From positions 1 through 37,614 of the forward strand of contig CALKGM010000007.1 of assembly GCA_938084675.1 (NCBI GenBank): DNA of 37,614 bases, written 5' to 3'. Positions 1 through 37,614 of the stretch are shown here, one piece after another. This DNA comes from Candidatus Poseidoniaceae archaeon (GTDB lineage Archaea; Thermoplasmatota; Poseidoniia; Poseidoniales; Poseidoniaceae). Each line of letters opens with the position of its first letter. Position 1 is the stretch's first letter. The notes beneath the pieces are model-generated. The model ran no database searches and was not told where the DNA came from. It saw only the letters and a list, made by a program, of their open reading frames with translations. A program made the position numbers and the translations under genes.

Positions 1-1106
1 CGGGGGACTTCAAATCCGATCAATCGTTCAATACCAACCAAATAACCCGATTCGGACTCGTCACAAAAGCCGTATGCAATTCCGGACTTCCCTGCTCGGG
101 CCGTCCTTCCTATTCGGTGAACATAACTCTCTGGCTCGTTAGGTAAATCGTAATTGAATACGTGAGAAATGCCATCCACGTCAATCCCTCTGCTTGCAAT
201 ATCTGTGGCTACCAAAATCAATGTAGTTCCGTTTTTGAAATTCGCAAGGGCCTTCGTTCGAGCGCCTTGACTCTTGTTTCCGTGAATTGCGGCAGCATTG
301 ATGCCCGCCTGGTCAAGTTGTTTTACCAAGCGATTCGCACCGTGCTTGGTTCGTGTAAATACAATACCTCGGGACACATCTTCTTCCTTAATGATGTCAA
401 CGATGAGCCTGCGCTTGTCTGCTTTCCGCACAAACATGATCTTCTGAGCGATTCGCTCAACGGTAATTTCTTCTGGACTGACATCCACCATCACAGCCTT
501 GTTGAGGAATGAGGAGGCGAGGTCTGCAATCGATTTTGGCATGGTTGCACTGAACAACAGGTTTTGTCGTCGCTTTGGAAGCAAATTGAGTACCTTGCGG
601 ATGTCACGAATGAAGCCCATGTCCAGCATTTGGTCAGCCTCATCGAGAACAAAGAATTCAACCCGTCCAAGATCAATAAATCCTTGACCAATCAAGTCGA
701 GCAAACGTCCTGGTGTGGCGACCAGAATATCCAATCCTTTCTGCAGGGCGCGCACCTGAGGGTTTTGTTTCACACCTCCAAAGATGACCTTGTGCCGGAT
801 GTCCAAGTGCTCACTGTATGCTGAAAAACGCTCATCAATTTGAGCTGCAAGTTCTCGGGTTGGAGACAGGACAAGTGCACGAATATGACGCTTACCTTGC
901 GGCCTGCCACGGCTCACGATTTGGAGCACAGGGAGTGCAAACGCTGCTGTTTTTCCGGTTCCGGTTTGGGCAACTCCAAGGACGTCTTTTCCGTCCAGCA
1001 AGGGAGGTATTGCCTGCGCTTGAACCGGAGTCGGCGTGGTGTAGCCTTCGTCTTCTACAGCGCGTAAAAGTGCTTTTGAAAGTCCGAGTGATTCGAAAGT
1101 GTCCAT
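1..1106 (-). CDS. DEAD-box ATP-dependent RNA helicase (RhlE-like), C-terminus cut by window edge
   Basis: This gene encodes an ATP-dependent RNA helicase that unwinds RNA duplexes in ribosome assembly or RNA turnover. The translated minus strand begins with ATG at 1106 and shows the motifs in order: Q-motif with TPTPVQAQAIP, Walker A AQTGTGKT, PTRELAAQ, a GG motif, TPGR, the DEAD box in VLDEADQMLDMGF, SAT, and in domain 2 RGIDV and HRIGRTARAG. About 368 residues are present and the reading frame is still open at base 1, so only the C-terminal tail is missing. A TTGGAG ribosome site lies about nine bases upstream of the start. The body resembles the bacterial RhlE/CsdA group that many archaea carry. 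The exact substrate cannot be read from sequence. Confidence 0.95.
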   Translation of the reverse strand, partial: MDTFESLGLSKALLRAVEDEGYTTPTPVQAQAIPPLLDGKDVLGVAQTGTGKTAAFALPVLQIVSRGRPQGKRHIRALVLSPTRELAAQIDERFSAYSEHLDIRHKVIFGGVKQNPQVRALQKGLDILVATPGRLLDLIGQGFIDLGRVEFFVLDEADQMLDMGFIRDIRKVLNLLPKRRQNLLFSATMPKSIADLASSFLNKAVMVDVSPEEITVERIAQKIMFVRKADKRRLIVDIIKEEDVSRGIVFTRTKHGANRLVKQLDQAGINAAAIHGNKSQGARTKALANFKNGTTLILVATDIASRGIDVDGISHVFNYDLPNEPESYVHRIGRTARAGKSGIAYGFCDESESGYLVGIERLIGFEVP

Positions 1107-1174
1107 TCTATTATTCTCCAATTGGGTCTTGATGCCGAGGATGTACCTGTGAACCAGAACAGCGTTCGGTCCTT

Positions 1175-1195
1175 CCTCTTACCTAAAACAAGAGG
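1175..1195. other. Inverted repeat in the divergent intergenic region
   Basis: CCTCTT and AAGAGG are separated by nine bases. The 1107-1331 spacer separates two divergent genes and holds this small hairpin and a TATA-like box near its right end. No tRNA or other gene was seen in it. The repeat could be a regulator site or chance. Confidence 0.3.
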
Positions 1196-1302
1196 GGGTC
1201 GTATTGCTCCAGTCAGTCGTATTGTAGCTTGTTTTATCCGAAGCGGATGAGGCTCCTAGCATAACTATGGATGTCAATTCGGAACGGTTGATTCTTCCTT
1301 GG

Positions 1303-1309
1303 TTTATAT
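1303..1309 (+). promoter_or_regulatory. TATA-like box for the 490-aa gene
   Basis: The sequence TTTATAT lies 23 to 29 bases before the ATG at 1332, and no purine-rich ribosome site sits directly before that ATG. This is the spacing expected for an archaeal TATA box driving a leaderless transcript. Inferred from position and composition only. Confidence 0.55.
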
Positions 1310-1331
1310 GCAGTGGTGAATGTAATTTAGC

Positions 1332-2804
1332 ATGAACCTCGCGACGTCATTTGGACCTCTTCATGTACCTCATAGCGTTTCAAGTGAGCGAGTTAATGCG
1401 GTACAACGGGCATTGCAGTGGTGCGATGCAATAACGGAGGGAACTTCTCTTTGGCAGCGAAATACAGTTGAAAAGCACGTTGTTGTGGAGCGTTTCGTGA
1501 ACGGTGCAAGGGTCACATTATCTCCAATCCTTGCTGCAAGACAGGATTTCGGAGATGATAAAACTGGTTTTTCTCACCATCATCTCCCTGTTACGGTTAA
1601 CGACCGCCCCATATGCGTAGTTCCTAAACAAGGAATCTTAGAACGCAACAAATCATTAATTCTTCACACCGATTTGGTCGCTTCGCTCTTACTGTTATTA
1701 GGGAGTGAAGACCCACCTCTTGAAGAACTTCCTAAAACTCTTGGAAAAGTTCTCTATCCCAAGGCGTTCCCAGGAGGGCGGTTTGATATCTTCTTCAGTC
1801 CAGAACGACAACGCTTACATGAGCGATTTCACGATGAGGTGGGTACTGAAGAAGAAGCCATGGTATTTTTTGGAGCATTGAATGAACGGTCTTTGGTCCA
1901 TTGTCTTCCTTTGTTGGACCCACACACGTATCCTGAGTGTGCCCGTTTCCATGCTGAAGAGATCTTGAGCCGAGGGATTGAGCGAAGGAATGGAATCAAT
2001 ATTGTTTGGGCGTTGGATATGATTCATACACTTGACCCGGAGAGCTACAACGAACGTCTTCCAATCTTTATGAGTCACCGAGCAGAAGATGTTGCTCAAT
2101 ATGCGATAGAGAATTATCAAGCGGTTGATAGCGAAGATGCTTGGGACGCCTTCTCACCGTTTCTTGGTCACCCTTACAGTGAATCGTTTTGGGAAATCAT
2201 CAACCGAATCCTGGAGTTTCCAGACCTGCAAGAATCCTTACTTGACCGTTGTGAACTGCTCCTGACAGAATCCGAAGATCATGAATTCAGGACAAAAATA
2301 CTCTCATTTATGTCTCATTATCGCAACATGGACGACACTATTCGCCTCGTGATTGGAGAACTTCAGCCCCATGAATTACCTGCCTTCGTGTTTGAAATCA
2401 AAACCTACGGGGCTTGGTTTGAAGAAATCGCTTTCGAATGGATTGAATGTGGTCGAAGCCGGTTGAATCGGAGCATTGTGGAGGCATCGATGGCCAACAC
2501 TTCGTTTGACCGCTTCCCCCTCTGGGAGAAACTCATGCAAAGTTCATCAGGGTCGGTAAGAACGAGTTTGATGCCCCATCTTGCAAATGTAGGAACCGAC
2601 CGAGCGTTTCGCCTCATTGAGAGCCAAACCAACCATGGATTACGTTTCGTTTCCAGGAGGGCTTACATCTGGGTCGCATCGTTCAAACATCATCCCCGAA
2701 CAGGGGATGTACTCCTCCAAGGAATGGAGTCTCAATACAAGGGCGTACGCCTTGAATGTCAACGCCTGCTTCAACTTCGTCGGGACGAAGGATTGGACCC
2801 TTGA
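1332..2804 (+). CDS. Unknown 490-aa protein, probably cytoplasmic and helical
   Basis: I do not recognise this protein. It is 490 residues long with no signal peptide, no convincing membrane segment and no cysteine motif. The last 300 residues are rich in charged amphipathic stretches of 30 to 40 residues with W, F and L at intervals (for example FHAEEILSRGIERRNGINIV and the region around residues 300-480). This is compatible with HEAT- or ARM-like helical repeats, although no clear repeat consensus was established. The start is supported by a TATA-like box about 26 bases upstream, implying a leaderless message. The gene diverges from the helicase and converges on the DUF6159-like gene with only nine bases between stops. 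The reading frame is intact and codon use looks like its neighbours, so it is very likely a real gene. Confidence 0.8.
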   Translation: MNLATSFGPLHVPHSVSSERVNAVQRALQWCDAITEGTSLWQRNTVEKHVVVERFVNGARVTLSPILAARQDFGDDKTGFSHHHLPVTVNDRPICVVPKQGILERNKSLILHTDLVASLLLLLGSEDPPLEELPKTLGKVLYPKAFPGGRFDIFFSPERQRLHERFHDEVGTEEEAMVFFGALNERSLVHCLPLLDPHTYPECARFHAEEILSRGIERRNGINIVWALDMIHTLDPESYNERLPIFMSHRAEDVAQYAIENYQAVDSEDAWDAFSPFLGHPYSESFWEIINRILEFPDLQESLLDRCELLLTESEDHEFRTKILSFMSHYRNMDDTIRLVIGELQPHELPAFVFEIKTYGAWFEEIAFEWIECGRSRLNRSIVEASMANTSFDRFPLWEKLMQSSSGSVRTSLMPHLANVGTDRAFRLIESQTNHGLRFVSRRAYIWVASFKHHPRTGDVLLQGMESQYKGVRLECQRLLQLRRDEGLDP

Positions 2805-2813
2805 GTGTTCAAC

Positions 2814-3674
2814 TCAAACGGTGGATGCATTTCCAAAGGAATAGGTCATCATGCCTGCTTGTTGGTAGAGGTGGGGCATTTGTCCTGTCTTTGCGAAATG
2901 GTAGAGGGCAACAACAGCAACCTGCTCAGCGGCATTGACGCATGCAAGCAGGATTGCAATCCCAACAGCTCCGAAAATGAGGCCAATTGGGCCGAGTGCA
3001 AACGTTAGAGCGAGTGTGACGATGACGATAGGTATTCCAATCAAGAGTGCGATCAAGCCGATACCAAGTCCTGAGGTGATTTGCTCCCCCCATGTCTTGA
3101 AGAACATGTCCTTGCTCAACTTGAGGCTCTCTCCGACACTCTTGCCTTCGATGATAAGGTGTGGTAGCATGAAGAAGGACATGACAAACCACGCAAGTCC
3201 ACCGATGAGGTGGACAATGAACGCCAAGGCTTGCATGGCGCCGTTCTCGCTACCACGAGCAGCACCCTCAAGCATCTTGAGAAGAAGCCCAACGGTTCCA
3301 GCAATAATTCCCCACAAGATGATGATGGGGAGGCGATTTAATGCAACCCTGAACCCGTCGGAAAACGATGGGTCTCCGCCAGAAAGACGGATGTTGGCGT
3401 TGGCTACAATGGCGCAATTCCAAAACACCACGAAGATGCTTACCAGCATGTAGCCTGCGAAGGTTAGCCCGAGGTAGGCAGGGGTGAAGGCTCCAGTCGA
3501 GTCTACAGCCCAAGACATTTCCATCAACGAGGGTATGGCTATGGCAACAAATGTTGCCATGCTCATCACACCGGAAATAATCATGTACACCATGAGTTCG
3601 GGATCTTTCCGAACTACACTCATACTCAGTTTACTCATTTGCCAGCCGCGTCCAATGGTTGCGAAGAACCCCAT
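2814..3674 (-). CDS. DUF6159-like integral membrane protein
   Basis: This is a 286-residue membrane protein. It opens with a short amphipathic stretch (MGFFATIGRGWQMSKLS) and a charged VVRKDPELM segment, followed by about six hydrophobic helices, including one near residue 30-50, a long one around VSIFVVFWNCAIVANANIRL, and a final pair around LIALLIGIPIVIVTLALTFA. The layout of a 'start-GW-K-S-...-DPEL' head and repeated six-helix core resembles the DUF6159 family, which has no assigned function. The gene starts 27 bases after the stop of the RNA methyltransferase on the same strand, and a TATA-like ATTAAAG sits about 26 bases before its ATG, so it may have its own leaderless promoter. The family call is from memory of the pattern and is moderate. 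Confidence 0.75.
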   Translation of the reverse strand: MGFFATIGRGWQMSKLSMSVVRKDPELMVYMIISGVMSMATFVAIAIPSLMEMSWAVDSTGAFTPAYLGLTFAGYMLVSIFVVFWNCAIVANANIRLSGGDPSFSDGFRVALNRLPIIILWGIIAGTVGLLLKMLEGAARGSENGAMQALAFIVHLIGGLAWFVMSFFMLPHLIIEGKSVGESLKLSKDMFFKTWGEQITSGLGIGLIALLIGIPIVIVTLALTFALGPIGLIFGAVGIAILLACVNAAEQVAVVALYHFAKTGQMPHLYQQAGMMTYSFGNASTV

Positions 3675-3691
3675 AGTTTACCGAGACACTT

Positions 3692-3701
3692 TTGCTTTAA
3701 T
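3692..3701 (-). promoter_or_regulatory. TATA-like element before the DUF6159-like gene
   Basis: Read on the minus strand the sequence is GAATTAAAGC, centred about 24 bases before the ATG at 3674. It could give a leaderless transcript separate from the upstream methyltransferase gene. Weak evidence. Confidence 0.35.
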
Positions 3702-4412
3702 TCAGTTTCTCCGGTCGAGACGCTGATGTAGGGCTTCAACCGCTAAAACACTGACTGCAACTTGAAGATTGTAGGAAGGGACAAATCCGTCCATAGGAAG
3801 TTTGACCACAGCATCACTTGCGTCCAACACCGCTTGACTTACACCATGCCGTTCTGCGCCCACGACCAGCATAACGTTTCCAGTCAAATCCTCGTCCCAT
3901 GGTCCGTGAGTTCCGATGTCTTCAGCAGCAACGATTCGAAAACCGTTTTCTTTTGCACTGGCGAGCAGTTCCTCGGTCGTGGTGTAAATGACAGGAATGA
4001 ATCGGTCGGCTCGCATGCTTGCCCTACGAATAGTCCGTCGTTCTTCATGCGTCTTGACAACGTTGAGAAGCACAGCATCGGCCCCTGAAACTTCAGCAGT
4101 TCGTATGGTAAATCCCAAATTCGTAGAATACTCTACGCCATCAAAAAGCCAAACGCACCCACCAGCCTTCATGACTTCGTCCAGCGTTTCATGCTGGGTT
4201 CTTCCAGTCAGCGCAAGGGCGACCTGAGTTCCATCGGCAGACATTCTCCAAAGGTCGTTGGTTGAGCCCTCTTCGAGCGGCACGTCCAAGGTTTCACAAA
4301 GCGCCCGCAGTTCCGCAGTATCATGTTCACGGTCAACCAATACCCGGTCAATGGCGACTCCGTTGTTCAAGGCGTCCATGACCGCAGTCAATCCCGTGAT
4401 TTGTCCAGCCAT
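3702..4412 (-). CDS. SpoU/TrmH-family RNA 2'-O-ribose methyltransferase
   Basis: The protein should transfer a methyl group from S-adenosylmethionine to a ribose 2'-OH of rRNA or tRNA. It is 236 residues long. Residues 4-70 look like the N-terminal substrate-binding domain (QITGLTAVMDAL... with the L30e-like fold typical of RlmB-type enzymes). The SPOUT domain follows with all three motifs: motif 1 at 98-110 (NLGFTIRTAEVSG, with the conserved N and R), motif 2 at 184-191 (VGAERHGV) and motif 3 at 204-219 (KLPMDGFVPSYNLQVA), which forms the trefoil-knot cofactor site. Motif 3 reads SYN rather than the common SLN. The start is the ATG at 4412. The gene is divergent from the rhodanese gene with 50 bases between starts. 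The target nucleotide is unknown. Confidence 0.92.
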   Translation of the reverse strand: MAGQITGLTAVMDALNNGVAIDRVLVDREHDTAELRALCETLDVPLEEGSTNDLWRMSADGTQVALALTGRTQHETLDEVMKAGGCVWLFDGVEYSTNLGFTIRTAEVSGADAVLLNVVKTHEERRTIRRASMRADRFIPVIYTTTEELLASAKENGFRIVAAEDIGTHGPWDEDLTGNVMLVVGAERHGVSQAVLDASDAVVKLPMDGFVPSYNLQVAVSVLAVEALHQRLDRRN

Positions 4413-4462
4413 GTCTTGGGCTAGAGCGGGATGCTCAAGAGGCTAACCCTTCTGGGGAGGCT

Positions 4463-4840
4463 ATGGCGAAACAACACGCACCCCGCTTTTTGGCTGTTGT
4501 GGAATCGGCTAGAGAAACCATTCCTGAATGCAACCCTCAAGAATTGAAGCTAATGCTGTCAGACGACCAACCACTTCTTGTCATTGATGTTAGGGAGCGC
4601 CATGAATTTGAAGCCGGCCATCTTGAGGGCGCGATTCACATTGGAAAAGGGGTGCTTGAGCGAGATATTGAGAAGCAGGATGTTGCTGACGATGCCCGAG
4701 TCGTTTTGTATTGTGGTGGTGGATATCGAAGTGCATTAGCGGCAAAGTCACTGCAGGACATGGGATGGACAAATGTTTCATCGCTTTGGGGTGGATGGCG
4801 TGGAATCCAAGCCGAAGGGCTCCCCGTTTGGATGGCTTAG
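4463..4840 (+). CDS. Single-domain rhodanese-like sulfurtransferase
   Basis: This 125-residue cytoplasmic protein has one rhodanese domain. The typical opening VIDVRERHEFEAGHLEGA is at residues 40-57 and the active-site loop at 84-89 is CGGGYR, with Cys84 as the persulfide-carrying residue. The closing segment SSLWGGWRGIQAEGLPVW is also typical. The N-terminal 25 residues are an extension with no recognised motif. A GGGGAGG ribosome site precedes the ATG by two bases. Single rhodaneses move sulfur for tRNA thiolation, cofactor assembly or cyanide detoxification. Its position beside an RNA methyltransferase and L15e hints at tRNA or rRNA modification, but this is only inference. Confidence 0.93.
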   Translation: MAKQHAPRFLAVVESARETIPECNPQELKLMLSDDQPLLVIDVRERHEFEAGHLEGAIHIGKGVLERDIEKQDVADDARVVLYCGGGYRSALAAKSLQDMGWTNVSSLWGGWRGIQAEGLPVWMA

Positions 4841-4914
4841 TCCTCTACACCGCGTGGGCAGACTCATAAAGGGGAGTTTTGTCCGCAGGATGCTGAGAAG
4901 CGTAGGTGGTTATG

Positions 4915-5517
4915 ATGACTCAAGGTTTGTACCAACATGTTCGTTCAACTTGGAAGCGTCCAAAGGATGCACTGCCCCACATGTACCGGCAGACTCGCAT
5001 GGCACAATGGCGCCGCGAGCCGGTCAATTGTCGCATCGAACGCCCAACTCGCCTTGACGCCGCTCGCCGAATGGGCTACAAAGCAAAGCAAGGCGTTGTC
5101 CTCATCCGTACCCGTGTCCGCCGAGGTGGACTTCGCAAAGGTAAGATTAACATGAAGCGTAAGCCATCCAAGGCCGGTATCTCCAAGATTACCATGGCCA
5201 AGAACACGCAGCGTATCGCAGAAGAGCGTGTTGCACGTCACTTTCCTAATCTGGAAGTCCTCAACTCGTATTGGGTTGGTCAAGACGGAAAGCACAAGTT
5301 TTTCGAAGTGATCCTCATCGACACACACCACCCTGCTATCGTTAACGACAAGCAACTCGGTGTGTTTTCCCGTGCAAACGGCAAGACCGCCCACCGTGGA
5401 CGTGCTTACCGAGGTAAGACCTCTGCTGGTAAGCGAGGACGTGGATTGCACAAGAAGGGTAAGGGTGCAGAGAAGTTGCGTCCTTCGCTCAAGGCAAACC
5501 TCAACCGTGGTAAGTGA
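4915..5517 (+). CDS. rpl15e: 50S ribosomal protein L15e
   Basis: L15e is a large-subunit protein shared by archaea and eukaryotes that binds 23S rRNA. The 200-residue product carries the family hallmarks: an N-terminal GLYQHVRSTWKRP, the basic stretch RRMGYKAKQGVVLIRTRVRR, RGGLRKG, LEVLNSYWVGQDGKHKFFEV, and the glycine/lysine-rich tail TSAGKRGRGLHKKGKG. Its length is normal for archaea. Three in-frame starts lie together (GTG 4906, ATG 4912, ATG 4915). I chose 4915 because the GGTG of the ribosome site at 4905-4909 is then six bases away, as in the other genes of this window, and because the family begins close to GLY. A TCATAAA element at 4864-4870 may be its TATA box. Confidence 0.95.
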   Translation: MTQGLYQHVRSTWKRPKDALPHMYRQTRMAQWRREPVNCRIERPTRLDAARRMGYKAKQGVVLIRTRVRRGGLRKGKINMKRKPSKAGISKITMAKNTQRIAEERVARHFPNLEVLNSYWVGQDGKHKFFEVILIDTHHPAIVNDKQLGVFSRANGKTAHRGRAYRGKTSAGKRGRGLHKKGKGAEKLRPSLKANLNRGK

Positions 5518-5522
5518 AGCGT

Positions 5523-5552
5523 CCAGCACTGCTGGCGTTTGGCTCTTTGTAA
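5523..5552 (+). terminator. Possible terminator after L15e
   Basis: A compact inverted repeat, CCAGCA-C-TGCTGG, is followed by a T-rich stretch (GTTTGGCTCTTTG). It lies five bases after the L15e stop. The stem is short and the T-tract interrupted, so this is tentative. Confidence 0.35.
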
Positions 5553-5567
5553 TCATCTTGAGCCGTT

Positions 5568-5574
5568 GCTTTAT
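5568..5574 (+). promoter_or_regulatory. TATA-like box for the PRC-barrel / RNase Z pair
   Basis: GCTTTATT lies about 20 to 26 bases before the first ATG of the PRC-barrel gene (5594) and about 30 before the second (5600). No good ribosome site precedes either start, so a leaderless transcript is likely. Confidence 0.45.
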
Positions 5575-5593
5575 TGACCCTAGCCGGTAGTGG

Positions 5594-5860
5594 ATGACCA
5601 TGGTGCAAGGAGAAGAGGTCATGTCCCGTTGGGCCGGCCTCGAAGTCTACTTGCCTACAGGAAGGAAACTCGGCACCGTTTATGACGCCGTTATTGACAC
5701 CAACACCCTTCATTGCACGCACCTCTTTATTCGTGATACACCAGAGGATTTGGTTGAGGGTAATTTGCATGTTGCGGTACCCTGGCGATGGGTCCGTGCG
5801 ATTGACGAAGTGGTGTTACTTCGCTGGTTTCCACCGACTCCGATACCGATGAATTCTTGA
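5594..5860 (+). CDS. Small PRC-barrel domain protein
   Basis: This 88-residue protein is essentially a single PRC-barrel, a small beta-barrel domain that usually mediates protein-protein or RNA-protein contacts. The pattern AGLEVYLPTGRKLGTVYDAV, followed by a short hydrophobic strand (HCTHLFIRD) and VAVPWRWVRAIDEVVLLR, fits the fold. Three in-frame ATGs are possible (5594, 5600, 5621). The first two lie at the right distance from a TATA-like box for leaderless initiation; 5621 has GAGGT too close to it. Its stop overlaps the ribosome site of RNase Z nine bases before that gene, so the two are surely co-transcribed. PRC-barrel proteins in archaea include RimM-like factors and the CdpA/CdpB division proteins. 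The RNase Z and L15e context favours an RNA role, but a division-protein homologue remains possible. Confidence 0.85.
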   Translation: MTMVQGEEVMSRWAGLEVYLPTGRKLGTVYDAVIDTNTLHCTHLFIRDTPEDLVEGNLHVAVPWRWVRAIDEVVLLRWFPPTPIPMNS

Positions 5861-5869
5861 GGTGTTCAA

Positions 5870-7018
5870 ATGGGTATTGATGTTCATGTTCTTGGTACTG
5901 CTTCTGCACGCCCGACCAACCGTCGTGACGTTAGCGGAAGTGCTGTAAAATGTCATGATGGCATTGCCGTTATCGATTGCGGTGAAGGATTTCAAAACCG
6001 TTTTTCCCATCAACGAAAGATGCTGAAGCAACATGAAAAGGGAACGACACTCAAACCGAAAAACGTCGACGTGTTGTTGTTTACTCACGGTCATCTTGAC
6101 CATACCTGGGGGGCACTTCCTTGGATGCAAACCATGAGCCTTGACAACAGAGAAACTCCGTTGTTGGTTCTTGGCCCAAGCACTGGAGCGGTTCTTGATG
6201 CGCTGTTAAGCGGGTCCGAACTGCCCAAAGATACGCCTCCTTCAGAACTTGCACGCCAGTGGCGCAGTTGGCATTCTCTCGGTGCTAACGATTCAGGGCT
6301 TACCTTCCCAACTCGCTGGGTTCTTGGCGACATAAAGGAGAATCGTTGGGTTGAACTTAATGCCCAGACAGGCAAGGCCGTAGCCTTGGACAGCATGCCC
6401 CAACCCATTGGATGGTCTTCTTGTAAAATAGAGGCGTTGCAAACACACCACTCCGTTCCTTCATGTGCTTGGGCCATCAAGCAGGTTGGAAAACGGGGCA
6501 AATTTGACCGTCTTCGGGCAGCTGAACTCCGTTTGACCGAAGAGCAACGAATGAGTCTTGCTCGTGGAGATGATGTGACGCTTGAGAACGGAGACCTTCT
6601 CGAGGCCAATTCATTCCGAGGCAAATCCGGCTCCGGATTGAGCGTCATTCTATCAGGCGATACTGCAGAAGGCGCTCCTGGACTCCTTCGTACGGCAACG
6701 CCAACCTTACTCGTTCACGAGGCCACATTCCTAGAATCTCAAAGCGATAAAGCGGCTGAACACCTTCACTCAACCGTTGCTGGAGCAGTGCGAACGGCTC
6801 AACAAATGAAGGTCAACCATCTTGCTCTCACCCATTACAGCAGCAGAATTAAAGATCTTGAAACGGTTTCAAATGAAGTTGATGTTGGAGATGCACACCT
6901 CAATGTTGTCTGCTTGAACGATGGTGACCGCCTCCGTGTTGGCGAAGATGGTTCAGTGCGTCACCTCGTTTTCGGTCAAGAAGGCTGGTCAAAGCGAAAC
7001 ATGTCACCAAATCGTTGA
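5870..7018 (+). CDS. rnz: Ribonuclease Z (tRNA 3'-end endonuclease)
   Basis: RNase Z cuts the 3' trailer from tRNA precursors using two zinc ions. The 382-residue protein opens with the metallo-beta-lactamase strand VHVLGTASARPTNRRDVSG and VIDCGEGFQNRF, and has the zinc motif HGHLDH at residues 72-77 (THGHLDHTWG). Further on are the family's GALPWMQTMSL, a SVPSCAWAI segment with the metal-binding His upstream, the ILSGDT metal ligand, VHEATF, and a final THYSSR with the last histidine. It is longer than the usual 300-320 residues, mainly from extra sequence around residues 105-195. The GAGGTG ribosome site overlaps the stop of the PRC-barrel gene, giving ATG at 5870. Processing enzyme and L15e together make this a translation-related locus. 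Confidence 0.93.
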   Translation: MGIDVHVLGTASARPTNRRDVSGSAVKCHDGIAVIDCGEGFQNRFSHQRKMLKQHEKGTTLKPKNVDVLLFTHGHLDHTWGALPWMQTMSLDNRETPLLVLGPSTGAVLDALLSGSELPKDTPPSELARQWRSWHSLGANDSGLTFPTRWVLGDIKENRWVELNAQTGKAVALDSMPQPIGWSSCKIEALQTHHSVPSCAWAIKQVGKRGKFDRLRAAELRLTEEQRMSLARGDDVTLENGDLLEANSFRGKSGSGLSVILSGDTAEGAPGLLRTATPTLLVHEATFLESQSDKAAEHLHSTVAGAVRTAQQMKVNHLALTHYSSRIKDLETVSNEVDVGDAHLNVVCLNDGDRLRVGEDGSVRHLVFGQEGWSKRNMSPNR

Positions 7019-7043
7019 AGAGGAAAACGCTCATCCTCGTTTC

Positions 7044-9566
7044 ATGCGCTCGTTCGTTTTGGTCCTTCTTTTGCTATCAGCGGCCTGCGTTCCAATGGCA
7101 GCATCTGCGACAGAAGGGCGAGACAGTCCGGGATGTTTGACACAAACGATCGGCAACCTTGGATCGGCGATTGATATTGACCCGGGAGTCTGCATTATCG
7201 TGGACTTGGGCACGCTTGTCCCCGGCGATGTCTTCGAAATTGAACTGATCATTCTTGACGATGCACTGGATGTTTTGTTCTTTAACCAGAATACCATTCA
7301 GCCCTATGAGTTGGGCCAATCGTACCGTTCAACGATGGAACAACCGGCTTCCACTGAATTTGCATTGGGAGGGTATGAGTTCCACTGGGCGGTTCCTCCA
7401 TCGATTCAATCCAAAAACTGGTACATGGTATTGGACAATCTTGCTCATGATGGTGATGATGACAACGGCGACCAAGGTGGCGTCCGTAGCAAAATCTCAG
7501 CAACAGTAACTCCCCTAGAACAGGCCTATTGGACGCCGTACCACGATTTGGTTGCGGTTGGACAAGATGATTTCTCCATCCTCCTCTCAGGTGATGATTT
7601 ACGCCTTGATGCGGGAACGACCGTCGTGATTTCCGGATGGGATTTAGATTTCATCGGAGATGTATACCTCCAAACGCGATTGATGCATCAGCGCTACGAA
7701 TTAGGTGCGGTAGGTGTGCAATACATTGACGGCGGCGCCCTTCAGGGCGTTGATGTTCCTAAATCCGTGACATGGATGGTGCCCAGCGACCTTGACGGCG
7801 AAGAACTTCTTTTGGTTGTGGACAATACGGACGTTCCTCTCGGAGGAGGAAATGGAACACAAGACCTGCGCATGACGGTACGAATCGAACTTGCGCCACC
7901 GTTGACTCCAAAAGTTTCGGATTCAAGCGATTCAACGGTATCCATCGGAGACTCCATCCTACTTGACGGGTCGGCAACAGCAAATCGCCTTGGACAAATT
8001 GCATCAATGCGGTGGGACTTTGATAATACTGTAGATAGCGATGAGGACGGAAACCCGACCAACGACGCCGATGCTTCCGGATTCACAGCTTCCCCGTCAT
8101 GGGATTCTCCCGGTGTCAAAACCATCACAGTCACCTCCACTTCTCCAACTGGAGAACAGGCGTCTGCTGATTATTTGGTGACCGTTGTGGACACCCAAGA
8201 CCCAATCGCTCGTATTTCCTCAAACGGTACGCCGGTTTCGGACGGGTGGAAAGTGGACAGAGGTACAGGCATATCGATGAACTGTCTCTCAAGCACCGAC
8301 GATGATGCAGTGGATTCGTGCGATTGGACCGTCAATGGAGTAGCCTTTGGGAACACGACAACCCTCCCGTTACTTTGGGAGGAGATCGGAGTTTACGAAC
8401 TGGGGCTCATCGTTTCAGACGCTGCGGGAAATACTGCGAGTACATCAACAACCATTCGTTCAACCGATCCAACCGTTCCATCCTTCAATACATCATTCTT
8501 CGCTGATTTCCCGACCGAAGTATACGCAGGTGACACTTGGAAGTTCAATGTTGAAGTGAGTGACGCATACGACAGTGAATCCAGTTTGCGCGTGCATTGG
8601 GACCTCAATCCTTCCAAGGATTCTGACGGTAATGGAGATACTCGGGACGATGCCGATATGATGGGGCTCCAGCCTGTTATTGCATTTGCCGCTGAGGGAA
8701 CTCAAGATATTGTCATCACGGTTTTTGATGCTTCTAACAACACGGCTTCGTTCGCCTTCAAGGTTGAAGTGAATTCTCCACCTTCTACGGCAGGCCTTGC
8801 TGGGCCAGCCATGATGGCTCTGTTTGTACTCTGTCTCACCGGGGTTGTATCGGTTCTCGGCTTCCGTTCATGGCAGCGTCGACTTGCACTTGAATTGTTG
8901 ACTGGGCGGGGCCTCAGTAAAGATGAGGCACAAGGTCACATCGGAATGGTCGCTCAACGCCGCAAACTCTCTTTGTTCGCTAAAGCAATAGAAATTGCAG
9001 GATTGGACCAGGGGGAAATCCAATCCAAGGATGATTCCGAGGCTGACGCAAAGGCTGCAGAAATGGAGGCCATTTATGGTAGTTCAGCTGGTACAGCAGC
9101 CGACCCCAATCTATCGTTTGCTCCTCCTCCTCAGTATCAAGCCGAAGCGATTTCACAAGGAAGCAGTCAAGCGGCTCTAGAGGCTGCATCGCTCTTTGGT
9201 ATGGAGCAAACTCCTGTCTCATCTTCAGCCGTAACAATCGATGCACTTGCAGCGTTTATGGATGATGAACCTGAACCCGAACCCACTCCTGCACCGATGG
9301 AACAGCCAGTCGCTACGCCAGCACCAGCAATCCCTCCTTATGAGCCTGAAGTCAACCGCTCTGAAATCCAGATGCCAGCAATGGCCACTGAACCGCAACC
9401 TGCTCCAAAAGAAGTAGAACAGCCTGCTCCATTCGTCAACATTCGTCATACGTGTACAGCATGCAATGCTGTGTTTGAACTCGATATGCCTAGAGGTGTT
9501 GAAGTTGCGGTGGTTGGTTGTCCTGGTTGCGGTGTTGACCAAACCATCACCCAATCATCCTCATAA
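7044..9566 (+). CDS. Exported PKD-repeat protein with one membrane helix and a cytoplasmic zinc ribbon
   Basis: The ATG at 7044 starts a clear signal peptide (MRSFVLVLLLLSAACVPMAASA, cleavage after about residue 22), so I prefer it to the longer open frame that runs back into rnz. Residues 25-285 are an unrecognised beta-rich ectodomain. Three PKD-like domains follow at about 290-380, 386-480 and 480-577. Two of them have acidic loops (VDSDEDGNPTNDAD and SKDSDGNGDTRDDAD) that look calcium-binding. A transmembrane helix at about 583-611 ends in RSWQRR. The cytoplasmic part has a short helical segment (LLTGRGLSKDEAQGHIGMVA), a proline/glutamate-rich linker, and a C-terminal MJ0042-like zinc ribbon with C804-x2-C807 and C826-x2-C829. 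The product would be a surface protein with an intracellular zinc module. The extracellular ligand is unknown. Confidence 0.85.
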   Translation: MRSFVLVLLLLSAACVPMAASATEGRDSPGCLTQTIGNLGSAIDIDPGVCIIVDLGTLVPGDVFEIELIILDDALDVLFFNQNTIQPYELGQSYRSTMEQPASTEFALGGYEFHWAVPPSIQSKNWYMVLDNLAHDGDDDNGDQGGVRSKISATVTPLEQAYWTPYHDLVAVGQDDFSILLSGDDLRLDAGTTVVISGWDLDFIGDVYLQTRLMHQRYELGAVGVQYIDGGALQGVDVPKSVTWMVPSDLDGEELLLVVDNTDVPLGGGNGTQDLRMTVRIELAPPLTPKVSDSSDSTVSIGDSILLDGSATANRLGQIASMRWDFDNTVDSDEDGNPTNDADASGFTASPSWDSPGVKTITVTSTSPTGEQASADYLVTVVDTQDPIARISSNGTPVSDGWKVDRGTGISMNCLSSTDDDAVDSCDWTVNGVAFGNTTTLPLLWEEIGVYELGLIVSDAAGNTASTSTTIRSTDPTVPSFNTSFFADFPTEVYAGDTWKFNVEVSDAYDSESSLRVHWDLNPSKDSDGNGDTRDDADMMGLQPVIAFAAEGTQDIVITVFDASNNTASFAFKVEVNSPPSTAGLAGPAMMALFVLCLTGVVSVLGFRSWQRRLALELLTGRGLSKDEAQGHIGMVAQRRKLSLFAKAIEIAGLDQGEIQSKDDSEADAKAAEMEAIYGSSAGTAADPNLSFAPPPQYQAEAISQGSSQAALEAASLFGMEQTPVSSSAVTIDALAAFMDDEPEPEPTPAPMEQPVATPAPAIPPYEPEVNRSEIQMPAMATEPQPAPKEVEQPAPFVNIRHTCTACNAVFELDMPRGVEVAVVGCPGCGVDQTITQSSS

Positions 9567-9584
9567 TACGCCCGAAGAACATCT

Positions 9585-9622
9585 GTTTGTATGAGCAAAC
9601 CGGCGAATCCTTCCTAAAGGAT
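9585..9622 (+). other. Two small hairpins in the leader of the giant exported gene
   Basis: GTTTG-6-CAAAC at 9585-9600 and ATCCTT-4-AAGGAT at 9607-9622 lie between the PKD gene stop and the GAGGTG ribosome site at 9630. Either could act as a weak terminator, a processing site or an mRNA stabiliser. No T-tract follows. Confidence 0.3.
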
Positions 9623-9640
9623 GACACCCGAGGTGGATGC

Positions 9641-12600
9641 ATGGATGAGAAGGCTACGCGTGTTGTTCGTGCGGGCCTGCCTCAATCAGGCGACCCAAGA
9701 AAGGCTGCTTTGCTCCTCGTGGTCATCATGATGCTTTCAATGATGCAACCTGTTTCTGCGGATGCTACGGTGGACCGTGATGACTTTGGCGTTCTTGATG
9801 CGCTTGCAGAAACGCTTGCAAGTCGTTCGGACGCCAATGAAGAACTGGTAGCCATTAACGGAGCACAGAATTCATTTGCTATTCTGGATGCCTCAAAACG
9901 CCCTGTTCAGGCGGGCGACGCTCTCGCCGACGCTGAGAGTTACCTCAATCAAGTTGAACTCAGGGATACTTCGCCGTTGGTTGAAGATCACCCGCGACCT
10001 TACAATTTCCTGACCGACTTGGCCACAAGCCCAGAAGCATGGCCCTACAATCTCTGGCAAACCTTGTTTTCGGTTGAAAGCCTCGGCTTAGATAACCTTC
10101 TGGGCATTGGCATCAATACATATGCAGTTTATGTTAATTTCACTTCTCGAAACAACGGGCCTTCTTACGAAGCATGGGAATCGGGAACATTCACTGGAGA
10201 ACTTCTTGTCGGAACCGACCTCGTTCTTTTCAAGAATTTCATTGACATTGATGGTGATGGTACGGATGACCTTTCAGTGGCTCTTACCATTGAAGGACTT
10301 ACAACCCTTAACGAAGGCTGGGGCGTTGAGTTTGGAGACGGGATTATCCCTGTCATTGAAGAAATCTGGCTACGACCAACCTTCCAATGGAACGTTGAGG
10401 CTCTGAATGAAAACGACCCGATTTGGGACGAACTTGAACATCTTGAAGTGTCGCTAATGAAGGGCCTGGCCTTTGACATTACCTTGTCCAATTCAGAATC
10501 CTATGCTATTGTCATCGACACCCGATTTACCCAGCCCCCGCATGATGTGACGCTTGGAGTCGGAATACAAAAGATGACTTTCGCCCTCACCGCATTGTAC
10601 GCATCGGCCGGACAGTTAGCGATTGACCTACTTGGAGGTGCAATCAATTCGAGCGACCTTGCACTCACGAGCGTATCAGCGCCATACGCCGTCCGTTTAG
10701 CAAATCCAAACGCCAACGGTGGACAAAAACAGACCGATTGTAGCCAGACGTTCAACTACGACCCTGCTACGGATGGAGATGCCGAAAGTCGTGCACACAA
10801 GTGCGGTATTGGAATCGGTATCGGCTATGTTCACTTTGGTGAAGTGAGGGCTGATAATACGGTGCCGATTCTTGAGTTAGCTTATCTTGACGTGGGATTC
10901 CATCCTGAAAAAGGGGCATCGCTCCTGCCAACTGAAGTCGATTTGACCTTACGAAATGACAATTATGGGCAAAACTCCTTTGATACCGTTGAATTGTTTT
11001 CAGACGTTGACATCGATGTATACCTCCACTATTTCGAAGACCGTTCAAATGTCCCCGAAGGAGAGAGTCCGTTCGGTAACATCACGGATTCGCGCATATG
11101 GATTCGCGGTCTACCTTCCGATTCAATGCACGAGGATGAAATAAACGCTATTTTCACGATGATTGGAGAAGCGCCTGGCTCAGTGAACCTGCCTGGCGAA
11201 ATGCCTGAACGCCTGTCCTTTATCGTCGCCATCAAGAATTTCACCGGAGACCAAACCAATAACGTCAATGACCCAACGTTGCCGATAAATCCTGCTGCTC
11301 CACCCAATACCCTTCTCTTGATCGCTGGAACAGGGTCTATTGATTCCTTGGACTTCATTTCAACATTTAAGCGAGGAGGATATGAAGATGACAGTTCGTC
11401 AATGCTCGTTCGGGTCGAACAGGTGCCGAGGGTTATTGTGATTCAAGGAAGCTTCCTCATTCCTTCAAGCGGAACGAGTCGGATCAATTATGATAATCCG
11501 AATTTGAACTCAATTGCACAACTACTTGACAACGCTCTCCTGACCGTCATTGAGGTCGTGTTGGACATCGGAACGATTCTCAACGGCCTCCCCAATGCCG
11601 TTGTTGGAACTGCGGGCTCAACAGGTGGAGAAGTTGACATCCGGTGTTTTAATCAGGTAAAGAAAAGTCTACCATCATCGCAAAGAGAAGCAACTTACCT
11701 CGGTGAAATGGCCTTTGCACTAGCGAGTAGTCCTCAACCTTGGTTGCCGGAAATGGACCACATTTTGCTCTCCGAAGACACCAATATTGAGGTGGTTAAC
11801 GGCCGCTTAGGTCCACAAGACCCGTTGGTCCCTGTGGCCATGAGCATGCGTATCGGAGGCATATCGCATGTACGGCATTCGTTTGATCCAGTGAATGAAA
11901 TACGAAACATGGAACTTGATGGCGAGCCAGCAGGCTCCCTCCTCATCGGGCACATACGGCACGATGATGGCAATCTTGACGAAGCGGTCAAACAGTCTGC
12001 CACCGTTTCAAATCGGCCGGGAACCTTCAACATTTTACAAGAATCAGAGGCGCTCCAATACAGCGCAAGTGAGCCGATTGGAACCATAACTTACGGCGGG
12101 GAATCTGGCACTCAGCGAAACGCCATCCGTCTAAACGGCTTGCCAGCAACCTTCTCATTGATTCTTGGAGACACCGTGGGTTACATCGCTGATTCTCCAA
12201 TGGAGAGCATTCAGGTTCAGATGACAAACGCCACGGTCCCGCTCACTATGGACGGAGACCACATGCGCTTTTGGGTGAATGAAGATACGGCTGAAGCAAG
12301 TTTGAGCACTCAAATTTCCGATGTAACATCAATTCAGCGATTGAGCCCGCTCATTCCCGGATCATCGGGCCCAGAAGGTAATTCCGTGGTTGAATTGGTC
12401 CGCTCCCAATCCTCTCCATTTGGCGTGTCCATCGAGGATGAAACGAATTATGAGGACCCATTCCTCGGACTCAACGGCAAGGTGTATTTTGCACCCCTTC
12501 CTGCAAACATATCGCTTACACTACCGAGTGATGTTGATTCAGATGGGCTTGAACTGCCAACCTTTGGCGAAGACGAGGGCATCGAAGCACTATCGTTCTT

Positions 12601-14305
12601 CTTGGGAGATTTGGTTGACTTCGGAACGGTTGTCAATGATTTTGTCCATGGCTTAACCGTTGACGTAGGCGGCGTGATTGGCGAAAATGAAAACATGAGT
12701 CTTGGGCTTGACCTCTTCACCGGAGAGGCCTTCAACATGACCGTGGACATGAAGAAAGGAAGCAATTTGGTCAATGAACCGGAATGGTCGCATGGAATTG
12801 GCGTTGAATCCATTGAACAAACCCTCCCCACGTTCAACCTCTCTCGCATGCCAACCTTTGTTGAGTCAAGCCGTGTTACCATGACCGCAATTCTAGAAGA
12901 CGGAAAAATTTCGCAAAACGAGCGAAACCAAGCACTTTCCATTGCCAATGCAGCAAATATCACTGCTGCAGATGCACTCGTTGACGCTCTTGAGGACGGA
13001 CGTATTTACGACGAAGAATTGATTGGAGTCAATCTCACGCTCCTTGAGGAAGAAGGTATTACACTTACAGATCGTCGTTCTTGGCACATCAAGGCTTGGC
13101 TCCCTTCTTTACCTGCTGGAAAGATTGAGATTCTCTATGACTTCCGAATGATTGGTGATGTACCGACCTATGAGGTAGATTTGAAAATGTCTCAATGGCA
13201 GCCAGAGCGCGAACAAATTTCTATCGTTGCGCGAGGGCTTGACGGTCAGGACCTCGAATTGTTGATTGACGGCCTGGACACAACTCAACCAAACAATGTT
13301 GAAGTCAATGTCTTGTTTTCAGTTCAAGAAAACCTCACGGTGCCAAGGGTATCTATGGACATGCGCTATGATGCTGGTGTTCGATTAAAATCAGCGTATG
13401 CACTCTTGATTGACCATCAAGCACTTACTCGTGTCGAAGCCTTGGTGATGGGTATCCCTCAATCAACCGACGTATCAGCAACCATCGGTGACGTATTGGA
13501 ACTCGATCTCTTTGTTCCTGAAGAATTCCGGATTGACGACCATTCAGCAGATTCGTTAATGCTGAAGCAGCTTCGTTACGTTGATGGGTTTTGGTGGCCT
13601 TCAACGGCATTCATGCAGAATCTACCCGGAGTGATGAACCTTTCAACGGCTCCCGATACTCGTTTCGACATTCGCCAACAAACAGCATTCCAAGGTATGA
13701 GAACCCTCGACTACTCATCCAATACTGATGACATGGACCTCTATCTTGAGGCTACAGGGCGTTCAATCGATGCAAAGGGTGACGTGTTGATGATTGCGGA
13801 AGACCTTCCAAAACGATTTGTCCTTGAGCAAACCGATGACTACGGCATGAGAATCGTCTCCTCTGATAGCGGCGTGAAACGTGTATACATCAAACAAACC
13901 GACCTTCCAGCAGCCCCTGGTGTCACACTTGAGCGGGTTGAAGTCGTTGGTGAAAACCTCAAGGGGGCGACCATCCACATTTACACAGGGCCCGGAGAAT
14001 TCCCAGTCATTATTATCGATGACATCAACGAAGGACGTTTGGTTGCCAGTGCTCAAGCCTTTGTTGAGCCAGGATATTACGTCCCTATACTCGGAGACCT
14101 ACGCCTGGACGGACGAGCAGTTTTGCTCGATGCACAATTCACTGGTATCATTCCTACTGCTTCTTCAATCGGAATTAACGGCATGGTGACAGACCTATCT
14201 CTCGTCGGTTCGTTAACCGGTGAATTCGTAGAAACACGACACATCATGGTGGTTGAACCCATCAGTTCTGGCGTTGCTAGTGGATTGGCACTTTTGTTTG
14301 GGTGA
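9641..14305 (+). CDS. Giant secreted protein of unknown family (1554 aa)
   Basis: The ATG at 9641 has a well-spaced GAGGTG ribosome site (9630-9635) and begins a positively charged head followed by a hydrophobic core and VSA cleavage site near residue 40, so the protein is exported. I do not recognise a known domain. The mature part is acidic, beta-rich and has many N-x-S/T sequons. A calcium-type loop DIDGDGTDD lies near residue 205. A recurring strand pattern 'L/M-P-x-x-x-x-[LIF]' occurs at least six times (for example LPATFSLIL, LPANISLTL, LPAGKIEIL, LPKRFVLEQ). The C-terminus, SSGVASGLALLFG, is only weakly hydrophobic, so it has no clear membrane anchor. The stop overlaps the ribosome site of the next gene, implying co-translation with that small membrane protein, which might be its anchor. 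Confidence 0.85.
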   Translation: MDEKATRVVRAGLPQSGDPRKAALLLVVIMMLSMMQPVSADATVDRDDFGVLDALAETLASRSDANEELVAINGAQNSFAILDASKRPVQAGDALADAESYLNQVELRDTSPLVEDHPRPYNFLTDLATSPEAWPYNLWQTLFSVESLGLDNLLGIGINTYAVYVNFTSRNNGPSYEAWESGTFTGELLVGTDLVLFKNFIDIDGDGTDDLSVALTIEGLTTLNEGWGVEFGDGIIPVIEEIWLRPTFQWNVEALNENDPIWDELEHLEVSLMKGLAFDITLSNSESYAIVIDTRFTQPPHDVTLGVGIQKMTFALTALYASAGQLAIDLLGGAINSSDLALTSVSAPYAVRLANPNANGGQKQTDCSQTFNYDPATDGDAESRAHKCGIGIGIGYVHFGEVRADNTVPILELAYLDVGFHPEKGASLLPTEVDLTLRNDNYGQNSFDTVELFSDVDIDVYLHYFEDRSNVPEGESPFGNITDSRIWIRGLPSDSMHEDEINAIFTMIGEAPGSVNLPGEMPERLSFIVAIKNFTGDQTNNVNDPTLPINPAAPPNTLLLIAGTGSIDSLDFISTFKRGGYEDDSSSMLVRVEQVPRVIVIQGSFLIPSSGTSRINYDNPNLNSIAQLLDNALLTVIEVVLDIGTILNGLPNAVVGTAGSTGGEVDIRCFNQVKKSLPSSQREATYLGEMAFALASSPQPWLPEMDHILLSEDTNIEVVNGRLGPQDPLVPVAMSMRIGGISHVRHSFDPVNEIRNMELDGEPAGSLLIGHIRHDDGNLDEAVKQSATVSNRPGTFNILQESEALQYSASEPIGTITYGGESGTQRNAIRLNGLPATFSLILGDTVGYIADSPMESIQVQMTNATVPLTMDGDHMRFWVNEDTAEASLSTQISDVTSIQRLSPLIPGSSGPEGNSVVELVRSQSSPFGVSIEDETNYEDPFLGLNGKVYFAPLPANISLTLPSDVDSDGLELPTFGEDEGIEALSFFLGDLVDFGTVVNDFVHGLTVDVGGVIGENENMSLGLDLFTGEAFNMTVDMKKGSNLVNEPEWSHGIGVESIEQTLPTFNLSRMPTFVESSRVTMTAILEDGKISQNERNQALSIANAANITAADALVDALEDGRIYDEELIGVNLTLLEEEGITLTDRRSWHIKAWLPSLPAGKIEILYDFRMIGDVPTYEVDLKMSQWQPEREQISIVARGLDGQDLELLIDGLDTTQPNNVEVNVLFSVQENLTVPRVSMDMRYDAGVRLKSAYALLIDHQALTRVEALVMGIPQSTDVSATIGDVLELDLFVPEEFRIDDHSADSLMLKQLRYVDGFWWPSTAFMQNLPGVMNLSTAPDTRFDIRQQTAFQGMRTLDYSSNTDDMDLYLEATGRSIDAKGDVLMIAEDLPKRFVLEQTDDYGMRIVSSDSGVKRVYIKQTDLPAAPGVTLERVEVVGENLKGATIHIYTGPGEFPVIIIDDINEGRLVASAQAFVEPGYYVPILGDLRLDGRAVLLDAQFTGIIPTASSIGINGMVTDLSLVGSLTGEFVETRHIMVVEPISSGVASGLALLFG

Positions 14306-14309
14306 TCTC

Positions 14310-14897
14310 ATGAGTCAACCAACTGCCGAAGACCTTCGTAGTGACCGTGAAACGCTTCAGGGTGAAGACCTTGAAGCGTGGGAGGCCGCCCAAGAGGCTG
14401 CAAAACTTCTTCAAACACTAGGAAAGGAGTTCACGCCTTCAAGGGTAGGAATGGCGGGAGCAGTGGTCTTTCTTTTCATTATGCTAGCCTTCAGCGGATG
14501 GTACTGGCTTCTTCCGCGCGATTCAGTCTCGCTTGAAACGCACTACATGCAGCGGGGAGGGCACCTCATTATGTCCGAAATTCACAATGATGGTAGCAGA
14601 GATATTACCGATGTGGAAATCCGAGTTGAGTTCCAAGCAGATGATGGAGATTACCTCGACCACATGGAAATATCAATCAGTCGGATTTCGGCTCACTCCT
14701 CCATTGCTGGAGATGAATTAGAGATGATGATTATTGGCCATACGGTATGGGACGATTATCAACTTGTGGTCTCTCTAAGTTACACTGATTATTCAGGACA
14801 ATTACGAGAACTAAACCAAGAGATTCACCCTGTAGGCGACTGGTCTCAAGAAATTTTCATGGATAAGGCTCCGCGGCATTATTGGCCAATTAACTGA
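14310..14897 (+). CDS. Single-pass membrane protein with FxLYD-like extracellular domain
   Basis: This 195-residue protein starts at ATG 14310, five bases after a GGTGA that overlaps the stop of the giant exported gene; the longer open frame upstream is not needed. Residues 1-45 form an acidic, probably helical cytoplasmic part (EDLEAWEAAQEAAKLLQTLG). A transmembrane helix lies at about 46-68 (VGMAGAVVFLFIMLAFSGWY). The outer domain has the pattern of a small Ig-like FxLYD fold: MSEIHNDGSRDITDVEIRVE, a polar turn, then a strand after SAHSSIAGDELEM. No catalytic motif is visible. Its tight coupling to the giant secreted protein suggests it tethers or chaperones that protein at the cell surface. 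This is inference; domain naming is moderate. Confidence 0.8.
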   Translation: MSQPTAEDLRSDRETLQGEDLEAWEAAQEAAKLLQTLGKEFTPSRVGMAGAVVFLFIMLAFSGWYWLLPRDSVSLETHYMQRGGHLIMSEIHNDGSRDITDVEIRVEFQADDGDYLDHMEISISRISAHSSIAGDELEMMIIGHTVWDDYQLVVSLSYTDYSGQLRELNQEIHPVGDWSQEIFMDKAPRHYWPIN

Positions 14898-14924
14898 AGC
14901 ATCGTTTGTCCAAGAGAAGCGAAG

Positions 14925-14932
14925 CGATAAAG
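14925..14932 (+). promoter_or_regulatory. Possible TATA element before the subtilase gene
   Basis: CGATAAAG lies 23 to 30 bases before the ATG at 14955. A GGGAGGGGA ribosome site is also present, which a leaderless message would not need, so this may be only an internal promoter or chance. Confidence 0.3.
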
Positions 14933-14954
14933 TGCAGGAGAGGGAGGGGAATTC

Positions 14955-17900
14955 ATGTCAGGTGGACAAAACCGAAGATGGGTCATCCTCTTCTTGTTCC
15001 TCCTGCTCGTTGCATCAACGAGTCCAATGATGAGTGTGAACTCAATAACGGACTCTGATGAGATTCTGGAGCCGGAGTGGGTTCGGTTTGATATCAAGGA
15101 AAATGTCTATCATGATGCTGTGGGAATTCTTGACGAATCGTTGATAGATGAACAACGTGATATCCTCGCAGCAGGCCCTTTTGGAACCTTTGACATGAAC
15201 GGTTTACAACTGCACCGTCCAGTTCCCTCTGAATGGATGGAGCCTCGTTTTGACCTCTTGATGTTGCTCGTTTCTGATGAAGTTCGCCTCACAGAAGTAC
15301 GAAACGAACTCTCTTCCATCAACGGGCTTGAAGTCCGAGAATTCATCGCCCCCTCGGGACTCATGGTACAAGGTACCCCGACTGCACTGCGTACATCAGA
15401 GCAGGTCCAAGGAATCGCTGCAAGTCATGAAGTTCCCAAAGGTATGCTCGTAGAATCGACCCTGATGGACCTTCTTTTAATGGAAGGCGGCGAAGAAGCC
15501 ATTGCTTCCATGTTGGTGCGATTGGAAGGATGGCGCAACGATGAGGGACCCATGGAACGGGTAACGTTAACGGACAACGGAAACGGAGTCATCGACCAGC
15601 ATCTCGGCGATGTTGCACATACAGGACTTGAGCAAGCAAGAGCTTGGGACGATGGCCGCTACGAGGGATTTGTCGAGGAAGGAAACCTCCTCACCATAAT
15701 GCAGCAACCTTCGGTCATGTATCTTCGTCCGGACCCGGCCTTTGCTGCGTTCAACGATAACGCTCGAGGTCATATGGAAACCAATACCATGAAGTCGTAC
15801 TTTACCACCGATTTGGACGGCTCAGGCCAAGTTGTAGCGGTTGCAGATTCTGGACTGGATGACGACCATGGTGATTTTGGTTCTCGTGTCGTCGGAAATT
15901 TTGACGTGATTGGAGATGGCTCTACTGCCGATAAACACTCAGGCCATGGAACTCACGTGTCATGCACCGTTCTTGGTGATGGGACGCGTGGAGGATATTC
16001 TGGTGTCGCTGGAGCCGCAGATTTGTACTTCCAAGCCATGGAAAATGACAATACCGGCAATTTTCAATCGCCCTCTCTCAATAATCTACTGAATACGGCT
16101 TACAATGCCGATGCACGCACCCACACCAACTCTTGGGGTTCAAGTTCAGCCAGCCAACAAGGGAAGTACAATTCTGAAACTGAGGATGTCGATGACAGAG
16201 CAAGTTACTATGACCGCTATTACAGTGGGAGAGAAGGGTTGACCATTCTGTTCGCTGCAGGAAACGACGGCCCTGATTCAGGAACCGTCTCCCCTCCGGC
16301 AACTGCGAAAAACGTCGTTTCGGTTGGAAACCATCAAAACCGCTACAATGGCGCTCCGGATTCAATTATGCAAGGCTCATCACGGGGGCCAACGGATGAT
16401 GACCGTATCAAACCCGATCTCATCGCACCAGGAGGATACGTTCGTTCATGCCGTGCCCAGGAAGCAACAGATACCGGCAGTTCAACATGGAGCAATTCCT
16501 ACTACCTCGAATATACCGGGACCTCAATGGCTACGCCCAATGCTGCCGGTATGGCCTTGATGATTCGAGAATACTTGGAAGAAATCGCACAACGCCCCTC
16601 GCCTCAAGGCGCTCTTGTAAAGGCACTCTTGGTTCTTGGAGCCGAAGATGTAGGCTCAAGAAACATACCCAATGACGATGAGGGCTGGGGCCGAATTAAC
16701 TTGCGTAACACGCTTGCTCCGCCAACAGGACAGGGTATTTGGGTTGATGACCGTTCGATACTTTCAGGTACTGGTAACAGCAAAACCTACTCATTCAACG
16801 TATCTCAAGCATCGGGTTTGTTCAAAGCCGTCTTGACATGGTCTGACGAGCGAGGCTCCAGGTTCTCCAATGCTCAACTTGTCAATGACCTTGACCTCAT
16901 TGTCACCTCTCCTGATGGGACGACTTACTTGGGCAATGACTTTGCTAACGGCCGTTCAACAACCGGCGGTTCAAGAGATACCGTGAACAATTTGGAAGTT
17001 GTTCTCATCGATGCTGCCATGTCGGGGACGTGGACGGTTAAAATCCAAGACGGGCAACACAGCGGTTCCAAAACCCAACCCTATGCCGTTGCTGTTCTGG
17101 GGCATGGCGTGAATGACTTGCGACCAGACCCGATGATGGAACCCGAAGAATTCCAGATGAACGTCGGCATTCCACAAGTAGGTGATCCGGTTCAGTTGAC
17201 AACTTCAGTGTTCAACTTTGGAAACGTTGTTGCCAACTCGTTCCCCGTTATCTTTGAGGTCGATGGAAACGAAATAAGTCGCAAATCAACAGCCTTAGGG
17301 GCAGGTTCTACCAAGAAAATGGTTTGGGATTGGACGCCGCAGTTTGCAGGAACAAGCACACTTTCATTCATCATTGACCCAGACGACACGCTTGAAGAGA
17401 TTCGGGAAAATAACAATCGGCACGACATCACGGTGAACATTACTGCTCCCGGTGTGAAACTGGAATCCCCTTCCGCAACCATGACCCTATCTGAAACAAA
17501 TGTCACGACAACCTCGTGGAATCTCACCTTGACCAATACGGCTCTGATTTCCACAAATGCTTCAATGCAAACCGGACAAGTCGTCAACAGCGCTAACGGA
17601 CAAAGCCTACCTTGGTATATTGGAAGTACCACTTCGAATTTCAGTCTTGAAGGCCAAGAATCACAATACATCACGGTAACGTTGGTTCATCCAGCGCCAC
17701 CTCAACCAGGTGACTATCGGATCGACCTGCTCGGCCTTGATGTAGACAATGGCGTGACGTATCCCTTTGAACTCAGTTTTATTGTTCCAGACTTGGCCAA
17801 TGCCAACCTTGAGTTTGACTATTCGATCGTCCCAGTACACCCCTCAAACCCGACCAATTTGACGGTCCGTTTCATCAATAATGGAAATACAGCCATCGGT

Positions 17901-19499
17901 TACGATTTATTCCTTGAACCTCCAACGGGTTGGAACGCTGGGTTCTCAAATTTGGGCAGTGAGGGAGGGGCCTTGTCCGGTTCGACAGGACTGATTGACA
18001 GTGGCGCCTACAGGTCGGTTGACCTTGTGCTCACGCCTCCGCTGGTATTGACTGCAGCAGGTGCTGAACGTGTGGTTGAATTGATTGCAATCAGTCAAAC
18101 TGAACTGCAAAAATCGGTGGTCTTTGAGATCCCTATCAAAGTAGAAACCGTTCGAGATGTTTACATTAATCTTGAGTCCTCGTACTCGAAACTAAGCCCT
18201 AATTCCACCGTTTCCCTGTTGTATTCGGTTGAACACAGCGGCAACATTAATCTTGAATTGACTCCATCGTTTACCCTTCCATCGGGATGGTCCATTACCT
18301 CTCCAATTGAACCGGTTTCTATGGCATGGGGAAGCAGTACAAGCCTTCTCTATACGTTACAAGGGAACGGCGCAGCGAAATCAGGCCCGATTCAATTCAA
18401 CCTTGAGGTGCCGACCAATGTGTTTTCTTGGAACGGGGATTTGGTCGTTGAAACTTTAGCCGCCCCTTCGCTCACCTTTGTAGGATTAGAACTCCTTGAT
18501 GGTACCAGTTTTTCAACACCTCAAGGCTCAGGGTCTCACCCAACAGGAGAAGCCATGGAATTCACATGGCTAGTCAGTAACGATGCAACCACGCCATGGT
18601 CGCCAAGCGTCAGTTTGCAAACCGGCTCGGGCCTGTTTGGGGACTGCTCTTTCTCTGCGACCGTTGAGTTCAATCAATTGGTCCCGCTCAAATGCTCCAT
18701 TCTCATTGCGAATGGGGCTGCGCCATTGACTGAGCCTTCTTTTACCGTGACGCTTGAAGGCGAGGACGTACTTCTGACTCAGACAATTGGCCTTCTCGTT
18801 GGTGAAAATGAAATCGTTGGATGGGAGGCTGAAAGCATTCCGGCTTTCAAGACCGGGAATAGCGGTCAAGTTGTGATTGAAATCACGAACATTGGAAACA
18901 CTCGCTTTGAACGTCAAGTGCGTGTAGATGCAGGAGATGATTGGTCGGCTTCGATTGATGGAAACGATATCATTGAACTTGAAGTTGGGCAATCGACGTT
19001 GGTTCGTTTGGACCTACGCGCCGATAAGCCTGGAGAAACTACAGTGGCCTTGAATTTGGTCGGGAATGAGGATTCCTCAGCTTCGTTTTCCTTCGCTGCA
19101 ACTTCAGAAGGAGAGCCAACGGGTAGTTCCTTGACATCAGGATTGAGCACCACGTCTGTAGTCATGGGCTTGGTTGTTCTCCTCGCCGTTCTTGGTGCGC
19201 TTGGGGCAGTAGTCCTTCGCCGAACGCCGAGTCCTCAAAATCAGCAAACACTTCCACTCAAGAATCATCAAACATATGCTGCCCCACAACTCCCGGTTAA
19301 TGTTCCATCAGAGCCTGCTGTGGCGGCCACTCCCGCCCCTATTTGCTGGTCGTGTAGAGAACCAGTCATCGGGCCTACGCTTGGATGCCCTTCGTGTGGC
19401 GCTCGGTATCACGGTGCTCCTCACGGCAACTGCAAGGCCACTCAGCTTGAACAGTGCGTCAATTGCTCCGGAAGTTCAGAACACTTTGTTCAAGCCTGA
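14955..19499 (+). CDS. Subtilisin-like serine protease (S8), surface-anchored, with cytoplasmic RING-like zinc domain
   Basis: This 1514-residue protein begins with a signal peptide (VILFLFLLLVASTSPMM). A propeptide-like region follows, then the S8 catalytic domain with Asp298 (VADSGLDDDHGDF), His331 (GHGTHVSC), oxyanion Asn437 (FAAGNDGP) and Ser524 (GTSMATPNAAG). A P-domain-like beta region (about 595-725, DLDLIVTSPDG) comes next, then a CARDB domain (about 725-831) and several Ig-like repeats typical of NEW3 domains. A transmembrane helix at about 1396-1425 is followed by RRT. The cytoplasmic tail has a C4HC3-type zinc motif: C1464, C1467, C1478, C1481, H1486, C1493, C1501, C1504. It resembles the prokaryotic RING family more than a simple ribbon. 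The protease should digest extracellular protein. All catalytic residues are present. Confidence 0.95.
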   Translation: MSGGQNRRWVILFLFLLLVASTSPMMSVNSITDSDEILEPEWVRFDIKENVYHDAVGILDESLIDEQRDILAAGPFGTFDMNGLQLHRPVPSEWMEPRFDLLMLLVSDEVRLTEVRNELSSINGLEVREFIAPSGLMVQGTPTALRTSEQVQGIAASHEVPKGMLVESTLMDLLLMEGGEEAIASMLVRLEGWRNDEGPMERVTLTDNGNGVIDQHLGDVAHTGLEQARAWDDGRYEGFVEEGNLLTIMQQPSVMYLRPDPAFAAFNDNARGHMETNTMKSYFTTDLDGSGQVVAVADSGLDDDHGDFGSRVVGNFDVIGDGSTADKHSGHGTHVSCTVLGDGTRGGYSGVAGAADLYFQAMENDNTGNFQSPSLNNLLNTAYNADARTHTNSWGSSSASQQGKYNSETEDVDDRASYYDRYYSGREGLTILFAAGNDGPDSGTVSPPATAKNVVSVGNHQNRYNGAPDSIMQGSSRGPTDDDRIKPDLIAPGGYVRSCRAQEATDTGSSTWSNSYYLEYTGTSMATPNAAGMALMIREYLEEIAQRPSPQGALVKALLVLGAEDVGSRNIPNDDEGWGRINLRNTLAPPTGQGIWVDDRSILSGTGNSKTYSFNVSQASGLFKAVLTWSDERGSRFSNAQLVNDLDLIVTSPDGTTYLGNDFANGRSTTGGSRDTVNNLEVVLIDAAMSGTWTVKIQDGQHSGSKTQPYAVAVLGHGVNDLRPDPMMEPEEFQMNVGIPQVGDPVQLTTSVFNFGNVVANSFPVIFEVDGNEISRKSTALGAGSTKKMVWDWTPQFAGTSTLSFIIDPDDTLEEIRENNNRHDITVNITAPGVKLESPSATMTLSETNVTTTSWNLTLTNTALISTNASMQTGQVVNSANGQSLPWYIGSTTSNFSLEGQESQYITVTLVHPAPPQPGDYRIDLLGLDVDNGVTYPFELSFIVPDLANANLEFDYSIVPVHPSNPTNLTVRFINNGNTAIGYDLFLEPPTGWNAGFSNLGSEGGALSGSTGLIDSGAYRSVDLVLTPPLVLTAAGAERVVELIAISQTELQKSVVFEIPIKVETVRDVYINLESSYSKLSPNSTVSLLYSVEHSGNINLELTPSFTLPSGWSITSPIEPVSMAWGSSTSLLYTLQGNGAAKSGPIQFNLEVPTNVFSWNGDLVVETLAAPSLTFVGLELLDGTSFSTPQGSGSHPTGEAMEFTWLVSNDATTPWSPSVSLQTGSGLFGDCSFSATVEFNQLVPLKCSILIANGAAPLTEPSFTVTLEGEDVLLTQTIGLLVGENEIVGWEAESIPAFKTGNSGQVVIEITNIGNTRFERQVRVDAGDDWSASIDGNDIIELEVGQSTLVRLDLRADKPGETTVALNLVGNEDSSASFSFAATSEGEPTGSSLTSGLSTTSVVMGLVVLLAVLGALGAVVLRRTPSPQNQQTLPLKNHQTYAAPQLPVNVPSEPAVAATPAPICWSCREPVIGPTLGCPSCGARYHGAPHGNCKATQLEQCVNCSGSSEHFVQA

Positions 19500-19501
19500 G
19501 G

Positions 19502-19530
19502 CTTTTTGAGCCGGTTTTTGACTCAAAAAG
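19502..19530 (+). terminator. Hairpin with T-tracts between the subtilase and the Ig-repeat gene
   Basis: CTTTTTGAG and CTCAAAAAG form a perfect nine-base inverted repeat with an eleven-base loop containing a T5 run. It begins two bases after the subtilase stop. The T-runs lie inside the hairpin rather than after it, so it could be an archaeal T-tract terminator or an mRNA 3'-end structure. Confidence 0.55.
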
Positions 19531-19568
19531 AGCATAGGGTTTTGATAGGATGACTCTGAGGCGAGGGT

Positions 19569-22451
19569 ATGGTACCTCGTGACGGCGCGGCCGCTCCCCA
19601 CCAGCGTTTGGCGCTCTTCCTCGTCGTTTTGATGTCGCTGTCTGTCCTCCCGTTGGTTGCCCCAACGGTTTCTGCTGATGGTGCGAGGGATGCGGCAATC
19701 ACCGTTACTCCAATTCCCAATGCTTTGGAAATTAATCCGGGCGAATCGGGCGAATACATCATTCGTGTTCGTAACACAGGGTCAAATCCAGTAACAGTTT
19801 CGTTGAGCACATCACAAGAAGCAACGCAGGAATGCAACGGTTATTCCTCCAGTATTACTCAGATCCCAGGTCCAATTGAATCCGGTGCTTACGAGGAGGC
19901 TACAATGAACGTGACGCTCACTCAAACGGCTGAAGGGACCTGTGATACCACGGTAACAGTCAACGCAAACGAACAGGCAACTCCGCCTGATGTTGCTGGA
20001 GCCCCTGCTCAAGAAACAACGACCGTTACAACAACTGCTGGCGATGGTTCAGGAAGTGCAGTGTTTGGTGTTGACCTCACCGTTAACAGCGGTGACAAGG
20101 AGCAAGATTGGGCTGGTGAAGACGAACTTGACTTCAGAATTGATGTTGAAAACACCGGGCAGACGAATGAAACGATTGCTCTGACCGTTGAAGAAAACAC
20201 TGGACCGGGTTGCGGCAGTACCTCGGAATTTACCGTCACGCTCAGTGAAACATCGGTCAATCTGGATAGCGAAGATGTTGAAACCATCACTGCCACCGTT
20301 GAAATTCCGGATGGTCAATCTGCTGACGACTACTGCTGGGATGTCACAGGCACGGTAACCAACGACCCCTCGCAAGAGGCAAAAGACACGGATGATTTCA
20401 AACTCGTTGTCCCTGAACTCAAGACGTGTTCAGTTGAACTCAGTAAGACTTCAATGTCGGTTAATCCTGGTGAAAAAGCTTCACTGACAGCCACCTTTAG
20501 CAACACCGGAAACGTAGATTGGAGTGTTACTATTGCGTCTACTGGAAGTAAAGCAGGGTGGGTAAGTGTAGATGGAGCCTCGTCCCGCCTCCTTCGTTAT
20601 GATAACGGACAGGGAACCGTTTCGGTTGATTTGGATGTGTCTCCTGACGATTCAATAGATGCGGGCACTGAAGCAGTAATTACAATTCTTGGAAAAGATG
20701 GAAGCAGTGTTGATCCGGACTGTCAAAAACAACTACGTGTCGTTGTTGGCCAATCGTACGGGGCAAGTATTTCACTCGCAACATCATTGCTTGATAGGAT
20801 TGACCCAGGCTCAAACAAATCCACTGTTGTTACAGTCGCAAATCAAGGGAATGGACAGGATAACTTGCGCATTTCCTCATCAAGCGCACCATCTGGTTGG
20901 GCCATTCAGTTGGAACAGTCAACCGTACTGGTTGGTTCTCGTCACGGGAATCAAGATTCGGTTTCTGTCGATTTAACGGTCCGTGTGCCGCGGGGAGCTC
21001 TTGCAACAGAAACCGTTGAAATCACACTTTCAGTTCTTCCATCAAGCGGGGGGGCAACCTACGATAGTGTTGTTTTGCGAGTGACGGTTGGAGAGATCCA
21101 TGACTTTGAAGTGATGGCGCCTGCAACTGAACAAACAGGGCGTTCCCTGACCGATGTGAGTTTCCCAATTGAAATCTCGAATATGGGTAACGTTCGCGAC
21201 CGAATGGCTCTTTCAGTTGTAGACCAATCCGAAAGCCCAGAATGGGATACCGTGTTTGAGGATGAAAACGGAATGCAATTCACAGAAATCAACATCAATC
21301 CCCAAACGACCACCACCGTTTACTTGGTCGTGAGTATCCCTATGGGTGAAGAACTTGACAACACACTTCTCACCGTCCGAGTCCGCAATAGAGACGATAC
21401 GAACACACAAGATCTTGACAACGATGGCATTCCTGACAATCAGAGAGAAGTAGATTTCCTCGCCATTTTATCGGACAGGAACTTTGCAATGTCGATGACC
21501 CTAGAGGATGGTGAAATCCCTCAAAGTGCTTCCAAAATCCTACCTCCAAACGGAGAAGTCACCTACGGTCTGTTGGTTGTAAACAGGGGGGATGGTCGTG
21601 ACGAGGCCGTGTTTACAATGAACGGGCTTGAAGGGGTTGCTACCCGTTCGCTCACCCTGAATGGGCTTCCTGTCTCTGAACCGGTTGACATACCTCGTGG
21701 TTATGGGATTTGGGACATTACCAATGAGACCTTCCTTGTTGAAGATGGAGCGCCAATTTTGGGGGATTCGATGAGTAGCATCGAAAGTCAGATGCTCAAC
21801 AAAGGCCTTATGATCGGCCATGAAGCAAAAATTTACCATGTTTACTTTGAATTGACCGTCCGTGTTAGCCCAGGCGCTGAAACAGGTCAAGGTGGCCTCT
21901 TGGAGGTTGTAGTGACAAGCGTTTCCAACGCAGCTAATCGGACGGGTATGGTTTCAATTATGCTTGATGTCTCTGTGATCCAAGACCTTGAATTCATTGA
22001 GGCAGGAGCCCGTCAAGAACTTGATTTGGTTTACGGCGGGGAAGCCATTGAGCATGAGGTTTCAGTTGTCAATACTGGAAATGTCCGAACGGAAATCCGA
22101 GTCTTTACCTCAGAAAACCTTCGTGGATGGTCAGTCGTTTTGAACAGCGAAGACGGCGATTGTTCCTATGAACAAAATGAATTGTTTTGTATGGTCGACG
22201 AAGGAGAGCGTTTGTACATTAACGCAACCATCCGAGCACCCTACGGGGCTGAACTTTCTGATGCTTACAAATTCACACTCTCTGCAGAGCCAACCGACAC
22301 AGGAGTTCTTGACCGGCAGAATTTGCAGTTTGTAGTTCAAGGCGAACCCGCAGAAGGTGTTCTTGATTTGGCCGGCAATACAACCCTCCAAGGAATCGGT
22401 GCAGCAGTAATTGTTGCCCTTTTGCTGCTCTTCCTCATTCGTAGGGATTGA
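19569..22451 (+). CDS. Surface protein of Ig-like (NEW3/CARDB-type) repeats with C-terminal membrane anchor
   Basis: This 960-residue protein has a signal peptide (RLALFLVVLMSLSVLPLVAP, cleavage after VSA near residue 36). The whole ectodomain is a chain of about six to eight Ig-like beta domains, each marked by a variant of 'v-x-N-[TMQ]-G-[NQS]' (RVRNTGSNPV, DVENTGQTNE, TFSNTGNVDW, TVANQGNGQD, EISNMGNVRD, SVVNTGNVRT). This is the signature of NEW3 and CARDB domains. It also has a few cysteines per repeat and a thrombospondin-3-like acidic loop (DLDNDGIPDNQ). A C-terminal hydrophobic helix at about 939-957 ends in RRD, giving a simple membrane anchor with no cytoplasmic domain. No catalytic motif is visible. 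It is likely a cell-envelope or adhesion protein. The start follows GAGGCGAGGGT. Confidence 0.88.
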   Translation: MVPRDGAAAPHQRLALFLVVLMSLSVLPLVAPTVSADGARDAAITVTPIPNALEINPGESGEYIIRVRNTGSNPVTVSLSTSQEATQECNGYSSSITQIPGPIESGAYEEATMNVTLTQTAEGTCDTTVTVNANEQATPPDVAGAPAQETTTVTTTAGDGSGSAVFGVDLTVNSGDKEQDWAGEDELDFRIDVENTGQTNETIALTVEENTGPGCGSTSEFTVTLSETSVNLDSEDVETITATVEIPDGQSADDYCWDVTGTVTNDPSQEAKDTDDFKLVVPELKTCSVELSKTSMSVNPGEKASLTATFSNTGNVDWSVTIASTGSKAGWVSVDGASSRLLRYDNGQGTVSVDLDVSPDDSIDAGTEAVITILGKDGSSVDPDCQKQLRVVVGQSYGASISLATSLLDRIDPGSNKSTVVTVANQGNGQDNLRISSSSAPSGWAIQLEQSTVLVGSRHGNQDSVSVDLTVRVPRGALATETVEITLSVLPSSGGATYDSVVLRVTVGEIHDFEVMAPATEQTGRSLTDVSFPIEISNMGNVRDRMALSVVDQSESPEWDTVFEDENGMQFTEININPQTTTTVYLVVSIPMGEELDNTLLTVRVRNRDDTNTQDLDNDGIPDNQREVDFLAILSDRNFAMSMTLEDGEIPQSASKILPPNGEVTYGLLVVNRGDGRDEAVFTMNGLEGVATRSLTLNGLPVSEPVDIPRGYGIWDITNETFLVEDGAPILGDSMSSIESQMLNKGLMIGHEAKIYHVYFELTVRVSPGAETGQGGLLEVVVTSVSNAANRTGMVSIMLDVSVIQDLEFIEAGARQELDLVYGGEAIEHEVSVVNTGNVRTEIRVFTSENLRGWSVVLNSEDGDCSYEQNELFCMVDEGERLYINATIRAPYGAELSDAYKFTLSAEPTDTGVLDRQNLQFVVQGEPAEGVLDLAGNTTLQGIGAAVIVALLLLFLIRRD

Positions 22452-22456
22452 AAACA

Positions 22457-22471
22457 GAGGGCTGCGCCCTC
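22457..22471 (+). terminator. GC-rich hairpin after the Ig-repeat gene
   Basis: GAGGGC-TGC-GCCCTC is a perfect six-base stem five bases after the stop codon, suited to ending transcription or protecting the 3' end. It works together with the T-tract at 22527-22536 downstream. Confidence 0.55.
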
Positions 22472-22504
22472 ATTCGCCTTTGGAAAAAGCGTATTTTGGT
22501 CGAT

Positions 22505-22536
22505 AAAAAAACCGGCGAGACAGGCGTTTTTTCTTT
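22505..22536 (+). terminator. A-tract/T-tract inverted repeat and poly-T terminator
   Basis: AAAAAAAC at 22505 and GTTTTTTCTTT at 22526 can pair, and the T-tract itself is the kind of signal archaeal RNA polymerase uses to stop. It separates the exported-protein island from the nuo operon. The A-tract may allow function in both directions. Confidence 0.6.
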
Positions 22537-22551
22537 ATGGCCTTTGACAAC

Positions 22552-22558
22552 GCTTATT
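22552..22558 (+). promoter_or_regulatory. Candidate TATA box of the nuo operon
   Basis: GCTTATT lies between the upstream T-tract and nuoA. A start point about 25 bases downstream would fall near 22580, just before the leader hairpin. Position and composition support it; no experiment is available. Confidence 0.4.
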
Positions 22559-22582
22559 GAGGGGGCTCAATTCGGTTAGAAT

Positions 22583-22602
22583 AGAGAGCGTATGCGTTCT
22601 CT
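22583..22602 (+). promoter_or_regulatory. Leader stem-loop directly before the nuoA ribosome site
   Basis: AGAGAGCG-TATG-CGTTCTCT forms an eight-base stem (one G-T pair) that ends three bases before the GGGTG ribosome site at 22605-22609. In the mRNA it would sit at the very 5' end of the operon transcript, where it may protect the message or affect ribosome access. Confidence 0.45.
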
Positions 22603-22614
22603 GTGGGTGTCAAC

Positions 22615-23094
22615 ATGTCAGGAATTGAATCCGTACCCAGTGAATACCTTTCCATCGGATTCCTCACCATTCTCGGCATCATCATGCCGCTAACGAATTT
22701 CCTCATCACGTGGGTCGTCCGACCCAAGGTCGATCCGGCCCGGCCCCACATTACGCGCTCCTATCTGCTGGAAGGCTACGAACGAGACCACAGTCTCTAC
22801 CCTCGTCGCCTTACGACGTTTGAATGTGGAAGCGAACCCGTTGGAGACGCAATGATTCAATTCCACTTCCAGTACTACTGGTATGCCATCATTTTCCTGG
22901 TGTTCGACGTGGCCTTCATGTTCCTTGTTTTGGGCGGAATGGTTGCTGCAGATGCAACAGCAGCTGATGTTACCGACCGCACCGCAGCGGTGGCCGGGGC
23001 AACCGACGCACTCACTACACTCGCAATCTTCTTCGCTACTATGGCTCTTGGAGTCTGGTACGTGTTCCGCAAGCGGGGTCGCATTTACATCTGA
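22615..23094 (+). CDS. nuoA: NADH-quinone oxidoreductase-like subunit A (NuoA/FpoA)
   Basis: NuoA is a three-helix membrane subunit next to the quinone cavity of complex I. The 159-residue product has a first helix ([20 protein letters not shown]), the conserved loop [11 protein letters not shown] with Cys71, a second helix after FHFQYYWY, and a third around residues 130-150. The conserved acidic pair of helix 2 (D79 and E81 in E. coli) reads D98-V-A100 here, so the glutamate is lost. An alanine-rich stretch (about 110-130) replaces the usual short loop before helix 3 and makes the protein longer than the usual 120-147 residues. The ATG at 22615 is preferred to GTG 22603 because GGTG is five bases away. 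It heads the operon. Confidence 0.95.
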
Positions 23095-23104
23095 GGTGAA
23101 TGAT

Positions 23105-23698
23105 ATGGCAGGTCAAGACGAAAACTATGCGGCTTTCAATAGCCGAGCACTTGTTGAAATGGTTGGAGATGTCACAGATGAGGCACTCAAGGCGACAAAA
23201 ATCAAGCAATTTCTAAGTGTTCTCGCAGGACGATACTTCAATTGGGCAGGCCGCAAATCACTGTTCACGCTCCACCTTGGAATCAAATGCTGCGCCATTG
23301 AGATGGCTGCTGCCGCAACGCCTCGTTTTGACGGAGACCGTTTCGGTGTTCTCTTCCGTTCATCTCCACGTCAATCCGACGTTCTTCTCGTCAACGGTCC
23401 AATCACGAAAAAATTCGCTGACAAGGTCGTCCGTCTATGGGAGCAAATGCCTGAGCCAAAGTACTGCATCGCAATGGGCGAATGTGCAATCTCTGGAGGC
23501 CCTTACTTTCAATCCTACAACGTCTTGGAGGGCGTTGACACGGTCATTCCAGTGGATGTCTACATCCCCGGTTGCCCGCCACGGCCCGAAGCCCTCATCG
23601 ACGGTTTCGGTCTACTGCGTGAAAAGATCATTCGAATCGGTGCTGCACCCAGCAGTGGTCGAAAGGGCGAGAAGCCAATCATCGTTGGAGAGGACTGA
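23105..23698 (+). CDS. nuoB: Oxidoreductase subunit B, carrier of iron-sulfur cluster N2 (NuoB/FpoB)
   Basis: NuoB holds the terminal [4Fe-4S] cluster N2 that hands electrons to quinone. The 197-residue protein has the cluster cysteines in KCCAIEM (the double Cys), GECAISGG and [10 protein letters not shown], and the NuoB core [20 protein letters not shown]. About 45 N-terminal residues precede the core. The ATG at 23105 follows the nuoA stop with GAGGTGA in between; the longer open frame that extends back through nuoA is a shadow. It overlaps no neighbour and is followed by nuoC two bases later. With NuoC, NuoD and NuoI it forms the peripheral quinone-reducing module. Confidence 0.97.
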
Positions 23699-23700
23699 AC

Positions 23701-24354
23701 ATGGGAATGCGTGTTAGCAACGAACAAAGCGATTCTGCTGCAGAATCCTGTGTCGCTACCCTAACCAAGCGATTTGGTGGGTCCGATGTAACTTCAACCG
23801 TTGAGCACCATTCCAACGCCTTCAAGATGGCGTTTGTGCGTGTTCAATGCCCACCTCAACACTGGCCAGCAGTGGCCAAATCCTTGCGTTTTGACCACGG
23901 AGCAAATTACTGCTCTATGGTTACGGGCACGCATTTCCCAGACGGCGGAGATGACCGTGGCTGGGAAGTTGTTTACCACCTCATGCGACAACCTGTTGTC
24001 GACCAGAAACCGTTCACCAGCACGGTCCTCGTTGCTTCCGAACTCACCGGGTCTGACATTCCTTTGGAGTTTGAAATCATTGTTACCTTGCCTCAAGGCG
24101 ATGAACCAAGTGTGCCTAGCGTTCAGAGCGTCTGGGTTGGAGCTGACTGGAATGAAAAGGAAACTTGGGACCTCGTAGGTATTCGTTTTGAAGGCCACGA
24201 AAACATGCACCGAGTTTTGAATCCCCACGACAGCCCCGAAGGATTCCACCCACTGCAAAAGCAGCACAAACTACGCTATCATGATTACAATGAAATGTAC
24301 GACGACGCCCAAGGGTTTGGTCGTAAGCCAGCCGATGAGGGTCGGGTTAAGTGA
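23701..24354 (+). CDS. nuoC: Oxidoreductase subunit C (NuoC/FpoC)
   Basis: NuoC is the structural partner of NuoD in the peripheral arm (the 30-kDa subunit). The 217-residue product has the family signature WVGADWNEKETWDLVGIRF followed by GHENMHRVL, and an N-terminal part with VYHLM strands. The common form is GHP-LRRIL, so HENMHR is a mild variant. It starts at ATG 23701 two bases after the nuoB stop (a second ATG at 23707 is possible). A run HPLQKQHKLRYHDYNEMYD near the C-terminus is typical of the tail that reaches NuoD. NuoC and NuoD are separate genes here rather than fused. Confidence 0.95.
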   Translation: MGMRVSNEQSDSAAESCVATLTKRFGGSDVTSTVEHHSNAFKMAFVRVQCPPQHWPAVAKSLRFDHGANYCSMVTGTHFPDGGDDRGWEVVYHLMRQPVVDQKPFTSTVLVASELTGSDIPLEFEIIVTLPQGDEPSVPSVQSVWVGADWNEKETWDLVGIRFEGHENMHRVLNPHDSPEGFHPLQKQHKLRYHDYNEMYDDAQGFGRKPADEGRVK

Positions 24355-24363
24355 GGTGATATC

Positions 24364-25503
24364 ATGGCACAAATGTGGATTACAATGGGGCCCCAACACC
24401 CGATGACGCACGGACTTTGGACGCTTCGCGTTAAAGTGGACGGAGAGACTGTAGTGGACACAGAAGCCGAACTCGGCTACATCCACCGTGGCGTTGAGAA
24501 GATTGCAGAATCTCGCGACTTCACCCAAATCACTCCTTACTGTGACCGCCTCTGCTATGTCAGCGCAATGACGTGGGCCAACTCCTACATCTATGCAGCA
24601 GAAGACCTTCTCGAAGTTGAAGTGCCGGAACGAGCAGAATACATTCGTCTTATCTCTGCAGAGTGTCAACGCCTTGCATCTCACCTGATGTGGCTCGGTG
24701 CTTACGGCCCAGATATCGGCAGTCTAACACTGATGACCTGGTGTATGCGAGACCGCGAAATGTTCCTTGATTTGCTCCAAGAACTTGGCGGGTCCCGAAT
24801 GCACTACAATTACCCCCGTATCGGTGGTGTCAAGCGAGATATTCCTGTTGGGTTTGCTGACCGGCTCGTCGCTAAAGTCAAGCTCTTTGAACGTCGTATC
24901 GATGAATACGAAATGATGTTGGACGAGTCAACCATTTGGCTTGTCCGTCTCCAAGGTGTGGGTTACGCTAACGCTGAAGACATGGTCAACGCCGGAGTAT
25001 CCGGTCCAAACATCCGTGCTGCTGGAGTTAACTACGACGCTCGCTGGGCGCACCCGTATTCCGTTTACGACCAGGTCGATTGGGAACCTGCAGTTGAAAA
25101 ACCAACTTCGGTCAAAGGTGCAGATTGCTATGACCGCTACCGTGTTCGCATGGAAGAAATGCGTCAGTCCTGCAAAATGATCCTTGACGCCATTGAGAAA
25201 ATTCCTGGCGGTAAGAACACCAATTATTCCAACGGTGACGAAATGATTCTTGCCAAAGCGCCCACTCGTGCTCCAGAAGGGGCTACAGGCTTTTCCAACT
25301 ACGAATGCACCCGTGGTGCATCCAAGTTCTACATCCAGGGTGGTGGCGATGGACGGGGTAAAAACCCGTACCGATTGTCAATCCGTTCGCCGATGTTCAT
25401 CACCATTCCTTACGTTGCAAAGACCATGATTGGCTACAAAGTCGCCGACATCCCCGCTATTATGGGGAGCTTTGACCCGTGTATTGGAGAAACCGACCGT
25501 TGA
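24364..25503 (+). CDS. nuoD: Oxidoreductase subunit D, quinone-site subunit (NuoD/FpoD)
   Basis: NuoD is the 49-kDa subunit that forms the quinone site with NuoB and NuoH. The 379-residue protein begins with ITMGPQHPMTHG, containing the quinone-headgroup histidine, and continues with ELGYIHRGVEKIAESRDFTQ, then YCDRLCYVSAM, where the tyrosine corresponds to the second headgroup residue of the site. RLASHLMWLGAYGPDIG and the C-terminal FDPCIGETDR are also family hallmarks. The length is normal for the family. The start follows GAGGTGATATC at 24353-24363. All residues needed for quinone reduction that I can recognise are present. Confidence 0.97.
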   Translation: MAQMWITMGPQHPMTHGLWTLRVKVDGETVVDTEAELGYIHRGVEKIAESRDFTQITPYCDRLCYVSAMTWANSYIYAAEDLLEVEVPERAEYIRLISAECQRLASHLMWLGAYGPDIGSLTLMTWCMRDREMFLDLLQELGGSRMHYNYPRIGGVKRDIPVGFADRLVAKVKLFERRIDEYEMMLDESTIWLVRLQGVGYANAEDMVNAGVSGPNIRAAGVNYDARWAHPYSVYDQVDWEPAVEKPTSVKGADCYDRYRVRMEEMRQSCKMILDAIEKIPGGKNTNYSNGDEMILAKAPTRAPEGATGFSNYECTRGASKFYIQGGGDGRGKNPYRLSIRSPMFITIPYVAKTMIGYKVADIPAIMGSFDPCIGETDR

Positions 25504-25512
25504 GGTGATAAG

Positions 25513-27036
25513 ATGGATGACAAGTACGATTTGGTAGGATTCTTCTTGGACAAGGAAGGTATTTTCCGTTCAAACATCATCAAGCTTCTGGACGGTACAG
25601 CCGCCGAAGAAAGCGCATCCAGCATCTCATTTGCTGCAGGTACATTTGCGGCTGTCAACATCGTTTTCCTGATGCTGTTTTTCTCTCAATTCGCCATTCT
25701 TTGGATTGAGCGAAAGGCTGTTGCTCGTATGCAAGACCGATACGGTGCAACCACCGCTCTTCGCTCGTTGTGGGTTGGTGAAAACGGAGTAACTGCTGGC
25801 GAGTGGTGGAATATGCTCCCGTTTGGAGCAGGAAAGCCAGTTGGTGCTATCAACAAATGGTTGAACAAGAACTTCGGAAACCGAGACGAAAACTTCGCTA
25901 CTGTTGACCGTGTCAACAACCGTTCTTGGATGGGCAAAACCATTGTCCCTGGTTTCTTCCAAAACGTCGCTGACGGAATGAAGTTTCTCGTTAAGGAGCA
26001 CATGGTTCCTCAACGTGCGGACAAATTAATTTTCGAAGTTTCACCGTTCCTTATCGTGTCCTCAACCTTGCTCATCTTGGGTATGATTCCACTCTCAAGC
26101 GGCATTTACGCAACCAATCCGGACCTCTCCATTCTCTATGCAATCGCCATCTTCGGTATTGCTCCAATTGGTGTCTTCTTCGCTGGATGGTCTTCCAACA
26201 ACAAGTATACGCTCATCGGAGGAATTCGTTCCGCCGCTCAACTCACAGCATACGAAATTCCATTGCTTCTTACCCTTCTATCGGTTGCGATTCTTTCAGG
26301 TACCTTCAACATCATTGAAAGCATCCATTTCCAGCATTCTGCAGGCTCATGGAACCTCTTCTTGATGCCACTTGGTGCGGCTCTCTTCCTCATCACGATG
26401 ATTGCAGAAGTGGAACGTGTCCCGTTCGACATGCCTGAAGCAGAAGCCGAACTGGTAGAAGGTTGGTGGACCGAATACGGCGGTATGCGATTTGGTATGC
26501 TGTTTATGGCTGAATACATCCGCACCTACGCCGCATGTTTCCTCTTCACCCACTTCTTCCTTGGCGGATGGCACCTCCCCTTCCAGGGAACCATTGGGTC
26601 CATTGAATTCTTGGGACTCGGCGGTCTTTACTTGCTCATACCTGGTGCTGTCATGACGCTCATCAAGTCATGGCTCGTCTTCCTTATCGTGTTCGTTTGG
26701 GCTCGCTTTGCCCTCGCACGAATCCGAACCGACCAAATTTTGGAATTCGGATGGCGCATGCTCCTTCCTCTTGCAGTACTCCAAGTCGTTCTCGCATTGG
26801 TGTACCGACTTTACTTGTTCAACCCAGATGAAATGTCTGCTCAAAACGACGTTGCAGGCGGTATGGCTTGGGATGCCTTTGGAATCCCCTTCTTCGTACC
26901 TGCAGCAACAACGTTGTTCTGGATGGGTATATTCTGGATCTATCTTAACGACGAAGACAAGTCAGTCGCACAGGAACGAATGTTCCACGTACAAACAGTA
27001 GAGCCTGCGGGAACAGTTGTCCCGGGGCAGGAGTGA
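25513..27036 (+). CDS. nuoH: Oxidoreductase subunit H with extra cytoplasmic loop (NuoH/FpoH)
   Basis: NuoH is the membrane subunit that links the quinone chamber to the proton arm. The 507-residue product is much longer than the usual 320-430. It has an N-terminal extension of about 40 residues, helix 1 (FAAVNIVFLMLFFSQFAILW), the IERKAVARMQDRYG loop start, then about 60 extra residues (81-147) before the conserved FFQNVADGMKFLVKEHMVPQ. Later motifs are intact: DMPEAEAELVEGWWTEYGG and GMRFGMLFMAEY with the acidic residues of the E-channel. The usual GPNRVGP after RYG is replaced by GATTA. The ribosome site is GAGGTGA before the ATG. The extra loop lies beside the quinone entrance. Confidence 0.95.
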   Translation: MDDKYDLVGFFLDKEGIFRSNIIKLLDGTAAEESASSISFAAGTFAAVNIVFLMLFFSQFAILWIERKAVARMQDRYGATTALRSLWVGENGVTAGEWWNMLPFGAGKPVGAINKWLNKNFGNRDENFATVDRVNNRSWMGKTIVPGFFQNVADGMKFLVKEHMVPQRADKLIFEVSPFLIVSSTLLILGMIPLSSGIYATNPDLSILYAIAIFGIAPIGVFFAGWSSNNKYTLIGGIRSAAQLTAYEIPLLLTLLSVAILSGTFNIIESIHFQHSAGSWNLFLMPLGAALFLITMIAEVERVPFDMPEAEAELVEGWWTEYGGMRFGMLFMAEYIRTYAACFLFTHFFLGGWHLPFQGTIGSIEFLGLGGLYLLIPGAVMTLIKSWLVFLIVFVWARFALARIRTDQILEFGWRMLLPLAVLQVVLALVYRLYLFNPDEMSAQNDVAGGMAWDAFGIPFFVPAATTLFWMGIFWIYLNDEDKSVAQERMFHVQTVEPAGTVVPGQE

Positions 27037-27045
27037 GGTGAAACC

Positions 27046-28020
27046 ATGCCAATGCATCCACACGCACAACCGAATTTTAGAAACCTATTTTGGTACCCGT
27101 TTAAGATTACTTTGATCACAGCCCTCCGAACCTTCCCGTTCATCGGTAAGCGATTCGGAAAGAAACTCGGTGATTACCACAATACCAGCCACCCTGAATT
27201 TTTGGACGATGGAAGCCGAACTCGTGCCGCATCCTCGGTTGTAATGAACGATATTTCCCGCCAAGAATTTGCTCCTGACCGTGTGACCTCTGACCTCAAG
27301 CCAACGCTTTGGAAGCCTCAAACGGTTCAATACCCGTACGAGCGACTTGAAGACATGGAGCCATGGCTGTTCGTACCAGGGAACTACAACGGAAGAATCG
27401 GTGTCATTTGGGAAACCTGTACGGCATGTAAGATGTGCGTCAACATTTGCCCGAACGATTGCCTTCACATGACGACTGAACTGCGAGTTGACGTGTTGGA
27501 TTCCGCTGACGGCGAAGATGGCGGCTTAGGTATGGAACTTGAAGTCGGCAAATACGCTGCGGTTGAAAAGCCTGAAGTCAAGGCGGAGCTAGAAGAATTC
27601 AATCTCGTTACAGCACACTCCGATGCACCTGATGAGTGGCGCTTTGCAGAAGTTCTAGACCTTTCAGGAGATACCGCTACGGTTCGATGGAATGATTCTG
27701 GAGAAGAAGCCATTGTTTCCCAAGCTGAACTCCGTCCTGCTGACGACCAAATCGTCTCTGGACGCATCGACCTCGGGCGCTGTATGTTCTGTGGACTCTG
27801 CATGGAATCTTGCGGATTCACTTCCTTCTTCATGACCAACGAATACGATGGTATGTCCGGATTTACACGGCAAGACCTGTGGTTTGATGCCTCACGAACT
27901 CGAGTTCTCCCAGGCGTTCACCAAGAAGCCGTTGACGCTGAACTAGCAAAGCGTGCCTCCAAGGAACGCACCAAGCGAGCCAAGAAGGCTGCAAAGGAAG
28001 CTGCAAAAGGGGATGCTTGA
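27046..28020 (+). CDS. nuoI: Oxidoreductase subunit I, two [4Fe-4S] ferredoxin, with large insert (NuoI/FpoI)
   Basis: NuoI carries clusters N6a and N6b and relays electrons to NuoB. The 324-residue protein is about twice the usual length of around 160-180. After an amphipathic N-terminus (FRNLFWYPFKITLITALRTF) come about 80 extra residues and then the first cluster motif C125-x2-C128-x2-C131-x3-C135-P. The second is C246-x2-C249-x2-C252-x3-C256, followed by Gly rather than the usual Pro. The spacing between the two is about 110 residues, against about 35-40 in typical NuoI. Within that insert, residues 196-234 (EWRFAEVLDLSGDTATVRW, then LRPAD) look like a Tudor/SH3-type barrel. The C-terminus is a lysine/alanine-rich tail (KERTKRAKKAAKEAAK). 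The start follows GAGGTGA. Confidence 0.95.
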   Translation: MPMHPHAQPNFRNLFWYPFKITLITALRTFPFIGKRFGKKLGDYHNTSHPEFLDDGSRTRAASSVVMNDISRQEFAPDRVTSDLKPTLWKPQTVQYPYERLEDMEPWLFVPGNYNGRIGVIWETCTACKMCVNICPNDCLHMTTELRVDVLDSADGEDGGLGMELEVGKYAAVEKPEVKAELEEFNLVTAHSDAPDEWRFAEVLDLSGDTATVRWNDSGEEAIVSQAELRPADDQIVSGRIDLGRCMFCGLCMESCGFTSFFMTNEYDGMSGFTRQDLWFDASRTRVLPGVHQEAVDAELAKRASKERTKRAKKAAKEAAKGDA

Positions 28021-28021
28021 G

Positions 28022-28297
28022 ATGGATATAGCGAGTGCTGCTGAAACCGGTGTATTCTTTCTTTTTGCTGCGATTACTCTCGGCGGTGCGCTGGGGCTTA
28101 TTTTCGCGCAACGAGTTGCACACTCGATGCTCTCGCTCATCTTCTGTTTCATGGCAGTCTCTGGAATCTTCATCCTTCTCGGAGCAGAATTCCTCGCAGC
28201 CATCCAGATTCTGGTTTACTTGGCGAGTGTAGGGTTAGTGGTACTGTTCGGTATCATGCTCACACGTCGTCAAATTCTTGAGGAGGACTTTGAATGA
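28022..28297 (+). CDS. nuoJ: Oxidoreductase subunit J, N-terminal half (NuoJ/FpoJ)
   Basis: This 91-residue membrane protein equals the first three helices of NuoJ, which is normally a single five-helix protein of about 160-200 residues. The conserved pattern is clear: GLIFAQRVAHSMLSLIFCFM, GIFILLGAEFLAAIQILVY with the usual glutamate and the broken helix 3, then FGIMLTRR. The start could be ATG 28022 or ATG 28013, which overlaps the nuoI stop; neither has a strong ribosome site. The gene ends at TGA, overlapping the ATG of the second half by four bases (ATGA), a typical translational coupling. Helix 3 is thought to rotate during turnover, so the split lies just after it. Confidence 0.9.
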   Translation: MDIASAAETGVFFLFAAITLGGALGLIFAQRVAHSMLSLIFCFMAVSGIFILLGAEFLAAIQILVYLASVGLVVLFGIMLTRRQILEEDFE

Positions 28298-28563
28298 AGT
28301 TCCTTTCTCTGTTTACCCGATTGGGGCTCGTTGCGCTGGGCTTTATCCTCGTTGCCATCGTAAACGATGACGAGGTTTGGAGCAATCCAAGCACGACCTC
28401 TCCTACTACCTCTGGACTTGCAGATTCAATGCTGAATCAATGGGGATTGGCCTTGGCCGTTCTTGGCTTGCTCATGGCCATGGCTATGATGGGTGCCGCA
28501 TACCTCGTTCGTGATGAGCGAATGGAAAATCTATTGTGGGAATTTGGAGGTGAAGAAGAATGA
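28294..28563 (+). CDS. nuoJ: Probable NuoJ C-terminal half (split gene)
   Basis: This 89-residue protein sits exactly between the NuoJ first half and nuoK. It has two hydrophobic helices (LGLVALGFILVAIV and LALAVLGLLMAMAMMGAAYL) joined by a short polar loop, then a charged end, which is what remains of NuoJ helices 4 and 5 (the last ending GA-x-L-v-R). Sequence identity in this half is low in the family, so the call rests on position, topology and the MMGAAYLVR motif. It starts with ATGA coupling and ends by ATGA coupling to nuoK. A split J gene is, to my memory, also seen in the Methanosarcina fpo operon. It is not a frameshift artefact that I can demonstrate. Confidence 0.7.
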   Translation: MKFLSLFTRLGLVALGFILVAIVNDDEVWSNPSTTSPTTSGLADSMLNQWGLALAVLGLLMAMAMMGAAYLVRDERMENLLWEFGGEEE

Positions 28564-28862
28564 TTGATCCAGCATGGGTTTCAGGTCTTTCAGCACTGTT
28601 GTTTGTTATTGGACTAGCAGGGGCTTTCACTCGTAAAAACGCCATCATCGTTCTGATGTGCATTGAATTGATGCTGAATGCTGCAAACATGCAGTTTGCA
28701 GCAGCAGCAATTCATCATGGTGACGCTACAGGGTGGGTATACACCATTTTCGCCATTGCTATTGCGGCCAGTGAGGTCGCTGTTGGACTCGCCATCTTCT
28801 TGGCCATGTATGGACAACACGAATCAATTACACTGGACGACATCAACGTCCTGAAGAACTGA
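28560..28862 (+). CDS. nuoK: Oxidoreductase subunit K (NuoK/FpoK)
   Basis: NuoK is a small three-helix proton-channel subunit. The 100-residue product has the canonical helix 2 region LAGAFTRKNAIIVLMCIELM with Glu36 and helix 3 with Glu72 (IAIAASEVAVGLAIF), at exactly the E. coli positions. Both are needed for coupling in characterised homologues. It ends in ITLDDINVLKN as usual. The ATG overlaps the preceding stop by four bases and nuoL starts ten bases after its own stop, behind a GAGGTGATAGG site. Confidence 0.96.
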   Translation: MIDPAWVSGLSALLFVIGLAGAFTRKNAIIVLMCIELMLNAANMQFAAAAIHHGDATGWVYTIFAIAIAASEVAVGLAIFLAMYGQHESITLDDINVLKN

Positions 28863-28871
28863 GGTGATAGG

Positions 28872-31415
28872 ATGGGTAGTACAAGCAGTTCCGAAGTAAT
28901 TATTCAAAGCAGTGCGGTAGAATACGCACCTCTTATCCTCATCTTGCCCATGTTGGCTTTCCCAGTAATTCTGTTCCTTGGAAAGATCTTCAACGGCAAT
29001 CCGTTTTGGAAGAACAATGTCAAGGAAGGCGGATTGATTGCTCTTGTCATCATGGGGGCCAGTCTCCTTCTGTCTCTATGGCTCATCAAGGACTTTATTG
29101 GTAGTTTTACCAGCATGGAAGAGTTCACCGATTGGACTTGGTTCACTTCGAGCATGTGGGAGTCCGGCAATACAACCAAAACAGTCGTATTTGGGTTTGG
29201 CGTTCACGTTGACCATATTACCGTCGTTCTCCTCTTTGTTGCATCATTCCTCTGCCTTCTCATCAACAGTTTTGCTATTGGTTACATGAACACCGACCCT
29301 ATCAACGATAACCGTAACCATCGTTTCTACGCAGAGTTCGTTCTCTTCTGCTCCGGTATGCTCGGTATGGTTCTTGCAGACTCGTTCCTTTGGTTGTTCA
29401 TCTTCTGGGAATTGATGGGACTATGTTCCTATCTTCTCATTGGGTTCTACTACGAGCGACCCAGTGCAGCCTACGCAGCAAAGAAGGCCTTCCTCACTAC
29501 CCGTGTAGGCGATGTGTTCCTTATGGTCGGCCTGGCCATGCTGTGGACGCTCTTTGACGGACATCTCGATTATGCATACGTGTTCAACGATGATAACATC
29601 GCAAAAGTAGACCCTTCAAGCCTGGCATGGGCACTCGGCTTGATGTTCATTGGTGCAGTCGGCAAGTCTGCCCAATTCCCCCTCCACGTTTGGCTGCCTG
29701 ACGCAATGGAAGGTCCAACGCCTGTTTCCGCTCTCATTCACGCAGCGACCATGGTGAACGCCGGACTCTACCTCGTCGCTCGAATGTTCCCGTTCTTTGG
29801 TTCCGAGCATATGTTCGGTCAATTGGACGACCTCGCCTTTATCATCGCTGCAATTGGTGGAACCACCGCAGTCATGGCGGCAGCGATTGCTTTCGTGCAA
29901 ACCGACCTGAAGAAAGTCCTTGCATACTCAACCATGTCGCAATTAGCCTACATATTCACCGGCCTAGGTGCAGCACTCTATCTCGCCAACACACTTCACT
30001 GGCACGGTGCAGGACATGAAGTTGAACACGGCATTGTCGTTGTAGCATTCGGTGCTGCTCTCTTCCATCTGTTCAACCACGCCATGGCCAAGGGAATGCT
30101 CTTCATGGCCAGCGGTGCAGTGATTCATGAAGTTCACCATGCACACCATCATTTGCATCACGACGACCACCACCACGACTCGAGTCCCAAGGAACTCATC
30201 ATGCTTGCAACTTACCTCAAAGGCAAAGACCAATCTGCCTTTGACTTCTTTACCTCCATTGACCTTGACGGTTCAGGTGAAATTGATACCTATGAATTCA
30301 AAGAAGCGCTCAAGAGCGCAGAAATCGCAGACCTACCTCCGTGGGAAATGGAACCGCTCATGAAGGCCATCGACATGGATGGTAATGGAAAGATCAACGT
30401 TCCAGAACTGGACCTCACCTTGAGTCGTGTCCTTCTTGAAGACGCTCACGGCCACAATGACCACCACGAAGAATTTGATGCACAATCCATGGATAACATG
30501 GGTGGACTTGCTTCCAAGATGCCCATAACCGCTACGGCAATGCTCGTTGGTTCACTCTCGATTATGGGATTCCCACTTATTGGTGGATTCTGGTCAAAGG
30601 AAGGAATTATCGCGAACACCTGGCGAGTCGCTCTTGACGACCCCCGCTTCATGTATCCTGCCCTTTGTGTTCTAATCGGCGCCGGAATGACCGGGTTTTA
30701 CATGTCCCGAATGTGGCTCAAGACCTTTGCCGGAGCACCAAAGGGAGAAGTTGCAGCCCATGTTGGTCCAACCAATACATGGATCAAAACCCCTCTCTTC
30801 ATCCTTACTTTCGTAACCTTGTCTGGTATTCTTCTTGCCGGAACGGGCTTTACACACTGGGTCTCTGATAGTGGCTATGCCCCAATGTTTGACGGAGAAA
30901 AGAATCTCTTTGAAGGTGTCTTGTATGAATTGGAACACGCCTTCGCAAACCACGATTCCTTCTTCTTCATTCTCTCTTATGTGGCCCTCTTCTTTGGTGC
31001 GATTGTAGGGCCTGGACTTGCATTGTCGTTGTACGGTGGCAAATTGGATGAAGGCGAAGTTGCCAAGCCGTGGTTCACCCCAGTGCTTGCACTTAATGCG
31101 GCCGTCAAGGGACGCTACCACTGGGACAATTCGGCCCTGAGCGAATCCACCCTTGCCACAGCATTGAGCAACCGACTTTACTTTGACCATTATTACGATA
31201 TGGCCATGCTCAAGATTGTAGCAGCCTTCTCCTTCAAGGCCGCAGAAGCCGACTCAAGCGTCATTGATGGAACCATCAAGACCATTGAGCGTACTTCACA
31301 ACAACTTTCAACAAAGCTCCGTGCTCTCACGACTGGTTCTGCACGTGACTACATTCTCATGGCGGCAGTTGGGACACTCCTTCTTTTCGGCCTAATATGG
31401 GGGGTGGTTGCATGA
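28872..31415 (+). CDS. nuoL: Oxidoreductase subunit L with His-rich EF-hand insertion (NuoL/FpoL)
   Basis: NuoL is the distal antiporter-like proton pump of the complex. The 847-residue product is longer than the usual 610-680. Channel residues are present: Glu180 in FWELMGLCSY, Lys265 in GAVGKSAQFPLHVW, the His399/His403/Lys407 set in HLFNHAMAK and Lys576 in FWSKEGII. Between the last two helices, where E. coli has a short loop, residues 420-542 form an insert. It has a His cluster (residues 419-435), then two complete EF-hand loops at 464-475 (DLDGSGEIDTYE) and 501-512 (DMDGNGKINVPE) spaced 37 residues apart, then a second His-containing stretch (524-532), after which normal NuoL (MGGLASKMPITA) resumes in frame. 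The lateral-helix C-terminus (FDHYYDMAML to the end) is normal. Confidence 0.97.
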   Translation: MGSTSSSEVIIQSSAVEYAPLILILPMLAFPVILFLGKIFNGNPFWKNNVKEGGLIALVIMGASLLLSLWLIKDFIGSFTSMEEFTDWTWFTSSMWESGNTTKTVVFGFGVHVDHITVVLLFVASFLCLLINSFAIGYMNTDPINDNRNHRFYAEFVLFCSGMLGMVLADSFLWLFIFWELMGLCSYLLIGFYYERPSAAYAAKKAFLTTRVGDVFLMVGLAMLWTLFDGHLDYAYVFNDDNIAKVDPSSLAWALGLMFIGAVGKSAQFPLHVWLPDAMEGPTPVSALIHAATMVNAGLYLVARMFPFFGSEHMFGQLDDLAFIIAAIGGTTAVMAAAIAFVQTDLKKVLAYSTMSQLAYIFTGLGAALYLANTLHWHGAGHEVEHGIVVVAFGAALFHLFNHAMAKGMLFMASGAVIHEVHHAHHHLHHDDHHHDSSPKELIMLATYLKGKDQSAFDFFTSIDLDGSGEIDTYEFKEALKSAEIADLPPWEMEPLMKAIDMDGNGKINVPELDLTLSRVLLEDAHGHNDHHEEFDAQSMDNMGGLASKMPITATAMLVGSLSIMGFPLIGGFWSKEGIIANTWRVALDDPRFMYPALCVLIGAGMTGFYMSRMWLKTFAGAPKGEVAAHVGPTNTWIKTPLFILTFVTLSGILLAGTGFTHWVSDSGYAPMFDGEKNLFEGVLYELEHAFANHDSFFFILSYVALFFGAIVGPGLALSLYGGKLDEGEVAKPWFTPVLALNAAVKGRYHWDNSALSESTLATALSNRLYFDHYYDMAMLKIVAAFSFKAAEADSSVIDGTIKTIERTSQQLSTKLRALTTGSARDYILMAAVGTLLLFGLIWGVVA

Positions 31416-33052
31416 CCACGGGAATAGATTGGATCTCGATTCCACTCGTTGGACTACCGCTTATCAGCAGTATCGTGTTGCTTATTTTCATCGGAAATAT
31501 GTCTGCAGCTGCCCGAGAGAAGTTGGGGCCGTCCATCCGTATGGTCTCCCTCATCGTGTCCTTCATCATGCTCGGTGTGACGACCATGATGTTCTTCGGT
31601 CAAATGGATAACATGGGTGATTGGGCGACCTTGAATTTCGGCTCGTTTAATTTTGAACACCGATATCAATGGATTGAAGCCCTCGGAATTCACTGGAGTG
31701 TCGGTATGGATGCTCTTTCATTCCCTATGGTTTGGTTGACTACATTCCTTCTACCAATCACGATAGTTGCTACATGGAATGAAAAGAATGCATCCGTTTA
31801 CTTCCCACTCATTCTCATGATGGGAGGGGCATTGATTGGTGTCTTCGTCGCTTTGGACCTGTTCATGTTCTATGTCTTCTGGGAATTGACGCTCATTCCA
31901 ATGTTCTTCCTCATTCTCAAGTGGGGTGGAAAAGACCGAAAGTATGCATCTCAGAAATTCTTCATCTACACCTTTACTGCTTCAGTCGTAATGTTGCTCG
32001 GATTGGTGACCATGTACTTCCTCCAACCCGAATCATCGGGGCCTTTGTTCGGAACATGGACGGGACGTACTTTTGACATCCCAACGCTCATCAGCCACTC
32101 CCAAGCCGCTAACGCAAACGGAATGTGGTTCCTTGGCGAAAGCATGCAAAAGGTACTCTTCGTTATGTTGATGATCGGTTTCCTCGTTAAGTTGCCTTCC
32201 GTTCCTTTCCATACTTGGCTGCCCGACGCCCACGTTCAAGCACCTACAGGCGGGTCAATGCTGCTTGCTGGTGTTATGCTGAAGATGGGTGCTTACGGAA
32301 TGTTCCGTCTGCCTCTAGCCATGTTCCCTCACGCAGCAGAATTCTTCCAGTTTTGGCTTCTCGCCTTGGGAATGGTTTCTCTCGTCTGGGGAGCAGTTGT
32401 TTGTCTTGGACAAACCAACCTCAAGAAGATGGTTGCTTATTCCTCAGTTTCTCACATGGGAGTTATTCTCATCGGTATCGCAACCATGCAACCGCTCGGT
32501 TGGGCTGCAGCCCTCTTCATGATGTTCGCTCACGGTATCATCAGCCCAATGCTCTTCGCCGTTTGTGGTGCATTCAAGCATCACTACCACAGCATGGAAA
32601 TTGGTGCTATGCGAGGCATGGCTAAACATTCCCCTTGGCTTGCAACGTCAATGATGTTTGCTTGGATGGCCTCTCTTGGTCTCCCGCTTCTTGCTGGATT
32701 CGTTGCAGAACTCATGATGTTCCTTGCTCTATGGCACTTCCTCGCAGCAGAGAACTGGAGTGTCTTCTGGATGGTCGGCCCAGCGTTCGTTCTCGCCATC
32801 ACCGCTGCTTACTATCTGTGGTCCATGCAGCGAACCATCTTCGAGGGCGGAGATGAAACCCAACCACCAGCAAGTCTTCACGGCGAACCGGTCCCTGATA
32901 TCGCAGACTCCGAGAAAATCTCCATGGTCATTATGGCAGCATTTACCATTCTCTTCGGAATCATGCCTTGGATTGCTCTCGACATGATGAACGGCTGGAC
33001 GGTTGCGTTCTTTGAGCAGTTGTTAATCCCAATTTTGAACGGAGGTGTCTGA
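31412..33052 (+). CDS. nuoM: Oxidoreductase subunit M (NuoM/FpoM)
   Basis: NuoM is a 14-helix antiporter-like proton pump. The 546-residue product has the key residues Glu158 in FWELTLIPMFF and Lys260 in LVKLPSVPFHTWLPDAHVQA, the MLLAGVMLKMGAYG helix with the second lysine, and LGQTNLKKMVAYSSVSHMG. Length is slightly above the usual 480-510, without a distinct inserted domain. The ATG at 31412 overlaps the nuoL stop by four bases; the earlier ATG at 31397 lies inside nuoL and is less likely. A GGGGGTGG ribosome site precedes it. It is followed by nuoN one base after the stop. Confidence 0.97.
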   Translation: MTTGIDWISIPLVGLPLISSIVLLIFIGNMSAAAREKLGPSIRMVSLIVSFIMLGVTTMMFFGQMDNMGDWATLNFGSFNFEHRYQWIEALGIHWSVGMDALSFPMVWLTTFLLPITIVATWNEKNASVYFPLILMMGGALIGVFVALDLFMFYVFWELTLIPMFFLILKWGGKDRKYASQKFFIYTFTASVVMLLGLVTMYFLQPESSGPLFGTWTGRTFDIPTLISHSQAANANGMWFLGESMQKVLFVMLMIGFLVKLPSVPFHTWLPDAHVQAPTGGSMLLAGVMLKMGAYGMFRLPLAMFPHAAEFFQFWLLALGMVSLVWGAVVCLGQTNLKKMVAYSSVSHMGVILIGIATMQPLGWAAALFMMFAHGIISPMLFAVCGAFKHHYHSMEIGAMRGMAKHSPWLATSMMFAWMASLGLPLLAGFVAELMMFLALWHFLAAENWSVFWMVGPAFVLAITAAYYLWSMQRTIFEGGDETQPPASLHGEPVPDIADSEKISMVIMAAFTILFGIMPWIALDMMNGWTVAFFEQLLIPILNGGV

Positions 33053-33053
33053 T

Positions 33054-34757
33054 ATGGATGATGTAATCAAGCCCTTTGGAGAAGGTTTCGTAACCGCCTT
33101 GGCACCTGAATTTGTCCTTGTGATCGGATTGTTTACCCTCATGATTGTGCCAAACCTCGGAGACGCAAAGTTCCGAATTCCGTTGACACAAGTGCGAATT
33201 CCTTGGTTGTTTGGTGGAAAGCGTGGAACGCTGGACAGTGACCCTCGTCTCCCAGGAATCTTTGCATCGTTGTTCTTCGTGATGGCGTTCATCCTCGCAG
33301 CAGTCTCTTTTATCGGTGGAATGCAAACAAAAACCATTGCGTCAGGAACCAACGAACTCCTCAAGGTTGACGAATTCAGCCGCTTGTTTGAATTGATATT
33401 TTACGGCGCTCTTTCTTTGGCTTCAATCGCATCGATTGACCGCCTTCCAGCGACCAGTCGTAAGGACCGAAGTGTCTCTGGTCTCTACAACAACCGCCGC
33501 CAAGTTGACTTTTACATTCTGCTCATCACCTGCGGTCTTGGAATGTCAGTTGTTGCTTTGGCTCAAGATATGTTTTTGCTGTTCATTGGATTGGAACTTG
33601 CGTCGTTCTCCACTTACGTTCTTGTGGCGTTCATGAAAGAAACAAAGGAAGGCTCAGAAGCTGGAATGAAGTATTTCATCGTGGGTTCTGTTGCTTCAGG
33701 AGTTGGTCTTTACGGTCTCTCTCTACTCTACCTCTGGGCGGGTTCCCTTCAATTTGAGGAACTCACTGCTCACTTCAACGCTACAGGAATGGATGCACTT
33801 CCGCTCACCGCTTTGGGAATGCTTCTTGTTGGCTTCGGTTTCAAGGTCAGTGCTGCACCTTTCCACTTCGCAGCACCTGATGCATACGCTGGGGCGCCCG
33901 GACCCGTTGCAGGTGTTCTTGCAACAGCAAGCAAAGCAATGGGAATTGTAGGACTTCTACGGATTCTTCTGGTTGTTGCTGCTCCTGAAGGGATGGAGGA
34001 TTCAACAACGGTGTGGCTCATCGCTTTGGCGGTCTTATCGGTCATTACCATGACCTGGGGAAATATTGCTGCCCTTGGCTCAACCAATCCAAAGCGAATG
34101 CTCGCTTACTCTTCCGTTGCTCACGCAGGTTACATGCTTGCGGCTATTACAGCAATTGGTGCCTTGAACTGGGATGCCGCTCATGCTGATACCAGCAGAA
34201 CAGCAGCACTTGCAGTTGTTACTGCACTGATGTTCCATCTTGTTGTTCTGGTCTGTTTCAAACTTGGAGCCTTCTTGGTTCTCTCTCTCTTGGAATCTGA
34301 AAACGGAGGGCACACTCTTGAGTCATTGGGTGGTTTGGTTAAGCGAGAACCCTTCCTAGCCGTTGCCATGTTCATCTTCATGATGTCTTTAGCAGGTGTG
34401 CCACCTCTTGCAGGTTTTCTCTCAAAGTTACTCGTGATCATGGGTATCGTCAAGGCAGCACTCATCGAGTCAACAGCCTCCGGAAATGTTACCTTTAGTG
34501 AAATCCACTGGGTTTGGTATCTGGCCCTCATCATGGTGATCAATTCAGCAATTTCAGTCTTCTACTACCTCCGTGTTGGCTTGGTGATGTTCTTCAACGA
34601 ACCTGAAGAAGGCCGTGAGGGCCCGCTTCCCCGTGGTACTTCAGTTCGTTTAGCAATCGTAGCCTGTGTGGCTTCAACCATTTACTTCGGTGTTGGCGCA
34701 GGTCAACTCATCGCCCTGTGCGAATCAGCAGCGAATGCCCTGCTTGGTGTATGGTGA
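33054..34757 (+). CDS. nuoN: Oxidoreductase subunit N (NuoN/FpoN), last gene of the operon
   Basis: NuoN is the third antiporter-like pump, nearest NuoK. The 567-residue product has FIGLELASFSTYVLVAF with the key glutamate, Lys264 in GFKVSAAPFHFAAPDAY, and GAPGPVAGVLATASKAMG with the second lysine. In the usual motif PFHxWxPDVYEGAP the tryptophan is alanine here. A polar loop of about 45 residues (KFRIPLTQVRIPWLFGGKRG to DPRLPG) between helices 1 and 2 is longer than in E. coli. The ATG at 33054 is chosen over GTG 33045 because GAGGTG is correctly spaced. No nuoE, nuoF, nuoG or FpoF/FpoO-like gene follows. Confidence 0.96.
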   Translation: MDDVIKPFGEGFVTALAPEFVLVIGLFTLMIVPNLGDAKFRIPLTQVRIPWLFGGKRGTLDSDPRLPGIFASLFFVMAFILAAVSFIGGMQTKTIASGTNELLKVDEFSRLFELIFYGALSLASIASIDRLPATSRKDRSVSGLYNNRRQVDFYILLITCGLGMSVVALAQDMFLLFIGLELASFSTYVLVAFMKETKEGSEAGMKYFIVGSVASGVGLYGLSLLYLWAGSLQFEELTAHFNATGMDALPLTALGMLLVGFGFKVSAAPFHFAAPDAYAGAPGPVAGVLATASKAMGIVGLLRILLVVAAPEGMEDSTTVWLIALAVLSVITMTWGNIAALGSTNPKRMLAYSSVAHAGYMLAAITAIGALNWDAAHADTSRTAALAVVTALMFHLVVLVCFKLGAFLVLSLLESENGGHTLESLGGLVKREPFLAVAMFIFMMSLAGVPPLAGFLSKLLVIMGIVKAALIESTASGNVTFSEIHWVWYLALIMVINSAISVFYYLRVGLVMFFNEPEEGREGPLPRGTSVRLAIVACVASTIYFGVGAGQLIALCESAANALLGVW

Positions 34758-34783
34758 ATCCATCACGCAGGCTCCTAAAACGC

Positions 34784-34809
34784 CTTCTTGATGTGATGAC
34801 TTCAAGAGG
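34784..34809 (+). terminator. Hairpin between nuoN and aIF1A
   Basis: CTTCTTGA and TCAAGAGG can form an eight-base stem (one G-T pair) with a ten-base loop. It may mark the 3' end of the nuo transcript. No T-tract follows, so the call is weak. Confidence 0.35.
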
Positions 34810-34829
34810 GGTAGGCCGATAGCACAGAC

Positions 34830-34835
34830 AGGTGA
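34830..34835 (+). promoter_or_regulatory. Ribosome binding site AGGTGA deciding a TTG start for aIF1A
   Basis: AGGTGA lies six bases before TTG 34842, and an in-frame TGA stop (34839-34841) stands directly before that TTG. So no earlier start exists in this frame, and the next ATG (34935) would cut away part of the conserved core. Confidence 0.6.
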
Positions 34836-34841
34836 GACTGA

Positions 34842-35546
34842 TTGGGTCGCAGACATGAGGAAAAAGTAGACGTGGAAGAACTCGCACGTCTTGAGAATCC
34901 TGAAGGCTCTAGTGACGGTAAAATCCGTGTCAAAATGCCCAATAAGAAAGTGAACGAAATGTTCGCTCTCGCTTCACAAATTCTTGGAGGTCGTCGTGTG
35001 AGCGTTCTATGTGCTGACGGAGAAACCCGAATGGCACGAATCCCTGGGAAAATGCGACGCCGACAATGGGTTCGTGAAGGAGACCTGATCATCGTTTGGC
35101 CTTGGGACTTCCAAGACGCAAAAGCTGACGTGAAGCACCGCTATACCAAAACTCAAGCAATGTATCTCTCACGAAAAGGGGTCCTTCCAGACGATGTCGA
35201 TATGTTCGGAATGAGCACGCGCTATGATGATGATGATGAACACGATGATTTGTTCAGTTCAGCCGGTTCACCTTCGGAAGAAGTCGCTCAACCTGTTAAG
35301 GAAGAATCAGATGACCTCTTTGCCGATGACGATGATGGTGACGACCTCTTTGCCGATGACGAGGATGGTGACGACCTCTTTGCCGATGACGAGGATGGCG
35401 ACGACCTCTTTGCTGATGAAGAAGAAACCATTGAAGAAGAATCAGAGCCTGAAGTTACTGCTGCTCCAGTTGAGGAATTCCCAGAAGAAGCAGGTGACGA
35501 CGACGACGACGATGACGATGATGACATTGACGCGCTCTTCGCATGA
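34842..35546 (+). CDS. eif1A: Translation initiation factor 1A with long acidic repeat tail
   Basis: aIF1A binds the decoding site of the 30S subunit and helps place the initiator tRNA. Residues 28-112 are the OB-fold core: VLCADGETRMARIPGKMRRR, QWVREGDLIIVWPWDFQD and VKHRYTKTQ are nearly diagnostic. Archaeal homologues are usually about 95-115 residues; this one has 234. The extra 108 residues form a strongly acidic tail with DDLF repeats in a 30-base tandem array (35313-35432) and a run of Asp that ends in DIDALFA. This recalls the acidic C-terminus of eukaryotic eIF1A that ends in DIDDI and binds eIF5B. The start is TTG with a good AGGTGA site. It lies 23 bases before the RIO1-type kinase gene. 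Confidence 0.93.
   Translation: MGRRHEEKVDVEELARLENPEGSSDGKIRVKMPNKKVNEMFALASQILGGRRVSVLCADGETRMARIPGKMRRRQWVREGDLIIVWPWDFQDAKADVKHRYTKTQAMYLSRKGVLPDDVDMFGMSTRYDDDDEHDDLFSSAGSPSEEVAQPVKEESDDLFADDDDGDDLFADDEDGDDLFADDEDGDDLFADEEETIEEESEPEVTAAPVEEFPEEAGDDDDDDDDDDIDALFA
35313..35432 (+). repeat. In-frame 30-bp tandem repeat (four units) in the aIF1A tail
   Basis: Four consecutive 30-base units begin at 35313, 35343, 35373 and 35403, each starting GACCTCTTTGC and encoding DDLFADDxDG-like decapeptides. Units 1 to 3 are nearly identical at the DNA level; unit 4 has diverged. Such identity suggests recent unit duplication by slippage. Confidence 0.92.
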
Positions 35547-35569
35547 ACGTGATTCAATGAGGTGCCAGC

Positions 35570-36568
35570 ATGGCCAAGGACGATGAATGGGAAGAACTCG
35601 CCCGTCGTCAATCACGTAAGCGACGTCCTCTCAAGAAGGATAAGAAGCGGTCAAAAGAAGAGCAATTGGATTCTGATTTTGAACGAAACGAACAAAACGA
35701 ATTTGTTCGTGATTTGGAAGAAAAATCATCAAAGTATGCATGGATGAAAGAAAAGCGTTACAGCACAATGTTCCGTGATATAGAAGAGAAAATTCAGGGC
35801 GCAATGGGTACGGGTTCCTTTGATTGGGTTGACCGTCGTGTGTTTGACCAAGTGTTTGACCGTTTGACGCTCATGGCCCTTTACAAATTAATGAAAACTG
35901 GAGTCATTGATACACTTGATTTTCCAGTTGCTCGCGGTAAAGAAGCTCACGTATTTCATGGGACAAGTCTGTCAGGGGAGCCGGTAGCGGTCAAAATTTT
36001 TCACACTTCAAACGCTGTATTCAAGAATCTTGTTCAGTACATTGAGGGCGACCCACGGTTCACAGGCCTAAGGCGGAAGCACCGAGACCTCGTCGAAGTA
36101 TGGGTGCGAAAGGAACATCGTAATCTGACCCGATTGGCTCGTTGGGGGTTGAATGTCCCAATCCCGAGAGGTATCCACAAGAACGTCCTCATCATGGATT
36201 ACCTTGGAACAGAGAATTCTCCTTCTCCAAAACTTCGTGATGTTCTTATTGATGACCCTCGGTCTGTGTACGATGATCTGCTTGAATTTCTTGCTGTTTC
36301 ATGGCAGAAGGCAAACTTGGTTCACGGAGATTTTTCACCGTACAACATCCTCTGGCATGATGGCCGGGCAAAAGTGATTGATGTTGGCCAAGGTGTGGTT
36401 GAAAGCCACCCAAAATCACAAGAATTCCTCGTGAGGGATGTGACTCGGCTTGTTGAATGGGGGCAGAAAAACAATCTTGAGGTAGACCTTGCAGAAGCGA
36501 TGTATGAAGTTCTTAACATGGATTTGTCTCACGTGAAACAAATTGAACTTCCAGAAGAATGGAATTGA
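35570..36568 (+). CDS. rio1: RIO1-type serine/threonine kinase/ATPase
   Basis: RIO kinases act in late small-subunit ribosome maturation. The 332-residue product has a basic, charged N-terminal extension (about 1-80) and then the kinase core. The flexible ATP loop is ARGKEAHVFHG (121-131; the usual first Ser is Ala), Lys142 lies in VAVKIF, the catalytic loop VHGDFSPYNIL (251-261) contains Asp254 and Asn259, and Asp271 lies in VIDVGQGVVESHP, where RIO1 has IDVxQ. These match RIO1 better than RIO2, which has an N-terminal winged helix not seen here. The ATG at 35570 follows GAGGTGCC with normal spacing. It meets the KH protein stop to stop. Confidence 0.93.
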   Translation: MAKDDEWEELARRQSRKRRPLKKDKKRSKEEQLDSDFERNEQNEFVRDLEEKSSKYAWMKEKRYSTMFRDIEEKIQGAMGTGSFDWVDRRVFDQVFDRLTLMALYKLMKTGVIDTLDFPVARGKEAHVFHGTSLSGEPVAVKIFHTSNAVFKNLVQYIEGDPRFTGLRRKHRDLVEVWVRKEHRNLTRLARWGLNVPIPRGIHKNVLIMDYLGTENSPSPKLRDVLIDDPRSVYDDLLEFLAVSWQKANLVHGDFSPYNILWHDGRAKVIDVGQGVVESHPKSQEFLVRDVTRLVEWGQKNNLEVDLAEAMYEVLNMDLSHVKQIELPEEWN

Positions 36569-37318
36569 TCATTCTTCTTCCCAGTTGACGGTCTCGTCTT
36601 CCGCCAGTTCCATCATATCTGAAACGGCGTCACCATCTTCGGGGTCAACCTGTGATGCTCGCATTCTGCGATGATTTCGGCTATCTGATATTTCAGCGAG
36701 ACCGGGAACGAGACTGTCAAAGCCTGATGTAGGACGTTGTGTATCTTCCCGCTCTTCAAATGCGTCAAGAGATTTGGATTCAAGACGTGCTCGTTTGCGA
36801 TCCCGTTCCAAGAAACTGATGACACTGCCGTGTTCCGAGCCGCCCGCTAACATCTCAATGGCGTGTCGGGCTGAGTACAATCCACCTTCTTCTCCAACGA
36901 GGACTACGGTTGAATTGTAGATGCTGATTTGAGTCTGTGTCAGATTCTCAATGAGTTTTCGAATCTTCCCTTCCCGCCCAATAATTCGGGCACGAATTCG
37001 CCGTTGTTGGTTGGACCGCTTTCCGACAAAATCGCGAAGGTCAACGAGTTCGAAAAAGTGGTCATCTTCGAGAAGAGTAACGGCTGCGTTTGGCGCCATA
37101 CCTCGACCAATCGCTTTGACAACATCTGGGAGTTTCATGGCCTTAACGGGGTCATAAGAGCCTACTTCGCCCCAGAGAACTTCGATATCTCCATGGTCCG
37201 AATCAATGTTGAACTCTTTACAACCTGCAGCCTTCCTGATGGCTCTGGCTGTTTCACCCTTGGCTCCAATGATAACCGCAATGCGGTCTTTGGGCACCCG
37301 TGGTAGGGACTGTCGCAT
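36569..37318 (-). CDS. KH-domain RNA-binding protein, Dim2/Pno1-like
   Basis: This 249-residue protein has two KH domains, as in archaeal Dim2/Pno1 homologues that bind the 3' end of 16S rRNA during 30S assembly. The first has VIIGAKGETARAIRKA (GAKG, residues 18-21) and the second RARIIGREGKIRKLIENLT (GREG, 114-117) with STVVLVGEEG and ARHAIEMLAGG after it. A C-terminal acidic, charged tail (about residues 170-249) has no recognised fold and is longer than usual. The ATG at 37318 follows a surface-protein gene by 25 bases. Convergent placement against the RIO1 gene, with TGA and TCA adjacent, is in line with a shared ribosome-assembly role, as Rio1 and Dim2 work in the same pre-40S pathway in eukaryotes. 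Confidence 0.9.
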   Translation of the reverse strand: MRQSLPRVPKDRIAVIIGAKGETARAIRKAAGCKEFNIDSDHGDIEVLWGEVGSYDPVKAMKLPDVVKAIGRGMAPNAAVTLLEDDHFFELVDLRDFVGKRSNQQRRIRARIIGREGKIRKLIENLTQTQISIYNSTVVLVGEEGGLYSARHAIEMLAGGSEHGSVISFLERDRKRARLESKSLDAFEEREDTQRPTSGFDSLVPGLAEISDSRNHRRMRASQVDPEDGDAVSDMMELAEDETVNWEEE

Positions 37319-37343
37319 GGCTTAGCCTGCCGCCCTTCTCTTT

Positions 37344-37614
37344 TCAATCCCTTGTCTTCCGCTGGAGCAAGGACAACCCAAACCCAACAAGGATGATGAG
37401 GAGTAATGATGGGGCAAACGAAGGAACGGTCCCAGGGGCGTCGAGGGACGCTCCGGTTACGACGAGATAATTCGCATTGTTGCTTTCATCGAATTCATCA
37501 ATAACATTTGCAAAATCAATGACCAGTCTCAAATCAAACTGTCCCGATGTGGGGACGGTATACTGCCAGGTTACGGTTTCTGTACTGTTTGAGAGTGTTC
37601 CAAAAGGCAGGTTC
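37344..37614 (-). CDS. C-terminus of a CARDB-type surface protein, cut by window edge
   Basis: Read on the minus strand the frame is open from the window edge to a TGA at 37344-37346, giving 90 residues. It shows the end of a CARDB-like Ig domain: VTWQYTVPTSGQFDLRLVID, then DEFDESNNANY, which is the characteristic 'D-E-x-x-E-x-N-N' closing of CARDB. A short linker, a transmembrane helix (SLLLIILVGFGLSLLQ) and a basic end KTRD follow. It should be another membrane-anchored surface protein whose N-terminus lies outside the window. No start codon is available inside the window. Confidence 0.85.
   Translation of the reverse strand, partial: NLPFGTLSNSTETVTWQYTVPTSGQFDLRLVIDFANVIDEFDESNNANYLVVTGASLDAPGTVPSFAPSLLLIILVGFGLSLLQRKTRD

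Follow-up and report, generated by a model that had tools for sequence, protein, structure and literature searches.

An EF-hand pair inserted in the complex I subunit NuoL of Poseidoniales archaea and its relatives on other energy-coupling proteins

INTRODUCTION

The EF-hand rule calls for a 12-residue loop with ligands at positions 1, 3, 5, 9 (or 7), and 12 and Gly at position 6, and control of energy conversion by EF-hands is usually regarded as a eukaryotic trait. The mitochondrial ATP-Mg/Pi carrier (SCaMC), a eukaryotic solute carrier, has an EF-hand regulatory domain, but it is unrelated to NuoL, the distal antiporter-like subunit of complex I that concerns us here. Calmodulin lobes, the regulatory domain of CDPK, and calcyphosine are EF-hand kin of the domain described below, which differs from them in being a single pair with its own pre-helix, set within an archaeal membrane proton pump. 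NuoL/ND5 of bacterial complex I (E. coli, 3rko and 7z84) is a close counterpart; in the matched chain 6hum_F, the gap between TM11 and TM12 is just a few residues, whereas the NuoL described here carries an EF-hand domain of about 87 residues at this place. Calcium occurs in E. coli complex I too (a passage of PMC8357420), but at a single NuoG site of the peripheral arm, which is unlike an EF-hand pair built into the membrane pump.

Protein families that carry calcium-binding domains and are clade specific have been reported in MGIIa and MGIIb (PMC9258230), and the section of that paper on these Poseidoniales modules names neither complex I, nor the ATP synthase, nor domain insertion. A Na+-type ATP synthase was inferred for the group in a passage of PMC6336850, and there is no mention of EF-hands in the main text of a paper on archaeal fusions (PMC11237513). 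An earlier note on this DNA, made from the letters alone, knew of no described EF-hand in NuoL; our search of the open-access literature agrees, with none found among the matches listed, nor any report there of EF-hands on complex I, on archaeal ATP synthase or NADH dehydrogenase, in Marine Group II, or in Poseidonia.

RESULTS

The window, by which we mean the whole stretch of 37,614 nucleotides analyzed here from a Candidatus Poseidoniaceae archaeon (contig CALKGM010000007.1), holds a complex I cluster in which Pfam identifies NuoC, NuoH, NuoI (Fer4), the first half of NuoJ, and NuoK; the remaining nuo subunits were assigned by eye. The nuoL gene is a single unbroken ORF at 28872..31415 on the + strand, and its 847-aa product was recognized as NuoL by its Proton_antipo_M domain (Pfam E value of 5.1e-62), its fold, its place in the nuo cluster, and its channel residues. 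H399, H403, K407, and K576 stand where the earlier note had put them and are invariant in a 52-row NuoL alignment (A3, which took 51 of the 59 eligible named NuoL sequences); we take them to be the E. coli channel residues, namely, the His pair and Lys of the TM11 region and the Lys of TM12. Other genes in the window have peculiarities of their own: NuoH (25513-27036) is far longer than its E. coli counterpart (507 versus 325 aa), having additional sequence close to the N-terminal loops; in NuoI (27046-28020), the stretch that separates the two 4Fe-4S motifs is, by eye, some 90 residues longer than usual; and initiation factor 1A (34842-35546; Pfam E value of 1.1e-18) has a long acidic tail of DDLFADDEDG repeats.

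An EF-hand pair between the TM11 and TM12 helices, in an unbroken NuoL frame, was the central claim of the earlier note, and it is confirmed by Pfam matches above cut-off and by the AlphaFold2 fold. EF-hand_1 matched with an E value of 1.6e-8 (33.9 bits against a cut-off of 25.4) and the pair model EF-hand_7 with 1.6e-7 at residues 456-512 (32 bits against 30); EF-hand_5 and EF-hand_6 also exceeded their cut-offs, and EF-hand_8 stayed under its own (22.9 against 28). These scores are far above chance expectation. The loops occupy residues 464-475 (DLDGSGEIDTYE; 30261..30296, +) and 501-512 (DMDGNGKINVPE; 30372..30407, +), with the claimed spacing of 37 residues, and their ligand positions are filled in the sequences of the window's genus, again as claimed. 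Before hand 1 lies a conserved pre-helix, residues 440-451 (30189..30224, +), which is seen in the models and in the superposition rows, and the pre-helix and the pair together form the inserted domain, residues ~438-524 (30183..30443, +). Modeled alone by AlphaFold2, this domain takes the helix-loop-helix pair fold with a pLDDT of 93.2 and superposes on EF-hand proteins. Set A6 took 33 of the 40 module references. The TM11 helix is modeled as far as residue 430, and the linker stretches 431-436 and 526-533 have pLDDT values below 50 in the model. Across 28 loci, the linkers flanking the domain vary in length, from 13 to 17 and from 14 to 25 residues.

The earlier note had taken residues 420-542, His clusters included, as the insert; its EF-hand part stands, but this extent was too wide. 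We read NuoL of other genera at 19 loci (L037-L055, from 12 genera), comparing the loop in 18 of them (L048 missing), and in one genome of genus g18 (G092). All 18 compared loops are short, start with HHAH, and contain no EF-hands, and 16 of them are rich in His and Asp/Glu (for example, HHAHHDVHHHDDHGDDHGDDHNDDHHDEFDAQSM); the EF-hand-free loop of L037 reads VIHEMHHAHHDVHHHDDHGDDHGDDHNDDHHDEFDAQSMSNMGGL, and those of L052 and L054, both of genus g11, are less His-rich though they also start with HHAH. Since the loop is already His/Asp-rich in other genera without EF-hands, the inserted unit spans just residues ~438-524, and it split an older loop, whose parts are the His clusters. The first half of this older loop, residues 420-437 (30129..30182, +), exits TM11, and the second, residues 525-534 (30444..30473, +), runs into TM12, so that the pair in the window's genus has a mid-loop position; both halves were recognized by comparison with the other genera. 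Arrival of the His clusters along with the EF-hands was rejected, as most of the other genera read have the His loop with no EF-hands in it. Residues 420-535 hold 14 His and 26 Asp/Glu in all. On either side of the domain stands one copy of an imperfect 20-nt direct repeat made up of His/Asp codons (left copy, 30159..30178; right copy, 80% identical to the left, 30453..30472; both +); the repeat may record a recombination event or just reflect common codon content.

Among the matches listed for 318 genomes of the order, the insert is present in open frame in NuoL of 28 of the 30 genomes of the window's genus (g1), which we infer to be Candidatus Poseidonia of Marine Group II; as for the two exceptions among these matches, G009 has no NuoL match, and in G019 the gene ends at a contig edge before the insert. 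The insert is thus present in NuoL of related genomes and independent assemblies, where its absence would have refuted the earlier note. An assembly artefact or misjoin was rejected on the strength of these 28 of 30 genomes among the matches listed and of the 27 accession prefixes in the 28 named g1 loci, a set that overlaps with the 30 genomes and in which L182 and L183 are one genome. NuoL of one g1 genome (G027) contains an in-frame TAA at another place in the gene. The named loci nearest to a 176-aa query were L157 (Candidatus Poseidoniaceae archaeon, 97%) and L158 (Candidatus Poseidonia alphae UBA255, 96%). In the 28 named g1 loci, positions 1, 3, 5, 6, 9, and 12 of loop 1 are D, D, S, G, D, and E without exception; in loop 2, D1 and E12, D/N at position 3, and N/D at position 9 are found in all 28, and N/D at position 5 (one X) and G6 (one E) in 27 each.

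A second, distant genus of another family (g14; named records L185-L193, labeled Thalassarchaeaceae archaeon and unclassified Euryarchaeota) has the insert in NuoL of 9 of its 10 genomes among the matches listed, the tenth (G210) giving no match. Arg replaces Gly6 in its loop 1 in 9/9, so that hand may be weak. No NuoL insert was detected among the matches listed for the 278 other genomes of the order, some of which may hide one by being incomplete; the best match there was no better than 3.2e-38, whereas NuoL with the insert scored 2.7e-50 or better. One locus labeled Flavobacteriales bacterium (L230) is of the Poseidoniales NuoL type and is probably a mis-binned contig. Among 80 named loci, a module profile found 37 on NuoL and 9 on NuoJ, and a class-wide module search of 339 genomes (E value of 1e-8 or better) gave 175 matching genomes among the matches listed, all of this order; 144 of the nonmatching genomes are not itemized by name in that result. 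A rough dN/dS, with dS near saturation, was 0.109 in the EF-hand domain, compared with 0.037 in the membrane part and 0.097 in the C-terminal part (55 of the 190 pairs from 20 sequences, dS of <1.2; of these, 47 pairs served for the domain and 15 for the linkers), and by this count purifying selection appears to act on the domain.

Related EF-hand pairs are present on other energy-coupling proteins, namely, NuoL of g14, a split NuoJ, AtpI, and a degenerate cbb3-oxidase-like protein. NuoJ of the window (28016-28563) is encoded by two overlapping ORFs, and its second half (28294..28563, +; Oxidored_q3 positions 82-146, 22.6 bits, under the cut-off of 33.2) has no EF-hands; in other genera this half carries a C-terminal EF-hand tail, seen in 7 of 9 genomes of genus g3 and 8 of 10 of g14. 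The NuoJ tail had no match in 23 other genomes searched, 22 of them with a NuoJ match. AtpI, the a/I subunit of the A-type ATP synthase (Pfam V_ATPase_I, E value of 7.9e-33), has an EF-hand pair between its N-terminal and membrane parts in 48 of the 62 genomes of g18; of the remainder, seven have AtpI without the insert, which is therefore dispensable there, and seven have no AtpI match. Among the matches listed for 49 representatives in 22 genera, AtpI rows across the insert came from g18 only, from its 5 representatives. Insert-free AtpI (9 loci in four genera) has a His/Asp linker at the same place (for example, DDHHGHDDGHHEPTPP), and the g18 pair sits within such a linker; 14 of the 30 loci L107-L136 were compared in this respect.

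The oxidase-like membrane protein, found in family f1, is 654 to 814 residues long with a C-terminal EF-hand pair (12 sequences read), and g2 loci L147 and L148 have two tandem pairs rather than one. Judged by frame length, the tail is present in 13 of 13 sampled f1 genomes; judged likewise by length, the relatives in family f2 (534 to 614 residues, one partial) have no room for it in 13 of 13. The only PDB match of the membrane part at an E value of 1 or better is cbb3 subunit I (6xkw_n, 5.8e-7), and the profile consensus has no His opposite the histidines in YGHNAVG and GHVHSG of 6xkw_n, which we take to be metal ligands; with cbb3 subunit I alone matched and its histidines lost, we call the protein a degenerate oxidase-like protein. 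That it is an ordinary COX1 was rejected, as the COX1 model finds solely a different gene in the window's own genome. A g20 protein of about 628 aa has a related EF-hand pair and no other Pfam domain, and of the five host families found, four are energy-coupling or oxidase-like membrane proteins.

The window's own genome has eight EF-hand matches over cut-off in seven ORFs, and the same model matched in 1 of 14 control genomes. An amino-acid permease with a C-terminal EF-hand pair (L239:1483-3156, contig C24) and a ZnuA-like metal-binding protein that combines EF-hands with long HDEDG repeats (L243:511-2958, contig C15) are among the carriers in this genome, where EF-hands are common and hence not special to energy proteins; with the permease, the ZnuA-like protein, and the g20 protein, the targeting of energy proteins is nonexclusive. 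Proteins with a zinc-ribbon-like N terminus and at least four EF-hands occur in g1, g14, and g18 (L005, L102, and L156). A cytoplasmic location is probable for all module sites (NuoL, NuoJ, AtpI, and the oxidase-like tail). For NuoJ, AtpI, and the tail this is our presumption, from general background or by eye from sequence, and a topology from a hydropathy count was discarded because its segments overlapped. For the NuoL loop, the cytoplasmic side given in the earlier note is probable from a published passage on TM12.

In the module tree (82 sequences, 83 columns, midpoint root; short, repeated, or X-rich hits left out), which came with a long-branch warning, all host-protein EF-hand pairs fall in one starred clade (99/88) that is separate from the multi-hand zinc-ribbon proteins; within this clade, tails of the oxidase-like protein branch deepest. 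When the insert is removed, the tree of the NuoL backbone (39 rows) places g1 in f1 and g14 in f2, with two changes needed; even so, the test does not reject a single clade for the NuoL modules (AU P = 0.322). AtpI modules occupy several positions (at least two changes), and for them, too, a single clade is not rejected (P = 0.40). The cbb3-oxidase-like protein is likely the source of the module. The simplest history has a gain on this protein in f1, then copies to NuoL, NuoJ, and AtpI in separate genera and a transfer into g14; the gain in f1 is put first because the tails are deepest in the tree and because the tail occurs across f1 and is apparently absent from f2. The direction of copying suggested in this way hangs on the midpoint root and few columns.

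DISCUSSION

The domain, its conservation, its insertion site, the related pairs on energy-coupling proteins, and the predicted fold are directly established, and the module is best read as a Ca2+-binding docking or regulatory unit that respiratory complexes would have acquired repeatedly. A calmodulin-like pair whose two loops both have canonical ligands is the usual build of a sensor. We propose that an EF-hand pair akin to the C-terminal tail of the oxidase-like protein would have been copied into the TM11-TM12 loop of NuoL in an ancestor of Candidatus Poseidonia, that the resulting domain would bind cytoplasmic Ca2+, and that, when loaded, it would dock or regulate and so tune the activity of complex I or its association with other respiratory complexes. 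From sequence and models, we lean toward the NuoL insert being such a Ca2+-dependent docking or regulatory domain and consider this, by a modest degree, probable; what we infer within it is that the ligand is Ca2+, that the domain faces the cytoplasm, that it regulates, and which way the copying went.

The idea in the earlier note that Ca2+ binding pulls directly on the two channel helices is weakened, as the linkers vary in length and parts of them have low pLDDT; it is likelier that the domain docks, either on a partner or on the cytoplasmic face of the pump itself, than that it acts as a rigid gate. A passage of a review (PMC10212512) places the sole proton exit in NuoL, and on that account the insert hangs beside a key point. 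A wider form of the proposal is lineage-wide Ca2+ control in Marine Group II, in which the module on NuoL, NuoJ, the A-type ATP synthase, and the oxidase-like protein would jointly set proton/sodium pumping and ATP synthesis; we put this forward only tentatively, and in it the conserved pre-helix may be a built-in target peptide, gripped or released by the hands.

Other roles, which overlap in part with it and with one another, have to be set against a sensing one. The pair might be permanently loaded with Ca2+ or Mg2+, stabilizing NuoL or tying a partner to it without any sensing, but such a structural or assembly role sits poorly with the sensor build of the loops, and related pairs on several complexes exceed the needs of one stability problem; we regard it as rather unlikely. 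The varying lengths of both linkers do speak in its favor. So does the passage of PMC8357420 in which Ca2+ in E. coli NuoG is thought to stabilize the peripheral arm. Overlapping with the docking form of our proposal, the pairs on NuoL, NuoJ, AtpI, and the oxidase-like protein could also be matching docking domains that join respiratory complexes into supercomplexes. Kin of one module on several membrane complexes, all probably on the cytoplasmic side, are consistent with such a tether, but a genus, among those read, mostly has the module on a single pump besides the oxidase-like protein; we consider a tether unlikely.

The module could instead be a near-neutral passenger, a mobile domain in tolerant low-complexity loops that is kept as it folds harmlessly. 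Its insertion sites in NuoL and AtpI are indeed His/Asp-rich linkers, the NuoL domain has the 20-nt imperfect repeat on both flanks, and seven g18 genomes have AtpI without it. What makes a passenger decidedly improbable is that the ligands of loop 1 are intact in 28 of 28 loci, that dN/dS is low, that the insert is in every g1 genome with the region assembled among the matches listed, and that energy-coupling or oxidase-like membrane proteins make up four of the five host families. The abundance of His and acidic residues across 420-535 and the His-rich loop in most other genera read would fit binding of Zn, Ni, or Mg by loop and domain, or proton buffering near the channel. By the general rule, however, the EF loops bear Ca2+-type ligands, and since the His loop is older than the EF-hands, a role of this kind leaves the hands unexplained; we consider it very unlikely.

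On our preferred reading, a Ca2+-dependent docking or regulatory domain, an EF-hand pair in a core pump of complex I, with kin on NuoJ, the ATP synthase, and the oxidase-like protein, would be evidence for archaeal Ca2+ wiring of respiration. The calcium question can be put directly to a soluble piece of about 90 residues. The domain has passed from one respiratory complex to another, between their subunits, and abundant ocean archaea may tune their energy production by calcium.
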